DNA of 64,000 nt from an uncultured Monoglobus sp. (GTDB taxonomy: Bacteria; Bacillota; Clostridia; Monoglobales; Monoglobaceae): positions 62,001 to 126,000 of the forward strand of contig CANRBF010000005.1 of assembly GCA_947628795.1 (NCBI GenBank), given 5' to 3'. The notes beneath the pieces are model-generated. The model was not told the origin of the DNA and searched no databases. It saw only the letters and a list, made by a program, of their open reading frames with translations. The number at the start of each line of letters is the position of its first letter. Position 1 is the stretch's first letter. The position numbers and the translations under genes are program-made. Positions 1 through 64,000 of the stretch are shown piece after piece.

Positions 1-139
1 GCTCTGTTTGGACTGCCTGCACCTGAGCGGTCTGCGGCTCGGCGTTATCGTTCGTCGCCGCCAGGACCGCCGCGTTCGGAGCGCAGGTCAGCAGCATCGC
101 GGCTGCCGCGAAGGCTGAGATTGTTTTCCGTGCTTTCAT
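1..139 (-). CDS. Exported protein, N-terminus only
   Basis: Runs off the left edge; only 46 codons are visible. The product begins MKARKTISAFAAAAM and continues with a hydrophobic Ala/Leu stretch ending in AVLAA, a typical Sec signal peptide with cleavage near residue 28. After that comes a polar stretch rich in Gln, Thr and Asn. GGAGG lies 7 bases upstream of the ATG. It is divergent from the AraC-type regulator at 280, so the two may share control through the 140-bp gap. The signal peptide style matches the secreted pectinases in the window. The function cannot be told. Confidence 0.75.
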   Translation of the reverse strand, partial: MKARKTISAFAAAAMLLTCAPNAAVLAATNDNAEPQTAQVQAVQTE

Positions 140-191
140 GATTTTTCCTCCTTATTATTTGAAAATTAACACTTAATTAATATTTTCCTAC

Positions 192-220
192 TTGAAATAT
201 ACCACAAATGTTGATATAAT
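192..220 (+). promoter_or_regulatory. Sigma-A promoter of the AraC regulator
   Basis: TTGAAA (192-197), 17-base spacer, TATAAT (215-220). Transcription would start near 227 and leave a 5' leader of about 53 bases before the ATG at 280. Confidence 0.7.
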
Positions 221-279
221 TAAAGTCATAATATAGATAATTTGAGACAAAAAGTGAACAGAAGGGAGATACGCGGAAA

Positions 280-1083
280 ATGCTTCCGGTTTATGAGATA
301 AGACCGTCGGATCTGACGGTCAAGCGTAACGATTATCAGCTGAGTTATCCCGAGCATATGCACGAATACATAGAGATAATATATGTATATAAGGGCGTTC
401 AGCGCGTCAGCATCGAAAACGATGATTTCGAGATCCGAGAAGGAGGTCTGGCGGCGGTGTTCCCGGAGACGGTCCACTCGTTCTCGGCGCCCGACGGACA
501 GGACAAAAAGAATAATGATGTTCTGATACTTATGTGCGCGCCAAAAATGTTCGGCGGTCTGTTCCCAAATCTTAAGGACTTCAGACCCGAAGATCCGACG
601 CTCGACAAGTCGGAAATATGCGATGAGTTCCGCTGCGCTCTCAATAATATAAGGCCGGGCGACAGCTTTGAAATAACGTTTTCGTGGGCCTGCGTGATAA
701 TTTCATATCTGCTCAGAGCGCTGACCCTGAGCCGCAAGTCGGAGGGGCCTGTTACAGACATAACGTATAAGATCATAAAATATATCGAGCAGAATTTCAC
801 CGAGACAGTGACGCGTCGGAGCCTGGCCGAGCATTTCAATGTGAGCGAGACCTATATATCCGCCATCTTCAGCCGAAAGTTCAAGATGAACCTTCGGAAT
901 TATCTCGGCTTGATACGCGCCGAGTACGCGGCCGGGCTGATCCGATCAACCAATGAGAGCTTTACGATGATAAGCCAGCAGGCCGGATTTGAAAACACAA
1001 GGACCTTCAATCGCATGTTTAAGGCGGTGTACGGCCGCACTCCCGGGGAATACCGAAAGAATATAAGTCAGCTTATTAAATAA
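280..1083 (+). CDS. AraC-family transcriptional regulator
   Basis: 267 residues. An N-terminal cupin-like sensor domain (about 1-150) contains HMHEYIEIIYVYKG, the usual double-His start of the sugar-binding pocket. The C-terminal part (about 165-267) carries two helix-turn-helix units, including RRSLAEHFNVSETYIS and the family signature region ending GRTPGEYRK. Such proteins are one-component regulators, usually activators of carbohydrate genes. It lies just upstream of a MalT-like regulator and a pectate lyase, so a role in pectin gene control is plausible but inferred. GGGAG lies about 11 bases before the ATG. Confidence 0.9.
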   Translation: MLPVYEIRPSDLTVKRNDYQLSYPEHMHEYIEIIYVYKGVQRVSIENDDFEIREGGLAAVFPETVHSFSAPDGQDKKNNDVLILMCAPKMFGGLFPNLKDFRPEDPTLDKSEICDEFRCALNNIRPGDSFEITFSWACVIISYLLRALTLSRKSEGPVTDITYKIIKYIEQNFTETVTRRSLAEHFNVSETYISAIFSRKFKMNLRNYLGLIRAEYAAGLIRSTNESFTMISQQAGFENTRTFNRMFKAVYGRTPGEYRKNISQLIK

Positions 1084-1117
1084 CCGCTGATAGCTTGATA
1101 AACTGTACTTTGGTACG

Positions 1118-1146
1118 GTGACAGCGAATTTACGGCATGTTATAAT
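1118..1146 (+). promoter_or_regulatory. Promoter of the LuxR/MalT-like regulator
   Basis: GTGACA (1118-1123), 17-base spacer, TATAAT (1141-1146), with an extended -10 TG at 1138-1139. A short GTAC/GTAC hairpin lies just upstream. Confidence 0.6.
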
Positions 1147-1168
1147 ATGAAGTGAGGAGGTACAGCTT

Positions 1169-3544
1169 ATGAACGGCGGCAAACTGATTATCAGGACGCG
1201 GCTTATTGAAAGGCTGAACAAAGAGCTGAAACACAAAAAAATCGTGTATTTCGGCGCGAGTTTGGGTTGGGGAAAGACCACTGCCGTCAGGCAGTATCTT
1301 GACTCAAACAACTGTGATTACTTTTATGTTTCCGCGCGGACGAGCGATTGGTTCAGCGCGGTCCGAGAGGCCGCGGCGGACGGAGCGGAGCATATAGTTA
1401 TCGACGATATACATAAGGCCTTTTCAAAAGGCGGAGAGCTTTCCGAGCTTATCGCCGCTTCGGTTCCGAAAACCGCGTTTTATATTATCGGACGAGCGCC
1501 GCTGCCTTCATACTTAAAAGCGTTTTACAGCACCCGACAGCTCGCTGTCTATAATGAAACTCTCTTTGCCTATAATGACGACGAGCTGAACGCTTTGATG
1601 AGACTGTACCGCCTCGATTTAACCCCGAATATCCTGCACGAGATTCGCGAGTTTACCGGCGGTTGGATACTTGGCCCGGTATTCTTGTTTGAAAAGGGCG
1701 GAGACTTCAGCGCGGGCTTTACCGAAGAGCAGAAGCAACTGTTAAGTCTTGACGTTTATCAGTATGCGGATCACGCGTTTTTCTCGGAGCTTCCGCCCGA
1801 AGTGCAGGAGATCTTACTGAACGTTGCTCATGTTGACGAGTTTACGCTTGTCCATGCTCAAATGCTGTGCGGCGACCCCGGCATAAAGCAGTGGCTCGAG
1901 CGGGCGCTTGACTTGAGCGGTTTTTTGTATTTCACCCCTCCCGACAAATTCGAGTTTGGAAAATACGCGGCTCCCTATATGAAATGGAAGCAGCAAAAAG
2001 AGCTGAGCGACGACGCTCTGGCGAGGCAGTACGAGATATCGGCGCTTTATTACACTCTGAACGACGACATAAAGAGCGCGCTCAAATTTTACAATATGGC
2101 GGGAAACACCCGAAAGATCGCCGAGCTGCTTTTAAAAAGCACGCGCAGCAACTCAAGCATGAGTTTCTTTTATGACCTGCGCGAATATTTTTTCGCGCTT
2201 CCCGACGAGACTGTGGCGCAGTATCCCGAGCTTATCAGCATGATTTCAATGATATATTCCGGCATGTGCAATGTGGATGAGAGCGAGCGCTATTTTGACA
2301 TGCTCGTGGGTATCGAAAAAGACAAAAAAAGCGACGCGGCCCTTAAAAAGCGCGCCCGCGAGGAGATAGCGTATCTCACGATCTCTCTGCCCCACCGCGG
2401 CTCAAACAGTATTGTCAAGATAGTAAAGAGCCTTGCGGCGATCATTTCCAGCCGCGATATGAGCCTCAACACCATGAGCGTCACCGGGGACATGCCCGGC
2501 CTTGTGAACGGCGGCAAGGATTTCAGCGAGTGGACAAAATCGGACAAATTTTTATATAAAACCATGCGAGTGCCCCTTCAGACGGTGGTCGGAAAAACCG
2601 CGCTGGGGCTGCCGGATATAGGTATCGGCGAAAGTTTGTTCCTGCATAATGCCGACGACAACTTCACCGAGGAGCTTACCTATCTCAGCCGCGGATTTTA
2701 CGACGCGGAAAAATGCGGGAACATCCAGCTGCAGTTCGCGGCTCTGGCTGTCATGGCCAAGATCCGCATAATTCGCGGAAACTTAAATGACGCCCTTGAC
2801 CTGATAGACAGATTCGAAAAGAAAATACCGAAAACGGCCGAGATCAGAAAAAATATGAGCGCGTTTTTGACAAACATCCGCATGCTTTCCGGAGAGGAGG
2901 AGAGCATGATGACCTGGCTCAAAAACGAGGCGCCCGACGAGCTTGAGCCGTTCTGCATCAACTATCGTTACCGATACATGACAAAGATCAGAGTGTACAC
3001 CGCGATCGAAAAATACGACGAGGCTCTCGCGCTGCTCGGCAGGTGTGACAAATACTTTATAGAGTATGACAGGCCGTATATGCACATCGAGGCGTTGATA
3101 CTGCGGGCCGTGATCCTGGATCGTCTTAATGACGCGGCGTGGGACGAGGCTTTTTCCGAGGCGCTTAAACTGTGCGAGGAATACCGTTTTGTGCGCGTTC
3201 TGTCGGATTTCGGCGTGGCGGTCCTGCATTTGCTGCGCGCCACAAAGGCCGATATCAACAAGCCCTTCAAAAAGTCGCTGCTTGACTGCACCAAGAGACA
3301 GGCGGTGCTTTATCCGAGATATTTGCAGCCCGTGATGAGGATAGATTATAATCTGAGCGAGACCGAGCGCATGGTGCTCAAGCTGCTGTGCGACGGGCTT
3401 TCCAACGAGGAGATCGGCGATATAATGAATATTTCGCTCCGCACCGTCAAGTTCCATCTTACCAACATATACGGCAAAATGAACGTCAAAAACCGCTTCG
3501 CGGCGATCCGCGAGGCGCAGGTCAAAAAAATAATTACGCAATAA
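1169..3544 (+). CDS. LuxR-family (MalT-like) ATP-binding transcriptional regulator
   Basis: 791 residues, the size of MalT-type STAND regulators. The N-terminal nucleotide-binding part has a P-loop-like GASLGWGKTT (about 31-40) and HIVIDDIH as the Walker B region. A long helical, TPR-like middle follows. The C-terminus (about 727-788) is a LuxR helix-turn-helix with LSETERMVLKLLCDGLS and RTVKFHLTNIYGKM. Family members oligomerise on binding ATP plus an inducer and then activate transcription. Its neighbour is a PL1 pectate lyase, so an inducer from pectin is a reasonable guess, not shown. GAGGAGG precedes the ATG and a terminator follows directly. Confidence 0.88.
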   Translation: MNGGKLIIRTRLIERLNKELKHKKIVYFGASLGWGKTTAVRQYLDSNNCDYFYVSARTSDWFSAVREAAADGAEHIVIDDIHKAFSKGGELSELIAASVPKTAFYIIGRAPLPSYLKAFYSTRQLAVYNETLFAYNDDELNALMRLYRLDLTPNILHEIREFTGGWILGPVFLFEKGGDFSAGFTEEQKQLLSLDVYQYADHAFFSELPPEVQEILLNVAHVDEFTLVHAQMLCGDPGIKQWLERALDLSGFLYFTPPDKFEFGKYAAPYMKWKQQKELSDDALARQYEISALYYTLNDDIKSALKFYNMAGNTRKIAELLLKSTRSNSSMSFFYDLREYFFALPDETVAQYPELISMISMIYSGMCNVDESERYFDMLVGIEKDKKSDAALKKRAREEIAYLTISLPHRGSNSIVKIVKSLAAIISSRDMSLNTMSVTGDMPGLVNGGKDFSEWTKSDKFLYKTMRVPLQTVVGKTALGLPDIGIGESLFLHNADDNFTEELTYLSRGFYDAEKCGNIQLQFAALAVMAKIRIIRGNLNDALDLIDRFEKKIPKTAEIRKNMSAFLTNIRMLSGEEESMMTWLKNEAPDELEPFCINYRYRYMTKIRVYTAIEKYDEALALLGRCDKYFIEYDRPYMHIEALILRAVILDRLNDAAWDEAFSEALKLCEEYRFVRVLSDFGVAVLHLLRATKADINKPFKKSLLDCTKRQAVLYPRYLQPVMRIDYNLSETERMVLKLLCDGLSNEEIGDIMNISLRTVKFHLTNIYGKMNVKNRFAAIREAQVKKIITQ

Positions 3545-3568
3545 AAGCGCGATATCCGCGCTTTTTTT
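3545..3568 (+). terminator. Rho-independent terminator
   Basis: AGCGCG/CGCGCT hairpin with a run of seven T, directly after the LuxR-type regulator stop codon. Confidence 0.85.
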
Positions 3569-3598
3569 GTTTTGGGTCTTTTATTTTTTGAAAATGTA

Positions 3599-3607
3599 TG
3601 TTATAAT
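3599..3607 (+). promoter_or_regulatory. Extended -10 promoter of the pectate lyase operon
   Basis: TGTTATAAT is a full extended -10 box. The -35 region (TTTTAT, 3579-3584) is weak, which suits activator dependence. Confidence 0.5.
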
Positions 3608-3639
3608 GTTCCATATATGATTTTTAAGGAGGTACGAAC

Positions 3640-6600
3640 ATGAGACACTGCATAATTTTTAAAAGAGCGCTGTGCGCTTTTACGGCGATTATTTTCCTTG
3701 CGTTTTCCTTAATGTGCACGCCGGCGCTCGCGGACGAGAGCGGAGAGGCGTACTATACCAAAGATCCGATCATAACAGACGGAAAAACAGTCACCGCGGA
3801 GATCGCGAACGGAAGCGGCGAAAACGTGATGTTTATCGCGGCCGCGTACGAAAACGGAGTTGTGGCGGACGCCGAGACTCAAACGATCCCATCGGGTGCC
3901 GGAAACACCGAGGCTCGGGTCGAGTTTGACAAGGAGTATACCGATATCAGATGCTACCTCTGGTCAGAGAGCAGCATAGAGCCGTACGGCGACGTGACCG
4001 ACGCCCTGCCCGATCTGCTGCTCGCGTTCCCGGGAGCCGAGGGCGGCGGAAAATTTTCGCCCGGCGCCAGAGGCGCGCTGCCCGGAGGAAAGCTCGAGGT
4101 GTATCATGTGACGAAGCTCGAGGACTCGGGCAAAGGCACCCTGCGCGACGCGGTTTCAAAGTCGGGCAGGATCGTGGTGTTTGACATAAGCGGCACGATC
4201 GAGCTCAAAAGCGATATAAGTATGAACAGAAACAACGTCACGATACTGGGCCAGACCGCGCCCGGAGACGGCGTGACCGTCAGCGGCGGCTCTATCGTAA
4301 CAGGCGACGGAGTTAAGAATATAATAATAAGATACTTAAAGGTGCGTCCCACCGACAAAAACGGTCTTGAGCCCGACGGAATCGGCGGCAGATACGGTAC
4401 CGATATTATATTCGATCATGTAAGCACCTCGTGGTGCGTCGACGAGCTTTTGACCCTCTACGCGGGAGCGGCTCAGGACGCCAAGGCCGACAAGCCCGTC
4501 GGCAATCATCTTACGATACAGAACACGATCGGCAGCGAGAGCCTCCGTATGAGCAACCACACCAAGGGCGCCCACGGCTACGGCGCGATTTGGGGCGGCA
4601 CATACGCCAGTTATCTGAATAACCTGTTGGCGCATCACGACAGCCGCAGCCCCCGTCTCGACCGTCAGCTTGTCGCCACCGACGTGAGCAACAACGTGAT
4701 TTACAACTGGGGCCAGACCAACTCGGCTTACGGCGCCGAGCCGTATTCGAGCGCCAACGAGAAATCGACCGCCGACCAGAGGAACCCCTCAAACGTGAAC
4801 TGGGTCGGAAATTACTACAAGTCGGGCCCGTCCACCAGAGCGATGCTCAAAACAAGAATATTCGACGTGACCGAGCCTCTGACCGATACCGACAGAAAAT
4901 CGGTGTTCTATTTTGAAAATAATATCATCGACGGCATGGGCGAGGTAACAAATTATAAAGACAACAAGATAGTGAACAACTTTGCCGGAGCGGATTTCGC
5001 CGACAGCGAGATCGACATGGGCTATTACAAATACCGCCAGACCTCGGCCGAGGAAGCTCTTGATCGTGTTCTGAGCACCGCGGGAGCGACTTTGCCCAGA
5101 CGCGACGCCAACGACGCCAGGATAGTTAACGATGTTTTAAACGGCACCGGCAGAGTCATCAACAACGCCGGAGAGGTCGGCGGCCTGATACCCGTCGAGT
5201 CCGAGACGAGAGTGTTTGAGATACCCGCCGATTGGATGGCAAGCAACGGCTATACGGGCAAGGCCGAGACCGATATCACCGACAGCGGCTACACCGTTAT
5301 TGAGGAATACGTCAATTATCTGACCGAGGAGCAGAGCAAAACTCCGCCCACCAACGCGAATATTATTGTGCAGTCGCCCGCTATCGCGGCGCTCAGCGAC
5401 AATATCGAGGGCATGGAGGTCGACAACGGCGAGTGGACGGTCATCACCGAGGGCGAACCGCTGAGATACAAAGCGACGGCTATAGCGAGGGGCGGAAACG
5501 AAGTCACAAAAATGGAGCTCTACGACCGCAACTCCAAGATCGCGGATTATGACGGCTCGGCAATTGACAACGATATACAGCTCAATGCCGGAACTCATTA
5601 TCTCACCTGCCGCGCGATAAACACCCGCGGCGAAAAGACCCAGAGCACGACCTCGATCGTTTATGTCAAGTCGGCGGCGGCTCCGGGCAGCTACTCATTT
5701 GAGGAGATCAAGGAAAGCGGCTACACGGGATATGCCGGCAAGGGCGGCGCCTCGTTGGACGAGAAGGGCGTGTACACGATATACGGCTCGGGAAGGCTTA
5801 CCACCGATTCAAGCGACAGCTGCGGATTTATGTACAAAGAGGTCAGCGGCGACTTTGACGTGACCGTCAGAGTTGAGGAAATACCCAAATTTGAAAATCA
5901 GCAGGTGAGCGGTCTTATGGTGCGCTCGGGCATGAATCAGGGCGACATAATGGCTATGATAGGCGACGGTTGGGTGAAGAACGGCGAGAACGCCAGAATA
6001 CTGACCCGAAAGACCGAAAAAGGCTCGGCGCAGGAAATATATTTCAAAGACAAGAGCGGCGCGGCGGTTGACAATTCCGACGACAAGCACAGCAAGAGCA
6101 TGCCGAAATACATGAGGATAGAAAGAAAGGGCAACAGTCTGACGTTCAGCGTCTCGAACATGGGAATCGACTGGACAGACAACGACCGTCAGCCCGAGAC
6201 GATCGAATACGACGATTTGCCCGAGACTATGTATGTGGGTCTCGCCACCGATTCGGCGAGCGGAGTTTCGACAAAAGAGTATTTCTCGACCGCCAAGTTT
6301 AGCAATTTGATATTAAACGGCGAGAGAGACGTTGAGCCTCCCAAGAAAGGAACGGTTCCATTCTATGACGAGGAGTTTACCAATTCCGATTGGTTCTTCC
6401 CGTCGGGCAGCGGCCCCAAGAGTCTGGCCGAGACGCCTCTTGACGGAAACATCGGTGACGCTGCTCTGTTCTGGGGACCGTGCTCCAGAGATTTCGATCC
6501 TCAAAGCGCGGGCGTTGTCAAAGCGACGGCGGACTTTTTCACCAGAACCACGCCGAGGGTAGATCCGAATGCGGGCGCCAGATTTATGCTTCAGGGCATA

Positions 6601-6960
6601 AACGAAGCCGGCGAAACGGTCAAGATAAAGAGCGTATACGCTCAGCACTCTCTGGGATTCTTCGAAGATTATGACGATACTCCGTCAAATCCGACGATCA
6701 CTCCGACATCGGACGCCAAATATGATATCGAAAAGTGGTACAAGGTCGAGATGACCCTTGACTATAACACCGGTAAGGGAACGTACGCATTTAAGCCTTA
6801 TACCGAGTATAACTCGTCAACCGAAAAGTATGTGGCGGGAGACTCGATATTCGACCTCATGTTTGATTTTGACACGAGCGTGGCGGTCAGTCAGCTGCAT
6901 TTCGAGCGTCGAGGCGGTTTTGAGATGTACCTCGATAACGTCGGCGTGAGCGTCGAATAA
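3640..6960 (+). CDS. Secreted PL1-family pectate lyase, multidomain
   Basis: 1106 residues. A signal peptide (1 to about 31, ending PALADE) is followed by an approximately 80-residue module (about 40-125) with FIAAAYENG and RCYLWSES. The lyase domain starts with AFPGAEGGG at residue 129 and runs as a right-handed beta-helix to about 560; it contains TILGQTAPGDGV and FDHVSTSW, typical of the PL1 branch found in gut bacteria. An Ig-like linker follows, then a laminin-G/DUF1349-like domain (about 680-895; GFMYKEVSGDFDVTVRV) and a second sandwich domain to the end. It should cleave polygalacturonate by beta-elimination outside the cell. No anchor is visible. AAGGAGG precedes the ATG. Probably first gene of an operon reaching 11878. 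Confidence 0.88.
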   Translation: MRHCIIFKRALCAFTAIIFLAFSLMCTPALADESGEAYYTKDPIITDGKTVTAEIANGSGENVMFIAAAYENGVVADAETQTIPSGAGNTEARVEFDKEYTDIRCYLWSESSIEPYGDVTDALPDLLLAFPGAEGGGKFSPGARGALPGGKLEVYHVTKLEDSGKGTLRDAVSKSGRIVVFDISGTIELKSDISMNRNNVTILGQTAPGDGVTVSGGSIVTGDGVKNIIIRYLKVRPTDKNGLEPDGIGGRYGTDIIFDHVSTSWCVDELLTLYAGAAQDAKADKPVGNHLTIQNTIGSESLRMSNHTKGAHGYGAIWGGTYASYLNNLLAHHDSRSPRLDRQLVATDVSNNVIYNWGQTNSAYGAEPYSSANEKSTADQRNPSNVNWVGNYYKSGPSTRAMLKTRIFDVTEPLTDTDRKSVFYFENNIIDGMGEVTNYKDNKIVNNFAGADFADSEIDMGYYKYRQTSAEEALDRVLSTAGATLPRRDANDARIVNDVLNGTGRVINNAGEVGGLIPVESETRVFEIPADWMASNGYTGKAETDITDSGYTVIEEYVNYLTEEQSKTPPTNANIIVQSPAIAALSDNIEGMEVDNGEWTVITEGEPLRYKATAIARGGNEVTKMELYDRNSKIADYDGSAIDNDIQLNAGTHYLTCRAINTRGEKTQSTTSIVYVKSAAAPGSYSFEEIKESGYTGYAGKGGASLDEKGVYTIYGSGRLTTDSSDSCGFMYKEVSGDFDVTVRVEEIPKFENQQVSGLMVRSGMNQGDIMAMIGDGWVKNGENARILTRKTEKGSAQEIYFKDKSGAAVDNSDDKHSKSMPKYMRIERKGNSLTFSVSNMGIDWTDNDRQPETIEYDDLPETMYVGLATDSASGVSTKEYFSTAKFSNLILNGERDVEPPKKGTVPFYDEEFTNSDWFFPSGSGPKSLAETPLDGNIGDAALFWGPCSRDFDPQSAGVVKATADFFTRTTPRVDPNAGARFMLQGINEAGETVKIKSVYAQHSLGFFEDYDDTPSNPTITPTSDAKYDIEKWYKVEMTLDYNTGKGTYAFKPYTEYNSSTEKYVAGDSIFDLMFDFDTSVAVSQLHFERRGGFEMYLDNVGVSVE

Positions 6961-7008
6961 CGGTAAATTGGTAAATTATTAAGATAAGAAATATAAAGAG
7001 GTAAAGTT

Positions 7009-8697
7009 ATGTTTGATTTTGACAATTTTTGCTTTAGGTGCATGGGAGAGACCGAAAACGGCGTTTGCAAAATCTGCGGTTTCAACAACGGCGAATATGA
7101 AACGCCTCCCCATCATCTGAAGCCCAAAACGATCCTCAACGGAAAATATGTGATCGGCGCCGCGATGGGCGAGGGCGGATTCGGCATAACCTATGTGGGA
7201 TATGACCTCAACCTTGACATAAGGGTCGCCATAAAAGAGTATTTCCCGAGCGGCATGGTTACCCGCGGCACTGTCGGAGAGGGCAGCGTGACGCTGTATA
7301 CTTCCGGCGACCCGCATGAATACGAGGACGAAAAGAACAAGTTTTTGTTCGAGGCAAAAACTCTGGCGAAGTTCGACGATCTGCCGGGCATTGTGTCGGT
7401 TAGGGATTTCTTTAACGAAAACGGAACCGCGTATATCGTCATGGAGTTTATCGACGGTATCAGTCTAAAGGATTATCTCAAGAAAAACGGCGGAAAGATG
7501 AGCGTCGACAGAGCCTTGAGAATGACGGAGCCGCTTTTAAAGTCGCTGAGCCTGATACATAAGAGCGGAATAATACATCGTGACATAAGTCCCGACAATA
7601 TTATGATAACCAAAAAGGGCGAGATAAAGCTGCTTGATTTCGGCGCGGCGAGGGGCGTTTCTCTTGACGGCACCAAGAGCATGTCGGTGCAGCTGAAACA
7701 CGGCTACGCGCCCGAGGAACAGTACAGGAGCCACGGCAAGCAGGGTCCGTGGACCGATGTGTACGCCATATGCGCCACTATCTACCGCGCGATAACGGGG
7801 CAGGTCCCGGTCCAGTCGCTTGAGAGGATGTACGAGGATAACCTGGTCCCGCCCTCAAAAATGGGTGTGAATATCGACCCTCGGATCGAGGCGGCGCTGA
7901 TGAAGGGCATGGCGGTCTACGCGAGCGCCAGATATGAAAACGTTGACGATCTGTATAACGCGATATACCGCGGAGCGGCGGTTGATTATGACCCGAACCG
8001 CCGACCCGAGGGAGCCGACCCGAATCGGAATATAAGCGCGGGTCAGGGCTCGCCGAGAGGCGGATATCAACCCTCCGAGCAGCGGCCGCCCAAAAAGAAA
8101 ATTTCTCCCGTTTTGATCGCGGTCATGTCCGCGATGGGAGTGGTTGCCGCGGCGATAATAGTCGGTATTATTCTGATGTTCGGCTCGTCCGGCGGCGATG
8201 AACCGACGCAGACCGCCGCGGCGCCTCCGCCTACGGCGGCGCCGACGCCGACTTTGCCCCCGCCTCCGGTTTTCGGCGACTACAGCGCTTCAAGCACCAG
8301 AGGCGCCGATTACACCGCGGGCTATGCCAATTATTATTACGCCTCGTACGCCATAGACGGGGATATGACCACCGCCTGGTCGTGTGACAGAAATGTGGAG
8401 CTGACGCCCACGTACACGCTCAGAGCGGGCACAAAGCAGCATGTGAGCGGTATAAAGCTCACAAACGGCTATTGCAAGTCAAGCCAGACATACTATAAAA
8501 ACAGGAGAGTAACGCAGGTCGAGATATCGTATGAGGGCGGCAGCCAGATCGTTAATCTTCAGGAGGATGCTTACAGAGTTATGCAGGATATACCTCTCAC
8601 GGTCCCGGTCGACACCTCGTATATTTCAATCAGGGTCACTGACACGGTCTACGGCGACTGGAAGGATGTTGCGATCAGCGAGATCTCGGTATATTAG
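7009..8697 (+). CDS. Membrane Ser/Thr protein kinase with zinc ribbon and extracellular glycan-binding-like domain
   Basis: 562 residues. A zinc ribbon with two CxxC knuckles (CFRC and CKIC) opens the protein. The kinase domain (about 45-320) has the glycine loop GEGGFG, VAIK Lys76, HRD-type HRDISPDN (Asp192) and DFG Asp210, so it should be active. A Pro/Lys-rich linker, one membrane helix (about 363-390), a Pro/Thr linker and a C-terminal domain (about 423-562) follow. The last part, with YAIDGDMTTAW and GIKLTNGYCKS, resembles discoidin/NADase-type glycan-binding domains and would lie outside the cell. It follows the pectate lyase by 48 bp and precedes the M15 peptidase by 10 bp. A role in sensing wall or plant glycans is inferred. 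Confidence 0.87.
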   Translation: MFDFDNFCFRCMGETENGVCKICGFNNGEYETPPHHLKPKTILNGKYVIGAAMGEGGFGITYVGYDLNLDIRVAIKEYFPSGMVTRGTVGEGSVTLYTSGDPHEYEDEKNKFLFEAKTLAKFDDLPGIVSVRDFFNENGTAYIVMEFIDGISLKDYLKKNGGKMSVDRALRMTEPLLKSLSLIHKSGIIHRDISPDNIMITKKGEIKLLDFGAARGVSLDGTKSMSVQLKHGYAPEEQYRSHGKQGPWTDVYAICATIYRAITGQVPVQSLERMYEDNLVPPSKMGVNIDPRIEAALMKGMAVYASARYENVDDLYNAIYRGAAVDYDPNRRPEGADPNRNISAGQGSPRGGYQPSEQRPPKKKISPVLIAVMSAMGVVAAAIIVGIILMFGSSGGDEPTQTAAAPPPTAAPTPTLPPPPVFGDYSASSTRGADYTAGYANYYYASYAIDGDMTTAWSCDRNVELTPTYTLRAGTKQHVSGIKLTNGYCKSSQTYYKNRRVTQVEISYEGGSQIVNLQEDAYRVMQDIPLTVPVDTSYISIRVTDTVYGDWKDVAISEISVY

Positions 8698-8707
8698 GAG
8701 TTTTAGA

Positions 8708-9541
8708 ATGAGCAAAAAAAGAGATATTTCAACGGCCAAAGCCGTTATAACGGGGATCGTGTCGGGTGCGCTGCTGGTGCTTGCCGCCGCCTTGGTTATC
8801 ACGGCGCTCAAACATGGCGGCGCGAAAAAAGAAGCTTCGGCGGATAACGGAAACGCGGAGCCGAACATTCGGGCGGAAGAAGCGGCCGTGACTGAAGCGC
8901 CGACATCACCGCCGACCGAGACGCCCGGGCAGCCGGGCGGCAGAGGAAGTTGGCAGCCGATACCCGAGAGCGTGGTTTCGGAAATAACGGGAACATCGTA
9001 TCCGTCGGACGGCAGCGCGGTGATATCGCTTGACGAACTGGCGTATCTGACGATACCGTACCGCGATTTTGACGGCGGCTCTCAAACGGGCGAGATGATC
9101 GTGGCGAGAGATTTGGCCGACGAGGTGCTCGACATATTCGCCGAGCTTTATGAGATAGGTTATCCGATAGAGCGCATGCGGCTTGTTGACAAATACGGCG
9201 GCAGTGACTTCGCCTCGATCGAGGAGAACAACACGTCGGCCTTTAACTACAGAATGTCGACCGACGGCGGAACATCGCTTTCCAAGCACGCGCTGGGCCG
9301 CGCCATAGATATTAATCCTCAGATAAATCCCTATGTCAACGCAAACGGCACAGGCTCCCACGAGAACGCGGCCGAGTATTGGTCAAGAGACATCGGCACA
9401 TGGAGCGATGAGACAGCCAAAAGGGCGTATATCGGCCCGGGCACGGATATTTACAGGATATTCGTTGAGGAGCACGGCTGGGAATGGGGCGGAAGCTGGG
9501 AAAGCTACCGCGACTATCAGCATTTCCAGAAATTTAATTAA
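8708..9541 (+). CDS. M15-family metallopeptidase (D-Ala-D-Ala carboxypeptidase-like), membrane anchored
   Basis: 277 residues from the ATG at 8708, chosen because AGGAG lies 8 bases before it and MSKKRDISTAK leads straight into a membrane helix (about 12-34). A low-complexity Pro/Thr/Glu linker follows, then a catalytic domain (about 110-277). The zinc site of the M15C type is visible as SKHALGRAID (His and Asp) and the C-terminal DYQHFQKF (His). Such enzymes trim peptidoglycan stem peptides. It is 10 bp downstream of the membrane kinase, so regulation of wall turnover by that kinase is an attractive but unproved link. Confidence 0.85.
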   Translation: MSKKRDISTAKAVITGIVSGALLVLAAALVITALKHGGAKKEASADNGNAEPNIRAEEAAVTEAPTSPPTETPGQPGGRGSWQPIPESVVSEITGTSYPSDGSAVISLDELAYLTIPYRDFDGGSQTGEMIVARDLADEVLDIFAELYEIGYPIERMRLVDKYGGSDFASIEENNTSAFNYRMSTDGGTSLSKHALGRAIDINPQINPYVNANGTGSHENAAEYWSRDIGTWSDETAKRAYIGPGTDIYRIFVEEHGWEWGGSWESYRDYQHFQKFN

Positions 9542-9570
9542 AAAGTTAAACTCGGCATATCGGAGGTTAT

Positions 9571-10914
9571 ATGAATCAGGATTTCACGCGGGGCGCGATT
9601 TTAAGCAAGCTCATCGGGTTCGCTTTGCCAATGCTGCTGGTGCTGTTTTTGCAGGCTATGTACGGCGCGATAGATTTGTTTGTCGTGGGCAGGTTCGGAA
9701 TTTCCGCCGATGTTTCGGCGGTGTCCACCGGAAGCCAGATAATGCAGACGGTCACCTTCATGATCGAGGGTGTGTCGATGGGCATCACCGTTCTGGCGGG
9801 ACACAGGATAGGCGAGGGCAGCAACAAAGAAGCGGGACGCGTGATAGGCAGCGGCATAGCGCTGTTCGCCATGATCGCGATCGGCGCCACCGCCGTTATG
9901 CTCGCCTGCGCCCGTCCTTTGGCGGTGCTCATGCGGGCGCCCGAGGAGGCGTTCGGCAGGACCGTGACTTATATATTCATATGCTCCGCGGGAATGATAT
10001 TCATAGTGGCGTATAACCTGATCGGCAGCATATTCCGCGGCGTGGGAAACTCCCGCGTTCCGCTTATGACCGTGGCCATCGCCTGCGCGTTTAACATAAT
10101 CGGCGATCTGGTTTTCGTGGCGGGCTTCAAGCTGGGCGTCGCGGGCGCGGCTCTCGCGACCGTGATGGCGCAGGGCGTCAGCGTGCTGCTGTCGCTTATT
10201 ATAATAAAGCGCGTGAAAATGCCGTTCAGGCTCACCCGCCGCGACATACGCCTGCGCAAAAGAATAGTCAAGCGCATACTTTTTCTCGGTATTCCGATAG
10301 CGCTTCAGGACCTGCTCGTCAGCATATCTTTTCTGGTTATTCTGGCCATCGTCAATTCATTGGGCCTTGTGGCTTCGGCGGGAGTCGGCGTGGCCGAAAA
10401 GCTGTGCGCGTTCATCATGCTGGTGCCTTCGGCCTATATGCAGTCGATGTCCGCGTTTGTGGCGCAGAACATCGGCGCCGAGAGATACGACAGGGCAAAA
10501 AAAGCGCTGCTATGCGGCATATTATCGTCGCTGGCGGTGGGGGTTGTGATGTTCTACGTTTCGTTTTTTCAGGGTGATAAGCTTTCGACGATATTCACAA
10601 GCGACCCCGAGGTCATAGCGGCGGCCGCAAGTTATCTCAAGGCGTATGCTTTCGACTGCATACTGACGTCGTTCCTGTTCTGCTTCAGCGGATATTTCAA
10701 CGGCTGCGGAAAAACGATGTTCAACATGGCTCAGGGCGTGCTGGGCGCGTTCTGCGTGCGCATACCGGTTTCGTATTTCGTGAGCCGAATAGTGGGCGTG
10801 CCGCTTTTCTACATAGGTCTCGCCACGCCCTGCTCAACGATAGTGCAGATAATTCTGTGCCTGATATATTTCATGATAACCGAAAACAAAAGGCGCGTCG
10901 GGGCGCTTGAATAA
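9571..10914 (+). CDS. MATE-family efflux transporter
   Basis: 447 residues with twelve predicted membrane helices. The N-terminal segment GAILSKLIGFALPMLL and LFVVGRFG, plus the pseudo-repeat at about 230-250 (FLGIPIALQDLL), are typical of MATE (NorM/DinF-like) exporters that use a sodium or proton gradient. The substrate cannot be read. CGGAGG lies 5 bases before the ATG. It sits between the M15 peptidase (29-bp gap) and the esterase (10-bp gap), so it is probably in the same operon. Confidence 0.88.
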   Translation: MNQDFTRGAILSKLIGFALPMLLVLFLQAMYGAIDLFVVGRFGISADVSAVSTGSQIMQTVTFMIEGVSMGITVLAGHRIGEGSNKEAGRVIGSGIALFAMIAIGATAVMLACARPLAVLMRAPEEAFGRTVTYIFICSAGMIFIVAYNLIGSIFRGVGNSRVPLMTVAIACAFNIIGDLVFVAGFKLGVAGAALATVMAQGVSVLLSLIIIKRVKMPFRLTRRDIRLRKRIVKRILFLGIPIALQDLLVSISFLVILAIVNSLGLVASAGVGVAEKLCAFIMLVPSAYMQSMSAFVAQNIGAERYDRAKKALLCGILSSLAVGVVMFYVSFFQGDKLSTIFTSDPEVIAAAASYLKAYAFDCILTSFLFCFSGYFNGCGKTMFNMAQGVLGAFCVRIPVSYFVSRIVGVPLFYIGLATPCSTIVQIILCLIYFMITENKRRVGALE

Positions 10915-10924
10915 GGGTGATACA

Positions 10925-11878
10925 ATGACAAAAATTTTTCTTTTGGGTGACTCGATCGTGACCGCCTACGGAAAGGATTCGGAAAACATAATCGGCGGCT
11001 GGGGCGACCACCTCGGCTGCTTTTTCGGGAATGAGGCTGTGGTGATCCCCTGTGCCAACGGCGGCAGGAGCACCAGAAGTTATTTAAACGAGGGCAGATT
11101 TATCGACAACGGAAAATTCACAAAAGATATGTTTCCATACGGCGTCGGCCCGTGCTATGATCTGATGAGCCGAGGCGATTGGGTGCTGATCGAGTTTTGC
11201 CACAACGACGACGATTCGGCTCGCTGCGAAAAGCGCGAGGCGCGCCACACGCCTTTGGGAGAGCCCGACGAGCGCGGGATATATCCGAGCGTTATGCCCG
11301 AGGGAGCCGCGCCGTATTCTTTTGGCTGCGGCGCGACATATAAAGGTTACTTAAAATTTTACATAAAAAAGATACGCGAAAAGGGCGCGAATCCCGTATT
11401 GGTAACGCCTCCGCCCAGAGGCTGCTTTGTCGGCGGCGTTATCGCGTCTGTGCCCGGCAACCACGGCGGCGCGGACGAATTCGGCGAATACGCCTATATA
11501 CGCGCCATAAGGCAGACGGCGGAAGAAGAGGGTGTTCCGCTGATCGAGCTGTTCGAAAAGGCAAAGGATTTTATTGACGGTCTGGGAGAGGATAAGTTTA
11601 GATATCTGCAGTCGATAAAGGACGCGGAGGGCAAGACCATTGGCGAGGCTCGGCTCGGCAGGCCCAAGCGCTGGCCCGAGGACTACGACAGGATCATGGA
11701 AAGCGGAGAATACGCCGATATCGACAACACCCATCAGAACCGATATGGTTCATATGTTTACGCGGGATTTATCGCGGAGGAAATAAAACAAAAAATCCCC
11801 GACCTTGCGGAATTTATTTTGGACGTTCCCTCAAAAACAGTTGCGAAACCTAAAGCTCTCACGCGGAAAAATTCGTAA
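10925..11878 (+). CDS. SGNH hydrolase, rhamnogalacturonan acetylesterase-like (CE12)
   Basis: 317 residues from ATG 10925, preferred over a TTG at 10907 that overlaps the upstream gene. GDSIV near residue 8 holds the nucleophile Ser, VLIEFCHNDD is block III of SGNH hydrolases, and DNTHQNRYG near the end holds the catalytic Asp/His. The order and spacing match CE12 rhamnogalacturonan acetylesterases, which deacetylate pectin backbones. There is no signal peptide, so it would act inside the cell on imported oligosaccharides. This fits the pectin genes around it. A generic GDSL esterase is the alternative. Confidence 0.83.
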   Translation: MTKIFLLGDSIVTAYGKDSENIIGGWGDHLGCFFGNEAVVIPCANGGRSTRSYLNEGRFIDNGKFTKDMFPYGVGPCYDLMSRGDWVLIEFCHNDDDSARCEKREARHTPLGEPDERGIYPSVMPEGAAPYSFGCGATYKGYLKFYIKKIREKGANPVLVTPPPRGCFVGGVIASVPGNHGGADEFGEYAYIRAIRQTAEEEGVPLIELFEKAKDFIDGLGEDKFRYLQSIKDAEGKTIGEARLGRPKRWPEDYDRIMESGEYADIDNTHQNRYGSYVYAGFIAEEIKQKIPDLAEFILDVPSKTVAKPKALTRKNS

Positions 11879-11887
11879 AATTTTATG

Positions 11888-11926
11888 TTGTATTTTAAGA
11901 AAAATTGTGTTAGAATAAATATAACA
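11888..11926 (+). promoter_or_regulatory. Promoter and likely operator of a toxin-antitoxin operon
   Basis: TTGTAT (11888-11893), 17-base spacer, TAGAAT (11911-11916). An inverted repeat TGTTA-N9-TAACA (11908-11926) overlaps the -10 box, the usual place for an antitoxin operator. Confidence 0.6.
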
Positions 11927-11950
11927 AAAAATGATCGGAGATGATTTATT

Positions 11951-12196
11951 ATGCCGAATATAAGACCGGTATCGGATTTGAGGAACTATAATGAGGTTTT
12001 AAGAGAGATCACTGCGGATTCACCGGTATTTCTTACGAAAAACGGCAGAGGCTGCTATGCTATCGTGGATATAAAAGAATATGAAAGAACAAACGCGGTC
12101 TTGCGCCTGATGAGCAAGCTTGCGGATGCCGAAAAGTCGGTCAAAGAAAACGGTTGGATAGACGGCGATATCGTGAAAGAAAAGCTGGGGGTTTAA
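11951..12196 (+). CDS. Type II antitoxin, Phd/YefM-like
   Basis: 81 residues. The N-terminus (MPNIRPVSDLRNY, then PVFLTKNGRGCYAIVDIKEYE) is the Phd/YefM fold that binds operator DNA as a dimer. The C-terminal half is a charged helix that would wrap and silence the toxin. The toxin starts 1 bp after this stop codon. GGAG lies about 10 bases before the ATG. Likely autorepressor through the inverted repeat at 11908-11926. Confidence 0.87.
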   Translation: MPNIRPVSDLRNYNEVLREITADSPVFLTKNGRGCYAIVDIKEYERTNAVLRLMSKLADAEKSVKENGWIDGDIVKEKLGV

Positions 12197-12197
12197 T

Positions 12198-12518
12198 ATG
12201 CCGGAAATACGCCTTTCACCGACCGCTCTTGATGATTTGCGCGATATAAAAAATTATATAGAGTCTGATCTCTCAAATCCTGTTGCCGCGCGGAATACAA
12301 TAAACAGGATCATAAATGATTATACCAGACTGAAAAGCGCTCCCAAAATCGGATCACCGTTATCCGCGAAACTCGGATTTGAAACGGATTTTCGATACAT
12401 TACAAGCGGGAACTATATGATTTTTTATAAAGAGGATAATAAATTTATTTCCATTTACAGAATTTTGTATGCGCGCAGAGATTATTTAAAAATAATCTTT
12501 GATGATTTAAAATACTAA
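12198..12518 (+). CDS. Type II toxin, RelE/ParE family
   Basis: 106 residues. IRLSPTALDDLRDIKNYI opens the RelE/ParE fold; the segment FRYITSGNYMIFYKED and the terminal VYxxR-like IYRILYARRDYLKI are typical of ParE-like toxins. ParE proteins poison gyrase, RelE proteins cut mRNA on the ribosome; which applies is not certain, though the ParE-like ending favours the first. Paired with the antitoxin 1 bp upstream and closed by a strong terminator. Confidence 0.86.
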   Translation: MPEIRLSPTALDDLRDIKNYIESDLSNPVAARNTINRIINDYTRLKSAPKIGSPLSAKLGFETDFRYITSGNYMIFYKEDNKFISIYRILYARRDYLKIIFDDLKY

Positions 12519-12544
12519 AAACCGCGGCGACGTTCGCGGTTTTT
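12517..12544. terminator. Bidirectional terminator
   Basis: AAACCGCG/CGCGGTTT hairpin with T runs on both sides, between the ParE-type toxin and the convergent membrane protein gene. Confidence 0.8.
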
Positions 12545-12553
12545 CCTGTTATT

Positions 12554-13000
12554 TTATTTGAAAAGAGATAATTTATAATAATCAAATACTTTTTCCGCAA
12601 TATTTTTATCGGTTAAAACTTTAAATATTCCCGAAGCGGAATGAATATATATTTTTGTTCCGCCGATCGCGGCACTGATTGTAATATAATTTATTTCTTT
12701 AAGTTTAAGTGAAAAAGTTTTGAGTTTTAAACCTTGGACCCCTTTTCCTTCTATGTGATCTTCATACATATTGAGATATGAATAAGCTGTAAAATGCAGA
12801 AGTAAAATTTGTATTAAGGCGCCGCTTATAATTAATAAAGCAATAATTGTTATTATCGCTGCCGGTTTTGAGGAGATACTATTTTTAACATGTATTTCGA
12901 ATAATAAAAAGCCGGACCCCGAAATAATTAAAACTATATATATAATAAATCCCTGTATCCTTTCGGCGAAAGCCGAATTTTTTGTACTTAATAATTGCAT
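12554..13000 (-). CDS. Small membrane protein, PH-like
   Basis: 148 residues, not recognised with certainty. Two membrane helices (about 15-37 and 45-72) are followed by a soluble beta-rich half (LNMYEDHIEGKGVQGLK, TKIYIHSASGIFKVL) that looks like a bacterial pleckstrin-like (bPH) domain, and an amphipathic C-terminal helix. It is AT-rich compared with its neighbours, which hints at recent arrival. It is divergent from an XRE regulator gene and its promoter is flanked by two copies of one operator. Confidence 0.7.
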   Translation of the reverse strand: MQLLSTKNSAFAERIQGFIIYIVLIISGSGFLLFEIHVKNSISSKPAAIITIIALLIISGALIQILLLHFTAYSYLNMYEDHIEGKGVQGLKLKTFSLKLKEINYITISAAIGGTKIYIHSASGIFKVLTDKNIAEKVFDYYKLSLFK

Positions 13001-13020
13001 GATAAGTTCCTTCTTAATTT

Positions 13021-13039
13021 TGACATTCAGTAAATGTCA
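13021..13039. promoter_or_regulatory. Operator O1, palindrome TGACATT-N5-AATGTCA
   Basis: TGACATTCAGTAAATGTCA is a perfect 7+7 palindrome, in the early transcribed region of the membrane protein gene. It matches the second site at 13074 and lies 53 bp from it centre to centre. Confidence 0.65.
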
Positions 13040-13050
13040 TTTATTGCTCC

Positions 13051-13079
13051 ATTATATCACAAAATATTTGATATGACAA
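13051..13079 (-). promoter_or_regulatory. Promoter of the small membrane protein
   Basis: On the minus strand: TTGTCA (13079-13074), exactly 17 bases, TATAAT (13056-13051). The -35 box lies within operator O2. Confidence 0.75.
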
Positions 13080-13092
13080 GCACTAAATGTCA
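13074..13092. promoter_or_regulatory. Operator O2
   Basis: TGACAAGCACTAAATGTCA has the same length and outer arms (TGACA...TGTCA) and the same ACTAAATGTCA-like right half as O1. It overlaps the -35 box of the minus-strand promoter and the most upstream ATG of the XRE gene. Confidence 0.6.
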
Positions 13093-13107
13093 AAAGAGGG
13101 TGTTATT

Positions 13108-13365
13108 ATGTTTAAAAATAAAGCGAATAACGGAAAACTTAATTTATGCGGCGAAAATGTGGCGAGATTCAGGGCGAGATTATCGCCTTGGGAGTCGCAG
13201 AGAGCCCTCGCCGACAAGCTGCAGTTATCGGGCATTGATATTGATAAAAACGCTGTGCAGCGTATTGAATGCGGCAAGCGGTTCGTGACGGATATAGAGC
13301 TCGTTGCCTTAGCCGAGGCCCTTGACGTTACAATTGACGATCTGGTAAAAGACAGACATAAATAA
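13108..13365 (+). CDS. XRE-family helix-turn-helix regulator
   Basis: 85 residues from ATG 13108, preferred because AGAGGG lies 7 bases before it; an in-frame ATG at 13087 has no site and falls inside operator O2. The helix-turn-helix (about 13-75) has VARFRARLSPWESQRALADKLQ, broken by an insert before the recognition helix, and AVQRIECGKRFVTDIELVALAEAL. It resembles Cro/CI-type repressors. The two matching operators next to it suggest that it represses itself and the divergent membrane protein. Confidence 0.85.
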   Translation: MFKNKANNGKLNLCGENVARFRARLSPWESQRALADKLQLSGIDIDKNAVQRIECGKRFVTDIELVALAEALDVTIDDLVKDRHK

Positions 13366-13396
13366 GCAAAAGCCGCGGCGGCGCCGCGGCTTTTGC
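13366..13396. terminator. Bidirectional terminator
   Basis: A 14-bp stem (arms 13366-13379 and 13383-13396, AAAAGCCGCGGC/GCCGCGGCTTTT), A- and T-rich at the base. It serves the XRE gene and the convergent permease, whose stop codon it touches. Confidence 0.85.
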
Positions 13397-14751
13397 TATG
13401 CTTCGTTTTGTTTTTGACCTGTTTCCATGTTTTTGGGGAGGACCAGGTTCAGAATGACCGCGGTCAGGAACACCACCGCCACGCAGTTTTCGGCGAAAAC
13501 GCTGTTGATGATCTTGGGAAAGATCGCGAATATCTCGGGCACCTGGGTGAAGCCCAGGCCTATGCTCAGCGAGAGCGCTGCTATCGTTATGTTTCTTTGG
13601 GTGTAGCCGCAGTTTCCTATCATTTGCAGACCGCTGACAACGATCGTGCCGAACATCATTATCGTGCAACCGCCCAGCACCGCGTCGGGCATGGTAGCCA
13701 GCAGCGCGCCGAATATCGGGAATATGCCCGCGAGTATCATTATCACGGCGCCGGTCGCGATGGCGAAGCGGTTGACGACCTTTGTCATCGCCACCAGACC
13801 CACATTCTGGCTGAACGAGGTGATCGGCATACAGCCGAAGCAAGCCGAGAGCGCGCTGATAAATCCGTCGCAGGCGATAGAGCCCGAGATCTCCCTGTCG
13901 GTGACGTCGCGGCCCAGACCGCTCGACGCCAGCGCCGAGGTGTCGCCTATCGTCTCGGTGGCGGAGACAAGAAAGATCAGCGTCACCGAAATTATGGCGT
14001 TGAGGTTAAAGACCGGTTTATACGGCAGTATCGAGGGCAGCGCCACGACCGAGGTGCCCTTGAGCGACTCGAAGTCCACCGCGCCTATGACCGCCGCGAA
14101 TATGTATCCCACAACAAGGCCGAACAGGACCGAAAGCTGCTTCCAGTACGACTTGGCGAAGATGTTAAACAAAATACACGCCAGAAGCGTCACACCGCCC
14201 AGTATCCAGTTTGTGGCGGAGCCGAACTGCTCGCTGCCGCTGCCGCCTCCGAACGAGCTCGCGCCCACAGAGAGCAGCGAAAAGCCGATGGCGGTAACGA
14301 CGCAGGCCGCGACTATCGGCGATATGATCCTGCGCCAGTATTTAGCGAACAGGCCCAAAATTCCCTCAACGATACCGCCTATCATGATGGCGCCTATCGC
14401 GGCCTCATATCCGTAAGCGGGGCCTATGTAGCAAAGTATCGAAACAAACGTGAAGCTGATACCCATAACGATCGGCAGTCCCGAGCCCAAACGCCAGATC
14501 GGAAAAAGCTGGATAAGGCTGCCGACTCCGGCCACGATCATGGCGGTTTGGATAAGCCGCGCCGTGTCGTGGTCGCTAAGGCCGCAGGCGCCAGCCACGA
14601 TGATTATGGGCGCGATATTCGCCACGAACATCGCCAAAATATGCTGCAGTCCGAACGGCACCGCCTTTCCGAAAGGCACTCTGCCGTCAAGGGTGTAGAT
14701 ATTCTCGACCGAGGCGGGTTTCTGCGCCTTATTTGATTTTTCTTTTTTCAT
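13396..14751 (-). CDS. Xanthine/uracil permease, NCS2 family
   Basis: 451 residues with about twelve to fourteen membrane segments. The nucleobase transporter signature is seen as SQNVGLVAMTKVVNR, with ATETIG in the preceding helix pair as substrate-binding segment. The gene begins 3 bp after the xpt stop codon, so the pair is co-transcribed; uptake of xanthine followed by its phosphoribosylation is the likely task, as in the xpt-pbuX operon of Bacillus. Exact substrate (xanthine, urate or uracil) cannot be fixed by eye. Confidence 0.9.
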   Translation of the reverse strand: MKKEKSNKAQKPASVENIYTLDGRVPFGKAVPFGLQHILAMFVANIAPIIIVAGACGLSDHDTARLIQTAMIVAGVGSLIQLFPIWRLGSGLPIVMGISFTFVSILCYIGPAYGYEAAIGAIMIGGIVEGILGLFAKYWRRIISPIVAACVVTAIGFSLLSVGASSFGGGSGSEQFGSATNWILGGVTLLACILFNIFAKSYWKQLSVLFGLVVGYIFAAVIGAVDFESLKGTSVVALPSILPYKPVFNLNAIISVTLIFLVSATETIGDTSALASSGLGRDVTDREISGSIACDGFISALSACFGCMPITSFSQNVGLVAMTKVVNRFAIATGAVIMILAGIFPIFGALLATMPDAVLGGCTIMMFGTIVVSGLQMIGNCGYTQRNITIAALSLSIGLGFTQVPEIFAIFPKIINSVFAENCVAVVFLTAVILNLVLPKNMETGQKQNEA

Positions 14752-14754
14752 AAA

Positions 14755-15342
14755 CTATTCCCCCTGCTCTCTGAAAATAACTTCTCCGGTGTCCGCGTTC
14801 ATGCCGTCCACAATGGCGAGGGACTCGAGATCATATCCCATATCGCGTATGATCCTGCCGCCGGGCTGGAATCCCTTTTCGACAGCGATCCCTATGCCCT
14901 CAACGCTGGCGCCCGCCGCTTCGGCAATCGAGATCAGCCCTTTGAGCGCGCAGCCGTTGGCGAGAAAGTCATCTATTATCAGGACCTTGTCGCCCTCGTT
15001 TATAAACTTCTTGGACACGATCACCTGATTTGTGCGCTTGTGGGTGAACGATTCTACCTCTGCGAGGTACACGTCACCGTCGATATTGATAGATTGAGAT
15101 TTTTTGGCGAACACTACCGGCACTCCGAAATGTCTCGCCGCTATACAGGCGATGCCTATGCCCGAGGCCTCGATGGTGAGTATTTTGTTTATTTCTTTGT
15201 CCGCGAACCGATTTTTAAACTCTCTGCCCATTTCTTCGAATAAATCAATGTCCATGCGGTGGTTCAGAAAGCTGTCGACCTTCAGAACGCCGCCCTCTTT
15301 GACCACGCCGTCCCGCGTGATCCTCTCTTCCAAAAAGTTCAT
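14755..15342 (-). CDS. xpt: Xanthine phosphoribosyltransferase
   Basis: 195 residues from the ATG at 15342, which has GGCGGGG before it and gives the normal length; a longer reading frame upstream lacks support. The PRPP-binding loop is [14 protein letters not shown] (about 123-136), and [15 protein letters not shown] is typical of Xpt. It converts xanthine and PRPP to XMP in purine salvage. It is followed by an NCS2 permease. The 5' leader is only about 30 bases, leaving no room for a purine riboswitch. Confidence 0.93.
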
Positions 15343-15379
15343 AACTGCCCCGCCTTTCCACAGATTGATGTTAATTAGA

Positions 15380-15408
15380 ATTATACATTTTTTGCAATAT
15401 ATTGTCAA
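15380..15408 (-). promoter_or_regulatory. Consensus sigma-A promoter of xpt
   Basis: Minus strand TTGACA (15408-15403), 17 bases, TATAAT (15385-15380): a full consensus promoter about 40 bases before the xpt start. Confidence 0.85.
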
Positions 15409-15416
15409 TAAATAAA

Positions 15417-15451
15417 TACGGCTTTTTGTTCCGGTCGGACAAAAAGCCGTA
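15417..15451 (-). terminator. Terminator after nif3
   Basis: Long hairpin with arms TACGGCTTTTTGT and ACAAAAAGCCGTA; the AT-rich tail TTTATTTATT follows on the minus strand. Confidence 0.8.
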
Positions 15452-15461
15452 TGATGCGTTA

Positions 15462-16262
15462 TTATCTTTTTTTGTACGGATCGGCGGAGGAGCTTATTAT
15501 TTTGAGGTCGGGGAACCTCTCTTTGAGAAAATCCTCCATAAAGCCGCATATGATGTTCTCGGTCTCAAAATGTCCCGCGTCGATCAAATTTATGCCCAGC
15601 TCAAGCGCCAGCTGCGCCTCGTGGTGCTTTATTTCCGAGGTAATATAGACGTCGGCTCCCGCGTTGTAGGCGCAGTAGATCAGATCTCCGCCGCTGCCGC
15701 TGCAGACCGCCGCGGTGGTGACGACCTCGGACGGATCACCCACATAGCTTATCGCGGCGCAGCCCAGCACGCTTTTGACATAATCCACATAGTCCGCCAG
15801 CTCGGTGGGGGTGTCCAGCCGTCCTACCCTGCCGATGTTGTCAATCGGCTTGCCGCCGCCGTCGACGCACTCCGAGTCGAGAAAATGCCGCGTGTCCACT
15901 ATGTCAAGCTTGTCGCAGAGTATGTCGTTCATGCCGCCGTCCGCGATGTCAAAATTGGTGTGGGCGCTGTATAGCGCGACATCGTTTTTTATAAGATTAA
16001 TGATAACGCTGCCGGTCACGTCCTGCTCGATCACGCGGTTTACTGAGGTGAAGATCAGCGGATGGTGGGTTATTATCATATCCGCGCCCTTATCTATCGC
16101 CTCGCGGACGTTGCGGCTTGTGCCGTCAAGCGCGACATAGACCGTGTTCACTTCCTTTTCAAGATCGCCGACCATCAGCCCCACGTTGTCCCAGGGCTCG
16201 GCCAGCTCACGCGGAGCCAGACGCTCGATATGAGCCGCGATCTGTTTAACGGTTGTTGACAT
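15462..16262 (-). CDS. Nif3-like dinuclear metal-centre protein
   Basis: 266 residues. [18 protein letters not shown] (metal-binding His pair) and the C-terminal DAGHFETE are the hallmarks of the Nif3/YqfO family, which form hexameric rings with two metals per subunit. Cell function is still debated (GTP cyclohydrolase type 1-like fold). It follows trmK by 36 bp, the usual gene order in Bacillota, and is closed by a terminator. AAAGGAG precedes the ATG. Confidence 0.92.
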
Positions 16263-16298
16263 AAGATCACTCCTTTTTATATTTTACGATTGTTGTAT

Positions 16299-16997
16299 TT
16301 ATCCGTATATATGCGGGTATAGTTTTGACAATATATCTTTTGTTCGCTCAAGCTCGGCTTTCGCCTCGGGCGACTCCGAACGGCTCAATCCGCTTATTTT
16401 TGCCTCAAGGGCGTTTGTCAAATTTTTGAGATATTTGTCGAAATGCTCGGGCCGCCGCTCGAGCAGGTACCGTCCCGCGAGCCGCTCGTGGGGCTCAAGC
16501 GGAGCGTGAGCGGTTTTTGTCGGCGACATGGATATGATATTGTATATCTTGCCGCCCTCGACTGCCAAACGCTCCCGTATGTCGGAATATCCCTTTTCGT
16601 ATATATAGTCGCGGAACTCGGGCACCGACGACATCGGCTGCGCTATGATAAGCTTCGCGGAGTTTACAATTTCCGGTGAATTTTCAAGTATTTCCGCGAT
16701 CGTCTCGCCGCCCATTCCGGCGATAATGATCGTGTCCGCCATGTCTCCGGGCGTCAGAGTTTCAAGCCCCGCGCCAAAGCGCAGCGAGATCATGCCGCTC
16801 ATGCTGTGTTTGCGGACGGTTTCGGCGGCCCGCATGAGAGGCCCTTCGGCTATGTCCGAGGCGATCGCTCTTTTCGCTTTTCCCCGCTCGATCAAAGACA
16901 CTGGAAGATACGCATGGTCGGTGCCGATGTCGGCGGTCACTTCCGAATTTTTAACGAGCTCCGCTATGGTTTCAAGCCGCGGCGTTAGTTTTATCAT
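16299..16997 (-). CDS. trmK: tRNA (adenine(22)-N1)-methyltransferase
   Basis: 232 residues. The SAM-binding start VTADIGTDHAYLPV and IIIAGMGGETIAEIL match TrmK, which methylates A22 in the D-loop of bacterial tRNA. A helical C-terminal domain of about 60 residues follows as in the family. It is first in a two-gene operon with nif3. The promoter at 17030-17058 drives it divergently from dgt. Confidence 0.92.
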   Translation of the reverse strand: MIKLTPRLETIAELVKNSEVTADIGTDHAYLPVSLIERGKAKRAIASDIAEGPLMRAAETVRKHSMSGMISLRFGAGLETLTPGDMADTIIIAGMGGETIAEILENSPEIVNSAKLIIAQPMSSVPEFRDYIYEKGYSDIRERLAVEGGKIYNIISMSPTKTAHAPLEPHERLAGRYLLERRPEHFDKYLKNLTNALEAKISGLSRSESPEAKAELERTKDILSKLYPHIYG

Positions 16998-17029
16998 AGA
17001 AATTTTCCTTTACTTCAATAATATATTTT

Positions 17030-17058
17030 AATATATAATAAAACGGATAATTTGTCAA
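17030..17058 (-). promoter_or_regulatory. Promoter of trmK-nif3
   Basis: Minus strand TTGACA (17058-17053), 17 bases, TATATT (17035-17030). Confidence 0.75.
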
Positions 17059-17119
17059 CGCGGAATAAATAAAAGGAAAAAAGGATTTTTTGTAGAATAT
17101 TAAACATAGGAGTGATTTT

Positions 17120-18124
17120 ATGAATGTCAGAGAGATGATCGAAAACAGAGAGCGCGAATATTTGTCCGCGGGAGCGGTTCTCAGCGCCGAGTCAAAGGGC
17201 AGACGCGAGAGCGAGGAGCCCTGCGAGCTGCGCACCTGCTTTCAGCGCGACCGCGACCGCATCATCCACTCAAAGGCGTTCAGACGGCTCAAACACAAGA
17301 CGCAGGTGTTCCTGTCTCCCCAAGGCGACCACTACAGGACGCGCCTGACCCACACTCTCGAGGTGGCGCAGATCGCCCGAACCATCGCGCGTTCTCTCAG
17401 CCTCAACGAGGATTTGACCGAGGCTATCGCTCTCGGGCACGATCTGGGACACACGCCCTTCGGCCACGTGGGCGAGAGGGTGCTTGACGACATTTGCCCC
17501 AAGGGGTTCAGGCATAACGAGCAGAGCCTTCGTGTGGTCGACGTGCTGGAAAACGGCAAAGGCCTTAATCTCACCTATGAGGTGCGCGACGGAATAATAA
17601 ATCACACGGGAAACCGAAAGGCGGAGACCCTCGAGGGCAGGATAGTGGCGCTGTCCGATCGGATAGCCTACATAAATCACGATATCGACGACGCGGTGCG
17701 CGGCGGTGTACTCAGCGAGAGCGACATACCGTCCGACTTCACCGCGGTGCTCGGCAGCCGCCACTCGGTCAGGATCGACACCATGATAAAGGCGGTCATC
17801 GGCGAGAGCGAAAAATCGGGAGACATAGCCATGGAGCCCGAAGTCCACGCGGCGATGACCGGGCTTCGGCAGTTTTTGTACGATCGGGTATACACCAATC
17901 CCGAGCTGGAGATCGCGGCCGAGGATGAAAAAGCAAAAAATATTATAGAAAGTCTTTACGAGAGTTTTTTAAACGATATTGACCTGATACCGCGCGAGAC
18001 GCGGGAAAATAGCCGCACCGACGATAAGCACATAATCACCGCCGACTATATCGCGGGCATGAGCGATCCGTTCGCGGTCAAGCGGTACGAGGAACTGTAT
18101 GTCCCCAAATTCTGGGTAAAATAA
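17120..18124 (+). CDS. dgt: Deoxyguanosinetriphosphate triphosphohydrolase (dGTPase)
   Basis: 334 residues, the short class of dNTPases. The HD metal site is complete: RLTHTLEVAQIAR (His78) and GHDLGHTPFGHVGE (His107, Asp108), then INHDIDD downstream. It splits dGTP or other dNTPs to nucleoside and triphosphate. It opens the dgt-dnaG-rpoD operon common in Clostridia (16 bp to dnaG), so it may tune the nucleotide pool next to the replication primase. AGGAG precedes the ATG. Confidence 0.92.
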   Translation: MNVREMIENREREYLSAGAVLSAESKGRRESEEPCELRTCFQRDRDRIIHSKAFRRLKHKTQVFLSPQGDHYRTRLTHTLEVAQIARTIARSLSLNEDLTEAIALGHDLGHTPFGHVGERVLDDICPKGFRHNEQSLRVVDVLENGKGLNLTYEVRDGIINHTGNRKAETLEGRIVALSDRIAYINHDIDDAVRGGVLSESDIPSDFTAVLGSRHSVRIDTMIKAVIGESEKSGDIAMEPEVHAAMTGLRQFLYDRVYTNPELEIAAEDEKAKNIIESLYESFLNDIDLIPRETRENSRTDDKHIITADYIAGMSDPFAVKRYEELYVPKFWVK

Positions 18125-18139
18125 AAGGAGGAGAGCCCG

Positions 18140-19951
18140 ATGGCAAGCAGCGATTTTCAGAGCTTTCTCGACGAGGTCGTGATGAGAAACGACATCGTTG
18201 AGATAATATCGGGTTTCACCACGCTGAAGCGCAGCGGAAACAACATGATGGGTCTGTGCCCGCTGCATAACGATAAAAATTCCCCTTCCCTTTCGGTATC
18301 GCCCGACAAACAGATATTCCACTGCTTCGGCTGCGGCGCCGGGGGCAGCGTTATCCAGTTTGTCGAAGCCGCCATGAACCTTGATTTTATGGACGCCGTG
18401 AAGTATCTGGCGGATCGGGTGCATATGGAGATGCCCAGCACCCGCGGCGGAGGCGACAGACAGAAACAGCTGATGCTTTCCAAGAAAAAGGAACGGCTGT
18501 ATCAAATAAACGCTATGGCGGCGAGGTATTATTTTGACTGTCTGTCAAAGCCCGAGGGAAAACCGGGGCTCGACTATTTAAGAGAGCGCAAGCTCAAAAA
18601 TTCCACGATAAAAAAATTCGGCATAGGCTACGCGCCCGAGGGCTGGACCGATCTTTATGACTATCTGAGGGCGCAGGGCTGCGCGGAAGGCGACATGGAG
18701 GACGCGGGCCTTATCAGGCGCAGACAGAACGGAACGTACTACGACGCGTTCTACGACGGCAGGGTGGTGTTCCCGATAATCGACGTCCGCGGCAGGGTGA
18801 TAGCCTTCGGCGGCAGAATAATCAGAGATGGGACCGACGCGCCCAAATACTGGAACACGCCCGAGACGCTTATATTCAAGAAAAAGGACAACCTGTTCGG
18901 AATGAACCTCGCCAAAAATGACAAGTCTGGACGGCTGCTGCTGATGGAGGGCTACATGGACGTTGTGGTGCTGCATCAGAGCGGATTCGGAAACGCGGTG
19001 GCCTCGCTGGGCACGGCGTTCACGCCCGAGCAGGCTCGGCTCGTCAAGCGCTACTCGCCCCGCGCGGTGCTGTGCTACGACAACGACGAGGCCGGTATCA
19101 AGGCCACGCTGAGAGCGGGAGACATACTGTTTGACGAGGGCGTCAAGGTCAGGGTGCTGACCGTCACCGACGGCAAGGACCCCGACGAGTTTATCAAAAA
19201 CAAGGGCCCCGATATGTTCGCCGTTTTGATAGAGAGAGCCAAGCCGCTGATCGAGTATAAAATCGACGGTATCAGAGAAAAATATAACCTAAACGATGTG
19301 GACGATAAAGTTGACTTCACCCGCGAGGTTTCGGAGGTTTTGGCGCGGATAAAGGACGCCGCGCAGCGGGAGATATATGTCGGGCGCCTGGCGGAGGAAT
19401 TAAAAATAAGCGCCGCGGGCATCATGGCGGGGGTCTCGGAGATCGAGCTCAAAAATGCCGAGACCGACCGCAGGCGCCGGGAATCGGAGCGGCTGCGCAG
19501 GACTATGCACAAGCCGTTGCCGGAGGAAAAAAACGTGCGCGGCGTGTATTGGGCGGAGCGGTTCCTGCTCAACCTGATGTGCGACAAGCGGGTGATAAAA
19601 AAGGTTCTGGAGAGCGGTCTGACGCCGGACGATTTCGTGTCCGAGCCGGCGCACAAGCGGCTGGCGGAGCTTTTGATAAGCCTGGCCGAGAGCGGCGCGG
19701 TGCCCGAGCCTTCCGATATAATAGGAAGATGCGCTCCCGAGGATGCGGGAACGGTGTCGGATATACTTATAAACGACAAGGAGACAAAGGACAAGCTTCT
19801 CGCCTGCGCCGGGCCGATAGGAATTCTGGTTCGGGCAAAGGAGGAGCGGCAGCGGCTTAGCGCCGCCCATGATGACGAGCAGCTTAAGCTGCTCTTTGAT
19901 AAGAAGAAAAACAGAAAAATGCAGCCGGAGGTGCAAAATAATGAGCAGTAA
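18140..19951 (+). CDS. dnaG: DNA primase
   Basis: 603 residues. The N-terminal zinc finger ([11 protein letters not shown] and [10 protein letters not shown], about 40-65), the catalytic core with DVVVLHQSG after LLLMEGYMD (TOPRIM Glu) and CYDNDEAG (TOPRIM Asp residues), and the C-terminal helicase-binding domain are all present. It makes the RNA primers for replication. GGAGG lies before the ATG. The last 11 bases overlap rpoD, so translation of the two is coupled. Confidence 0.95.
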
Positions 19952-21083
19952 AAACGATGACACGAACAAAAAGACGCCGGAGACCAAGCCTGATATCAGC
20001 GTCGCCAAGAAAAAGGCGCAGATCATCCAGGGTCTGCTCGACGAGGGCAAAAAGATGGGTATGCTTGAGTACAAGACCGTGGCGGACAAGCTTGAGGAGC
20101 TTGAGCTCGAAGCCGACCAGATGGACCGCATCTACGAGATAATCGAGAAGCAGGGCATCGAGATAGTGGGCAGCATAGACCCGGAGCCGGTCGTCGACGA
20201 GGCGGACCGCGTGACCGAGGAGGAGCTTGAGGATATGTCGGTGCCCGACGGCGTCAGCATTGACGATCCGGTGCGCATGTACCTCAAGGAGATAGGCAAG
20301 GTAAACCTGCTGACAGGCGAGGAGGAGGCCGAGCTGGCAAAGAAGATGAGCGAGGGCGACGTGTACGCCAAGCGCAAGCTTGCCGAGGCGAATCTCCGTT
20401 TGGTAGTCAGCATAGCGAAACGCTATGTGGGCCGCGGAATGTTGTTCCTCGACCTGATACAGGAGGGAAATCTTGGCCTTATCAAGGCGGTCGAAAAGTT
20501 CGACTACACTAAGGGCTACAAATTCTCGACCTACGCCACATGGTGGATAAGGCAGGCCATCACAAGAGCGATAGCCGATCAGGCCAGAACCATCAGGATC
20601 CCGGTGCACATGGTCGAGACCATAAACAAATTGGTGCGCGTTTCGCGACAGCTGGTGCAGGAGCTCGGCCGCGACCCTCTGCCCGAGGAGGTAGCCAAAG
20701 AGCTAAACATGCCGGTCGACAAGGTGGGCGAGATACTCAAGATCGCGCAGGAGCCGGTCTCGCTCGAGACCCCGATAGGCGAGGAGGAGGACAGCCATCT
20801 GGGCGATTTTATCAGAGACGACGACGCGCCCGCTCCCTCCGACGCGGCGACGTTCACGCTGCTCAAGGAGCAGTTGGTTGACGTGCTCAGCACCCTGACC
20901 CCCAGAGAGGAAAAGGTGCTGCGCCTCCGCTTCGGCCTCGACGACGGCAGAGCCAGGACGCTCGAGGAGGTCGGCAAGGAGTTCAACGTCACCCGTGAGC
21001 GCATACGCCAGATCGAGGCCAAGGCGCTCAGAAAGCTGCGCCACCCCAGCCGCAGCAAAAAGCTGAAAGATTATTTGGAATAG
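19941..21083 (+). CDS. rpoD: RNA polymerase primary sigma factor SigA (RpoD)
   Basis: 380 residues from the ATG at 19941, chosen because GGAGG lies 8 bases upstream and it overlaps dnaG by 11 bases. Region 1.1 is present but short. Region 1.2 ([13 protein letters not shown]), regions 2.1-2.4 ([29 protein letters not shown]), region 3 and region 4.2 ([17 protein letters not shown]) are all complete. It directs RNA polymerase to the TTGACA/TATAAT promoters that are plentiful in the window. Last gene of dgt-dnaG-rpoD. Confidence 0.96.
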
Positions 21084-21143
21084 TTTTTAATATTTCTTAT
21101 ATATTTTATCACAAAACCCGGTCTTTCGGCATACATAAACATA

Positions 21144-21252
21144 GAGATTAGTGATTAGCGAATAGTGAATACGCGGAGATGATTTGGCAAAAATTATTGG
21201 TATTTCCACGCGTCATATGCCTAGTACCTAGTTACTAATCCCTAGTACCTAT
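21144..21252. repeat. Heptad-palindrome element, complete copy 1
   Basis: A left arm of 7-base units (GATTAGT, GATTAGC, GAATAGT) at 21146-21170, an imperfect hairpin core (GCGGA...TTTCCACGC) and a right arm of complementary units (CCTAGTA, CCTAGTT, ACTAATC, CCTAGTA) at 21220-21252. It lies between rpoD and the CDF transporter. The same layout recurs at 46463-46552 and 48801-48889. Confidence 0.6.
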
Positions 21253-21297
21253 GTTGGGCGAGGCATATAGAGAGGAAAAAGTGAGGCGAATTTGAAA

Positions 21298-22191
21298 ATG
21301 GCGGACAATTCAAAAAAAATAATAATGCGCGTGTCGAACGTCAGCATTGTGATAAACATGCTGTTGTCCGCCGTCAAGCTGGTCGCCGGATTCGCGGCGA
21401 ATTCCGGCGCCATAATCAGTGACGCGATACATTCCGCCTCCGATGTTTTCAGCACGATAATAGTCATGATCGGCGCGGGCGCGGCCGCCAAAAAAGCCGA
21501 CCACGACCACCCCTACGGCCACGAGCGAATGGAGTGCATCGCGGCGGTGATCCTGTCGGCGGTGCTGTTTGTGACCGGCCTCGGCATAGGATTTGACGGA
21601 GTGAAAAAAATCGCATCCGCGCGGTTTGAGACCCTCGCGATCCCGGGCGCGCTTGCTCTCGGAGCAGCGGCGCTCTCGATCGTCGTCAAGGAGGCCATGT
21701 TCTGGTACACCAGACACTACGGCAAAAAAGTCGATTCTACCGCGCTCATGGCTGACGCGTGGCACCACCGCAGCGACGCGCTGTCGTCAATCGGCTCGTT
21801 TGTGGGAATCCTGGGCGCGCGTCTGGGCTTTCCCGTGTGCGACCCGATCGCGAGCGTGGTGATCTGTCTGTTTATCCTGAAGGCCGCCTACGATATCTGC
21901 AAGGAGGCGCTCGACAAAATGGTCGACAAATCCTGCGACGACGAGACCGAGCGGGAGATGGCGGAGATAATCAAGCTCCAGGACGGAGTTGTCAGTCTCG
22001 ACATTTTGATGACAAGGATGTTCGGCTCCAAAATATACGTGGACGTGGAGATTTCGGCCGACGGCAATATCAGCCTGATAAAGGCCCACGCCATAGCCGA
22101 GCAGGTCCACCACGCGATAGAGCGCAGCTTTCCCAAGGTCAAGCACTGTATGGTCCATGTCAACCCGTACATAGAAAAAATAAATATGTAA
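21298..22191 (+). CDS. Cation diffusion facilitator (CDF) transporter
   Basis: 297 residues from ATG 21298; an in-frame TTG at 21292 is closer to the GAGG site and cannot be ruled out. Six membrane helices are seen. SDAIHSASDVFST carries the helix-II metal residues, DHDHPYGHERME is the His-rich loop of the family, and MADAWHHRSDALSS is the helix-V HxxxD site. A cytoplasmic C-terminal domain of about 80 residues follows. It exports divalent metal ions such as Zn, Mn or Fe; which one is unknown. Confidence 0.92.
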   Translation: MADNSKKIIMRVSNVSIVINMLLSAVKLVAGFAANSGAIISDAIHSASDVFSTIIVMIGAGAAAKKADHDHPYGHERMECIAAVILSAVLFVTGLGIGFDGVKKIASARFETLAIPGALALGAAALSIVVKEAMFWYTRHYGKKVDSTALMADAWHHRSDALSSIGSFVGILGARLGFPVCDPIASVVICLFILKAAYDICKEALDKMVDKSCDDETEREMAEIIKLQDGVVSLDILMTRMFGSKIYVDVEISADGNISLIKAHAIAEQVHHAIERSFPKVKHCMVHVNPYIEKINM

Positions 22192-22265
22192 AGCGGCGGC
22201 TTAAATCACATAAACTTCATATTTTAACGACTTGATTATATAATTTACAGAAAGGAGTTGTGCTT

Positions 22266-23120
22266 ATGCGCTTTGACGGAGAAATTACCCGAATAAAAGG
22301 TGAAACCTTTGACGAGGAGCGAGCCTTATACGGACTGCATAACGCGGAGATCGCGGACTCAAAATTCAGCGGCCCCGCGGACGGGGAATCGGCGCTCAAG
22401 GAGTGCGGGAACCTTGTCGCGCGAGGCTGCGATTTTCGGCTGCGCTATCCGCTTTGGCACGTGACAAACGCCGAGATCGACGGCTGCTCCATGGCGGACA
22501 CCTGCCGCGCGGCGCTCTGGTACGATAAAAATATATACATAACAAATTCAAAGCTGGGCGGCATCAAGGCTCTGCGCGAGTGCGATGACTCAACGCTCAA
22601 AAACTGCGATATAGATTCGGTCGAGTTCGGCTGGTTCTGCCGCGGTCTGAGTATCTCGGACTGCGAGTTAAATTCCGAGTACCCGTTTCTGCGCAGCCGC
22701 GATATGGAGATCAAAAACCTGACGATGACCGGCAAATACTCGTTTCAGTATGTGGAAAACGCGATGATCAGAAATTCGAATCTCAACACAAAGGACGCGT
22801 TCTGGCACAGCAAAAACGTCACGGTGTACGACAGCGTGATAGACGGCGAGTATCTCGCGTGGTACAGCGAGAACCTGCGCCTCGTGCGCTGCAAAATAAG
22901 CGGCACCCAGCCGCTGTGCTACGCCAAAGGCCTGATCCTTGAGGACTGCGAAATGTGGGACTGCGACCTGTCGTTTGAAAAGAGCGAGGTGACCGCCGAT
23001 GTGCGCGGTGAGATCACAAGCGTCAAGAACCCGCTGAGCGGCACCGTCACGGCCGACACCATAGGCGAGATAATCTTCGACGAGCCCTGGGCTAAGGGCA
23101 ACGTAGTGATTAGAGATTAG
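22266..23120 (+). CDS. DUF3737-family protein, predicted beta-helix
   Basis: 284 residues from the ATG at 22266, which lies 8 bases after AAAGGAG; a GTG at 22260 is too close to it. The sequence is a ladder of short strands such as VTNAEIDGCSM, LSISDCELNSEYPF and VRCKISGTQPLCYAKG, with a recurring pattern of (W/F)-x-x-(S/N/R) turns, as in right-handed beta-helices. It fits DUF3737, whose function is not established. There is no signal peptide, so it is cytoplasmic. Confidence 0.85.
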   Translation: MRFDGEITRIKGETFDEERALYGLHNAEIADSKFSGPADGESALKECGNLVARGCDFRLRYPLWHVTNAEIDGCSMADTCRAALWYDKNIYITNSKLGGIKALRECDDSTLKNCDIDSVEFGWFCRGLSISDCELNSEYPFLRSRDMEIKNLTMTGKYSFQYVENAMIRNSNLNTKDAFWHSKNVTVYDSVIDGEYLAWYSENLRLVRCKISGTQPLCYAKGLILEDCEMWDCDLSFEKSEVTADVRGEITSVKNPLSGTVTADTIGEIIFDEPWAKGNVVIRD

Positions 23121-23189
23121 CGAATAGCAAATAGGCCACCCCCTCAGTCGCTCCGCGACAGCTCCCCCTCCTTCGGAAGGGGAGCCTAA
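23104..23189. repeat. Heptad arm joined to hairpin repeat copy A
   Basis: Heptad units (GATTAGA, GATTAGC, GAATAGC, AAATAGG) begin after ACGTAG, overlapping the last codons of the DUF3737 gene. They run into an inverted copy of the hairpin repeat (CCCCTCAGTCGC...GCGACAGCTCCCC, then CCTTCGGAAGGGGAGCC). Confidence 0.6.
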
Positions 23190-23222
23190 TACTTGCCTCC
23201 CCTGCGATAGTGGGGTAGGGGG

Positions 23223-23301
23223 ACTGTGGCCGGAGCCGCGTGGCGGATTCGTTTAATAAAAGTGTTCCGTTTGCAAACATAAACAAGGCCGTAGATTATT
23301 A
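23223..23301 (+). repeat. 80-bp element, arm 1 of an inverted pair
   Basis: Begins ACTGTGGCCGGAGCCGCG and contains GATTCGTTTA, TTCCGTTTGC and AAACAAGGCCG. The reverse complement of 23563-23645 matches it along its length with scattered substitutions (about four in five bases by eye). Confidence 0.6.
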
Positions 23302-23341
23302 ACGTGAGCGGACATGACGCGATAGCGGTGGAAGGGGCAGT

Positions 23342-23427
23342 TTGCCTCCTCCCGGGAGGAGGTGTCAGGCACAGCCTGACGGAGGTGGGAACATAGGAAT
23401 TAGTGATTAGCAAATAGTAATTAGGGC
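23342..23427 (+). repeat. Hairpin repeat copy B plus heptad arm
   Basis: GCCTCCTCCCGGGAGGAGG followed by a GTCAGG/CCTGAC hairpin and ACGGAGGTGGG, then ACATAG and heptads (AATTAGT, GATTAGC, AAATAGT, AATTAGG) at 23397-23427. Confidence 0.55.
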
Positions 23428-23470
23428 AACAAAAGGCGCGTTCTCACAAAACAGTAAATTTTAAATTTTC

Positions 23471-23507
23471 AGCAACGGCATAGTTTCGGCTATGCCGCTG
23501 TTTTTTT
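23471..23507 (+). terminator. Orphan rho-independent terminator
   Basis: CGGCATAG/CTATGCCG stem (23476-23483 and 23490-23497) followed by a T-rich tail. No gene ends near it; it may close a small transcript or read-through from 22266-23120. Confidence 0.65.
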
Positions 23508-23562
23508 ATAATAATGACAACGCCTATCCCGTAGGGGGCGGACGACCTCGCATATCTTAGAT

Positions 23563-23645
23563 GATTTTATTATCTGCGGCCTTGTTTGTATCCGCAAACG
23601 AAATACTTTGGCTAAACGAACCCGCTTCGCGGCTCCGGCCACAGC
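23563..23645 (-). repeat. 80-bp element, arm 2 of an inverted pair
   Basis: Inverted partner of 23223-23301, ending GGCTCCGGCCACAGCC. The two arms enclose about 260 bp with hairpin repeat copy B and the orphan terminator. Confidence 0.6.
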
Positions 23646-23669
23646 CTGCCCGAAAGCCTCGCCCAACGT

Positions 23670-23884
23670 AGAGACTAGGAAATAGGATCTAGGGACTAGG
23701 ACGTGCGGCAGCCCGAAAGCCTCGCCCCTTGGGGATAATCAGCAAGCTTGCTTGCGGGTTCAAAGCGATCTTTCAAAATCGCTTGCGATTTTGACCAAGC
23801 GCTTCCTTAATGGTGGATTTCCGCCAACGGCGGAAAGACGGAGAGGGGTTAACGTAGGTAATAGGTATTAGTGACTAGGTACTA
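23670..23884. repeat. Heptad arms flanking an interrupted hairpin repeat
   Basis: Heptads at 23670-23700 (GACTAGG, AAATAGG, ATCTAGG, GACTAGG) follow AACGTAG. Hairpin repeat copy C is split: its GCCTCGCCCCTTGGGG half is at 23717-23734 and its TTTCCGCCAACGGCGGAAA half at 23818-23837, with about 80 bp of unrelated sequence between. Heptads at 23853-23884 again follow AACGTAG. Confidence 0.5.
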
Positions 23885-23913
23885 CGCTAATAATATTGTT
23901 TTTGAAAATTTCA

Positions 23914-23942
23914 TTGACCTTTTTGGAATAATATGATAGAAT
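23914..23942 (+). promoter_or_regulatory. Promoter of a probable small RNA
   Basis: TTGACC (23914-23919), 17-base spacer, TAGAAT (23937-23942); the start would fall near 23949, at the foot of the long hairpin. Confidence 0.65.
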
Positions 23943-23948
23943 ATATAT

Positions 23949-24100
23949 GCTACAAAGTTTAAAATTCTTGCAACAGTTTGCGTTGCTAAAAACGCGAGCT
24001 TTGCATTCATATCTGTTGTAGGAATGAACTTTGTAGCAAAAGTAGTCAAGGCTGCGTTTTTATTATTTGCGCGGTCGTGACTTCACACCGCGCAATTTTT
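23949..24100 (+). ncRNA. Probable structured small RNA (or leader) with own promoter and terminator
   Basis: Two stacked stems: TGCTACAAAGTT (23948-23959) pairs perfectly with AACTTTGTAGCA (24027-24038), and ATTCTTGCAACAG pairs with CTGTTGTAGGAAT over 13 bp with two G-U wobbles. The apical part holds a small GCGTT/AACGC hairpin. It ends in a terminator (TTGCGCGGT/ACCGCGCAA, 24067-24100, then T5). I do not recognise the family. The internal loop between the stems is too small for 6S RNA, and no T-box or known riboswitch motif is seen. It could be a free RNA or an attenuator ahead of the RCC1 gene. Confidence 0.55.
24067..24100 (+). terminator. Terminator of the probable small RNA
   Basis: Perfect 9-bp stem TTGCGCGGT/ACCGCGCAA and five T. 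Confidence 0.8.
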
Positions 24101-24158
24101 ATCGCAATAGCAGAAGTGTATTACGAAATATTCATTGCCGTAGGGCGGCAGTCCGAAA

Positions 24159-24287
24159 GCCTCGCCCCTTGGGGAGAGGTGGATTTCCGCCAACGGCGGA
24201 AAGACGGAGAGGGGTTTACCATGCGATTTGGAAACACAAACCCCTCTCAGTCACCTTCGGTGACAGCTCTCCCCAAGGGGCGAGCCT
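24159..24287. repeat. Inverted pair of hairpin repeats (copies D and E)
   Basis: Copy D (24159-24218): GCCTCGCCCCTTGGGGAG, then a TTTCCGCC/GGCGGAAA hairpin and GACGGAGAGGGG. Copy E (24239-24287) is inverted, with GTCACC/GGTGAC in the hairpin position and CTCCCCAAGGGGCGAGCC at the end. The pair would fold on itself and looks like a small inverted-repeat element. Confidence 0.65.
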
Positions 24288-24384
24288 AGAATTTGCGTCT
24301 TGCGGGTGATGTTTCATCGCTTGAAAACAAATATAAATTACGCAAATTATAAAACATAAAAAACAAACGGGAGGGAAAAATATT

Positions 24385-25860
24385 ATGAAAAGGGTTTTAA
24401 GTTTAGCATTGATAACAGCTGTGATCGCGGCTTTGTTTCCGACAAATTTTGTTAATGCTTACGATATGGGCAAGGTCGGCGAGTGCCAAACAATTTCCGC
24501 GAGAGTGAGTTATATGGCAACAGTAAAAACGGATAACAGCCTTTGGACTTGGGGATGGAACAATTTCGGACAGCTTGGAGATGGCACTACCGAGGATAAA
24601 TCCACACCTGTAAAAATAATGGACAATGTCGCGGCAGTTTCCGCGGGAGATGACCATACGGCGGCAATAAAAAAAGACGGCAGCCTTTGGACTTGGGGAC
24701 GGAACATTTTCGGACAGCTTGGCGACGGCACTACGGCGTGGAAATCCACACCGGTAAAAATAATGGACAATGTCGCGGCAGTTTCTGCGGGAGATTATCA
24801 TACAGCGGCAATAAAAAAAGACAGCAGCCTTTGGACTTGGGGATATAACAGTCACGGACAGCTTGGCGACGGCACTACGGCGTGGAAATCCACACCGGTA
24901 AAAATAATGGACAATGTCGCGGCAGTTTCCGCGGGAGATTATCATACAGCGGCAATAAAAACAGACGGCAGCCTTTGGACTTGGGGATATAACAATCACG
25001 GACAGCTTGGCGACGGCACTACTGCGGATAAATACAGTCCGATAAAAATCATGGATAATGTAGCGGCGGTTTCCGCGGGAAATTGTCACACAGCGGCGAT
25101 AAAAACGGACGGCAGCCTTTGGATTTGGGGACGGAACATTTTCGGACAGCTTGGCGACGGCACTATGGATGACAAATCCACACCGGTAAAAATCATGGAC
25201 AATGTCGCGGCGGTTTCCGCGGGAGGCAGCCATACGGCGGCAATAAAAACAGACGGCAGCCTTTGGACTTGGGGATGGAACAATTTCGGACAGCTTGGCG
25301 ACGGCACTATGGACAGAGACGATCCATATGGCAAATCCACACCCATAAAAATCATGGACAATGTCGCGGCGGTTTCCGCGGGAAGTGGCCATACGGCGGC
25401 AATAAAAAAAGACGGCAGCCTTTGGACTTGGGGATATAACAGTCACGGACAGCTTGGAGACGGCACTACGGAAAATAGATCCACACCCGTAAAAATCATG
25501 GACGGCGTGCGTCTGCCGGGCGTCAATGTTGAACCGACACCATCCACTCCCGCGCTGTCCACTCCCGCTCCGTCGCCGATCGACAACTCTCCTTACATGA
25601 TCAACAGCGTCACACCGATGGACGGAGGCGTTGAAGTGAATGTGACAAATATTTCGGGAGGCGGAGCCAAGATCGTCGCTGCGTCTTACGGGAGTGACGG
25701 CGTTATCGTTGATGTGGCGCAAATAAATATTCTGCTCGCAGCCGGAGAAACGAGTAATATTAAACTGAGTCTTAATAACGCCGATCATATCAAAGCCTTC
25801 GTTTGGGACAGTTTTGACAATATGATGCCGCTGTCGGCGAGCGCCGAAATCAGCTTGTAA
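24385..25860 (+). CDS. Secreted RCC1-repeat (beta-propeller) protein
   Basis: 491 residues. A signal peptide (1 to about 26, [10 protein letters not shown]) is followed by seven RCC1/ATS1-type repeats of about 51 residues (about 45-385); each has SLWTWGxNxxGQLGDGT, [16 protein letters not shown] and HTAAIK. Seven repeats should close a seven-bladed propeller. A Ser/Pro/Thr linker leads to a C-terminal module (about 405-491) with [10 protein letters not shown] and [14 protein letters not shown], also present in three of the pectinases. The repeats are nearly identical in DNA (153-base period). Function unknown; a surface binding protein is likely. GGGAGGG precedes the ATG. Confidence 0.85.
24530..25510 (+). 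repeat. Seven tandem 153-base repeats in the RCC1 gene
   Basis: AGCCTTTGGACTTGGGGA recurs every 153 bases (for example 24537 and 24690), with long identical stretches between units. Recombination between units could change blade number. Confidence 0.8.
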
Positions 25861-25873
25861 AAACAGAAATAAC

Positions 25874-25903
25874 AAAAGACGCGCCGTGGGGGCGCGTCTT
25901 TTT
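25874..25903. terminator. Bidirectional terminator
   Basis: AAAAGACGCGCC/GGCGCGTCTTTT with a 5-base loop, between the RCC1 gene and the convergent AraC gene; its end touches the AraC stop codon. Confidence 0.85.
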
Positions 25904-26735
25904 AGAACGTGTAGTTTGCTTTTCGGTATTTGCTGGGGGAGACGCCCATTATTTTTTTGAAAACGTCGCCGAAGTAGTTGCTGTCCTTGTAGCCGCAGAA
26001 GCGGGCTATCTCGGTCACGGAATACTGGGTCTCGACCAGCATGTTTGTCGCCATTTTGATGCGCACGTTATTGAGATACTCGTTAAAGCCGAAGCCGGTC
26101 ACCTTTTTGAATTTCTTTGAAAAATATGTGGGGCTCATGTACGCCATCTTGGAAATGTCCGCCAGAGTTATCTGCTGGTTATAATAATTGATTATGTATT
26201 TGCAGACCTGCTGTATTCTTTCTTCATGGACGCTTATATCGTCAAATGGCGCCACGCTGTGGCCGGTGCAGCGGTCTAAAAATATCATGATCTCCGCCAT
26301 GTGCGAGTGGGTCAAATATTCGGCGTACTCGTCGCTCTTTTCACATTCGGAGCTCAGCTTGTGCAGCAAAGCCTCAAAGGCGTACCGCTTGGATACGGGA
26401 ACATGGACCTTTTTCGCGTTAAAGGCGTTCATAAACAGCTCGCGGTCAATATTTTCACAGGCGCGCTCCACAAACTTTTCGTTGAATGTCATCAGATAGC
26501 GCTCGTAATAGTTCTCGGATGTGATCATCGTGGTTAAGTGCAGATCACCTTTGTTGACCAGAACCACGTCGCCGGGTTCCAGATTATAGAGGGTGTGATT
26601 TATAAAATATCTCCTGGTGCCCGACATCAGATAGTATACCTCGTAATAATCATGCATGTGGGAGTTTTTCATAACATAGGGTTTGTTGTTTTCTTCCCGC
26701 TCAATGTAAATATCTCTGTTCTCGGGTAGTCCCAT
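25902..26735 (-). CDS. AraC-family regulator with cupin sensor
   Basis: 277 residues. The cupin half (about 1-140) has HMHDYYEVYYLMSGTRRYF and LEPGDVVLVNKGDLH. The C-terminal HTH pair (about 180-275) has ISKMAYMSPTYFSKKFKKVT and the signature CGYKDSNYFGDVFKK. It is divergent from uxaC across a 313-bp gap, the usual place for the local regulator of a galacturonate locus. Activation of uxaC-kdgK by a uronate is inferred from position only. Confidence 0.9.
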   Translation of the reverse strand: MGLPENRDIYIEREENNKPYVMKNSHMHDYYEVYYLMSGTRRYFINHTLYNLEPGDVVLVNKGDLHLTTMITSENYYERYLMTFNEKFVERACENIDRELFMNAFNAKKVHVPVSKRYAFEALLHKLSSECEKSDEYAEYLTHSHMAEIMIFLDRCTGHSVAPFDDISVHEERIQQVCKYIINYYNQQITLADISKMAYMSPTYFSKKFKKVTGFGFNEYLNNVRIKMATNMLVETQYSVTEIARFCGYKDSNYFGDVFKKIMGVSPSKYRKANYTF

Positions 26736-26768
26736 TAAGTTATCACCTCCGTAATTTTCAGTACGGTT

Positions 26769-26797
26769 ATTATATCATATTTGTGGCAATAAATCAA
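26769..26797 (-). promoter_or_regulatory. Promoter of the AraC regulator
   Basis: Minus strand TTGATT (26797-26792), 17 bases, TATAAT (26774-26769). Confidence 0.7.
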
Positions 26798-26909
26798 TAG
26801 TTTTTTTAAAAAATACAGAATATTTGCGTCGATTTTGAAAGATTGTTACTTTTTGCGGAAAAATAAAATTTATTAGTCAAATTTTCAGTTAATCTAAACA
26901 AAAAAACCT

Positions 26910-26939
26910 TTGCAATATAGATACGCGATAGTGTATAAT
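26910..26939 (+). promoter_or_regulatory. Promoter of uxaC-kdgK
   Basis: TTGCAA (26910-26915), 18-base spacer, TATAAT (26934-26939). Leader of about 105 bases to the uxaC start. Confidence 0.6.
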
Positions 26940-27048
26940 AGATAATAATAGGTATGTTATGCTCGAAAAATTTTGGGCATTTGCCGAAAAAACAAATTTG
27001 GAATTAATTAAACATTTTTTAAGGGTATACGCCCGGGAGGTAATTATT

Positions 27049-28455
27049 ATGAAAAATTTTATGGATAAGGATTTTATGCTGCAGAATGAGACAGCCAAAA
27101 AGCTGTATCACGACTTTGCGGCGGACATGCCGATTTTTGACTATCACTGTCATCTGATCCCGCAGATGATGTACGAGGACAAGCCGTTTGACAACATCAC
27201 CCAGATCTTCCTGGGCGGCGACCACTACAAGTGGCGCTATATGCGCTCCTGCGGTCTTGACGAGAAGTACATGACCGGCGACGCTCCCGATCAGGAGAAG
27301 TTCAGAGCGTTCTGCTCCGCCCTTCAGTACGGCATAGGCAACCCGCTCTATCACTGGACGCATCTTGAGCTCCGGAGATATTTCGGCATCGACACGGTCT
27401 GTCGCGCCGACACGGCCGACGAGATCTGGGAGAAGGCCAACAAGGTCATCAAAGAGACGCAGATGAGCCCCGCGAAGCTCATCAATCAGTCGAACGTGGC
27501 GGTTATCTGCACCACCGACGACCCGATCGACGATCTTGAGTGGCACAAGAAGATCAAGGAAAAAGGCCACATCAAGGCGAAGGTCCTGCCCGCTTTCAGA
27601 CCCGATTTTATGATAAACATCGACAAGCCCACCTTCGCGCCCTACATAGGTAAGCTGGCGGCAGTCGCGGGCATGGAGATAAACAGCTATGAAGATTTGA
27701 TCACAGCTATATACAAGAGGATCGACTACTTCCACGAGGTAGGCAGCCGCGTTTCGGATCACGCTCTCGACAGCGTTCCCTACGAGGACGTTACCGAGGC
27801 CGAGGTCGAGGCTATCTTCAAGAAGGCTATGGCCGGCGAAAAACTGACCCAGTGCGAGGTGGACGCCTACAAGAGCATGACGCTTATCAAGCTGGGCGAG
27901 AAATACTACGACCTCAATTGGGCGTTCCAGCTGCACATCGGTGCCCTCAGAAACAACAACACCAGAATGTTTGAGAAGCTCGGCGCCGACACCGGCTTTG
28001 ACTCGATCAGCGACTACTGCATCGCGGCTCCGCTCTCAAAGCTCTTAAATGCTCTTGAGATGAAGAGCAAGCTGCCCAAGACCATACTCTACACCTTAAA
28101 TCCCAAGGACAACTACGTTCTCGGCACAATGCTGGGCAATTTCCAGGGCTGCGAGGTCCCGGGCAAGATACAGTTCGGCTCGGGCTGGTGGTTCAACGAT
28201 CAGAGAGACGGCATGACCGAGCAGATGAAGGCTCTTGGCAACCTGGGCGCGCTCAACAAGTTCGTCGGCATGCTGACCGACTCCAGAAGCTTCCTGTCCT
28301 ACACCAGACACGAGTATTTCAGAAGGATCATGTGCAACATCTTAGGCGGCTGGGTAGAGGCAGGCGAGTTCCCAGCGGATATGGACACTCTCGAGACGAT
28401 CGTCAAGGGCATCTGCTTCAACAACGCCAAGAATTATTTCGGTATAGAGATCTAA
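27049..28455 (+). CDS. uxaC: Glucuronate/galacturonate isomerase
   Basis: 468 residues from ATG 27049, which has GGGAGG 8 bases upstream and gives the family length. The metal-binding start DYHCHLIP (His33, His35) and KTILYTLNPKDNYVLGTM and GWWFNDQRDGM are typical of UxaC. It turns D-galacturonate into D-tagaturonate, the first step after pectin has been cut to monomers. kdgK follows 31 bp later. The next enzymes, UxaB and UxaA, are encoded at 43598-46403. Confidence 0.95.
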   Translation: MKNFMDKDFMLQNETAKKLYHDFAADMPIFDYHCHLIPQMMYEDKPFDNITQIFLGGDHYKWRYMRSCGLDEKYMTGDAPDQEKFRAFCSALQYGIGNPLYHWTHLELRRYFGIDTVCRADTADEIWEKANKVIKETQMSPAKLINQSNVAVICTTDDPIDDLEWHKKIKEKGHIKAKVLPAFRPDFMINIDKPTFAPYIGKLAAVAGMEINSYEDLITAIYKRIDYFHEVGSRVSDHALDSVPYEDVTEAEVEAIFKKAMAGEKLTQCEVDAYKSMTLIKLGEKYYDLNWAFQLHIGALRNNNTRMFEKLGADTGFDSISDYCIAAPLSKLLNALEMKSKLPKTILYTLNPKDNYVLGTMLGNFQGCEVPGKIQFGSGWWFNDQRDGMTEQMKALGNLGALNKFVGMLTDSRSFLSYTRHEYFRRIMCNILGGWVEAGEFPADMDTLETIVKGICFNNAKNYFGIEI

Positions 28456-28486
28456 AACCGCGCTGCGCGAATAGGAGGTATATCTC

Positions 28487-29515
28487 ATGGAATTTATTAA
28501 AAGAGACAAAAAGTATGATCTGGTGACAATGGGTGAGGTTATGCTCAGACTGTCGCCTCCGGGAACCGACAAGATTTCCCAAAGCTATGTGTTTGACAAA
28601 AAGGCCGGCGGCGCCGAGCTCAACGTCGCCAACGGCAGCGCCATACTCGGTATCGAAACGGGCATTATCACCAAGCTGCCCGAGAACAAGATCGGTCACT
28701 TTGTGCGCAACATGATAAGATACGGCGGCGTGAGTGATGATCTGATAGTATACGACCACTCGCCCGAAAAGCGCCTGGGCATATACTACTACGAGATGGG
28801 CGCGTATCCCAGAAAGTCGTCCGTTGTGTACGACCGCGCCAATTCCTCGATGACAACGCTCAAGATCGAGGAAATACCCGACGATGTGTACTCAAACACC
28901 GCGGTGTTCCACGTGAGCGGAATCACTCTGGCGCTCAACGAGTCGCTGCGCGAGACCACGATCGAGGTCATAAAGAAGTTCAAAGAAAACGGTACGGTTA
29001 TCTCGTTTGACATAAACTACCGCGCCTCGCTGTGGGACGAGGCCACCGCCCGCGAGACGGTGACTTCGATATTCCCGTATGTGGACATTTTGTTTGTGTC
29101 CGAGGAGACGTCACGCCGTATGCTGCAAAAGACGGGCACCCTCGAGGATATAATGAAGAGCTACAGCGACGACTACGGCTGCAAGGTCGTTGCCACAACG
29201 CGCCGCGAGGTAATAAGCCCCAAGAAGCACAACTTCTCGTCGATGATCTACTACAACGGCAAGTTCTACGAAGAAGAGCCCTATGAGAACATCGAGGTCG
29301 TTGACCGCGTGGGCAGCGGCGACGCGTATCTGGCGGGCGCGCTGTACGCAATGATCGTGCACGACGATATTCAGAGAGCGGTCGAGTACGGCAACGCCAT
29401 GTCCTCGGTAAAGAACACGGTTCTGGGCGATATGGCGGTCAGCAGTTTGAGCGAGATCAACAGCGTTATCGACAGCCACAAGTCGATTGGACGGCAGGAC
29501 GAGATGAACAGATAA
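28487..29515 (+). CDS. kdgK: PfkB-family sugar kinase, probable 2-dehydro-3-deoxygluconokinase
   Basis: 342 residues. The PfkB fold is shown by GEVMLRLSPPG, AGGAELNVA and the ATP/catalytic motif DRVGSGDAYLAG (catalytic Asp in GSGDA). KDG kinases of this form phosphorylate 2-keto-3-deoxygluconate to KDPG. The position after uxaC and the presence of uxaA, which makes KDG, support this over other PfkB activities. AGGAGG lies 9 bases before the ATG. A heptad hairpin follows at 29532. Confidence 0.87.
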   Translation: MEFIKRDKKYDLVTMGEVMLRLSPPGTDKISQSYVFDKKAGGAELNVANGSAILGIETGIITKLPENKIGHFVRNMIRYGGVSDDLIVYDHSPEKRLGIYYYEMGAYPRKSSVVYDRANSSMTTLKIEEIPDDVYSNTAVFHVSGITLALNESLRETTIEVIKKFKENGTVISFDINYRASLWDEATARETVTSIFPYVDILFVSEETSRRMLQKTGTLEDIMKSYSDDYGCKVVATTRREVISPKKHNFSSMIYYNGKFYEEEPYENIEVVDRVGSGDAYLAGALYAMIVHDDIQRAVEYGNAMSSVKNTVLGDMAVSSLSEINSVIDSHKSIGRQDEMNR

Positions 29516-29531
29516 AAACATGACGATCGGT

Positions 29532-29567
29532 GAACAGCGAATAGCGAATGAAAAATTCGCTGTTCGC
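29532..29567. repeat. Minimal heptad palindrome, possible terminator
   Basis: GAACAGC, GAATAGC, GAAT units, then GAAAA and the complement ATTCGCTGTTCGC. Either 11 bp (GAACAGCGAAT/ATTCGCTGTTC) or 7 bp (AGCGAAT/ATTCGCT) can pair. It ends TTTCACAATCTTT, so it could stop kdgK transcription. Confidence 0.6.
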
Positions 29568-29602
29568 TTTCACAATCTTTGTATAAGAAAGGAAGAATGA
29601 AT

Positions 29603-32600
29603 ATGAAAACAATTCTGAAAAGAACGGGCATGCTGTTTGTGGCTCTGGCGGTAATGCTGAGCTGCGTATCGCTTCCCGCGCTGGCGGCTCAGGCGGAGCC
29701 CGCCGCGGAGAACAGCCGCGTTGAGGCCTTCCCCGGAGCCGAGGGCGGCGGCATGTGGACGACCGGCGCAAGAGGCGCCGAAAAGCCCGAGGTCTACCAC
29801 GTTACCAGCCTTGCCGACAGCGGCGAAGGCTCGTTCCGCGACGCGGTCTCAAAGGGCGGCCGCATAGTTGTGTTTGACGTTTCGGGTTATATCGACCTTG
29901 ATTCAAACGTCAACATCAGCAATGACAACATGACGATCCTGGGCCAGACGGCGCCGGGCGACGGAATCTGCTTCCGCGGCAATAACATCAAGGTCGGCGG
30001 AGACAACATTATCCTGCGGTATCTGCGCTTCCGTGTGGGCTCAAAGCTCAAGGACGGCTCGGACACCAAGGCACAGGACGGCCTTGAGGTTCCCGACAAC
30101 GGCAATAATATCATAATCGACCATTGCTCGGTTTCATGGGGAACCGATGAGAACCTTGCAGCCTACGCGGTTAAGGACCTGACCGTGCAGTACAGCATAA
30201 TTTCCGAGGCGCTGAACCGTAGTGTGCACGACAAGGGCGAGCACGGTTACGCGGCGATTTGGGGAGGCGTCAATATGACCGTTCACCATAATCTGATCGC
30301 CACGCATAAGAGCCGCAATCCCAAGATCGGCACATCCGAAACCACCGCTATGACGGATGGTTATATAGACGACCAAACTCTGGTTGACATCAGAAATAAT
30401 GTGTTCTACAACTGGAGCGACAAGGCCGGCTACGGCGCGGAGAACGGCGCGGATGTTAATATCATAAACAATTATTACAAGGCGGGTCCGGCTACCGGAT
30501 ATGATGTCAAAGAGGACGCTTCCGGAAATTTGACGCAGACATTCCGCCCCGACAAACGTTCCAGGATATTTGAACTGAGTCCCGGCAACAAGTATCAGTC
30601 AAACTGGTCGGGAGATATATATGCGAGCGGCAACGTGATAGATGACGATAGCACAGATCCCACAGCCGTAAGCTTGGCGGCTGCGGTCAATGCTGATAAC
30701 TGGCAGATCGAAAAAGGCACCGGAATATATCTCGATGCTTCAAAGCCGAGTTATAAAAAGCTTGACACCCCCAACAACACATATATCGATCAAGGTTACG
30801 CGATCACAACGACAACTGCCGAAGAAGCGTATAACGACGTTATCGAGAATGCGGGTGCGACGCTGCCCAAACGCGACAAGGTCGACGAGAGAATAATAAG
30901 CAATGTAATAAACCGCACCGCGCCGAGCGGCAGCAAGGGCAGCATAGGACTTGTGGATGATCCAATTGACGGCGTTCCCGAGGGCAGCGAGGCCGAGTAT
31001 GACGACCGCGGCTATCCGATATTCTCAAACGAGACGCGCCCCGCCGATTATGACGCGGACGGCGACGGCATCGCCGACTCGTGGGAGGACGCGATGGGTC
31101 TTAACAAAGCCGACAGGAACGACAGCCTTAAGATCGGCCCCGACGGCTACACATGGCTCGAAATATTCGTTGAGGAAAGCATAGCCGGCGGAAAGGAGCC
31201 CGCGGGCCTTGCGCTCAGCGCCGAAGATAAGTATTACAAAACGACCGACACGATCAAGGTGACGGCGGCCGAGGGCGGCGCCGCTCCCTCGAACTCGTGG
31301 GTAACTTCCTACGAAAACGGAATTGTGACGGTAGATCCGTCGGCCGAATATGACAAAGCGACAGCTGTAGCAGCTTCGTATGACGCAGACAATAATCTGA
31401 TAGACAGCAAAAACGCCGAGGTCGACAAAGCTTCCGGAACCGCCAATGTGGGCGAGGTCAAACAAGGCGCGGTCACCAAGGTATACCTTTGGAGTGATCT
31501 TAACGCCATAAAACCCTTGTGCGAGCCGTATACGGTTGGAGCAGCCTCCGCAAGCTCGGAAGATATCACCGACGTTGAAATCTATTGCAACGACGCTCCC
31601 GCGGCGCAGGCCGAGAATATCGGCGGCGTCTGGACGGCGAATCTGACCGGACTTCCCACAGGCAATAATATACTGACAGCCAAGGCGGAAATGAGCGACG
31701 GCAGCTGCAGCTTCAGTCCGATAAAGACCGTTCATGTGATCGGCGCGCAGGAAGCCGAGGGTTGGACAGCCGACGGAGAGGCGTCATTTGACGGCGAGTG
31801 CTACACTATGACTTCCGGCTCGGAGCTCAGCCGCGAAAAGAGCGGAGATTTCAAACTGGTCGGCAGACTTGAGGACTTTGACGAGGTTGGCGCCGGACTT
31901 ACCGCTTATCGCGAAGGCACGAACGAGGGCGTGGCGATCATCAAGACGCGCGACGAAAACTACGAGCCCGCGATATTTTACATAGACAGCTTGGATGCCG
32001 AAATAAAGCTGTGGGCGCCGGAAAGCGGCAGCGTCGACGATTACTCTCTGTTTGAAATAGAGAGATCGAGCGGAAAGATGAGAATGTACGCGGGCACAAG
32101 CCTTGCGGACCTTGAGAGAAACCTTGTGTGCGAGAGAGATGTAACGAGCGACGCGTTCACGGTCGGCTCGATCATGATGCTGACAAACGGCACAAGTCTC
32201 ATCGCGGGCGGAGGAAACAAAATGTCGGTTTCAAAGTTCAGCATGCTGAAGCTGATCGAGACGGCGACAAGTCCCAAGGTTGAGCTTACGAATATAAAAG
32301 ACAACGACAGAATAGATGTGGCAAATTCAACGGTTGAAGCCAAGATAACAGCGGACGGCGCGCCCGTTACCGAGGTATGGGTATACTTTAACGATGTGCC
32401 TATCGCTTCACTTGATACAAATATTACCGCTGAAGAAACTGTCAGCATACCAATTACATTCAGCGAGCCTACCGCCGGAACATTGACGGTTTACGCCTTT
32501 GACGATAACCTGTGCCGCGGCTCGGCGAGCGCGGAAGTTTCGGTGTCTATGGACAGCGCGCCGTGGATCCTCGGAGATATAGGCTATGTTGAGGGACAGC

Positions 32601-34195
32601 CGCAGACCTACGCGCAGGTAACGCCCGACTACACATTCAAGCTCTATAGCGCGCCCGGCGGAAATATCGGCGGAACGTCCGACAGATTCGGATATATGTA
32701 TCAGCAGTTCACCGGCAACAACAGAGTGTATTACAGAAGCAGGCTCCAGTCAAGCAGTCAGTTTGGCATTATGTTCAGAAAAGATCTTGATCCTGACGGT
32801 GTTGAATACTATTTTGGAGGCAATACCGACGAGAGCGGTGCCATCACCTACAAGTTGATGAAACGCGGCTCAAAGGGAGAGGGTCTTGAGGTTGTTCAGG
32901 ATCTGACCGAAAAAGTCGAAGCTACAAAAGATCGTTATTTCATAGCTGAAAAAGCCGGAGATAAGATTAATATTTATCAAACGGAAAACGGTTCAACCGT
33001 TTACACCACAAAAATACCGATTGTAAGCATTGACGCGCCCGAGCTTGGAGACACATATCTGATGGGCTTTGCCGAGGCGGGCAGGAATGCCGGTGATTTC
33101 GCGGATTCCGGCTGGGTCGCGCTCGAAGCCTTTGATGACGACAATACCGCCGCGAACTGGAACCTTGACAACGGTCTTGATTGGAGATGGCAGATACAGG
33201 AGTCCGCTCCCGCTCCCGTCTGGGACGGTGAAAATACCTTCGGAAACGCCACCGGCAAGATGAAGATCACGACCGACAGCGATTATACTCAGGAGGGCTA
33301 TATAATTCACGAGTATCTTCCGATTTCTGACAGGATAGTAACCGGAGAGGCCGATGTGCTGGTCAGCGGCGAGAACGCGGGCCTCAATCTGTATATGAAC
33401 GTCGGCGCGGCCAACAAGGCGTTTAAAGTTTCATTCTCGGACGACGGAAAGGTATATATCGGCGGCGCCGAGACGGATTACTCTTATACACAGCAGTGGT
33501 ACCATGTCAGCATGACCTATGATCCGATTATGGGAGGCGGAAACGCTGACGTTGTTGTCGCTGACGCGAGCGGCACGGAGTGCGCCAAGGCGAGCGTTCC
33601 CTTGGTTGACTTCCGCTCGTCGGAGAACACCAAGAGAGCCGAGATAACAAACGCGTTCTATATTGAGCCTTTCGCCAACAGGACCGCGGTTTACTATATC
33701 GACGATGTCAGCGTGGATCAGACCGATTCCGGTGTAAGAGTAGAGAGAGAAACCAACTGGTACACCTTTAAGGATGTTGAGTCATTAAGCGGAGCCTTCA
33801 CGGTAAACGGAACTACGCTTCCCGACGGCGGCGAGCTTACCGGAACACAAATGAATGTAGCTTCCGGTGCCGGCTCTCTTGCAACAAAGGGTTATGACGT
33901 GGCAGGTGTTCACTTCGCAAAGAGAATACGCCTTAACAAAAACAAGGCGGGCGCCCTCACGGTTCCGGTGAAGAACGGCTCTTCTGTTTATGTATACTGC
34001 GCGTCGGCGAATTCAAGTGCTGAACGCTCAATGTTTATTAACGGCGTTGAGTATAAGGTGAAAAACGGAGCCGCTTTGAAATATGAATATACGGGAGCCG
34101 ACGGCACGATTGAGATTTATGCTACAGACGGTATTGACACTTATGGTGTCTGCGTCGAGAAAGTTACTATAACGCCTAACAATAAGTCAGAATAA
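29603..34195 (+). CDS. Giant secreted PL1-family pectate lyase, multidomain
   Basis: 1530 residues from ATG 29603, favoured by AAAGGAAG about 8-10 bases upstream; ATG 29597 is also possible. The signal peptide ends near PALAAQAEP. The PL1 domain begins AFPGAEGGG at residue 42 and contains TILGQTAPGDGI and IDHCSVSWGTDE. A calcium-type linker DADGDGIADSWED (about 482) closes it, followed by the approximately 80-residue module seen in three other secreted proteins (VAASYDADNN, KVYLWSDLNAIKPL; about 567-650). At least three beta-sandwich domains fill the rest. No anchor domain. It is larger than usual PL1 enzymes. 18 bp before the SLH-bearing paralogue. Confidence 0.87.
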   Translation: MKTILKRTGMLFVALAVMLSCVSLPALAAQAEPAAENSRVEAFPGAEGGGMWTTGARGAEKPEVYHVTSLADSGEGSFRDAVSKGGRIVVFDVSGYIDLDSNVNISNDNMTILGQTAPGDGICFRGNNIKVGGDNIILRYLRFRVGSKLKDGSDTKAQDGLEVPDNGNNIIIDHCSVSWGTDENLAAYAVKDLTVQYSIISEALNRSVHDKGEHGYAAIWGGVNMTVHHNLIATHKSRNPKIGTSETTAMTDGYIDDQTLVDIRNNVFYNWSDKAGYGAENGADVNIINNYYKAGPATGYDVKEDASGNLTQTFRPDKRSRIFELSPGNKYQSNWSGDIYASGNVIDDDSTDPTAVSLAAAVNADNWQIEKGTGIYLDASKPSYKKLDTPNNTYIDQGYAITTTTAEEAYNDVIENAGATLPKRDKVDERIISNVINRTAPSGSKGSIGLVDDPIDGVPEGSEAEYDDRGYPIFSNETRPADYDADGDGIADSWEDAMGLNKADRNDSLKIGPDGYTWLEIFVEESIAGGKEPAGLALSAEDKYYKTTDTIKVTAAEGGAAPSNSWVTSYENGIVTVDPSAEYDKATAVAASYDADNNLIDSKNAEVDKASGTANVGEVKQGAVTKVYLWSDLNAIKPLCEPYTVGAASASSEDITDVEIYCNDAPAAQAENIGGVWTANLTGLPTGNNILTAKAEMSDGSCSFSPIKTVHVIGAQEAEGWTADGEASFDGECYTMTSGSELSREKSGDFKLVGRLEDFDEVGAGLTAYREGTNEGVAIIKTRDENYEPAIFYIDSLDAEIKLWAPESGSVDDYSLFEIERSSGKMRMYAGTSLADLERNLVCERDVTSDAFTVGSIMMLTNGTSLIAGGGNKMSVSKFSMLKLIETATSPKVELTNIKDNDRIDVANSTVEAKITADGAPVTEVWVYFNDVPIASLDTNITAEETVSIPITFSEPTAGTLTVYAFDDNLCRGSASAEVSVSMDSAPWILGDIGYVEGQPQTYAQVTPDYTFKLYSAPGGNIGGTSDRFGYMYQQFTGNNRVYYRSRLQSSSQFGIMFRKDLDPDGVEYYFGGNTDESGAITYKLMKRGSKGEGLEVVQDLTEKVEATKDRYFIAEKAGDKINIYQTENGSTVYTTKIPIVSIDAPELGDTYLMGFAEAGRNAGDFADSGWVALEAFDDDNTAANWNLDNGLDWRWQIQESAPAPVWDGENTFGNATGKMKITTDSDYTQEGYIIHEYLPISDRIVTGEADVLVSGENAGLNLYMNVGAANKAFKVSFSDDGKVYIGGAETDYSYTQQWYHVSMTYDPIMGGGNADVVVADASGTECAKASVPLVDFRSSENTKRAEITNAFYIEPFANRTAVYYIDDVSVDQTDSGVRVERETNWYTFKDVESLSGAFTVNGTTLPDGGELTGTQMNVASGAGSLATKGYDVAGVHFAKRIRLNKNKAGALTVPVKNGSSVYVYCASANSSAERSMFINGVEYKVKNGAALKYEYTGADGTIEIYATDGIDTYGVCVEKVTITPNNKSE

Positions 34196-34213
34196 GAAAG
34201 AAGGAATCACCGA

Positions 34214-37200
34214 ATGAGAAAGAATTTTAAACGCGTTTCTTCAATAATAATAGCGCTCGCTATGGTATTGACCCTCGTCCCCGCCGCTTTCGCGGCGGAG
34301 GCGGGTCTGCCCGAGAACGACACGGCTCCTATAGTATCGCCCGAGCAGGCGAAGGCCGATAACGTCACCGCGTTCCCGGGCGCCGAGGGCGGCGGAAAAT
34401 ACACCACAGGCGGCAGAGGCGGCGAGGTGTACCACGTTACCAACTTAAACGACGACGGCCCCGGCTCGCTGCGCGAGGGCGTCAGCAAGCCCAACCGCAC
34501 GATCGTGTTCGACGTGGGCGGAACCATACACTTAAAGTCCGACCTGAGGCTTGAGAACCCCAACATCACGATCGCGGGCCAGACCGCGCCCGGCGACGGT
34601 ATCTGTCTCGGAGACTACAACCTGATGATCTACACCGACAACGTTATCGTGCGCTATATCCGCGTTCGCCCCGGCGACATTTCCCAGACCGAGAACGACG
34701 CGATATTCGCCAGATATTATAAGGACATAATCATCGATCACTGCTCAACAAGCTGGTCGACCGATGAGACCATGTCGCTCTACGGCGTCGCCAACACAAC
34801 GGTGCAGTGGTGTTACATCACCGAAAGCCTCACGCTGGCGCGCCACGCCAAGGGCCGCCACGGCTACGGCGGAATTTGGGGCGGATACAACACGACCTAT
34901 CATCACAACCTGGTCGCCACCCACACCAGCCGTCTGCCCAGATACCACGGCGTAAAGGACTCGCACCCCGATTATAAGATCAGCGACACCGACGCGCTCA
35001 GCAGTAATGACGAGGTCAACAACGTCATCTACAACTGGGGCTTCAACAACGGTTACGGCGGCGGCGGAGTTACCCTTAACTTCATGAACAACTACTACAA
35101 GAGCGGCCCGATAACCAACAAGGACGTGCTTGACAGGATCTGGAACCCCGGCGGCACCACCATGTACTGCGCGGGCAACGTGCTTGAGGGCAACGAGGAA
35201 GTTACCAACGACAATATGAAGGGCATAGACGTTGACGATAGCGGCGATGAGACGGTATTTCTCGACGCGCCCACTTACGAAAACGGCCTGATACCCCTTG
35301 ACAATATCGACACGGCCGAGGAAGCCTACGAGAAAGTTCTTGCCTCGGCGGGAGCGACCATACCGAGGCGCGACGGCTATGACGCCAGAATAACCAACGA
35401 CGTCAAGAACGGCACCGGCCGCTCGATAAACAACGAGGCCGAGGTCGGAGGCTGGCCCGAGCTCAATTCGGGCGAGGCGAAGCCCGATACTGACGGCGAC
35501 GGAATGCCCGACGAGTATGAGGATTCCCACAACCTTGACAAGAACGACCCCAAGGACGGCAACACAATGGGCGAAAACGGCAGAACGTTCCTTGAGAATT
35601 ATCTGAACTCGATCGTTGAGAACGCCGCGGCTCCCGCGAATCCCGATGTTGACCTTAATATCGAGAACAACGCGATCTATAATTACGGCGAGACCATAAA
35701 TATGAAAGCCGAGGCAAGCGGCAAAGAGGGCAGAACAATATCCGAGGTTCGCTTCTACAGAAACGACGAGCTGCTCTATACCGACGATTCGGCGCCCTAT
35801 GAGTACAGCTACAGCGGCGCGCCCGAGGGCATCTCGTTTATGTCCGCCAAGGCCGTGGACAGCGCAGGCGAGTCGACCACATCGGATATCAAAGTAATAA
35901 ACGTTAACTACACCGAGGCGCCCGGCGACTGGAATACCATGGACATCGGCCAGGCGACCATGCCCGGCAGCTACTCGCTGCATGACGGGGTTTACACCGT
36001 CAAGAGCAGCGGTCTTATAGGCGCGGGCAACGAGTTCAACGTTATGGACGGCGACGAGGGCACCGACGCGTTCAGCTATATGTACAAAGAGGCGGACGCA
36101 AACGCGGTGCTGTCGACCAAGATAGACTCGGTTTCAAAGTTCAACAACAACTGCGTCAGCGGCATTATGTTCCGCGACGAGCTGACCCCGACATCCGACT
36201 TCGTGATGGTCAACTACGAGCATGAGAAGGGCGGAGCGGGACTGTCGTTCAAATACAGGATCGGCGGCAAGATGACAAAGAACTTTATCGTCCTCTCCGA
36301 ACTGCCCAGATATATCAAGCTGGTAAAGATCGGCAATACCTTCACGGGCTATCACAGCATCAACGGCATCGACTGGGAGTATTTCGACAGCGCGGAGCTG
36401 CCCATGAGCGGAACCAACTACGGCGGAATCGCTCAGGACGGCAACAAAGAGACAAATCAGATCTCAACATACGCTTGGGGCAAATTCACCGATTTGGATC
36501 TTGAAAACTACGGCGAGAACAAGCTCCCCGATATCGAGATGCGCACAGGCACGGCCGGCGAGCAGAACGGGGTCAATCCCAGCACATTATTATGGCAGGA
36601 TAAATCCCAATTCAGCGCGGGCGACAGGATCGACCTCAAGATCGCTTCAAGCGAGCTTGAGACGGCAAGTAAGCTTGAGATATACTTAGACGGCGAGCTG
36701 TATAACAGCTCCGACGCGGTTTATGAGCATGAGTCGGTAACGATCGACACTCCCGGCAACCACTATATCACGGCGGTCATCTACGACGCGGACGGCGCCA
36801 AGAACAGCGCCACCCAGAACGTGGGCGTTTCAAACGTGAGCGGCGGATGGCAGACTTCCGAGATACACTATCCCAAGGACATTCAGGCAAGCGGCACCAC
36901 GATCAGACACGGCGCGTTTGATTTAGAGGGCAGCACTCTCAGGATAACCGGCACGGGCTTCGGCATTGAGGGCGTCGAGAACGAGGAGTATCCGATGATG
37001 TATAAGCAGCTCACGGGCGACTTTGAGGCTTCGTTCAAAGTTGACGAGCAGACCTTGGCCGACTACGACCACATGGGCTTTGTTGTCAAAAATTCCCTCG
37101 ATCCGCAGGAGGACGGCACGTCATACGCGGCATACCACGAGATATACTACGGCGAGATGTTCAGAAAAACGAGCGAGTACGGCAAGAAATATGATCTTAT

Positions 37201-37990
37201 AGGACAGCAGAAGTATAAGAAGCTGCCCGTTTGGATACGCCTCACCAAGACCGGAAAGACGCTCAAAATGGACTATTCGCAGAACGGCACCGAATGGATC
37301 GACGTGGGCACCGAGGAAAACTGCAATATTAACGACACCTATTATCTGGGTGTGTTCGGCGCGTCCAACGAGGAGTTCAAGATCTCGAACTTCACCATGA
37401 GCGATTTCAGCGTCAAAACGCAGGACGGCGCTTTGAGCGATTATGTTGATCTTGCCGGATACGAGTGGGCGGAGCCCGCGATAAGCGGACTGACAGCCCG
37501 CGGCATAGTAAACGGCGACGTGAGCCCCGTGACGGGAGACCGCTACTATTTCCCGGGCGATAACGTGACCCGCGCCGAGTTCGCTAAGATGATTTCGGTT
37601 GCCTCGGGCTTAAAGCTCTCGGAAACGGATGTACCGCATATTTTCACCGATGTTGACGAATACGCTTGGTACGCGCCATATGTCTACACGGCGTACGCGA
37701 ACGGATTGGTGCAGGGCACAAGCGACGTGACATTTGAGCCCGAAAAGCCCATAACCCGCGAGGAAATGGCTGTAATGATAGGCAGGATATTCAGCTCCGG
37801 AACGCAGAATAACGGCATCGAGGACAAATACGCGGACGCCGCCGCTGTTTCGGATTGGGCTTACGGAGATGTCGCCGCGGTGACCGCTCGAGGCATTATG
37901 CAAGGTGACGAAAATAACCGATTTGATCCGCAGAATTTTGCCGATAGAGCCGAAGCGGCGCAGGTAATTTACAATTTTGTAACAAAATAG
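34214..37990 (+). CDS. S-layer-anchored PL1-family pectate lyase
   Basis: 1258 residues. Signal peptide 1 to about 28 (LVPAAFAAEA). The PL1 domain starts AFPGAEGGG at residue 53, with TIAGQTAPGDGI, IDHCSTSWSTDE and a DTDGDGMPDEYED calcium-type end. An Ig-like segment and two laminin-G-like domains (SYMYKEADANAVLSTKI; MMYKQLTGDFEASFKV) follow. Three SLH repeats (about 1077-1258; YYFPGDNVTRAEFAKMI, FEPEKPITREEMAVMIG, NRFDPQNFADRAEAAQVI) should hold the enzyme to the cell wall. It is thus the only visibly surface-bound pectinase here. Cotranscribed with the upstream paralogue. Confidence 0.9.
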   Translation: MRKNFKRVSSIIIALAMVLTLVPAAFAAEAGLPENDTAPIVSPEQAKADNVTAFPGAEGGGKYTTGGRGGEVYHVTNLNDDGPGSLREGVSKPNRTIVFDVGGTIHLKSDLRLENPNITIAGQTAPGDGICLGDYNLMIYTDNVIVRYIRVRPGDISQTENDAIFARYYKDIIIDHCSTSWSTDETMSLYGVANTTVQWCYITESLTLARHAKGRHGYGGIWGGYNTTYHHNLVATHTSRLPRYHGVKDSHPDYKISDTDALSSNDEVNNVIYNWGFNNGYGGGGVTLNFMNNYYKSGPITNKDVLDRIWNPGGTTMYCAGNVLEGNEEVTNDNMKGIDVDDSGDETVFLDAPTYENGLIPLDNIDTAEEAYEKVLASAGATIPRRDGYDARITNDVKNGTGRSINNEAEVGGWPELNSGEAKPDTDGDGMPDEYEDSHNLDKNDPKDGNTMGENGRTFLENYLNSIVENAAAPANPDVDLNIENNAIYNYGETINMKAEASGKEGRTISEVRFYRNDELLYTDDSAPYEYSYSGAPEGISFMSAKAVDSAGESTTSDIKVINVNYTEAPGDWNTMDIGQATMPGSYSLHDGVYTVKSSGLIGAGNEFNVMDGDEGTDAFSYMYKEADANAVLSTKIDSVSKFNNNCVSGIMFRDELTPTSDFVMVNYEHEKGGAGLSFKYRIGGKMTKNFIVLSELPRYIKLVKIGNTFTGYHSINGIDWEYFDSAELPMSGTNYGGIAQDGNKETNQISTYAWGKFTDLDLENYGENKLPDIEMRTGTAGEQNGVNPSTLLWQDKSQFSAGDRIDLKIASSELETASKLEIYLDGELYNSSDAVYEHESVTIDTPGNHYITAVIYDADGAKNSATQNVGVSNVSGGWQTSEIHYPKDIQASGTTIRHGAFDLEGSTLRITGTGFGIEGVENEEYPMMYKQLTGDFEASFKVDEQTLADYDHMGFVVKNSLDPQEDGTSYAAYHEIYYGEMFRKTSEYGKKYDLIGQQKYKKLPVWIRLTKTGKTLKMDYSQNGTEWIDVGTEENCNINDTYYLGVFGASNEEFKISNFTMSDFSVKTQDGALSDYVDLAGYEWAEPAISGLTARGIVNGDVSPVTGDRYYFPGDNVTRAEFAKMISVASGLKLSETDVPHIFTDVDEYAWYAPYVYTAYANGLVQGTSDVTFEPEKPITREEMAVMIGRIFSSGTQNNGIEDKYADAAAVSDWAYGDVAAVTARGIMQGDENNRFDPQNFADRAEAAQVIYNFVTK

Positions 37991-38104
37991 GTGCAAATTT
38001 AATAAGAAAACCTTATGATTTTTATGTAAAAAGCACAAAAAATAAGGAAAATATATACTGATTAAGGTTTTATTGTGATTTTTGCAAAATACATAGATTT
38101 TTTC

Positions 38105-38133
38105 TTGATTTTTTTGTGCAAATCTTATATAAT
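38105..38133 (+). promoter_or_regulatory. Promoter of the oligosaccharide ABC operon
   Basis: TTGATT (38105-38110), 17-base spacer, TATAAT (38128-38133) within an AT-rich gap of 206 bp. Further upstream AAAACCTTA and TAAGGTTTT form a spaced inverted repeat that may be a regulator site. Confidence 0.7.
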
Positions 38134-38196
38134 ATATACATCAAAATAATTAGGGCACCCTAGCCCAAAAATACTATAGTAGGGGAGGAAAACGCT

Positions 38197-39195
38197 TTGA
38201 GTAATCAAACAAAAAAGGAAAGCAGGGGCATCGTTGGATACTTCAAGAACGAGTTCTCGAAGTTCAGCAGAGGCAAATTCTTGATGATCCTCATGATCCC
38301 CGGTGTTGTATTCTTTTTACTGTTCCACTACTGGCCGTTCTACGGACTGCTGGCGGCGTTTAAAGATTACAAACCCAAACTCGGTATCCTGGGAAGTCCC
38401 TGGGCCGATCAACACGGATTGGCGGAGTTCATCAGATTCTTCACCATTCCCGACGTATGGAACTACATTTGGAACACCATAGCGCTGAGTATTCTGCATA
38501 TTCTGTGGCTGTTCCCGTTGGCTATCCTGCTGGCGCTGTTCATCAACGAGCTGAGATCGCAGAAATTCAAGAAGATCGTTCAGACGGTTTCTTATCTGCC
38601 TCACTTCGTATCAGTTGCGGCTGTCTGCGGTATGCTGACACTGTTCTTATCCTCACAGCAAACTTCCGCCGACGCGGGCAGCTACGCTAACGAGGGTATC
38701 ATCAACATGATGCTGCTGAAACTCGGTCTTATCAAGCAGGGTATTCCGTTCCTCGACAGAGCCAATTGGTTCAGAACGGTGTACATCGCATCCGATGTTT
38801 GGCAGAGCATAGGCTGGAGCGCCATTGTTTATATCGCCGCTCTGTCCGCTGTTGACCAGGAGCTCTACGAGGCCGCCACTATCGACGGCGCGAGCAGAGT
38901 TCAGAAAATGTGGCACATTTCTGTTCAGCTGATCAGACCCACAATCGTTATTCTGCTGGTTATGCAGATAGGTAAGATCATGTCCCTGGGCGCCGACAAA
39001 GCCCTGCTTCTGCAGCGTCCCGCGACATACAAGAAGTCACAGATCTTGAGTACATACATTTACAATCAGGGTCTTACGCAAGGTGAGCTGTCGTTCTCGA
39101 CCGCGGTTGGTTTGTTCAACTCGATAATCAATATTATCCTCGTTGTAGTTGCCAACTTCATTTCGAACAAGCTTACCGACACAGGATTATGGTAA
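38197..39195 (+). CDS. ABC transporter permease, LplB/YteP-like
   Basis: 332 residues from a TTG start 8 bases after GGGGAGG; no ATG is suitable. Six membrane helices; the EAA loop that contacts the ATPase is YEAATIDGASRVQKMWHI. It forms the channel with the permease 18 bp downstream. The family (with YtcP/LplC) imports oligogalacturonides or rhamnogalacturonan fragments in Bacillota. No ATPase gene follows, so a shared MsmX-like ATPase elsewhere is expected. GGAAAACGCTTTGA at the start codon resembles a catabolite (cre) site, weakly. Confidence 0.92.
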   Translation: MSNQTKKESRGIVGYFKNEFSKFSRGKFLMILMIPGVVFFLLFHYWPFYGLLAAFKDYKPKLGILGSPWADQHGLAEFIRFFTIPDVWNYIWNTIALSILHILWLFPLAILLALFINELRSQKFKKIVQTVSYLPHFVSVAAVCGMLTLFLSSQQTSADAGSYANEGIINMMLLKLGLIKQGIPFLDRANWFRTVYIASDVWQSIGWSAIVYIAALSAVDQELYEAATIDGASRVQKMWHISVQLIRPTIVILLVMQIGKIMSLGADKALLLQRPATYKKSQILSTYIYNQGLTQGELSFSTAVGLFNSIINIILVVVANFISNKLTDTGLW

Positions 39196-39213
39196 GAGAG
39201 GGGGATAACATAA

Positions 39214-40107
39214 ATGGTAAAAGATAATTCATTGTCATCAATCATTCTGGATATAGTAATATACGTATTCCTGATTTTGCTCATGATCGTTATCCTGTAT
39301 CCGATTGTATACATCTTCTCGGTTTCGCTGTCCAGTTCCGCCGCGTTTGACGCCGGTGAAGTTTGGCTCTGGCCGGTACAGCCCAACCTTGAGGCGTATA
39401 AAGAGATCGTAACGGGCAAGACGGTTCCCATGTCGTTCCTGCAGGCGGTTATCAACACGATACTCTACACGGTATTGTCGTTGGCGTTCACCACAACGCT
39501 GGCTTATCCGCTTTCGAGAGCGAAAGAGAGAGTTCCGTTCCACGGCCTTATCACAAAGCTTGTTGTTTTCACGATGTTCTTCTCGGCAGGTATGATTCCT
39601 GTATACTTGATTGTCCAGAAGATGCACCTTTTAAACACAAGATGGGCTCTTATCCTGCCGGCGGTTATTTCGACCTACAACCTGGTCGTAATGCGTTCGT
39701 TCTTCGAGGGTGTTCCGGTAGAGCTTGAGGAAGCCGCATTTATCGACGGCGCCAACGAGCTGACGATCTTCTACAAGATCATTCTTCCGCTGTCAAAAGC
39801 GGCTCTGGCTACGGTTGGTCTGTTCTACGGCGTATACATGTGGAACCAGTGGTTCAGCGCTATGCTGTATCTGAGCGACCGCGTTAAGAACCTCTATCCT
39901 CTGCAGTACATCATCAGACAGATCGTTATGGAGAACCAGCTGGCCGCCGAGGCTGCCGCAGCCGGCGAGCTGACAACGGTTCAGGTAAGCACCGCTTCGC
40001 TGAAATATGCTACGCTGTTTATCTCGATCGTTCCCATGCTGTGCGTATATCCGTTCATCCAGAAGTACTTCGTAAAGGGAGTTATGGTAGGTTCCGTAAA
40101 GGGTTAA
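39214..40107 (+). CDS. ABC transporter permease, LplC/YtcP-like
   Basis: 297 residues, six membrane helices. The EAA loop is LEEAAFIDGANELTIFYKI. It is the second channel subunit of the sugar importer, 18 bp after its partner and 51 bp before the binding protein. AGAGGGGG precedes the ATG. Confidence 0.92.
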   Translation: MVKDNSLSSIILDIVIYVFLILLMIVILYPIVYIFSVSLSSSAAFDAGEVWLWPVQPNLEAYKEIVTGKTVPMSFLQAVINTILYTVLSLAFTTTLAYPLSRAKERVPFHGLITKLVVFTMFFSAGMIPVYLIVQKMHLLNTRWALILPAVISTYNLVVMRSFFEGVPVELEEAAFIDGANELTIFYKIILPLSKAALATVGLFYGVYMWNQWFSAMLYLSDRVKNLYPLQYIIRQIVMENQLAAEAAAAGELTTVQVSTASLKYATLFISIVPMLCVYPFIQKYFVKGVMVGSVKG

Positions 40108-40158
40108 TATTCATTAACTTGTTTGGCAAACTATCAATAATATAAGGAGGAAATTTAG

Positions 40159-41928
40159 ATGAAATTAAAGAAAATAGTTGCTCTGGCAACATCTGCCGTT
40201 ATGGCGGTATCGCTTCTCGCCTCCTGCGGATCGAGTTCTACTCAGGGACATATCGAGCAGGACGGCAAGACAATTTACACATACTACCTCAATATGTATA
40301 CCCAGGACAGCAAGGGTTACGCGGAGGGCCAGGACACAAACTTCGCTCAGCTTATCAGAGAGAAGTTCAATGTTCAGCTTGAGTATGACAGGATCCCCAG
40401 AGGTGACTGGGAGACCAAGACAAACCTGTCCTACGCCGTTGGCAACGAGGCTGACGTAACGACGGGCGGCAAGGAGCCCCAGTATAAGAAGTGGGCTTCG
40501 GAAGATTATTTGGCACCCATTCCTCAGGAAGCTTACACCGGCGACGACTGTATCTTAAAGGATTGGAAAGCTCTCTGGAGCGAGGAAGACTTTAAGGACG
40601 TTCTGGCTCTGGCTAAGAGCTCCGACGGTGAGCTTTACTACCTCCCCACACTGAGACAGGAAAAGGCTCAGATGTGCTGGGACTACAGAAAAGACATATT
40701 TGATCAGCTGGGCATCACCGAGTTCCCCAAGACTGTTGACGAACTCTATGACGTATGCGCGAAGCTGAAGGCGGCTTATCCCGACAAGATCATCATCTCT
40801 TGTAACGGTATGGGCACCACATCTCCCGGTTCGGCTATCACGGGCTTCTTCCAGGCTTACTGGATCCCCGAGCTTATCCTGACTCAACATTCATATGTTG
40901 ATCCGGTAACGGGCGAGTATGTGCCTTACGCTCTCACGACCGACGCGGCTCGCGAGATGTACAAGACCATTAAGAGATTTAACGACGCAGGCTTTATCGA
41001 CAAGGAAATCTTCTCAATAGATAAGGATACTTTCTCGTCAAGACTTGCTCAGGACAACTGCTTTATCACATACAACTATGTATACAACATTGACGACTTC
41101 AACAAGAAGACCAAGGGAACAAACGCCGACAAGACATCTAACTGGACTTGGACAGCCAACATGATAACGGCTTATCCCGAAAAGGGCACGATCTATAAGA
41201 GAGACCCGCTGTACTCCAACTGGGGCCCCGCGTTCAGCGAAGGCATCGAGGAGGATATGGACAGATATAACGCTCTTCTTGAGATGTTTAACTGGTTCGC
41301 CACTGAGGAAGGCCAGCTCTACAATACTTTCGGCGTAAAAGAGACTGACCCCGAGGAGATCAAGGCGGGCGTTGCACCCGGCAACTTCAGCTATTCAATG
41401 GTTGACGGTGAGCCCAAGTACAATCCCGGCTGGTATGATGAGAGTAATCCCGAGACCGATCAGGATAAGGATAAGAGACTCACGACCGAGTACGGTTCAA
41501 TGGGTTCGCAGTTCGCGAAAGAGCAGCACATGTTCGACAACATCCGCGGTAAGGAAGTTGAAGCTCTGTATAACGCATTCCAGGCTCAGCCCAACTACTA
41601 CTACTTCGATCAGATCCCGATGAGATATGATGAGGATGAGGAGCAGAGATTCGCTGACCTCGAGATCGCTCTTAACGCTAAGAGAGACGAGTATATCCAG
41701 AGATTCTTCACCGGCGATGTAGACCCCAACAACGACGCTGATTGGAACATGTACATCTCCGACATGAACAAGGTTGGCCTGCAGGAGTTCATCGAGCTGC
41801 AGACAACGGTTTATGAGAGAACCAAGGAAGCTATCGAGAAGGAAGAAGCCGAGATGGCAGCAGCCGAGGGAAAAGACAGCGGCGAGGAATCTCCCGCTGA
41901 GGCTTCGGAGGCACCTGCCGCCGAGTAA
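40159..41928 (+). CDS. Extracellular solute-binding lipoprotein of the ABC importer
   Basis: 589 residues. Signal peptide with lipobox LLASC (Cys23), so it is lipid-anchored outside. The large LplA-like fold (TIYTYYLNMYTQDS, VGNEADVTTGG) is typical of binding proteins for big oligosaccharides. It ends in an unusual acidic, Ala/Glu/Ser-rich tail of about 35 residues. Given GH28, GH43 and the uronate genes next to it, the ligand is probably an oligogalacturonide. AAGGAGG precedes the ATG and a strong terminator follows. Confidence 0.9.
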   Translation: MKLKKIVALATSAVMAVSLLASCGSSSTQGHIEQDGKTIYTYYLNMYTQDSKGYAEGQDTNFAQLIREKFNVQLEYDRIPRGDWETKTNLSYAVGNEADVTTGGKEPQYKKWASEDYLAPIPQEAYTGDDCILKDWKALWSEEDFKDVLALAKSSDGELYYLPTLRQEKAQMCWDYRKDIFDQLGITEFPKTVDELYDVCAKLKAAYPDKIIISCNGMGTTSPGSAITGFFQAYWIPELILTQHSYVDPVTGEYVPYALTTDAAREMYKTIKRFNDAGFIDKEIFSIDKDTFSSRLAQDNCFITYNYVYNIDDFNKKTKGTNADKTSNWTWTANMITAYPEKGTIYKRDPLYSNWGPAFSEGIEEDMDRYNALLEMFNWFATEEGQLYNTFGVKETDPEEIKAGVAPGNFSYSMVDGEPKYNPGWYDESNPETDQDKDKRLTTEYGSMGSQFAKEQHMFDNIRGKEVEALYNAFQAQPNYYYFDQIPMRYDEDEEQRFADLEIALNAKRDEYIQRFFTGDVDPNNDADWNMYISDMNKVGLQEFIELQTTVYERTKEAIEKEEAEMAAAEGKDSGEESPAEASEAPAAE

Positions 41929-41959
41929 TCGGTCATCTTCGAATTTAATCAAAGTCAAT

Positions 41960-41991
41960 AACGGCTGCCGTTTATCGGCAGCCGTTTTTTA
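41960..41991 (+). terminator. Terminator of the ABC operon
   Basis: AACGGCTGCCG/CGGCAGCCGTT stem with a 5-base loop, then T6. Confidence 0.9.
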
Positions 41992-42023
41992 TAAATATTA
42001 TCACAATATTTCCCGTTTAGGGA

Positions 42024-42052
42024 TTGACTTTATTTGGCTAAAGATATATAAT
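42024..42052 (+). promoter_or_regulatory. Promoter of GH28-uxaB-uxaA
   Basis: TTGACT (42024-42029), 17-base spacer, TATAAT (42047-42052). Confidence 0.8.
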
Positions 42053-42097
42053 AGTTTTGAATAATAAATTTTATTTTTACATTTACGGAGGTTAACT

Positions 42098-43579
42098 ATG
42101 GGCACATTATCATCTGTTCTTGACGTTACCGAATACGGCGTAATCGGTGACGGAAAAACCAACAATACAAAAGCGATCGCGGGCGTTATCGCAAAGCTTA
42201 AGGAGTTGGGCGGCGGAACATTATACTTCCCTCCCGGAGAGTATGTGACCGGCTCGATCATGCTCGGCGACTTCATGACCCTGTATCTTGAGGGCGGCGC
42301 GGTTATCCTGGGCAGCGAGAATCCCGACGACTATCCCATGCTCACAAATAAGGAGATCGAGGGCTACAACAGAGGCGGACACGCCGGTCTGGTTTGTGCC
42401 GTTAAGGCAAAGCGCGTTACGGTAACCGGCCGCGGAATTATTGACGGCAGAGGCTACTACTGGTGGGATGATCCCGAGAACCAGCACAGACCCAGAGCGT
42501 TCCAGCCCATTCTTTGCAACAATGTCCGCCTTGAGGGCATAACGATCAGAAATTCGGCTATGTGGACGGTTCACCCCATCTGCTGCCTGAACGTTGTTAT
42601 CGACGGAATTTCCGTAAGAAATCCCGCCGACTCGCCCAACACAGACGGCATCAACCCCGAGAGCTGCCGCAACGTGCGTATTTCCAACTGCTCGATCACG
42701 GTCGGTGACGACTGCGTAACGCTCAAATCGGGCACCGAGGATGATGATCTCCAGAAGCAGCATGCCTGCGAGAATATCACCATAACCAACTGCACAATGA
42801 ACGACGGCCACGGCGGCGTTGTTATCGGCAGTGAGATGTCGGGCGGAGTAAGAAACGTTACGATCTCTAACTGCGTGTTCAACGGCACAGACAGAGGTAT
42901 CAGGATCAAGACGCGCCGCAAGAGAGGCGGATTTGTTAAGGACGTCAGGATCGACAATATCATCATGTATGATGTGTTCTCGCCTCTGACCATAAACGGA
43001 TATTATCAGTGCGGCGGCACAGACCCCAACGATGAGGAGCTGTTCAGTCTGAAGGCCAGACCGGTCGAGGACAACACGCCCGTATTTAAAAACATCTACA
43101 TAAGCAACGTGACGGCCCGCGAGGTAAAGTGCGCGGCGGGATATATCTACGGTCTGCCCGAGATGCCCGTCAAGGGTCTGCATATCGACAACTTTGTCTG
43201 CACTATGACAAAGGGCGAGCACAACGTTGCCAGCGAGCCCATCATGGCGTGGCACGTTAAGCCCGTAAGCCACTACGGCTTCTACTGCGCAAACATGAAG
43301 GATGTTTGCTTCAACAACATTCACATCACGGCCGAGCAGTCGCCCTCGATCATGATCGAGCAGTCCGACTCGGTAAAGATCAGCGGCATGACCTCGCCCG
43401 GAGACAACACAGCGGTGCGCATCAGAAAGTCGACCGACATTCTGCTCAGCAATTCGCTGATCTCGCCCACGGCCGAAACATTCCTTGAGGTAGACGAGGA
43501 ATCCAAAAAATCCCTTGCGATCAACGGCGTTGCCGTCACCGACAAGGAGAGACAGACAGTAATGACAATTATTGATTAA
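42098..43579 (+). CDS. GH28 polygalacturonase-like glycoside hydrolase, cytoplasmic
   Basis: 493 residues, right-handed beta-helix. All GH28 signatures are visible: NTDGIN (about 181), VGDDCV (paired Asp, about 203), DGHGGVVIGSE (about 237) and RGIRIKT (about 267). There is no signal peptide, so it works inside on imported oligogalacturonides, probably as an exo-enzyme releasing galacturonate (or on rhamnogalacturonan ends). uxaB begins 18 bp later, which places the released sugar directly into catabolism. CGGAGG lies before the ATG. Confidence 0.93.
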   Translation: MGTLSSVLDVTEYGVIGDGKTNNTKAIAGVIAKLKELGGGTLYFPPGEYVTGSIMLGDFMTLYLEGGAVILGSENPDDYPMLTNKEIEGYNRGGHAGLVCAVKAKRVTVTGRGIIDGRGYYWWDDPENQHRPRAFQPILCNNVRLEGITIRNSAMWTVHPICCLNVVIDGISVRNPADSPNTDGINPESCRNVRISNCSITVGDDCVTLKSGTEDDDLQKQHACENITITNCTMNDGHGGVVIGSEMSGGVRNVTISNCVFNGTDRGIRIKTRRKRGGFVKDVRIDNIIMYDVFSPLTINGYYQCGGTDPNDEELFSLKARPVEDNTPVFKNIYISNVTAREVKCAAGYIYGLPEMPVKGLHIDNFVCTMTKGEHNVASEPIMAWHVKPVSHYGFYCANMKDVCFNNIHITAEQSPSIMIEQSDSVKISGMTSPGDNTAVRIRKSTDILLSNSLISPTAETFLEVDEESKKSLAINGVAVTDKERQTVMTIID

Positions 43580-43597
43580 TAAATAGGAGGGTTTAAA

Positions 43598-44971
43598 ATG
43601 GAAAGGTTAAAAAGAAAAGAGCAATGTCAGCTTAAAGAGCGGTTCCTGCAGTTCGGTGAGGGCAACTTCCTCCGCGGATTTGTGGATTGGATGATCGACC
43701 GCCTGAACAAAGAAAACGGCTATGACGGCGGAGTGGTTGTGGTTCAGCCCGTGAACGTGGGTCCCGTTGTGAAGTTCCTCAATGAGCAGGACGGACTCTA
43801 CACTCTGTATCTGCGCGGCCTTTTAAACGGTGAGAAGGTAGAGGAGACAAGAGTCGTTGAGTGTATCACAAGAGGAATCAATCCCTTTGAGGACACCGAC
43901 GCGTTCTACGCCTGCGCCGAGAATCCCGATCTGCGCTACATAATCTCAAACACCACCGAGGCGGGCATAGAGTATAAGCCCGATCAGGATCCGAACGATT
44001 TTGAGGCGCTCACATTCCCCGGCAAGCTCACAACATTCATGAAAAAGAGATACGACGCGGGTCTGCCCGGCTTCCTGCTGTTGCCCTGCGAGCTTATCGA
44101 CAAGAACGGTGACGAGCTCAAGAAGTGCATCAAGAAGCATGCCGCGGACTTCGGCTACGGCGACGACTTCATCAAGTGGGTCGACGAGGAGAACTATTTC
44201 ACCAACACTCTGGTTGACAGGATCGTTACCGGATATCCCCGCGACACGGCCGCCGAGATGGAGAAGGAATACGGCTATTTAGACAATGTTATCGACACGG
44301 CCGAGATCTTCCACCTTTGGGTTATCCAGGGCGACAAGAAGTACGCCGAAGAGCTGCCCTTTGACAAACTGGGCATGAACGTTCTGTGGACCGACGACGT
44401 TACGCCTTATAAAAAGAGAAAGGTAAGGATCTTAAACGGCGCTCACACCATGATGGTTCTGGCCGCTCATCTGGCCGGCATCGAGACCGTTAAAGAGGCC
44501 ATGGACGACGAGCTTATCTATAACTTTATGCATAAGGGTCTGTTTGAGGAGATAATCCCCACGCTCGACCTGCCCAAGGACGAGCTTACTCAGTTCGCAA
44601 ACGACGTTATCGAGCGTTTCAAGAACCCCTTTATCAAGCATTATCTGCTGAGCATAGCTCTCAACTCGGTATCAAAGTATCAGGTCAGAGTTCTGCCCTC
44701 CGTGCTTGAGTACATAAAGGCGAACAATAAGGAGCCCGACTGTCTGGTATTCTCGCTGGCCGCGCTGATCGCGTTCTACAGAACCGACGCCGCCAACGAC
44801 AACGCCGACGTTATGGCGTTCATGAAGGACGCTTCGGTTGCCGATATTCTGGCAAAGGCCGAGTATTGGGGACAGGATCTGAGCTTCCTCAAGCCCTCGA
44901 TTGACAAGTATCTCGCCGCGATCGACGAAAAAGGCATCAGAGGCGCGATGCAGGACGTTGTAAACGGCTGA
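43598..44971 (+). CDS. uxaB: Tagaturonate reductase (altronate oxidoreductase)
   Basis: 457 residues of the polyol/mannitol dehydrogenase family. LQFGEGNFLRGFVDWMID is the nucleotide-binding start and KVRILNGAHTMMVLAAHLAG holds the catalytic Lys/Asn/His region typical of UxaB. It reduces tagaturonate to altronate with NADH. Lies between GH28 (18 bp) and uxaA (16 bp) in one operon. AGGAGGG precedes the ATG. Confidence 0.93.
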   Translation: MERLKRKEQCQLKERFLQFGEGNFLRGFVDWMIDRLNKENGYDGGVVVVQPVNVGPVVKFLNEQDGLYTLYLRGLLNGEKVEETRVVECITRGINPFEDTDAFYACAENPDLRYIISNTTEAGIEYKPDQDPNDFEALTFPGKLTTFMKKRYDAGLPGFLLLPCELIDKNGDELKKCIKKHAADFGYGDDFIKWVDEENYFTNTLVDRIVTGYPRDTAAEMEKEYGYLDNVIDTAEIFHLWVIQGDKKYAEELPFDKLGMNVLWTDDVTPYKKRKVRILNGAHTMMVLAAHLAGIETVKEAMDDELIYNFMHKGLFEEIIPTLDLPKDELTQFANDVIERFKNPFIKHYLLSIALNSVSKYQVRVLPSVLEYIKANNKEPDCLVFSLAALIAFYRTDAANDNADVMAFMKDASVADILAKAEYWGQDLSFLKPSIDKYLAAIDEKGIRGAMQDVVNG

Positions 44972-44987
44972 TCGGGAGGGCAAAGAC

Positions 44988-46403
44988 ATGGCAAAAATCA
45001 AGATAAGCCCCCTTGATAACGTGGAGGTAAATGTGGGCGGCGAGTACGACGGCCACAAGACCGCCATCCGCGACATCAAAAAGGGCGAGAATATTATAAA
45101 ATACGGTTATCCCATCGGCCACGCCTTGGAGGATATCAAGGCGGGCGAGCATGTGCATACCCATAATATCAAGACCAATCTGAGCGGCATACTCGAATAT
45201 AAGTATGAGCCGGTCGACTGCGCGGTCAAAAAGGCTGACGACAAGCTGACGTTTAACGGCTATGTCCGCGATGACGGAAGCGTCGGCATCCGCAATGAGA
45301 TCTGGATAGTAAACACGGTGGGCTGCATCAACAAGACCTCCGAGAAGTTGGCGAAGCTTGCCAACGAGAAGTACGCGGGCAGGACGGACGGCGTGTATAC
45401 CTTCGTTCACCCATTCGGCTGCTCACAGCTGGGCGACGACCAGAAAACAACCCAGGCAATTTTAAAGGGTCTGGTAAACCATCCCAACGCCGCGGGCGTG
45501 CTGGTTCTGGGTCTCGGCTGCGAGAACAACAATATCCCGGTATTCAAAGAGGTGCTTGGCGAGTACAATCCCGACAGAGTGAAGTTTATGTCCACTCAGG
45601 AATATGACGACGAGCTTGAGGAAGGCCTGAGGCTCATTGGCGAGCTGGTCGAGTACGCGCAGAAATTCGAGAGAACGCCCTGCGACATCTCAAAGCTGGT
45701 CGTCGGCTTAAAGTGCGGCGGCAGCGACGGATTCTCGGGTCTCACGGCCAATCCGCTGGTCGGACAGTTCTCCGATCTGCTCATCGCCCACGGCGGCAGC
45801 ACGATATTGACCGAGGTGCCCGAAATGTTCGGCGCCGAAACGCTGCTTATGAACAGGTGCCGCGACGAGGAGACGTTTAATAAGGTCGTTGACTTGATAA
45901 ACAATTTCAAAGAGTATTTCATGCGCCACAATCAGGTGGTTTACGAGAATCCTTCGCCCGGTAACAAAAAGGGCGGAATCACCACCCTTGAGGACAAGTC
46001 GCTTGGCTGCGTTCAAAAGAGCGGCACAGGCGAGGTCGTGGACGTTATACAGATCGGCGAGCATGTCAAGAAGCAAGGCCTCAACCTGCTGACGGGCCCA
46101 GGCAACGATATAGTGGCCGTGACCAATCTGACGGCCTCGGGCTGCCACATGGTCCTGTTCACAACGGGCCGCGGCACTCCGGTGGGCGCTCCGGTTCCCA
46201 CGATCAAGATATCGTCGAACTCGGGCTTGGCCGAGCGCAAGCCCCATTGGATCGACTTCAACGCGGGTCCCATCGTGGACGGCGCGGTTCTCACTCAGGA
46301 TCTGCTGAACTTTGTTATCGACATAGCAAACGGCAGGCAGACCAACAACGAGAAGAACGGCTACCGCGAGATCTCGATTTTCAAAGACGGAGTTGTGCTT
46401 TAA
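44988..46403 (+). CDS. uxaA: Altronate dehydratase
   Basis: 471 residues, full-length. A SAF-type N-terminal domain (about 1-75) is followed by the catalytic part with GYVRDDGSVGIRNEIW, HPFGCSQLGDD, GLGCENNN and LKCGGSDGFSG; the Cys residues fit the iron-dependent UxaA/GarD family. It removes water from altronate to give 2-keto-3-deoxygluconate, the substrate of the kinase encoded at 28487. Last gene of the operon, followed by a repeat element. Confidence 0.94.
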   Translation: MAKIKISPLDNVEVNVGGEYDGHKTAIRDIKKGENIIKYGYPIGHALEDIKAGEHVHTHNIKTNLSGILEYKYEPVDCAVKKADDKLTFNGYVRDDGSVGIRNEIWIVNTVGCINKTSEKLAKLANEKYAGRTDGVYTFVHPFGCSQLGDDQKTTQAILKGLVNHPNAAGVLVLGLGCENNNIPVFKEVLGEYNPDRVKFMSTQEYDDELEEGLRLIGELVEYAQKFERTPCDISKLVVGLKCGGSDGFSGLTANPLVGQFSDLLIAHGGSTILTEVPEMFGAETLLMNRCRDEETFNKVVDLINNFKEYFMRHNQVVYENPSPGNKKGGITTLEDKSLGCVQKSGTGEVVDVIQIGEHVKKQGLNLLTGPGNDIVAVTNLTASGCHMVLFTTGRGTPVGAPVPTIKISSNSGLAERKPHWIDFNAGPIVDGAVLTQDLLNFVIDIANGRQTNNEKNGYREISIFKDGVVL

Positions 46404-46409
46404 AAACAA

Positions 46410-46602
46410 GGCTGCCTCGCCCCTTGGGGAGAGGTGGCAGGCGAAGCCTGACGGAGAGGGGTAGAGATTAGGGACTAGGGACTAGGGCGGAATTCATCGA
46501 CATATTCCGCGCTACACGCCTAGTACCTAGAATCTATTACCTAGTTTCTACATTAACCCCTCTCAGTCTGCTTCGCAGACAGCTCCCCCAAAGGGGGAGC
46601 CT
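46410..46602. repeat. Composite palindromic element (hairpin repeats around a heptad palindrome)
   Basis: Copy F of the hairpin repeat (46414-46462, GCCTCGCCCCTTGGGGAG, then a GGCAGGC/GCCTGAC hairpin) leads into heptads (GATTAGG, GACTAGG, GACTAGG), a GCGGAAT/ATTCCGC core hairpin (46487-46510), inverted heptads (46519-46552) and the inverted copy G (46554-46602, GTCTGC/GCAGAC hairpin). The whole 190 bp is a nested inverted repeat between uxaA and the GH43 gene. Confidence 0.7.
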
Positions 46603-46623
46603 ATTTAATACAAGGAGGACATT

Positions 46624-48177
46624 ATGAACAGAGTTGAAGGAAAATGGATAGCGGACTTAGGCGACGGCACTTTTAAAAATCCGATATTGTACGCCGATTA
46701 TTCCGATCCCGACGTGATAAGAGTCGGAGATGATTTCTACATGACCGCGTCCAGCTTTACATACGTTCCCGGTCTGCCGATACTTCATTCGAAGGACCTT
46801 ATCAACTGGGAGATCATCAACCACGCGGTCAAAAAGCTGCCCGACCGCTACAACAAGCCGGTCCACGGCTGCGGCGTGTGGGCGCCAGCGATCCGTTATC
46901 ACGAGGGCAAGTTCTATATCTACTACGGCGACCCGGATTTGGGTATTTTTATGACCTGCACCGACGATCCCTACGGCGAGTGGTCCGACTTGGTTCTTGT
47001 CAAAGAGGCGGTCGGAATTATTGACACCTGCCCCCTGTGGGATGACGACGGCAAAGCCTACATCGTTCACGGCTATGCCAATAGCCGCTGCGGCATCAAA
47101 AGCCATCTGGCGGTCTGCGAAATGTCGTGGGACGGCACCAAGGTGATCGGCGAGGATAAGATAATATTCTGCGGCACGATCAGCCAGCCCGTTATCGAAG
47201 GCCCCAAGTTCTATAAGCGCGACGGCATGTACTATGTGCTGTCTCCGGCAGGCGGAGTTCCCACCGGCTGGCAGGTGGCGCTGCGCAGCGAGAATGTCTA
47301 CGGCCCTTATGAGGACCATATCGTTATGCGTCAAGGCCTGACCGATATAAACGGCCCGCACCAGGGCGGACTGGTGGAGCTCGAAAACGGCGAGAACTGG
47401 TTCATGCACTTCCAGGATCTGGAGGTGATCGGCAGGATCATTCATCTCCAGCCCGTCAAGTGGATAGACGGCTGGCCGGTCATGGGCGAGAGGATCGACA
47501 GCGGTCTTTGCGGCCAGCCCGTGAAGCGCAGCAAAAAGCCCGACGTGGGCAAGACCTACCCGATCAGCACGATCCCCACATCCGATGATTTTAAGGGCGG
47601 CAAGCTCGGCCTTCAGTGGCAGTGGCAGTGCAACCCGCATGAGGAGTGGTACTCGCTTGAAAACAGCGGCAAGCTGAGGCTGTACAGCGAGGATTTAAAG
47701 ACCGAGAGCGACAGATACCTCTGGAACGTGCCCAATCTGCTGACTCAGATGTGGCAGGCGCCGACGATGGTCGTGACGACCAAGGTCTCTCTGCCCAAAG
47801 GCGTCGGTAAAAACAAGGCGGTTCTGGGCGTGATTGGCCATAAGTACGGCTATGTGGCGCTGACCGACGAGGGAACGATAGAGTTCCGCACGGGCAGCTC
47901 AAGGTCACTCAGTGAATATGATTTCGATGTGCGCGAGAATATAGTGGTCGACAAGTGTGTCGGAACCACCGAGGCGTATCTGAGATGCGAGATCATATCC
48001 CGCACCAACAGCAAGGAGGCAAAGGGACGCGTGTCCTACAGTATTGACGGAAACGACTTCATAACCCTCGGCGAGTTTGACATAGCCCAGGGCAGATGGG
48101 TCGGAGCCAAGACCTGCATTGCCTGCGTCGGAGAAAAAGGCGGCTACGCCGACTTTGAGGACTTTTTGGTAGTATAA
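46624..48177 (+). CDS. GH43-family glycoside hydrolase, cytoplasmic
   Basis: 517 residues. The five-bladed propeller has NPILYADYSDPDVIRVGDD (base Asp), IDTCPLWDDDG (pKa Asp) and VIEGPKFYKRDG (acid Glu). A C-terminal beta-sandwich (about 320-517) with GKLRLYSED follows, as in GH43 enzymes acting on xylosides or arabinofuranosides. No signal peptide. It probably strips arabinose or xylose side chains from imported pectin fragments; the exact sugar is unknown. AAGGAGG lies before the ATG; separated from uxaA by the composite repeat. Confidence 0.9.
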   Translation: MNRVEGKWIADLGDGTFKNPILYADYSDPDVIRVGDDFYMTASSFTYVPGLPILHSKDLINWEIINHAVKKLPDRYNKPVHGCGVWAPAIRYHEGKFYIYYGDPDLGIFMTCTDDPYGEWSDLVLVKEAVGIIDTCPLWDDDGKAYIVHGYANSRCGIKSHLAVCEMSWDGTKVIGEDKIIFCGTISQPVIEGPKFYKRDGMYYVLSPAGGVPTGWQVALRSENVYGPYEDHIVMRQGLTDINGPHQGGLVELENGENWFMHFQDLEVIGRIIHLQPVKWIDGWPVMGERIDSGLCGQPVKRSKKPDVGKTYPISTIPTSDDFKGGKLGLQWQWQCNPHEEWYSLENSGKLRLYSEDLKTESDRYLWNVPNLLTQMWQAPTMVVTTKVSLPKGVGKNKAVLGVIGHKYGYVALTDEGTIEFRTGSSRSLSEYDFDVRENIVVDKCVGTTEAYLRCEIISRTNSKEAKGRVSYSIDGNDFITLGEFDIAQGRWVGAKTCIACVGEKGGYADFEDFLVV

Positions 48178-48185
48178 TAATTTTA

Positions 48186-48222
48186 GGACTTTCACGGAGC
48201 CTTTTCGTGAAAGTCCTTTTAT
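48186..48222 (+). terminator. Terminator of the GH43 gene
   Basis: GGACTTTCACG/CGTGAAAGTCC stem followed by TTTTAT. Confidence 0.88.
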
Positions 48223-48264
48223 ATATAAAAAATTATTTTTGAGCTGAAAAAATCTTGAAAGCTG

Positions 48265-48301
48265 TTGACAAAACAGGATTTCTGTAATACAATGTAATAC
48301 A
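48265..48301 (+). promoter_or_regulatory. Promoter with double operator of the RelB/RelE operon
   Basis: TTGACA (48265-48270), 17-base spacer, TACAAT (48288-48293). Two copies of TGTAATACA (48283-48291 and 48293-48301), each a TGTA/TACA palindrome, lie 10 bp apart over the -10 box, as expected for two ribbon-helix-helix dimers on one DNA face. Confidence 0.75.
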
Positions 48302-48317
48302 GAAAGGAGCGGTATAT

Positions 48318-48539
48318 ATGACGATTTCACTAAGATTAAATGATGAGGATGCCGTTTTGATAAAAAAATACGCCGAGCTCAACAAGATGTCCGTGTCGGA
48401 GCTTATCAGACAGTCGGTCATGGAGCGCATTGAAAATGAATACGATCTGGAAGCGTTCGCCTCCGCGATGAGCGAGTATAAGAATAATCCCGTCACTTAT
48501 TCGCTTGACGAGGTAGAAAAGGAACTCGGGCTGAGATGA
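48318..48539 (+). CDS. Ribbon-helix-helix antitoxin, RelB-like
   Basis: 73 residues. MTISLRLNDEDAVLIKKYAE and MSVSELIRQSVMERI form a ribbon-helix-helix; the C-terminal part (ASAMSEYKNNPVTYSLDEVE) would cover the toxin. The stop codon overlaps the toxin start (ATGA). AAAGGAG lies before the ATG. Autoregulation through the TGTAATACA pair is likely. Confidence 0.88.
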   Translation: MTISLRLNDEDAVLIKKYAELNKMSVSELIRQSVMERIENEYDLEAFASAMSEYKNNPVTYSLDEVEKELGLR

Positions 48540-48787
48540 GTTACAAGGTTGAATTCACGGAGCGGGCGCTTAAGGACATTAAAAAATCAGACCGCCACAC
48601 CGCAGCGCTGATTCTGGGGTGGATAAGGAAAAATCTTGAAAACTGCGAAAATCCGCGAATACACGGAAAGGCTCTGACCGCGGACAGAAGCGGAGAGTGG
48701 CGGTACCGCGTTGGTGATTATCGCATACTCGCAAAAATATTTGATAAAAAAATTACAATTTTGGTATTAAACGTCGGGCATAGATGA
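48536..48787 (+). CDS. RelE-family toxin
   Basis: 83 residues. YKVEFTERALKDIKKSDRH, GKALTADRSGEWRYRVGDYRI and the ending ILVLNVGHR match RelE mRNA interferases that cut mRNA in the ribosomal A site; the basic residues of the active surface are present. Overlaps the antitoxin by 4 bases. The C-terminal Tyr of many RelE proteins is not seen. Confidence 0.88.
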   Translation: MSYKVEFTERALKDIKKSDRHTAALILGWIRKNLENCENPRIHGKALTADRSGEWRYRVGDYRILAKIFDKKITILVLNVGHR

Positions 48788-48800
48788 GAGGTATACCAAC

Positions 48801-48889
48801 GTAGTGATTAGATATTAGCGAATAGCGAATAGGCCTGACACCCTGTAGAGGCGGATATTATCCGCACGCTCTAATCACTAATTACTACT
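48801..48889. repeat. Heptad-palindrome element, complete copy
   Basis: AACGTAG, heptads (ATATTAGC, GAATAGC, GAATAGG), a GCGGATA/TATCCGC core hairpin and inverted units (CTAATCACTAATTACTAC). Lies downstream of the RelE toxin. Confidence 0.65.
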
Positions 48890-49049
48890 TTGATGTCTGC
48901 GGTGAAAAGCATATTTCCTATGAATTGAAAACGACGGATGGAGTCGTATGAACATGCTGAAAGAATTACCGCGCGTCCTCAAAAATGATAATAAAATTTA
49001 ATCTTGTTTTTGAATATGTTATTTATAACAAAATATAAGGGGTGAGATC

Positions 49050-49811
49050 ATGGCGCGAAAGTTTTATATTCTTGATTTGCTGCCGGTTGCGTTTGCGCTG
49101 CTGCTTGCCGTTATGGTAAGCCTTGAAAGTGAATATGCGTACGAAAATATTGGCATTTGTATCTTTATTAGCGGAATTTTAGCGCCGTTTTTTCTTCTTT
49201 TGGTCGGATATAAGTATTTCACGTTTGATAAGCGCGCCTGCGCTTTAAGAATAATATTGACTTTTGTGTCTGTGATCCTTATGTTGGCGGTCGAGTTTGC
49301 GTCGTATATAATAAAATATAATCTCTTCGCTGAAAATTATCGGAATATTTTGCCAGAGTGTTTACCTTGCTTGATCGCGGCGTATTATTCCGCGGCTATA
49401 CTGGTTTTCGGCTGGCTCGGGATCGTGCTGCTCAAAAATATGCCCGGCGAATTCAACAAACATCTGTATATTCCATGGTGTGTGATCCCTTGCGCGCTGA
49501 CGTTTATTATGCCGTTTTTTATACATTCGGGCGGCGCGGCGCAGATAGCTTTCTTTGTATATGCGGCGGTGGCGGTGCCTGTTTTTGTAACAATATTTCA
49601 CATAAATTTTTATGTCAAAAGTCTAAAGTATAACATATTGTCTCTGTTGCTGATATTGGTGAACTCTTTGGCCGGTTTGGTTTTTACAGCATTAGACAGT
49701 ATAATAATTCAGAATTGCTTTCCGCCGTATTTCCCGGCGGCCGTGGCGGTTTCTTTTATAACGCCGCTTGTGTTATGGCCGGTTGTTTGTGTTTACAAAA
49801 CTTTAAAATAA
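49050..49811 (+). CDS. Integral membrane protein of unknown function
   Basis: 253 residues, nearly all hydrophobic, with seven or eight predicted helices and short charged loops. AAGGGGTGAG precedes the ATG. I do not recognise a family and see no catalytic motif. It is more AT-rich than the genes around it and stands alone between the RelBE element and the patatin gene. Confidence 0.75.
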   Translation: MARKFYILDLLPVAFALLLAVMVSLESEYAYENIGICIFISGILAPFFLLLVGYKYFTFDKRACALRIILTFVSVILMLAVEFASYIIKYNLFAENYRNILPECLPCLIAAYYSAAILVFGWLGIVLLKNMPGEFNKHLYIPWCVIPCALTFIMPFFIHSGGAAQIAFFVYAAVAVPVFVTIFHINFYVKSLKYNILSLLLILVNSLAGLVFTALDSIIIQNCFPPYFPAAVAVSFITPLVLWPVVCVYKTLK

Positions 49812-49818
49812 AAATCTG

Positions 49819-49847
49819 TTGCCATTTTTTATCAAATATGTTATTCT
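49819..49847 (+). promoter_or_regulatory. Promoter of the patatin-like gene
   Basis: TTGCCA (49819-49824), 17 bases, TATTCT (49842-49847) with an extended -10 TG. Confidence 0.6.
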
Positions 49848-49885
49848 ATATATGTTAGTCTTAAAATCAAGAAAAGAGGAATAAT

Positions 49886-50737
49886 ATGCAGGGCTTGGTT
49901 CTGGAGGGCGGAACGTTCCGTCCGATATTTTCGTGCGGCGTTATGGACGCGCTGCTTGAGATGGATATCCACTTCCCTTATGTTATCGGAGTGTCGGCGG
50001 GGATCGCGGACGGCGTTTCATACGTCTCAAGGCAGAAAGGACGCAATCTTGAGATAATAACCAATTACCGCCATGACAAGCGGTACATCGGAATGAGAAA
50101 TTTCCTGAAGGAGCGCAGCATGTTCGGGCTTGAATTTATATATGAAACGGTGCCCAACGAGCTGATACCCTTTGACTATGACACATATTATAACAGCCCG
50201 GGCGTCGTCAAGGCGGGCGTGACCGACGCGGAACTCGGCAGGCCGTTTTATCTTGACGCCAAGAACCCCGAGACAAACTGCGAGCTTTTAAAAGCGACCT
50301 GCGCGCTGCCTCTGGCGTTTCCGCCGATCAAGGTCGAGGGCAGGGAGTATTTCGACGGCGGCATCTGCGACCCGATACCCGCGCGGCAGGCGGAGAAGGA
50401 CGGCTGCGACAAGCTGCTTATCGTTTTAACGCGGCCCGCGAGCTACCGCAAAACGCCTTCGGGCGCCAATAAATTCGCGGCCAAGGTCTACCGCAAAAAA
50501 TACCCGAATCTTATCGAGCCGCTGCTGACGAGGCACGACGTCTACAACAGGCAGCTGGAGTACTGCGCGTTTCTTGAAAAGCAGGGCAGAGCGGTTATCC
50601 TGCGCCCGAGCGAGGAGGCTCAGATCGACTCCTTTGAAAAGGATATAGACAGAATAAAGGGAGTTTATGAGTACGGTTATACACTGGCTTTTGAAAATGA
50701 GGATAGGATCCGAAATTTATTTGCTGAGAAGGGATAA
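49886..50737 (+). CDS. Patatin-like phospholipase
   Basis: 283 residues, RssA/YjjU-like. LVLEGGTFRPIFSCGVMDAL contains the oxyanion loop, GVSAG the nucleophile Ser37, and YFDGGICDPIP the catalytic Asp157. It lacks a signal peptide and should be a cytoplasmic lipid acyl hydrolase; substrate unknown. The AEC transporter starts 2 bp after the stop codon, so the two are co-translated. Confidence 0.9.
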   Translation: MQGLVLEGGTFRPIFSCGVMDALLEMDIHFPYVIGVSAGIADGVSYVSRQKGRNLEIITNYRHDKRYIGMRNFLKERSMFGLEFIYETVPNELIPFDYDTYYNSPGVVKAGVTDAELGRPFYLDAKNPETNCELLKATCALPLAFPPIKVEGREYFDGGICDPIPARQAEKDGCDKLLIVLTRPASYRKTPSGANKFAAKVYRKKYPNLIEPLLTRHDVYNRQLEYCAFLEKQGRAVILRPSEEAQIDSFEKDIDRIKGVYEYGYTLAFENEDRIRNLFAEKG

Positions 50738-50739
50738 AA

Positions 50740-51657
50740 TTGACCGAAAATATATTGATAGTCGGCACGCAGGTCATTATACTGTTTGTTCTGATCGCGG
50801 TGGGCTTCGGCTGCGCCAAGGCTAAACTGCTGAGCGACGGCGCGGTCAAGAGCATAATCGACTTCATGCTGTACATAGTGACGCCGTGCGTTATAGTCCA
50901 TTCGTATCAGAGGGACTTTGACCCCGCCATGCTTAAAGGGCTGGGGATAACATTCGCCGCCTCGCTGCTGTCCCACGCCGCGACGATAGTTATCGCGCAT
51001 TTGTTTATTCATGATAAGGACAAGAGGCGCGAGAACGTGCTGCGCTTTGGCGCGGTGTTCTCAAACTGCGGCTACATGTCGCTGCCGCTCCAGAACGCGC
51101 TGCTGGGCGCCGACGGAGTTTTCTTCGGCGCGACCTATATCGCGGTGTTCAACATTGTTATGTGGACATACGGCGTGTTCCTGATGGATGGCGGCGTCAA
51201 GAGCATCTCGCTCAAAAAAGCCTTTATAAATCCCGGCATCATCGGCACGGTGGCGGGTCTGCTGGTGTTTGTGCTCTCGCTCAAGCTGCCTCAGGTGATC
51301 TCGGAGCCGATAGGCTACTTGGCGGCGCTCAACACGCCCCTTCCGATGGTAGTCATAGGTTATCATTTGGCGTCGGCCAAGTTTAATATAAAGGGCGCGG
51401 GCACATACGCTGCCATGTTTGTGCGGCTGATAATATCGCCGCTTATAATGCTGGGCGGTCTGTATCTTTGCGGGATACGCGGCACGATCTTGGTGGCGTG
51501 CGTTATCGCGGCGTCGGCGCCCTGCGCGGCGGCGACGACCATGTTCGCCGAAAAGTTCGGCGGCGACACCACGCTTTCGGCGGCCTGCGTGTCGATAACA
51601 ACGCTGCTGTCGGTAATAACCATGCCATTGATAGTGGCGTTGGCAACCGTAATTTAG
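50740..51657 (+). CDS. AEC-family (auxin efflux carrier-like) transporter
   Basis: 305 residues with ten membrane helices. It opens ILIVGTQVIILFVLIAVGFG, and the segments FSNCGYMSLPLQNA and CAAATTMFAEKFGGD are typical of AEC proteins, which move organic anions such as malate. Translation starts at a TTG 2 bp after the patatin gene with AGAAGGGA before it. Confidence 0.88.
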   Translation: MTENILIVGTQVIILFVLIAVGFGCAKAKLLSDGAVKSIIDFMLYIVTPCVIVHSYQRDFDPAMLKGLGITFAASLLSHAATIVIAHLFIHDKDKRRENVLRFGAVFSNCGYMSLPLQNALLGADGVFFGATYIAVFNIVMWTYGVFLMDGGVKSISLKKAFINPGIIGTVAGLLVFVLSLKLPQVISEPIGYLAALNTPLPMVVIGYHLASAKFNIKGAGTYAAMFVRLIISPLIMLGGLYLCGIRGTILVACVIAASAPCAAATTMFAEKFGGDTTLSAACVSITTLLSVITMPLIVALATVI

Positions 51658-51771
51658 AAAGAAAAACGGGTGGCAGGCGGGACGCCGGGGTCGTCGTCCC
51701 CTACGACCATAGTGTGTAAAATGCTGTTGGGGCGAGTACAATACCATAAAAATAAAAAAGGAGGAGCAGCA

Positions 51772-52437
51772 ATGCTTAGCGAATCAAAAAAACAATTTAT
51801 CGAGTTCATGATCGAGTCCGACGTGCTGCGTTTCGGCGACTTTGTGACAAAGAGCGGACGCAATACGCCCTACTTTGTAAACACCGGAAACTACAGAACG
51901 GGAAAGCAGATAGCCGCGCTCTCGAAGTTCTACGCGGCGCTTATCAAAGAAAAGTGCGGTGATGATTTTGACTGCATGTTCGGCCCCGCCTACAAGGGAA
52001 TACCTCTGGCGGCGTCGACGGCGGCCACGCTCTATAATGAGTACGGGATCGACAAGCCGTACTTCTTCAACCGCAAGGAGGAGAAGGACCACGGCGAGGG
52101 CGGCTCGCTGGTGGGCTACAAGCCCAAGGACGGCGACCGCGTCATAATCATTGAGGATGTTATCACCGCGGGAACCGCCATTCGCGAGACAATTCCGATC
52201 CTGACCGGAGCGGCAAAGGTGACCGTGCCCCACATGTTTATTTCGGTCAACCGCTGCGAGGTGGGGCAAACCCCCGGAAAAACCGCGATCATGGAAGTTA
52301 TGGAAGATTTCGGGATCAATGTCCACGCGATAGTCACAGTCCGCGACATACACGAATATTTAAAGCAGAGCGGCGCCGACGCCTCGATGCTTGAGCGCAT
52401 GGAGCAATATATGGACAAGTACTGCGTGACAGTGTGA
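51772..52437 (+). CDS. pyrE: Orotate phosphoribosyltransferase
   Basis: 221 residues from ATG 51772, which has AAGGAGGAG 8 bases upstream. FVTKSGRNTPYFVNTGNY binds orotate, FGPAYKGIPLA the flexible region, and VIIIEDVITAGTAIRE is the PRPP loop. It makes OMP in pyrimidine synthesis. It stands apart from other pyr genes. The short gap before it (51658-51771) has a fragment of GGGG/CCCC-type repeat but no gene. Confidence 0.94.
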   Translation: MLSESKKQFIEFMIESDVLRFGDFVTKSGRNTPYFVNTGNYRTGKQIAALSKFYAALIKEKCGDDFDCMFGPAYKGIPLAASTAATLYNEYGIDKPYFFNRKEEKDHGEGGSLVGYKPKDGDRVIIIEDVITAGTAIRETIPILTGAAKVTVPHMFISVNRCEVGQTPGKTAIMEVMEDFGINVHAIVTVRDIHEYLKQSGADASMLERMEQYMDKYCVTV

Positions 52438-52459
52438 AGCGGTAAGTTTGCAATTTATA

Positions 52460-52490
52460 TCGGGCTCCCTTTCTGTATGAGGGAGCCCGA
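52460..52490. terminator. Bidirectional hairpin after pyrE
   Basis: TCGGGCTCCCT/AGGGAGCCCGA, 11 bp, between pyrE and the convergent lipoprotein gene; the T-run is weak on both sides. Confidence 0.6.
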
Positions 52491-52501
52491 ATTCTGCGTA
52501 T

Positions 52502-53305
52502 TTAATCGTCTATCGCGATAAACACGTCGGCGCGGTCAAAGTCATCGTAGCAGACAGAGGGCAGCGTAATGTTCTCGCCCTTTTTCAGATCGGGCAGATT
52601 GTTTGAATCAAAGCCGACCATGCTGTTGCCGTCAAAGAAGATCACCAGATATTTAAGATCATCGGCATCGCTGCCGCTGTTGTTGGTGAGAGTCAGATTA
52701 ACGCCGCCCTGCGCCCGCGCCGCTCTCGCGCCTATATCGCTGATATGCGTGCCGCGCAGCGAGCTCTCCTTATAATTAACGGTGCGCACGATGGTCTCGG
52801 TGGCCGAATCCAATTCAAATCCGACATAGCTGCGTTGGCCGCTTTCCAGATTTTTTAGGGTCTTGCTGTCCTTGCCGAGATTTTTATCATTCGAGTCTTT
52901 GCACTCGATCGATATGTCCGCGTCAACGTCATAGTCCGAATCGTTGTCAAATACAAAAAACGCGAACTTTTTGCCGTCGTCGTCAAGGTAATCATACTCG
53001 TCGACATCAATGTTCTCGCCCACGGTATCGGAGTCGAATTTCGCTTTGCTGTCATTGTCATCGTCGGAGTTTTTGTCATCGCGCTCGGGCGGATCTGTGG
53101 GTTTGGGAGTAGCCTTTGAGGTTTTACTTGATTTCGACGACGAGCTGTCCGGAATATCGGAGCCGTACATTTCCTCAAGAGCCGCTACCCGCTCCTTAAG
53201 GCTGTTGAATTCCGATTCCGAAACTCCGCAGCCGCTGAGCGCCGCCGCTGCCACGGCCGCCGCCATCACGAGAGCGGCGGTCTTAAAAATAAATTTTAAT
53301 TTCAT
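52502..53305 (-). CDS. Lipoprotein with acidic linker, unknown function
   Basis: 267 residues from the ATG at 53305, which has GGAGG about 7 bases before it. Signal peptide with lipobox ALSGC (Cys26). A short coiled-coil segment (FNSLKERVAALEEM), a Ser/Lys/Pro/Asp low-complexity linker (about 45-85) and a beta-rich domain (about 95-267; FAFFVFDNDSDYDVD, VNLTLTNNSGSDADDLKYL) resembling FxLYD-type immunoglobulin-like domains. No enzyme motif. Follows the nitroreductase by 20 bp on the same strand, so it is probably co-transcribed. Confidence 0.8.
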   Translation of the reverse strand: MKLKFIFKTAALVMAAAVAAAALSGCGVSESEFNSLKERVAALEEMYGSDIPDSSSSKSSKTSKATPKPTDPPERDDKNSDDDNDSKAKFDSDTVGENIDVDEYDYLDDDGKKFAFFVFDNDSDYDVDADISIECKDSNDKNLGKDSKTLKNLESGQRSYVGFELDSATETIVRTVNYKESSLRGTHISDIGARAARAQGGVNLTLTNNSGSDADDLKYLVIFFDGNSMVGFDSNNLPDLKKGENITLPSVCYDDFDRADVFIAIDD

Positions 53306-53325
53306 AACATAACCTCCATCGGATT

Positions 53326-53856
53326 TCAATCCCAAATTATATAATTATCCTTGCGGGGCTTGGGCTCGGGGTATTCACAGTCGCGATATCCGAGAACGCA
53401 GTTGCCCACGCCCACAAAGTTTTCGTCAAGCCCCCATTTTTTGAGCATTTCTATGCCTTCGGGAGTTTTGAAAGTCTCGGTGGCGCGGTTGATCCAGCAT
53501 GAGTCAACGCCCAATGAGTGCGCTGCCAGCATCAAATTGCCCATAACCAGACTGCCGTCCTGCATAGAATTGTTTCCCGAAAGACGAGTGTCAGCCAGAA
53601 CCACGATCACGGTTTTGGCGCCGTAGAACGGGTGCTCGTTTGCGGTGAAGCTCGCGTTGATTTTTTCCATTTTGTCGATCATATCGGGGTCGGTCACGAC
53701 CACCATGACGGGCGCCTGTCTGCCCATCGCGGTCGGCGCGTAGGTTCCCGCCTCAAGTATCGCGTCAAGCTTGTCCTTCTCTATAGGGTCGGGCTTAAAC
53801 TTGCGGATGCTGCGGCGGGAGATGATTGTTTTAATGGTTTCGTTCACATTTATCAC
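53326..53856 (-). CDS. Nitroreductase-family flavoprotein
   Basis: 176 residues. TIISRRSIRKFKPDPI is the FMN-binding start, AGTYAPTAMGRQAP the second binding segment, and LMLAAHSLGVDSCWI the dimer core. Such enzymes reduce nitro compounds, quinones or flavins with NAD(P)H; the substrate cannot be told. It has its own promoter at 53881-53909. Confidence 0.92.
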   Translation of the reverse strand: MINVNETIKTIISRRSIRKFKPDPIEKDKLDAILEAGTYAPTAMGRQAPVMVVVTDPDMIDKMEKINASFTANEHPFYGAKTVIVVLADTRLSGNNSMQDGSLVMGNLMLAAHSLGVDSCWINRATETFKTPEGIEMLKKWGLDENFVGVGNCVLGYRDCEYPEPKPRKDNYIIWD

Positions 53857-53880
53857 TCCGTTTCAGAATATATATGATAA

Positions 53881-53909
53881 TTATAACATAATTCGATATA
53901 TATTTCAAT
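53881..53909 (-). promoter_or_regulatory. Promoter of the nitroreductase-lipoprotein pair
   Basis: Minus strand TTGAAA (53909-53904), 17 bases, TATAAT (53886-53881), with extended -10 TG. Confidence 0.75.
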
Positions 53910-53922
53910 GGTTTTATGCAAG

Positions 53923-53947
53923 AAAAAAGAGCAGCGGCGCTGCTCCG
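53923..53947 (-). terminator. Terminator of rpsT
   Basis: Minus strand AGCAGCG/CGCTGCT hairpin followed by T6. Between the rpsT stop and this point lie further GC-rich hairpins and a GACTTCA/TGAAGTC pair, so the 3' leader is about 110 bases and structured. Confidence 0.75.
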
Positions 53948-54055
53948 TGTTTGTAGAGTTTGTGATGACTTCAAGTGTCAGATGCCGCGCTCCTTGCGGC
54001 GCGGGCGTGAAGTCGAATTATTCGCGGCGTTTGCCCCGCCGCGGGGGTTTTTAAG

Positions 54056-54316
54056 CTAAGAGAGCTTGTTCATCATGTTGGCGTACTGACTCTTTCTGCG
54101 AGCGGCGGTGTTCTTGTGCAGAATACCCTTCGCCACGGCCTGGTCAGTCTTTTTAACAACCGCTTTATAAGCTTCGGAGGCAGCGTCCTTGCCCTGCTTC
54201 AAAGATTCCTCAAACTTCTTGACAGCGGTCTTGAGCTGAGACTTGTTCATTTTATTTCTGAGAGTCTTTGTCGCGATAACCTTAACTCTTTTTTTAGCTG
54301 ATTTAATGTTAGGCAT
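54056..54316 (-). CDS. rpsT: 30S ribosomal protein S20
   Basis: 86 residues from the ATG at 54316 (GGAGGTG upstream), the standard length. MPNIKSAKKRVKVIATK and the closing helix KNTAARRKSQYANMMNKL are typical of S20, which binds 16S rRNA early in 30S assembly. Monocistronic, with its own promoter and terminator. Confidence 0.96.
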   Translation of the reverse strand: MPNIKSAKKRVKVIATKTLRNKMNKSQLKTAVKKFEESLKQGKDAASEAYKAVVKKTDQAVAKGILHKNTAARRKSQYANMMNKLS

Positions 54317-54366
54317 TTTTTCACCTCCAGACAAATTTCAATTTGATTTTTACATCAGTAACTGGT

Positions 54367-54395
54367 ATTATACCACTATATTTTAAAGATTGCAA
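54367..54395 (-). promoter_or_regulatory. Promoter of rpsT
   Basis: Minus strand TTGCAA (54395-54390), 17 bases, TATAAT (54372-54367). Confidence 0.8.
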
Positions 54396-54514
54396 GAGTT
54401 TTTTAAAAAATTTTTGCAATATTTTTCCGCCGCGTCGATCGGGCTTTGCAATATAATGTATAAAAACCGCGCCCACGGGCTTTCAAAAATTTACGCCCGA
54501 GGCGAAAAAACCAT

Positions 54515-54543
54515 TTGACATAATAAGGATAATGTCATATAAT
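54515..54543 (+). promoter_or_regulatory. Consensus promoter of the asd-dapA-dapB operon
   Basis: TTGACA (54515-54520), 17-base spacer, TATAAT (54538-54543). The spacer is framed by TGACAT...ATGTCA, an inverted pair. The leader is too short for a lysine riboswitch. Confidence 0.85.
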
Positions 54544-54578
54544 TATATATACGAATGATTCAAGGAGGAATGTAAGTT

Positions 54579-55679
54579 TTGAAACAGTTTAACGTTGGAA
54601 TTATCGGAGCCACGGGAATGGTGGGACAGCGGTTCATTACCCTGCTTTATAACCATCCCTGGTTTAATATAAAGCTGCTGGCCGCTTCTCCGAGGAGCGC
54701 CGGCAAAAAGTATACCGAGGCGGTCGGAAAACGCTGGTCAATGCCCGTTGACATTCCCGAGTCGGTGCGCGACATGGTCGTGTACGACGCGGCGGCGGAC
54801 GTTGAAAAGATCGCCGAGCAGGTCGACTTTGTGTTCTGCGCGGTAGATATGAAAAAAGACGAGATCAAGGCGCTTGAGGAAAAATACGCCAAGGCCGAGT
54901 GCCCGGTTGTTTCCAACAACTCGGCTCACCGCCACACACCCGACGTGCCGATGATAATTCCCGAGATCAATCCGCAGCATCTTGAGATAATAGAGGCGCA
55001 GAAAAAGCGTCTGGGCACCAAGCGCGGCTTTATCGCGGTCAAATCCAACTGCTCGCTGCAGTCGTATCTGCCCGCTCTGGCGGTCATAAACCGGAAATAC
55101 CCGATCAACAAGGCGCTTGTCACTACCTATCAGGCGATATCGGGCGCGGGCAAGACATTTGAGAGCTGGCCCGAAATGGTCGACAACCTGATCCCCTATA
55201 TCGGCGGAGAGGAAATGAAGTCGGAGGTCGAGCCCAACAAGATACTGGGCGAGATCAAGAGCGGCGAGATAGTGCCGTCCGACAAGCTGAGCATCGAGTG
55301 CCAGACCTACAGAGTTCCCGTTTCGGACGGTCACACGGCCGCGATATTCTTCAGCTTCAAGGACAGCGATAACAAGCCCTCGGTCGAGGAGATCGAGAAC
55401 ATGTGGAGAGAGTTTGAGGGCGAGCCGCAGAAGCTTAAACTGCCCCACGCTCCCAAGCATTTCATATATGTGTACACGGAAAAAGATGAGCCCGATATGC
55501 CTCAGATCAAAGAGGCGCGCGAGATAGACGGCGGAATGGCCGTATCCTGCGGCAGACTGAGAGAGTCGGCGCAGTACGACTACAAAATGGTTTCGATGAG
55601 CCACAACACTCTGCGCGGCGCGGCCGGAGGAGCAGTGCTCATGGCGGAGCTGCTTGCCGCCAAAGGTTATTTGGATTGA
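54579..55679 (+). CDS. asd: Aspartate-semialdehyde dehydrogenase
   Basis: 366 residues from a TTG start about 10 bases after AAGGAGG; the only ATG nearby is followed by a stop. [14 protein letters not shown] binds NADP and [13 protein letters not shown] holds the active-site Cys158. The length and motif place it in the archaeal/fungal-like Asd class rather than the E. coli type. It reduces aspartyl phosphate to the semialdehyde for lysine, threonine and methionine. First gene of the lysine operon. Confidence 0.93.
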
Positions 55680-55727
55680 TATATTTTTAGCTGATATATT
55701 ATATAATATAAGAAAGGATTTTCGTAT

Positions 55728-56621
55728 ATGAAAGAGCCTATTTTCACCGGCAGCGGCGTTGCGATAATCACGCCGTTCACCGAAAACGGAGTTAATTACG
55801 ACAAGATGGGCGAGCTTATTGAGATGCACATAGCTCAGGGGACCGACGCGATCATCGTGTGCGGCACCACGGGCGAGTCGGCCACAATGCCCGACGATGA
55901 GCACAAAGAGGTCATCCGCTACACGGTCGAGAAAGCGGCGGGCAGGATCACTGTTATCGCCGGCACCGGCAGCAACGACACGGCTCACGCGGTCGAGCTG
56001 AGCAAATACGCCGAGAGCGTGGGCGCCGACGGACTCCTTATCGTCACTCCGTATTATAACAAGACTACCCAGAAGGGACTTTACGCTCACACAAAGCTGA
56101 TTGCGGAGAGCGTTAAGCTCCCGATCATACTTTACAATATCCCGAGCAGAACGGGCGGCCTCGGATTCAAGATCGAGACGCTCAAAAAGCTGGCGCAGCT
56201 GCCCAACGTCAACGCCATCAAGGAAGCCACGGGCGACTTGGCGTTTGTGGCCGAGGTGGCGGCCGAGACCGACCTCAACATCTACGCGGGCAACGACGAT
56301 ATAATCGTTCCGGTTATGTCGCTCGGAGGCAAGGGCGTTATTTCCGTTCTCGCCAATATCCTGCCAAAGGAGACCCACGACATATGCGCTCTGTTTGAGA
56401 GCGGCGATATCGAAGGGTCCAGAGAGCTGTTTTTAAAGCATCTTGATTTGATACACAAGCTGTTCATCGAGGTCAATCCGATCCCGATAAAGACCGCCAT
56501 GAACATACTGGGCTACGGCGCGGGGCCCCTCAGAATGCCGCTCTGCGACATGGAGGAGGGCAACAAGGCGATCCTTAAAGAGGCACTTGACAGCATGGAC
56601 GTCGACTGCAAATTAAATTAA
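55728..56621 (+). CDS. dapA: 4-hydroxy-tetrahydrodipicolinate synthase
   Basis: 297 residues, TIM barrel. [10 protein letters not shown] is the pyruvate carboxylate site, YNIPSRTG holds Tyr136, and [10 protein letters not shown] the Schiff-base Lys165. It condenses pyruvate with aspartate semialdehyde, the first committed lysine step. dapB follows 17 bp later. Confidence 0.95.
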
Positions 56622-56638
56622 TTCCCGGGGTGATACAA

Positions 56639-57397
56639 ATGACAAAGATTTTACTTAGCGGAGCGGGCGGACACATGGGAAAAGCCGTGGCGAGAGTCTG
56701 CGAGAAAACCTCCGGCGTTGAGATCGCAGCCGGATGCGACATACATACCGACGGCAGCGAAAAGTTCCCGGTTTACTCGAAACCCGGCGAGGTCAAAGAG
56801 GAGTTTGACGTTATTATAGATTTCTCTCATCCGTCGGCATTTGACGGGATAATCGACTGCGCGGTCAGCACAAAAACTCCCGCGGTCATCTGCACCACGG
56901 GTCTAAGTGACGGTCAGAAGGCCAAAATGGCCGAGGCGGCAAAGTCGGCGCCAATATTCTTTTCGGCAAACATGTCGATCGGCATCAATCTTCTGATCGA
57001 TTTGGCGTGCAAGGCGGCGCGGCTGCTTGAAAATAACTTTGACATTGAGATCATAGAAAAGCACCACAACCAAAAGCTTGACGCGCCAAGCGGCACCGCG
57101 CTGGCCATAGCCGACGCGATATCCGACGCGGTGAGCATGAGCCCCGAATATGTCTACGACCGCCATTCGGTGCGCCAAAAGAGAGGCAAGACCGAGATTG
57201 GCCTCCACGCGGTGCGCGGCGGAACAATTGTCGGCGAGCATGACGTGATCTTCGCGGGCACCGACGAGGTGATCGAGCTTAAACATTCGGCCGCTTCAAA
57301 GGAAGTATTCGCGGTGGGAGCCGTCAAGGCGGCGGCGTTCATGAAGGGCAAGCCCGCCGGCATGTACAGCATGAAGGATCTGATCAAAAACTCTTAA
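56639..57397 (+). CDS. dapB: 4-hydroxy-tetrahydrodipicolinate reductase
   Basis: 252 residues from the ATG at 56639 (GGGGTG upstream), preferred to an upstream GTG. LLSGAGGHMGKAVAR binds NAD(P)H and EKHHNQKLDAPSGTAL is the DapB signature. Reduces the DapA product. Third gene of the lysine operon. Confidence 0.95.
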   Translation: MTKILLSGAGGHMGKAVARVCEKTSGVEIAAGCDIHTDGSEKFPVYSKPGEVKEEFDVIIDFSHPSAFDGIIDCAVSTKTPAVICTTGLSDGQKAKMAEAAKSAPIFFSANMSIGINLLIDLACKAARLLENNFDIEIIEKHHNQKLDAPSGTALAIADAISDAVSMSPEYVYDRHSVRQKRGKTEIGLHAVRGGTIVGEHDVIFAGTDEVIELKHSAASKEVFAVGAVKAAAFMKGKPAGMYSMKDLIKNS

Positions 57398-57417
57398 TCT
57401 GAGCAGGAGGTTATATT

Positions 57418-57873
57418 ATGATAAAAACCATCACCGATATTAAATTTTTCTCGGGCATCGCTATCGTGACGCTCAACAATGTGCCTAACGACCCGAGCAG
57501 CGTGGCCCGCATTTTGGAAATAATCGCGGAAAACGGTATAAGCATTGACATGATAAGCCAGACCGCGCCCTATAAGGACAGCATCAATTTGTCGTTCACT
57601 TTGTCGGAGGACGACCTGGCGGCGGTGATCGGCCTCACGGGCAAATTCAAGTCGCTGTCGCCCAAGGTTTCAGCCGATATAAACGGCAATAACACCAAGA
57701 TATTGCTCAGCGGCGAGGGAATGCGCAGCGAGGCGGGCGTGGCGGCTCAGCTGTTCGCGCTGCTGGCGGAGAAGGATATAAGGGTCAAGCTGATAACCAC
57801 GGCCGAGACCGAGATATCATGCCTGATAGACATCAAAGACGTCGAGACCGCTAAAAAGATTCTGGAAAAATAA
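57418..57873 (+). CDS. Double ACT-domain protein, aspartokinase regulatory-subunit-like
   Basis: 151 residues made of two ACT domains (about 8-75, IAIVTLNNVPNDPSSVARIL; about 90-151, GMRSEAGVAAQLFALLAEK). This is the layout of the regulatory half of aspartokinase, without a kinase domain. Its place as last gene after asd-dapA-dapB points to lysine or threonine feedback sensing, perhaps as a free subunit like the beta subunit of Bacillus LysC. No full aspartokinase is in the window. CAGGAGG lies before the ATG and a terminator follows. Confidence 0.85.
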   Translation: MIKTITDIKFFSGIAIVTLNNVPNDPSSVARILEIIAENGISIDMISQTAPYKDSINLSFTLSEDDLAAVIGLTGKFKSLSPKVSADINGNNTKILLSGEGMRSEAGVAAQLFALLAEKDIRVKLITTAETEISCLIDIKDVETAKKILEK

Positions 57874-57883
57874 TTATAATACA

Positions 57884-57919
57884 AAAAGCGGCATACCGAA
57901 ATTTTTCGGTATGCCTTTT
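57884..57919. terminator. Bidirectional terminator
   Basis: GGCATACCGAAA/TTTCGGTATGCC, 12 bp, with A5 before and T4 after, between the lysine operon and the convergent PL9 gene. Confidence 0.9.
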
Positions 57920-57930
57920 GTATTGCTTAT

Positions 57931-60369
57931 TTATCTTTTTATTTCAACGCAGCCGGCAAGCGGGATCAAGTCTTCGTAATCTTTTAAGGCAAATATCCTG
58001 ATCAGGTCACAATCACCGTTTTTCGCGGCGCCGCTTAATGATATGTTAAAATCTTCCGCGCCTCCGTCGGCGGTTATCATCTCGTCATCAAAATCAACAA
58101 GGAACTCGATCCCGTCTATGATTTTATAAGCCGCGGCTATTATGTACGGCTCGACTTGAGTGTTCGTATTGTTTTCAAAATGCACGTTAAACATTCCGTT
58201 AACTTCATCGTCGGGAGCGGCTTTGAGAACATAATCGGGTTTGTCGCTTGGAGCCTCGCTCGGCTTTGGCGTGTCCGAAGGCTGAGGCTCGGCTGTAGAA
58301 ACCGCGCTCGGCTCGGGCGTGTCCGAAGGCCGGGGCTCGGCTGTAGAAACCGCGCTCGGCTCGGGCGTGTCCGAAGGCCGGGGCTCGGCTGTCGAAGCGG
58401 CGCTCGGCTCGGGTGTGTCCGAAGGCTGAGGCTCGGCTGTCGAAGCGGCGCTCGGCTCGGGCGTGTCCGAAGGCTTGGGCTCCGCAGTCGGAACCGCGCT
58501 CGGCTCGGGCGAAGCGGAAGGATATTCGATCGGCGCGCCCGAAAGATCCGCGCCTATATTTTTTTCGCGGAACGCCGTGCCTTCGGCCGTTTTCAGGAAG
58601 TCGCCAAGGTTTATCGAACCGTCCTCGTTTCTCCAATATTTGTGGACATCGGCGCCGAGAAGCGGGGTCTCGACCGAGACGAATGTCGATTCCGAAACAG
58701 TGTCCATCGTGTCCGAGGGCAGAACTTCGCCCAGCTTGTCGTTCCAGTTGGTTATCGGCGGAAAGTCCTCATAGTAGTAATACAGACCTTTGCTGTTGTT
58801 GTACACGACCGAGTTCTTTATAGTGCCCAAAAACTTGTCCGCCGCGATTTTTTGCGAGGTGTAAGACAGGCAGTTTTCGATCGTGTTGTTTGAATTTTCT
58901 TTGTCTCTGGCAAAGTCAAAATTGCTCTTGTTTGTGCCGCCTTTCAGCGAGTTGTTGAAAGAGGTGCAGTTATAGAGATATATAGGGCCGGGGTTTGAGT
59001 TGTCGGTAAAGCCGTGGTTTGCGTTTTCAAACGAAACGCAGTTGTACATGTAGTGGGTGACCGCGATCTTTTCGCCGCCCATCTTAAAGCCGTTGCCGTC
59101 GCTGTTGTCGGTGAAAGCGCCGTCGGTGGTCTGGCCGTTGCGGAACGACACGCAGTTGCGGAACACCAGAGTTCCGATGGGCCCGGTATCCGACTTGGTA
59201 AAGCAGTCCCAGCCGTCGTCGCAGTTGTTGTAGGCGATGCATCCGTCAAACACATTGCCGTTTCCGCAGGTCAGTTTGGCCGCAAAGCCGTCGGCGTTCT
59301 CGCCCGTGTCGGGGTCAAAGCTGTTGTAAGACGTGCAGTTCAGGATCAGATTATCGCTGGGCCAGTCGTCAAAGTTCGATTGGTCGGAGGAGCGGCGGCT
59401 GATCTGTATTCCGGTGTCGCGGTTTGCGTTGGCGCGGCACAGCTCGAGCGTGTTGTGCTTGCCTGTCACGTAAAATCCGTTGTCCGCGGCCATATAGACC
59501 TCGAGCCCTTTAATGTGCCAGTAGTCGCCGTCCATCTGCAGGCCTCGGGCGCTGCCGTTGCCGCCGTAGGGCTCATAGGAAAAGTCAAACACAGTGCCGT
59601 CGGGGCACTCGATGCGCTTTTCGGCGCCCTCCGCGCCGTTATTTCCGAACGGAATATAAAGACAGTCGTTAAACATATATTTGCCCTCGCAATATATAAC
59701 TCCGCCGGGCGCGATGTTGGCGATCGCCGACGCCACGCTCATGGGCTCATCCTTAGTACCCTTGCCGTTTGCGGGCGCCAGAGGCGCGGTGTATATTTCG
59801 CTCAGCTGGTCGCCGACAACGGGCTTTAAATCCTCAAAATCAGGCTCGGGCTCCGGCAGGTCATAGGACAGCTTCAGATAATATATGTTGATTCCGCCGC
59901 CCTCGCTGACAAAGGCGTAGTCGCCCGCATCCTGCACGAAGAATTTGTAGTACGCCAAGCCGGGCTTGACTTCCTGCGACTCAATAACGTTGTTATTGCT
60001 GTCGATGATCTTGCCGGTGCGGCTGTTTTTGCTGTTGGCCGAGCCGCAGTCGAGATAGAGCACCGCGGGGCCCTCGGTCGAGAAGCGCACGGCGCGGTTG
60101 GTGTAGCTGCCGGTCGCGCCGGTCTTGAGCCGCTTGGTGTACTTGATCTTTGTCACCGAGCCGGTCTTATTACTGCCGTCGATCATGACGGCCTCGCCGC
60201 CGTCGGTGGCGGGAATTATCGTGAAACCGCCCATCGGCGTTTCGGCGGTTATGTTGGCGGACGCCATATCCGACACGTTATATTCCGAGTCGGGCGGATA
60301 CGCCGCTGCGGGCAGCGACGGAACGATCAACGCCATGCACAAAATTGATATTAAAAACAGACGTTTCAT
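57931..60369 (-). CDS. Secreted PL9-family pectate lyase
   Basis: 812 residues. Signal peptide 1 to about 22 (PSLPAAAYPP). A carbohydrate-binding-like sandwich (about 30-170) precedes a beta-helix (about 190-600) with the PL9 hallmarks CRANANRDTGIQISRR (about 315), GENADGFAAKLTCGNGN (about 355; calcium Asp residues) and NNCDDGWDC. A linker of five 16-residue units (PEPSAxSTAEPxPSDT) leads to a C-terminal module (about 723-811) with YIIAAAYK and RIFALKDYEDLIPL, related to one in three other secreted proteins. It should cleave polygalacturonate outside the cell. It lies away from the main pectin locus. GAGGAG precedes the ATG. Confidence 0.9.
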   Translation of the reverse strand: MKRLFLISILCMALIVPSLPAAAYPPDSEYNVSDMASANITAETPMGGFTIIPATDGGEAVMIDGSNKTGSVTKIKYTKRLKTGATGSYTNRAVRFSTEGPAVLYLDCGSANSKNSRTGKIIDSNNNVIESQEVKPGLAYYKFFVQDAGDYAFVSEGGGINIYYLKLSYDLPEPEPDFEDLKPVVGDQLSEIYTAPLAPANGKGTKDEPMSVASAIANIAPGGVIYCEGKYMFNDCLYIPFGNNGAEGAEKRIECPDGTVFDFSYEPYGGNGSARGLQMDGDYWHIKGLEVYMAADNGFYVTGKHNTLELCRANANRDTGIQISRRSSDQSNFDDWPSDNLILNCTSYNSFDPDTGENADGFAAKLTCGNGNVFDGCIAYNNCDDGWDCFTKSDTGPIGTLVFRNCVSFRNGQTTDGAFTDNSDGNGFKMGGEKIAVTHYMYNCVSFENANHGFTDNSNPGPIYLYNCTSFNNSLKGGTNKSNFDFARDKENSNNTIENCLSYTSQKIAADKFLGTIKNSVVYNNSKGLYYYYEDFPPITNWNDKLGEVLPSDTMDTVSESTFVSVETPLLGADVHKYWRNEDGSINLGDFLKTAEGTAFREKNIGADLSGAPIEYPSASPEPSAVPTAEPKPSDTPEPSAASTAEPQPSDTPEPSAASTAEPRPSDTPEPSAVSTAEPRPSDTPEPSAVSTAEPQPSDTPKPSEAPSDKPDYVLKAAPDDEVNGMFNVHFENNTNTQVEPYIIAAAYKIIDGIEFLVDFDDEMITADGGAEDFNISLSGAAKNGDCDLIRIFALKDYEDLIPLAGCVEIKR
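58258..58497 (-). repeat. Five tandem 48-base repeats (Pro/Ser/Thr/Glu linker)
   Basis: A 48-base unit is repeated about five times with few changes and encodes the linker of the PL9 lyase. Copy number could vary between strains. Confidence 0.8.
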
Positions 60370-60406
60370 AAATACATCTCCTCGATATTATTTATTTCCA
60401 TACTTA

Positions 60407-60435
60407 ATTATATCACCGCCGCGCCGTCCGCGCAA
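60407..60435 (-). promoter_or_regulatory. Promoter of the PL9 lyase
   Basis: Minus strand TTGCGC (60435-60430), 17 bases, TATAAT (60412-60407). The spacer is strikingly GC-rich. Confidence 0.55.
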
Positions 60436-60474
60436 GGCGCAGAACTGCAATAATTTCATGGGAGCAGATAAAGG

Positions 60475-60750
60475 TTAAAACAAGTCGCTGTGCGTTCCGG
60501 TACGCGTCAAAGTAAGCGTCAATATATCCTGTTCGATTTTATAGATCAACAGCCAATCGGAAGTTATATGACATTCCCGGTGTCCGACTTATTCGCCTTT
60601 TAAAGCGTGATCGCGATATTTTTGTGGCAGCGGAGTTTGATCTTGTAGCAGCATAACAACTTCTCTAAAGAGATTTTGGTCATAGCCGCGCTTAACAACC
60701 GCAAGTTTATAATCTTTTTTAAATTTGTTTGAAAATCAGACTTTAAGCAT
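60475..60750 (-). pseudogene. Decayed YafQ/RelE-type toxin
   Basis: A 92-codon frame starts at ATG 60750, overlapping the antitoxin by 8 bases, and ends at TAA 60475-60477. It reads as a YafQ-type toxin (FSNKFKKDYKLAVVKRGYDQ, LPQKYRDHALKGE, then HRECHITSDWLLIYKIEQD and RTGTHSDLF) but has TGA at codon 5 (60736-60738) and TAA at codon 54 (60589-60591). The catalytic His and Asp positions remain. The toxin is therefore dead in this genome while its antitoxin is intact. Confidence 0.85.
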
Positions 60751-61009
60751 TTAAATCCCTCATTAACTCGTCGATATTGTCATAGACCTTACTGAGATTT
60801 CTGTGATTGTTCACATCGTCGATCGCAGCGAGGGTTTCGGGGTTGGGCTTTTCGGCCGCAAGCTCAAAGGGGATCTTGCCGCGCATTACCGCCTGGCGGC
60901 AGAACACGCCGACAGCCGTGGAAAAACTCAGCCCGAGTATCGAGAACAATTCATCCGCCTGCTTTTTTAAGTCCTTGTCCATTCTGATCGTGACATTTGT
61001 CGATGCCAT
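60743..61009 (-). CDS. Antitoxin, RelB/DinJ family
   Basis: 88 residues from the ATG at 61009, with AAAGGAG 9 bases upstream; a TTG at 61018 is too close to that site. ASTNVTIRMDKDLKKQADEL and GLSFSTAVGVFCRQAV are the RelB/DinJ ribbon-helix-helix. The C-terminal half (ETLAAIDDVNNHR, DNIDELMRDLNA) would bind YafQ. The partner toxin has two stop codons, so the antitoxin is orphaned and may persist as a repressor or as an anti-addiction factor. Confidence 0.9.
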   Translation of the reverse strand: MASTNVTIRMDKDLKKQADELFSILGLSFSTAVGVFCRQAVMRGKIPFELAAEKPNPETLAAIDDVNNHRNLSKVYDNIDELMRDLNA

Positions 61010-61040
61010 AAAAATCAACTCCTTTAAAATTAGTATTTAT

Positions 61041-61069
61041 ATTATAATACATATTATGCGCAATGTCAA
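61041..61069 (-). promoter_or_regulatory. Consensus promoter of the DinJ-type antitoxin
   Basis: Minus strand TTGACA (61069-61064), 17 bases, TATAAT (61046-61041). An ATAATA/TATTAT palindrome in the spacer may be the operator. Confidence 0.8.
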
Positions 61070-61143
61070 TAGCTTGCAAATAAAATCAGCGCTTTTGCGA
61101 GGCGCTTTTGTGGTTAAAGCGGCTTGGCGCGCGCCACATTTAA

Positions 61144-61171
61144 TAAAAAACCGATCCCCGAAGGGACCGGC
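61144..61171 (-). terminator. Terminator of hpf
   Basis: Minus strand CCGGTCCC/GGGATCGG hairpin (one G-U) followed by T6. Confidence 0.8.
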
Positions 61172-61184
61172 TGAATATTTTTGT

Positions 61185-61724
61185 TTATTCGTCAAGCTCG
61201 ATTAAGGCGTAGTTTCCGTCCTTTCTCTTGTAGACGATGTTGGGCGTCATTGTGTCGGGATTATTAAAGATAAAGAACGAGTGGCCCAGCATGTTCATCT
61301 GGAGGATGGCCTCCTCGGGCATCATCGGCTTGGCGGAGATCCTCTTTGTTTTGATGATCTTGAACTCGGTCTCCTCCTCGACCGGCTCGGGTTTGGGCGT
61401 TATAGCCACATACTCGTCGAATCCGCCGCCGCGGAGACGCTTTGAGAGTTTGGTCTTGTTCTTTCTGATCTGTCTGTCGATGGCGCTGAGACAGTCGTCA
61501 ACCGCTGTCAGCAGGTCGCGGTCCTTGTCCTCGGCGCGGATAATGAATCCCTTATAGCGGAAGGTGATCTCAACGATTATGTCGTCCTTAAACTCCGAAA
61601 CTATGATCTTGCACTCGTTGGAGTTATCGTCAAAAAACTTGTCCAACCTCTTAACCTTCGAGAGGATCTTGTCTTTGCTGGTATCCGACAAACTGAATTT
61701 CTTTGTAATAATGTTGTAAGTCAT
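61185..61724 (-). CDS. hpf: Ribosome hibernation-promoting factor, long form
   Basis: 179 residues. The N-terminal S30AE domain (about 1-100; IIVEITFRYKGFIIRAEDKDRDL) binds the decoding centre. The C-terminal domain (about 120-179; PEEAILQMNMLGHSFFIFNN) is the dimerisation part that joins 70S ribosomes into 100S. This long form is usual in Bacillota. CCGGAGG lies before the ATG. Confidence 0.94.
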   Translation of the reverse strand: MTYNIITKKFSLSDTSKDKILSKVKRLDKFFDDNSNECKIIVSEFKDDIIVEITFRYKGFIIRAEDKDRDLLTAVDDCLSAIDRQIRKNKTKLSKRLRGGGFDEYVAITPKPEPVEEETEFKIIKTKRISAKPMMPEEAILQMNMLGHSFFIFNNPDTMTPNIVYKRKDGNYALIELDE

Positions 61725-61792
61725 GATAATACCTCCGGTCTGTTGTATAATTTAACTAATAAACTTTTTTTGCAAGCTTTTGTTATGTTCAT

Positions 61793-61821
61793 ATTATATA
61801 ATATTTTTCCGCAAATAGCAA
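61793..61821 (-). promoter_or_regulatory. Promoter of hpf
   Basis: Minus strand TTGCTA (61821-61816), 17 bases, TATAAT (61798-61793), about 70 bases before the start codon. Confidence 0.7.
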
Positions 61822-61912
61822 TAGTAAATTATAAAATTTTTGAAAATTTTTAAATATTTGGTTTTTTGTTGCATGAGACGCGGCGTTATGATATAATATT
61901 TTTAATAATGCT

Positions 61913-62359
61913 TTATTGAGCCGCGGTCATGAGCGAAACGTCGGAGATAGGCGCGGTGCTTCCGCCGGGGGAGATGTCGGAAATGTCGGCTGCGATTATG
62001 TCGGACTTGTACACAAAGATATCGGCGCGTATTCTGCCTTTTTCCGATCCGCTGTGATTGAGCACATTATACGAGTAGCGGGTGACGGTTTTGCCGCGGT
62101 AATCGGTGAGCGAGCTGCCGCCGACCGCCGAGATCTCCGCGTGTATCAGATACACGCCGCCCATATCCTCGGGCACCGTCATGTGTGATATGTCCGCGGG
62201 CGCTTCATCCACGCGCCAGCCGAACGACTCAATAAACTCGATGTTGCGGCGGTTCTCGGCGCCGTCCACCGAAAACAGCGCGAATATCACCGCGATCAAA
62301 GCCGCTGCGGCAGCGATGAATATCAGCTTATACTTATACTTTTTGAGAAATTTTTTCAT
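61913..62359 (-). CDS. Small membrane-anchored protein, DUF4830-like
   Basis: 148 residues from ATG 62359, with AAAGGAG about 9 bases upstream; a GTG at 62368 sits too close to it. One membrane helix (about 10-30) leaves most of the protein outside. The region with FIESFGWRVDEAP and MGGVYLIHAEIS resembles the DUF4830 family of Clostridia, with no known function. No catalytic motif. Confidence 0.75.
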   Translation of the reverse strand: MKKFLKKYKYKLIFIAAAAALIAVIFALFSVDGAENRRNIEFIESFGWRVDEAPADISHMTVPEDMGGVYLIHAEISAVGGSSLTDYRGKTVTRYSYNVLNHSGSEKGRIRADIFVYKSDIIAADISDISPGGSTAPISDVSLMTAAQ

Positions 62360-62472
62360 GAGCCGCACTCCTTTGCATACGGCCGCGGATCGCTCGGCGC
62401 CGTATATTAATTAGTATATTGAATTTTCGGCAAAATTATGATAAGAGTAAGCGTATATAAAAAGGATATAAA

Positions 62473-63174
62473 ATGAGACTTGACAAATATTTAGCGTCTC
62501 TGGGGCTCGGTTCCCGAAAGGACGTCAAGAAAATGATAAGGGGCGGCAGGGTCCGCGTCGATGGCAGAGAAAAAATTTCTCCCGAAACGGCAGTCGACCC
62601 GAAGCGCGACAAAATATACGCCGACGGAGCGCTCACGGTCTACCGCGAATTCGTGTATATAATGCTCAACAAGCCAAAGGGCTGCGTGTCCGCCGCTCGG
62701 GACAAAAAATATCCTACGGTCCTGGATTTTGTGCCCGAGGGATTTAGGCATATGAGTTTGTTCCCCGCGGGGCGGCTTGATATCGACACCGAAGGATTGT
62801 GCCTTATAACCAACGACGGCGCTCTGGCGCACAGGATACTCAGCCCTAAGAGCCATGTTCCCAAGACGTATATTGCCGAGCTTGACCGCGCGGTGACGGA
62901 GTCGGATATTGCGGCGTTTGAGCGCGGCGTGACCCTTGACGACGGGTATGTCTGCAAGTCCGCGAAGCTTGAGACGATCGGCGGTCTGTCCGCGCGCGTC
63001 GTCATATACGAGGGCAAGTTTCATCAGGTGAAGCGTATGTTCGCGGCGGTCGGCAAAAACGTGAAAAATCTCAAGCGGGTCAAGATGGGCGGTCTCAGCC
63101 TCGATGAGAATCTAAGCCCCGGCGAGGCGCGCGAGCTTACCGAGAGCGAGCTGCGGTCGCTTGAGAACAATTAA
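62473..63174 (+). CDS. rRNA pseudouridine synthase, RsuA/RluB family
   Basis: 233 residues. An S4 RNA-binding domain (1 to about 48; MRLDKYLASLGLGSRKDV) precedes the catalytic domain with GRLDIDTEGLCLITNDG (catalytic Asp) and KFHQVKRMFAAVG. The length fits the RsuA (16S rRNA position 516) branch; RluB is the alternative. AAAAGGA lies before the ATG. Confidence 0.92.
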   Translation: MRLDKYLASLGLGSRKDVKKMIRGGRVRVDGREKISPETAVDPKRDKIYADGALTVYREFVYIMLNKPKGCVSAARDKKYPTVLDFVPEGFRHMSLFPAGRLDIDTEGLCLITNDGALAHRILSPKSHVPKTYIAELDRAVTESDIAAFERGVTLDDGYVCKSAKLETIGGLSARVVIYEGKFHQVKRMFAAVGKNVKNLKRVKMGGLSLDENLSPGEARELTESELRSLENN

Positions 63175-63192
63175 GATTGGAGATATAATATA

Positions 63193-64000
63193 ATGCAAAA
63201 CAAGATACACAACGCGATACCGCGGGTCTGCGCGGTGCATGACCTGTCGGGCTTCGGCAAGGTCTCTCTGACCGAGGTCATCCCGATCATATCGGCGATG
63301 GGGATCGAGGTCTGTCCGCTGCCGACGGCGGTGCTGTCGACCCACACATACGAGTTCAAGGATTACACCTTCTGTGACCTGACAGGACAGATGCGCGGCA
63401 TAATAGACCACTGGAACAAGCTCGGACTCAAGTTTGACGCGGTATACAGCGGATATATGGGCAGCCCCGAGCAGCTTGGCATACTTATGGACTTTATGAA
63501 AGAGGCCAAAGCCTACGGCGCGCTGACCGTGGTCGATCCCGTCATGGGCGACAGCGAGCTTGTGAACAACGGATTTTATTCCGAGAGCGTGGCGGCGCTG
63601 CTTGACGGCATGAAGGAGCTGTGCGGCGCGGTGGACGTGGTAACGCCCAACGTCACGGAGGCATGCCTGCTGATAGACGAAAAATATCCCGGCAGACCGG
63701 TCAACAACGCCATGATAAAGCATTACCTGAAAAAGCTGTCGGAGCTTGGCGCCAAGCATGTCGCGATAACAAGCGTGATGGATTCCGAGAACTCGATGTG
63801 CGTGGCGGTGTACGACGGCGACACGGGCAAGTGCTACAAGGTGGACTGCGGATATGTGAACCGATTGTTTCACGGCACGGGCGACGTGTACACCTCGGTG
63901 CTGACCGGTGCTCTGCTCAAGGGCGAGAGCATAATCGAGGCGGCGAATATAGCCGCGGGTTTTGTGTACAAGGCGATACAGGCCACGATCCGCCACCCGG
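63193..64000 (+). CDS. Pyridoxal/pyridoxine kinase, 3' end cut off
   Basis: The first 269 codons; it runs off the right edge. VHDLSGFGKVSLTEVIP, PTAVLSTHTYEF, VDPVMGD and HGTGDVYTSVLTGALL (catalytic Asp) are the PdxK/PdxY signatures. It phosphorylates B6 vitamers in the salvage route. GGAG lies about 9 bases before the ATG; 18 bp after the pseudouridine synthase gene. A ThiD-type kinase is much less likely. Confidence 0.9.
   Translation, partial: MQNKIHNAIPRVCAVHDLSGFGKVSLTEVIPIISAMGIEVCPLPTAVLSTHTYEFKDYTFCDLTGQMRGIIDHWNKLGLKFDAVYSGYMGSPEQLGILMDFMKEAKAYGALTVVDPVMGDSELVNNGFYSESVAALLDGMKELCGAVDVVTPNVTEACLLIDEKYPGRPVNNAMIKHYLKKLSELGAKHVAITSVMDSENSMCVAVYDGDTGKCYKVDCGYVNRLFHGTGDVYTSVLTGALLKGESIIEAANIAAGFVYKAIQATIRHP

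Follow-up and report, generated by a model that had tools for sequence, protein, structure and literature searches.

A PpkA-like membrane kinase with a predicted CBM32-type outer domain recurs beside an M15 peptidase gene in Monoglobus and other Clostridia

Introduction

The PASTA kinases (PrkC/PknB/StkP) are the known route of wall-fragment sensing in Gram-positive-type bacteria. A different kinase, PpkA, belongs to the threonine-phosphorylation pathway of type VI secretion. In Bacillota, variants c and e of the type VII secretion system (T7SSc/e) contain a membrane kinase (TscD/TseD) together with a PPM phosphatase and FHA/vWA proteins, and the outer parts of TscD/TsdD have been reported to be helical (PMC11217815).

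The locus described here lies in the window, a stretch of 64,000 nucleotides from an uncultured Monoglobus sp., and encodes a membrane kinase followed by an M15 peptidase. It resembles PpkA systems in its kinase domain and in the PP2C and FHA partners of its relatives, but differs from them by a discoidin/CBM32-type outer domain, a VWA protein that is encoded separately, the M15 partner, and its occurrence in Clostridia. With T7SSc/e it shares the set of membrane kinase, PPM phosphatase and FHA/vWA proteins in Bacillota, whereas its outer part is predicted to be of the discoidin/CBM32 type rather than helical. Overall, its kinase is nearest to PpkA and its outer domain to PF25302, whereas its supposed role is nearest to that of the PASTA kinases, to which it does not belong.

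Architecture of the kinase

The kinase gene, its parts and its M15 neighbour are as follows:

7009..8697, + strand: membrane kinase ORF, 562 aa (Cys4 knuckle, PpkA-like kinase, membrane helix, Pro/Thr-rich linker, predicted discoidin/CBM32-fold domain)
7030..7077, + strand: Cys4 zinc-ribbon-like knuckle (C8, C11, C20 and C23; Cys8-x2-Cys11...Cys20-x2-Cys23), read from the sequence
7135..7959 (residues 43-317), + strand: PpkA-like kinase domain (PF00069, PpkA similarity, conserved catalytic residues)
8104..8175 (about residues 366-389), + strand: single membrane helix, from hydropathy
8275..8694 (residues 423-562), + strand: outer domain, predicted discoidin/CBM32 fold (PF25302 at 441-561)
8708..9541, + strand: M15_4 peptidase, membrane-anchored, 277 aa (PF13539; zinc ligands H194, D201 and H272)

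Three other Monoglobus species have this ORF at 90-94% identity, and it is therefore considered a real gene. The Cys4 knuckle is common to most relatives of the protein, and a full-length model, which is of low confidence (pLDDT 49, pTM 0.40), places the helix at 368-389. A Pfam profile search of the ORF matched PF00069 at residues 53-270 (E=1.6e-31), and the catalytic residues are present, namely the glycine loop 54-59, K76, E115, H190-R191-D192, N197 and D210-F211-G212. The Hanks-type active-kinase motifs (glycine loop, VAIK Lys, HRD Asp and DFG Asp) are complete, and kinase activity is predicted. The preliminary description of this DNA, in which a zinc ribbon, an apparently active Ser/Thr kinase, one membrane helix and a discoidin/NADase-type domain were assigned to a single protein, agrees with the ORF, the PF00069 match, the hydropathy profile and the PF25302 match.

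The closest solved relative of the kinase domain is PpkA of Serratia (1.3e-45), and both proteins contain the HRDIS and QGPWTD motifs. HRDxS in place of HRDxK was considered as a mark of a dead kinase and was rejected because PpkA also has HRDIS. PASTA kinases had been offered as the comparison for this protein. Like them, it is a Ser/Thr kinase of the membrane that bears an outer domain and whose link to the wall is presumed; the repeats and the kinase type differ: no PASTA repeat was matched in the protein in the Pfam and NCBIfam profile searches, and the score against the PASTA-kinase model NF033483 was 168 bits versus a cut-off of 450. By sequence similarity, the kinase is PpkA-like and not PASTA-like; other, more distant kinases in the source genome may fill the PASTA-kinase role.

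Fold of the outer domain

The outer domain belongs to PF25302 (NADase_transloc; residues 441-561) with 56.8 bits versus a cut-off of 27, and to the NCBIfam family NF047619 (NADase_discoid) with 65 bits versus a cut-off of 38. Among PDB entries, only 7ji1 matched it by sequence (6.6e-09); this entry is named ADP-ribosyl cyclase, and we take it to be the streptococcal NADase domain. Family membership is shared with the translocation domain of streptococcal NADase, but here there is no NADase and PF25302 is fixed to a kinase.

A structural model of residues 417-562, built from five sequences, reached moderate confidence (pLDDT 65, pTM 0.66). The top Foldseek match was 2v72 (8.7e-05), with CBM32 and related discoidin-type modules leading the matches, and a VIA fold comparison gave Z 8.9-10.4 over the best 50 matches. 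Solved CBM32 structures scored Z of about 9.0-9.8 against the model, so the fold is alike, whereas identity is about 11-23%. No match below 1e-3 was obtained in a viral fold search with the model. On the strength of the model, the fold of the outer domain is of the carbohydrate-binding type, a beta-sandwich as in solved CBM32, which agrees with the glycan-binding-like domain of the preliminary description; glycan binding is putative.

The M15 partner and its pairing with the outer domain

The likely start of the M15_4 gene (8708) lies 10 bp past the kinase stop. PF13539 was matched with 6.6e-20 (71.9 bits versus a cut-off of 25), the H/D/H zinc-ligand columns are conserved in 42-43 of 43 sequences, and in homologous loci the anchor is either a TM helix or a lipobox. 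The nearest solved relatives are L-Ala-D-Glu endopeptidases, a weak match (E=0.014 over 21 residues).

By surveying 391 Clostridia genomes at a subfamily threshold of E<=1e-60, 61 kinases were collected, nine of which carry PF25302. An M15 gene was present within 6 kb of eight of these nine kinases versus one of the 52 without PF25302 (Fisher 2.7e-8). The four Monoglobus copies represent one locus; when it is counted once, the figures are 5/6 versus 1/52. An order-level survey of 51 genomes detected PF25302 in nine, and strong M15-subfamily matches in ten, which take in all nine (Fisher 3.3e-9 by genome and 2.1e-4 by genus, a statistic that ignores kinship). The pairing is found in three bacterial families, and the arrangement of the genes varies:

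Kinase then M15: the 7009-8697 locus, L096 and L097
M15 at the far end of a cassette: L048-L050, and probably also L051 (contig break)
Divergent kinase and M15: L092
Pseudokinase, M15, then NagZ-like GH3: L091
Kinase-less outer-domain proteins divergent from M15: L094 and L095

The kinase domain at L091:2241-4175 (genome G059) has neither the VAIK lysine nor DFG and is likely a pseudokinase, while the outer domain and the M15 partner are kept. Because pairing with M15 persists with a pseudokinase (L091) or with the kinase absent (L094 and L095), the outer domain and M15 together form the constant unit, and what lies inside the cell varies. One domain-bearing kinase (G308) is an exception in that no M15 gene lies close to it, and there are many relatives of M15 without the kinase. 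Among representatives, the distances of the outer domain and of M15 correlated with r=0.31 (permutation p=0.051). In a separate arrangement, L055:8001-15564 encodes three sister kinases with differing outer domains; in one of them this domain is a C-type lectin, and a NagZ-like GH3 gene comes directly after that kinase, as one does after M15 in L091. No description of the pairing with M15 was found in the literature searched, most subscription journals lying outside that search.

The constancy of the outer domain and M15, whether an active kinase, a pseudokinase or none lies inside, also speaks for the main rival explanation, a docking platform in which the outer domain would hold or regulate M15 by protein-protein contact and would be no glycan sensor. 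Discoidin folds that bind proteins, such as APC10 and IFT25, are also among the fold matches of the model. On the other hand, relatives of M15 are found without any such outer domain, for example at L093 (66% identity), and most of the nearest solved folds belong to modules that bind sugars; docking is regarded as rather unlikely.

Losses within Monoglobus

The M15 gene has left a trace in three Monoglobus genomes (G004, G007 and G009), in which the stretch from the lyase gene upstream of the kinase to the MATE gene downstream of M15 is about 110 bp and both kinase and M15 are gone:

9506..9541, + strand: 3' end of M15, the last 36 bases to the stop codon, which persists as a deletion scar in G004, G007 and G009

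The scar in G004 matches the M15 end at 29 of 36 bases with one gap and stops at the stop codon, just before MATE. G007 and G009 carry the same remnant, and only 0, 0 and 1 of 1000 shuffles reached the scores of the three genomes. Insertion of the kinase-M15 pair between lyase and MATE was rejected, because the scar indicates deletion in this clade; the state is best read, from the sequence remnants, as one deletion that removed the kinase together with almost the whole of M15. No M15 scar was seen in G005, in which the lyase lies beside MATE with neither kinase nor M15. In G003, only the first 54 codons of the kinase gene and some degraded pieces are left, and M15 is intact (96%). The locus tree was built without the lyase, since that of G008 is divergent (68%) and misplaced G008 when included.

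A link to the wall peptidase, which the preliminary description had suspected, is well borne out by the counts within 6 kb, the spread over three families and several gene orders, and the joint deletion.

The pectin question

Two further genes flank the pair:

3640..6960, + strand: pectate-lyase-family gene (NF041900), context only and outside the conserved unit
9571..10914, + strand: MATE transporter, directly 3' of the lyase in species without the kinase-M15 pair

The reported flanks, a pectate-lyase-like gene on one side and an M15 peptidase gene on the other, are recovered by the NF041900 and PF13539 matches, respectively; the former (E=9e-32) is far under the cut-off of that equivalog. 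Downstream, 10925-11878 of the window encodes a GDSL esterase weakly similar to the pectin acetylesterase PaeY (8e-10), and two more lyases of the 3640-6960 family lie at about 29723-30517 and 34355-35473 (G000:C5:91723-92517 and 96355-97473).

Pectin had been suggested as the sensed glycan, in which case the outer domain would bind pectin and the kinase would tune secretion or wall turnover. The pair does lie inside a pectin locus (lyase and PaeY-like GDSL esterase), only 48 bp from the lyase with no terminator-like site called in between, and may be co-transcribed with it. Moreover, Monoglobus pectinilyticus is a primary pectin degrader, and the genus is one of pectin specialists (PMC12163728). 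However, four sister species have the same lyase without the kinase: the orthologue occurs in the order araC-luxR-lyase-MATE-GDSL in G004, G007 and G009, and G005 has it next to MATE. Each Monoglobus genome contains 9-17 lyases of this family, which makes a lyase neighbour cheap. Outside Monoglobus, no lyase of the family was found near homologous genes, and no recurring pectin gene was present among their scanned near neighbours, for which the Pfam scan gave PP2C, FHA, VWA, trypsin-FHA, M15, ABC, NagZ-like GH3 and housekeeping genes, as well as sporadic GH127, GH36 and GH26 genes. Since sister species keep the lyase without the kinase and no pectin gene recurs in the contexts scanned elsewhere, the pectin reading rests on one locus; a conserved association was rejected, and a pectin sensor appears quite improbable. 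The survey of domain order in Clostridia that had been proposed for this question gave a divided answer: M15 recurs, and no pectin gene does among the neighbours scanned.

The PP2C/FHA/VWA cassette

Relatives have a cassette of PP2C, trypsin-FHA, PP2C, FHA and VWA-FHA genes in which the kinase stands first or is a further member, and the kinase-M15 pair lies in or near it. In the source genome (G000), the cassette is on another contig, C24, with its own kinase that has a different outer domain (L142). Only G000, G006, G008 and G010 were found to have the VWA-FHA and trypsin-FHA genes of the cassette at high identity, and these are the four genomes in which the kinase of the 7009-8697 type is intact; G003, with its gutted kinase and intact M15, has neither gene (a draft, 90% complete). 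This co-presence fits a supply in trans, but four closely related genomes are a small sample, and a gene missing from a draft genome is weak evidence.

Several related arrangements were also observed. A further FHA/PP2C/VWA cassette at L139:5236-13376 (G007:C29) contains two kinases that lack DFG and whose outer parts are leucine-rich-like or Ser-rich. At L096:14320-16635 and L097:4699-7005, the cassette is closed by a two-FHA ABC transporter (Pfam for L096), the layout of which is similar to that of mycobacterial Rv1747. A kinase-less zinc-ribbon/TM/discoidin protein (L046:3760-4731; G003:C22) lies in an operon with VWA, DO-GTPase2 and an 869-aa protein without a Pfam match.

Such partners have suggested an antagonism or defence system, in which kinase, FHA, VWA and GTPase-type proteins would sense envelope attack, as PpkA/Fha do for type VI. 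The PpkA-like kinase, the PP2C/FHA/VWA neighbours, the kinase-less version beside the DO-GTPase and VWA gene (L046), and the kinase/PPM/FHA sets of T7SS variants (PMC11217815) are consistent with it. Nevertheless, no T6SS secretion gene was found among the genes scanned at the 7009-8697 locus and selected neighbours in relatives, and no secretion ATPase (including TsxC), WXG100 protein or toxin gene was recognised among the neighbours scanned at the locus and in relatives; this explanation is regarded as unlikely.

Proposed mechanism and implications

The reading we prefer is a two-gene cell-surface signalling unit, in which the outer domain and M15 would keep watch over the wall of the cell itself, with the kinase signalling via FHA proteins encoded elsewhere; its probability is put at roughly 0.5. 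The architecture, the fold class, the anchored M15, the recurrent pairing, the joint deletion and the cassette co-presence are its observed basis. As the kinase of relatives travels with a surface wall peptidase and not with pectin enzymes, what it senses is more probably the wall of the bacterium itself than food.

Outside the cell, the CBM32-fold domain and the anchored M15 would share one target, which they act on or read and which is most likely peptidoglycan or a wall glycan attached to it. The state of the kinase may then be altered by binding or by what M15 does to the target, in whichever order these events occur. Inside, the PpkA-like kinase would phosphorylate threonines read by FHA proteins. 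The candidate phosphothreonine readers are a trypsin-like protease of the surface and a VWA protein, each by way of its FHA tail, with PP2C phosphatases presumably resetting the signal. The FHA partners, which comprise FHA, trypsin-FHA and VWA-FHA membrane proteins, are encoded next door in relatives and in the source genome would be supplied in trans by the C24 cassette.

A broader and more tentative possibility is a modular trans-envelope system of Clostridia, separate from the PASTA kinases, in which a PpkA-like kinase would be combined with exchangeable lectin-like outer domains and a dedicated anchored peptidoglycan peptidase, and phosphorylation would recruit FHA-tailed surface proteases and VWA proteins to the site.

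If the signalling reading is true, gut Clostridia would have an independent route of wall sensing in a second family of kinases, whose lectin-like outer domains are associated with a wall peptidase. It would also explain a role for PF25302, which is labelled as glycan-binding in databases, beyond streptococcal NADase.

Follow-up and report, generated by a model that had tools for sequence, protein, structure and literature searches.

Positions 23914 to 24100 of a 64,000-nucleotide stretch of DNA from an uncultured Monoglobus sp. (hereafter the window; contig CANRBF010000005.1 of assembly GCA_947628795.1) hold a real structured RNA, which belongs to a family of diverged copies and is, very probably, a cis-acting, transcription-attenuating leader of a new riboswitch-like class, a conclusion reached without expression data. 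Gut bacteria carry leaders of this family ahead of many genes for surface proteins and regulators, whose transcription the leaders probably control; transcription and switching both remain untested. A preliminary description, made from the nucleotide letters alone, had proposed either a free-standing RNA or an attenuator, and the attenuator (5' leader) option is favoured because terminator and antiterminator are mutually exclusive and covary and because copies lie directly before a ribosome-binding site (RBS) and start codon. A free-standing role for some copies is not excluded, since two loci in the window's own genome (L288 and L289) have no evident gene behind them. The multi-copy family, a pseudoknot and the antiterminator lay beyond what that description could see.

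Conserved structure of the RNA

The elements named in the preliminary description were all located (Table 1). Its promoter, TTGACC and TAGAAT separated by a 17-nt spacer, additionally carries a TG before the -10 box; promoter-like sites are not enriched in the surrounding 2-kb stretch (3 found against 2.5 expected from shuffles), and the window promoter alone therefore proves nothing. The two-part stem with its two G-U pairs resolves into P1 and P2 of 12 bp each around a 3-nt bulge, with both G-U pairs in P2 and a 13th, closing pair in P1 if 23948 is included. The terminator has the expected nine perfect pairs (24067-24075 with 24087-24095) followed by T5, and was not listed by a simple terminator scan, probably because the scan rule allows only loops of 3-8. 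The short transcript, put at about 152 bases by the earlier reading, is predicted to span 23949-24100 (152 nt), its 5' end on the first P1 base being inferred from the -10 box in the absence of transcript data. Positions 23947-24104 fold at -63.5 kcal/mol compared to -35.5 (sd 3.4) for shuffled sequences (z -8.1), and the reverse strand folds with z -4.2 (dinucleotide shuffles).

Table 1. Features of the leader RNA and its surroundings in the window; pairings and transcript end are predictions
Feature	Position	Strand	Remarks
Promoter	23914..23942	+	-35 TTGACC 23914-23919; extended -10 TAGAAT 23937-23942
P1, 5' arm	23949..23960	+	pairs with 24026-24037; covariation in family
Bulge P1/P2	23961..23963	+	3 nt; family consensus AAUA
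P2, 5' arm	23964..23975	+	pairs with 24014-24025
P3 apical hairpin	23976..23999	+	23976-23984 with 23991-23999; AAAA at tip
Strand A (GCTTTG)	23998..24003	+	putative pseudoknot partner of B; cognate A:B z -9.1
P2, 3' arm	24014..24025	+	
P1, 3' arm	24026..24037	+	
Strand B (AGTCAAGGCTGCG)	24044..24056	+	would pair with A via 24047-24052, or alternatively with 24070-24082 as antiterminator
U-run 3' of B	24057..24061	+	two U invariant in 102/102 family rows
Antiterminator hairpin, whole	24044..24082	+	-17.2 kcal/mol; predicted to exclude terminator; B:C z -15.3
Intrinsic terminator hairpin, arms C and D	24067..24095	+	-18.2 kcal/mol; C:D z -29.5
T5 tract	24096..24100	+	predicted 3' end of short transcript
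Palindromic dispersed repeat in the leader-RCC1 gap, outside RNA	24145..24287	.	
RCC1-repeat protein gene	24385..25860	+	491 aa; signal-peptide-like start

DNA searches of the window's genome and 40 relatives uncovered diverged copies with the same layout, fifteen of which were aligned and made into model R1; a further model, R2, comprises 102 copies. A homologue search with structure had been put forward as a check on the RNA, and it returned strong covariation: each of the 32 modelled pairs showed changes on both sides among the 101 distinct rows of alignment A6, 94.9% of cells were paired compared to 73.5% after shuffling and 25-53% after sliding, and both-side changes affected 624 cells compared to 145.5 after shuffling. 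Alignment A6 was fitted to the structure of R1, a bias in favour of that structure. Across the family P2 is highly variable in sequence and length, its arm reaching 38 nt in some copies. The unpaired AAUA following P1 is near-constant (81, 87, 84 and 88 of 102 rows), and AAAA stands at the tip of P3 in 98/98 ungapped rows; the conserved sensor domain expected of a riboswitch, with covarying helices and conserved unpaired bases, is present. A DNA element, such as a MITE- or REP-like repeat, might also appear as a long inverted repeat in many copies, and real palindromic repeats do lie nearby, but we give this reading almost no credence: the P1 arms are not terminal inverted repeats of one shared sequence but vary from copy to copy and covary, G-U pairs being common on the + strand, the + strand folds better than the reverse, and promoter and gene position are fixed.

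The absence of a known family, earlier judged by eye, was borne out by Rfam 15, in which no family matched the window at the curated score, and in which a search of 551 bases around the RNA at E ≤ 10 gave unrelated families only (best E 0.18). Among 20 further loci, the Rfam matches listed were one tRNA and one cobalamin riboswitch, both lying beyond the RNA, together with sub-threshold matches, none of them to the RNA. With no known class matched and the structure conserved in relatives, the RNA withstands the refuting condition set in the preliminary description. As far as the available portions of the open-licence literature go (PMC11109978, PMC8632094, PMC8040213, PMC10907184 and PMC9481103 included), no matching RNA is described, and an earlier unnamed listing remains possible: the portion of PMC8040213 that was accessible reports 3161 candidate structured RNAs from human microbiomes and no family matching the present leader, and its full list could include unnamed members.

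Competing pairings of strand B

Behind P1, strand B complements both strand A, on the 3' side of P3, and strand C, the 5' arm of the terminator. For every copy we set the duplex energy of its cognate strands against that of strands dealt among copies in 5000 shuffles, using 137 non-redundant copies, none of which had been obtained via the motif pattern; the 85% similarity cut removes the relatedness of copies only in part. Cognate strands did better than every one of the 5000 shuffles in the case of P1 (z -36.8), P2 (-49.9), P3 (-15.3) and C:D (-29.5), and likewise in the case of A:B (-9.1), the P3 3' strand with the B tail (-12.1) and B:C (-15.3). The control pairings gave z values of -2.0 for A:C (123 of 5000 shuffles as good), +1.2 for the P3 5' strand with the B tail and +0.1 for the P1 5' arm with B. 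Earlier runs that included pattern-derived loci (172 and 146 copies) were in agreement.

Judged from sequence comparison, then, covariation is seen in the predicted P1, P2, P3, terminator (C:D), antiterminator (B:C) and long-range A:B pairing, which continues into the 3' strand of P3, and B would be unable to pair with A and C simultaneously. Terminator and antiterminator share strand C and are thereby mutually exclusive, and their mean energies across the family are close (-13.9 and -13.7 kcal/mol, respectively), the antiterminator being the stronger in 64/137 copies. The extended A:B duplex of the window (23988-24005 with 24044-24061) is calculated at -17.6 kcal/mol. The same terminator/antiterminator layout would suit an attenuator that responds to ribosomes on a leader peptide, and an ATG-started frame does run over P1-P3 in the window, but its ATG (23947) lies upstream of the inferred transcription start, and an internal ORF of at least 8 codons with an RBS-like motif occurs in only 10/137 copies. 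The conserved short ORF with an RBS that such a mechanism demands is missing, and we regard the leader-peptide reading as largely refuted.

Distribution and gene context of the family

Model R1 matched 36/60 relatives (E ≤ 0.01) and, in a sample of the class Clostridia, 59/291 genomes from 18 families, the window's own included (E ≤ 1e-4). With R2, the window's genome yielded 18 copies (E ≤ 5.2e-7; the best remaining match had E 0.022), 8 of which had been missed by R1. In a phylum sample of 299 genomes (≥90% complete, E ≤ 1e-4) copies were found in the window's own genome only; ten listed genomes of the same class in that sample had none, indicating that the family is patchy even within its class. 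Only ten candidates were scored per genome in the class and phylum searches, and misses are thus possible. A degenerate-pattern scan of GTDB genomes gave at least 119 stretches, and the 80 matches listed comprise 77 with Clostridia-type titles, many of them MAGs from ruminant or rabbit guts, one 'uncultured bacterium' and two outsiders (Marinibacterium and Oxalobacteraceae). R1 confirmed 73 of 81 sources (the 80 listed matches plus a viral contig, L242) and failed for 8, both outsiders among them. The L242 copy (10498-10644 of an IMG/VR contig classed as viral) is genuine, with 88.9 bits, and precedes a lipoprotein-like gene; the contig is either a prophage or misclassified bacterial DNA.

A -10-like box precedes 135/137 copies, in 78 of them at the same 3-nt offset, a count made without a shuffled control. 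One promoter-and-spacer copy, at 1501-1533 of L006 (G000:C1), has no RNA behind it and is possibly a remnant. Complete units also follow one another in tandem; 18 pairs of neighbours are separated by 43-152 nt, and in those examined the units have a promoter-like box between them.

The gene context was scored in the 114 non-redundant copies that have sufficient downstream sequence and lack another copy within 250 nt. An RBS-preceded ORF start followed within 250 nt in 83/114 and within 40 nt in 58/114, compared to 14/54 and 0/54 in an antisense upstream control, and no called ORF start lay within 250 nt in 31/114. The copies thus occupy the sense-strand position in the 5' leaders of genes that an attenuator calls for. 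A free-standing, trans-acting small RNA, whose position before genes would be secondary, could claim the RNA's own promoter and terminator, the closely spaced complete tandem units and the two loci without an evident gene, but we consider it improbable in view of this tight sense-strand placement before RBS and start and of an antiterminator that covaries with the terminator, which would be useless in a free RNA.

The genes behind the attenuator are of many kinds. When ORFs were called more loosely, 146 copies yielded 112 of them, 75 at 40 nt or less, of which 33 show a crude signal-peptide-like start and 11 are small proteins of one look. These eleven small proteins begin like M-NY-x-LY-x-MFN and lie behind the RNA in several genomes (L065, L068, L073, L109, L111, L112, L120, L129, L182 and L199), and the two members scanned had no Pfam match. 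Among 96 downstream ORFs, Pfam assigned LRR_5 (BspA type) 17 times, MazE five, bPH_1 four and Cu_amine_oxidN1 and ABC_tran three times each (best 25 of 53 families), followed by a long tail; no defence or phage family dominates among the families listed, and a ToxN-type toxin, the expected neighbour of a type III toxin-antitoxin RNA (ToxI), is not found in these 96 ORFs among the best 25 of 53 Pfam and 25 of 57 PADLOC families.

Within the window's genome, five of the 18 copies precede five genes for AbrB/zinc-ribbon proteins, which are all five found at E ≤ 0.01, and eight precede genes judged by eye to be secreted or surface-exposed. L044 lies before a 68-aa ORF, L046, a near copy of the L044 leader, before a doubtful ORF, and L041 ends near a contig end. 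The AbrB/zinc-ribbon proteins are paralogues of about 79 aa, MazE/AbrB-like at the N-terminus and zinc-ribbon-like at the C-terminus (L283, L287, L045, L290 and L043 in this genome; L298-L324). Starting from the protein, the RNA was found 17-38 nt before the match in 28/28 same-genus loci examined and was absent at 4 loci from other genera; twelve further same-genus matches fall outside the 28, eight of them adjoining an R1 match. Several genomes (for example G012, G014, G019, G020 and G021) carry the RNA without any AbrB/zinc-ribbon match, so we rejected this protein as a general trans factor and regard it as a target in one genus. The same-genus genome G008, a single contig, has one copy, and the gene behind it looks by eye like one with a signal peptide.

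These observations bear on the possibility that the same attenuator is thrown by an RNA-binding protein, as in the case of antitermination proteins, and not by a small molecule. We doubt this but cannot dismiss it: no evidence separates a small molecule from a protein and the target genes name no metabolic pathway, whereas we found none that accompanies the RNA consistently, several RNA-carrying genomes have no match to the AbrB/zinc-ribbon protein, and the conservation of the P3/A positions is, in our opinion, like that of many aptamers.

The RCC1 gene, placed 285 bp downstream in the preliminary description, has its start codon at that distance from 24100 and is likely the original target of the window leader. 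Much of the gap is occupied by the dispersed palindromic repeat, so whether the leader still controls the gene is open. Four other same-genus genomes carry a leader with 87-97% identity along the part that aligns. RCC1-like genes that begin similarly lie 382 nt behind the L010 leader and 251 nt behind that of L012; L011 has a 198-aa ORF after 13 nt, and its RCC1-like gene comes after 606 nt. L019 has a gene at 16 nt (1681-2940) whose first 50 residues are 76% identical to the window protein and whose remainder is BspA-like, possibly through recombination or a domain swap behind the signal peptide. Near-identical leaders before different DNA raised the suspicion that the leader moves as a cassette to unrelated genes, which this set of loci fails to bear out: RCC1-like genes are present farther downstream in L010, L011 and L012. 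We infer that the tight layout of L019 is original and that the gaps elsewhere are later insertions. Several repeats were noted: the palindromic repeat has arms at 24158-24181 and 24264-24287 (92% complementary) and its unit recurs at 23723-23738 and 46418-46433, four intergenic AT-rich direct repeats with a TAGNNATTAG-like unit lie at 23111-23134, 23394-23417, 23669-23692 and 23862-23885, and a 79-nt inverted repeat (23224-23302 and 23566-23644, 81% complementary) has 263 nt between its arms.

Proposed switch and relation to known systems

In the mechanism that we propose, RNA polymerase would make P1-P2-P3 first. The emerging strand B could then pair back to A, with A serving as a toehold, which would leave C free, let the terminator form and turn the gene off, or it could pair forward with C, which would block the terminator and leave the gene on. 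The balance between the two pairings would be shifted by a signal that the apical P2/P3 core reads, a ligand step that is pure inference; the co-transcriptional choice by B, the control of the gene and the sensed signal are inferred as well. An OFF switch, in which the signal stabilizes A:B, is no more than a low-confidence guess from the near-invariance of the AAAA at the P3 tip and its U-run partner. The geometry poses a difficulty, as A is situated at the upper end of P1-P2 and B at its base, and their pairing needs a sharp bend, located perhaps at the AAUA bulge. Against the attenuator we also count the two copies in the window's genome without an evident gene and the one with a doubtful ORF, the 31/114 copies lacking a called ORF start nearby, the long P2 arms, the A:C control value and the incomplete removal of relatedness.

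The mixed targets (surface or secreted proteins, AbrB-type regulators and small proteins) point to a general signal, itself unknown, over the metabolite of a single pathway. We offer, tentatively and short of a firm preference, the reading that these RNAs of gut Clostridia form an orphan riboswitch class not described before, which responds to a general signalling compound, ligand binding being inferred. In some species the class would drive a regulon with about 20 leaders in each genome, made up of surface/LRR proteins, AbrB-type regulators and small proteins, through a toehold-type strand exchange in which one strand goes either to a pseudoknot with the sensor or to an antiterminator hairpin. 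If our interpretation is right, common gut Clostridia harbour a large class of gene-control RNAs that has so far escaped cataloguing, and one may ask what signal governs the joint expression of many surface and regulator genes. Well over 100 natural variants with covarying sensor pairing, antiterminator and terminator would be useful for the study of strand-exchange switches.

Terminator/antiterminator control in Firmicutes leaders is exercised by T-box leaders and by peptide attenuators. The present family differs from the former in lacking a T-box match in Rfam searches and from the latter in lacking a conserved leader peptide. Strand-exchange switches are described as much less understood than other groups in the part of PMC10907184 available to us, and the ZTP/ZMP riboswitch treated there resembles our family in that its sensor is pseudoknotted, it has a P3-type helix at the apex, and its intrinsic terminator competes through strand exchange. 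As far as that account extends, the difference is that the switching strand of the present family lies outside the main stem and would choose between sensor and antiterminator; the family moreover has no Rfam 15 riboswitch match and its ligand is unknown. Tandem riboswitches of one class, in the excerpted account of PMC9481103, likewise place complete sensor-plus-terminator units serially before one gene, whereas the tandem units examined here each have their own promoter-like box. The device, a strand-exchange attenuator, is thus of a known kind, and the family, its pairing scheme and its regulon appear to be new as far as tested.
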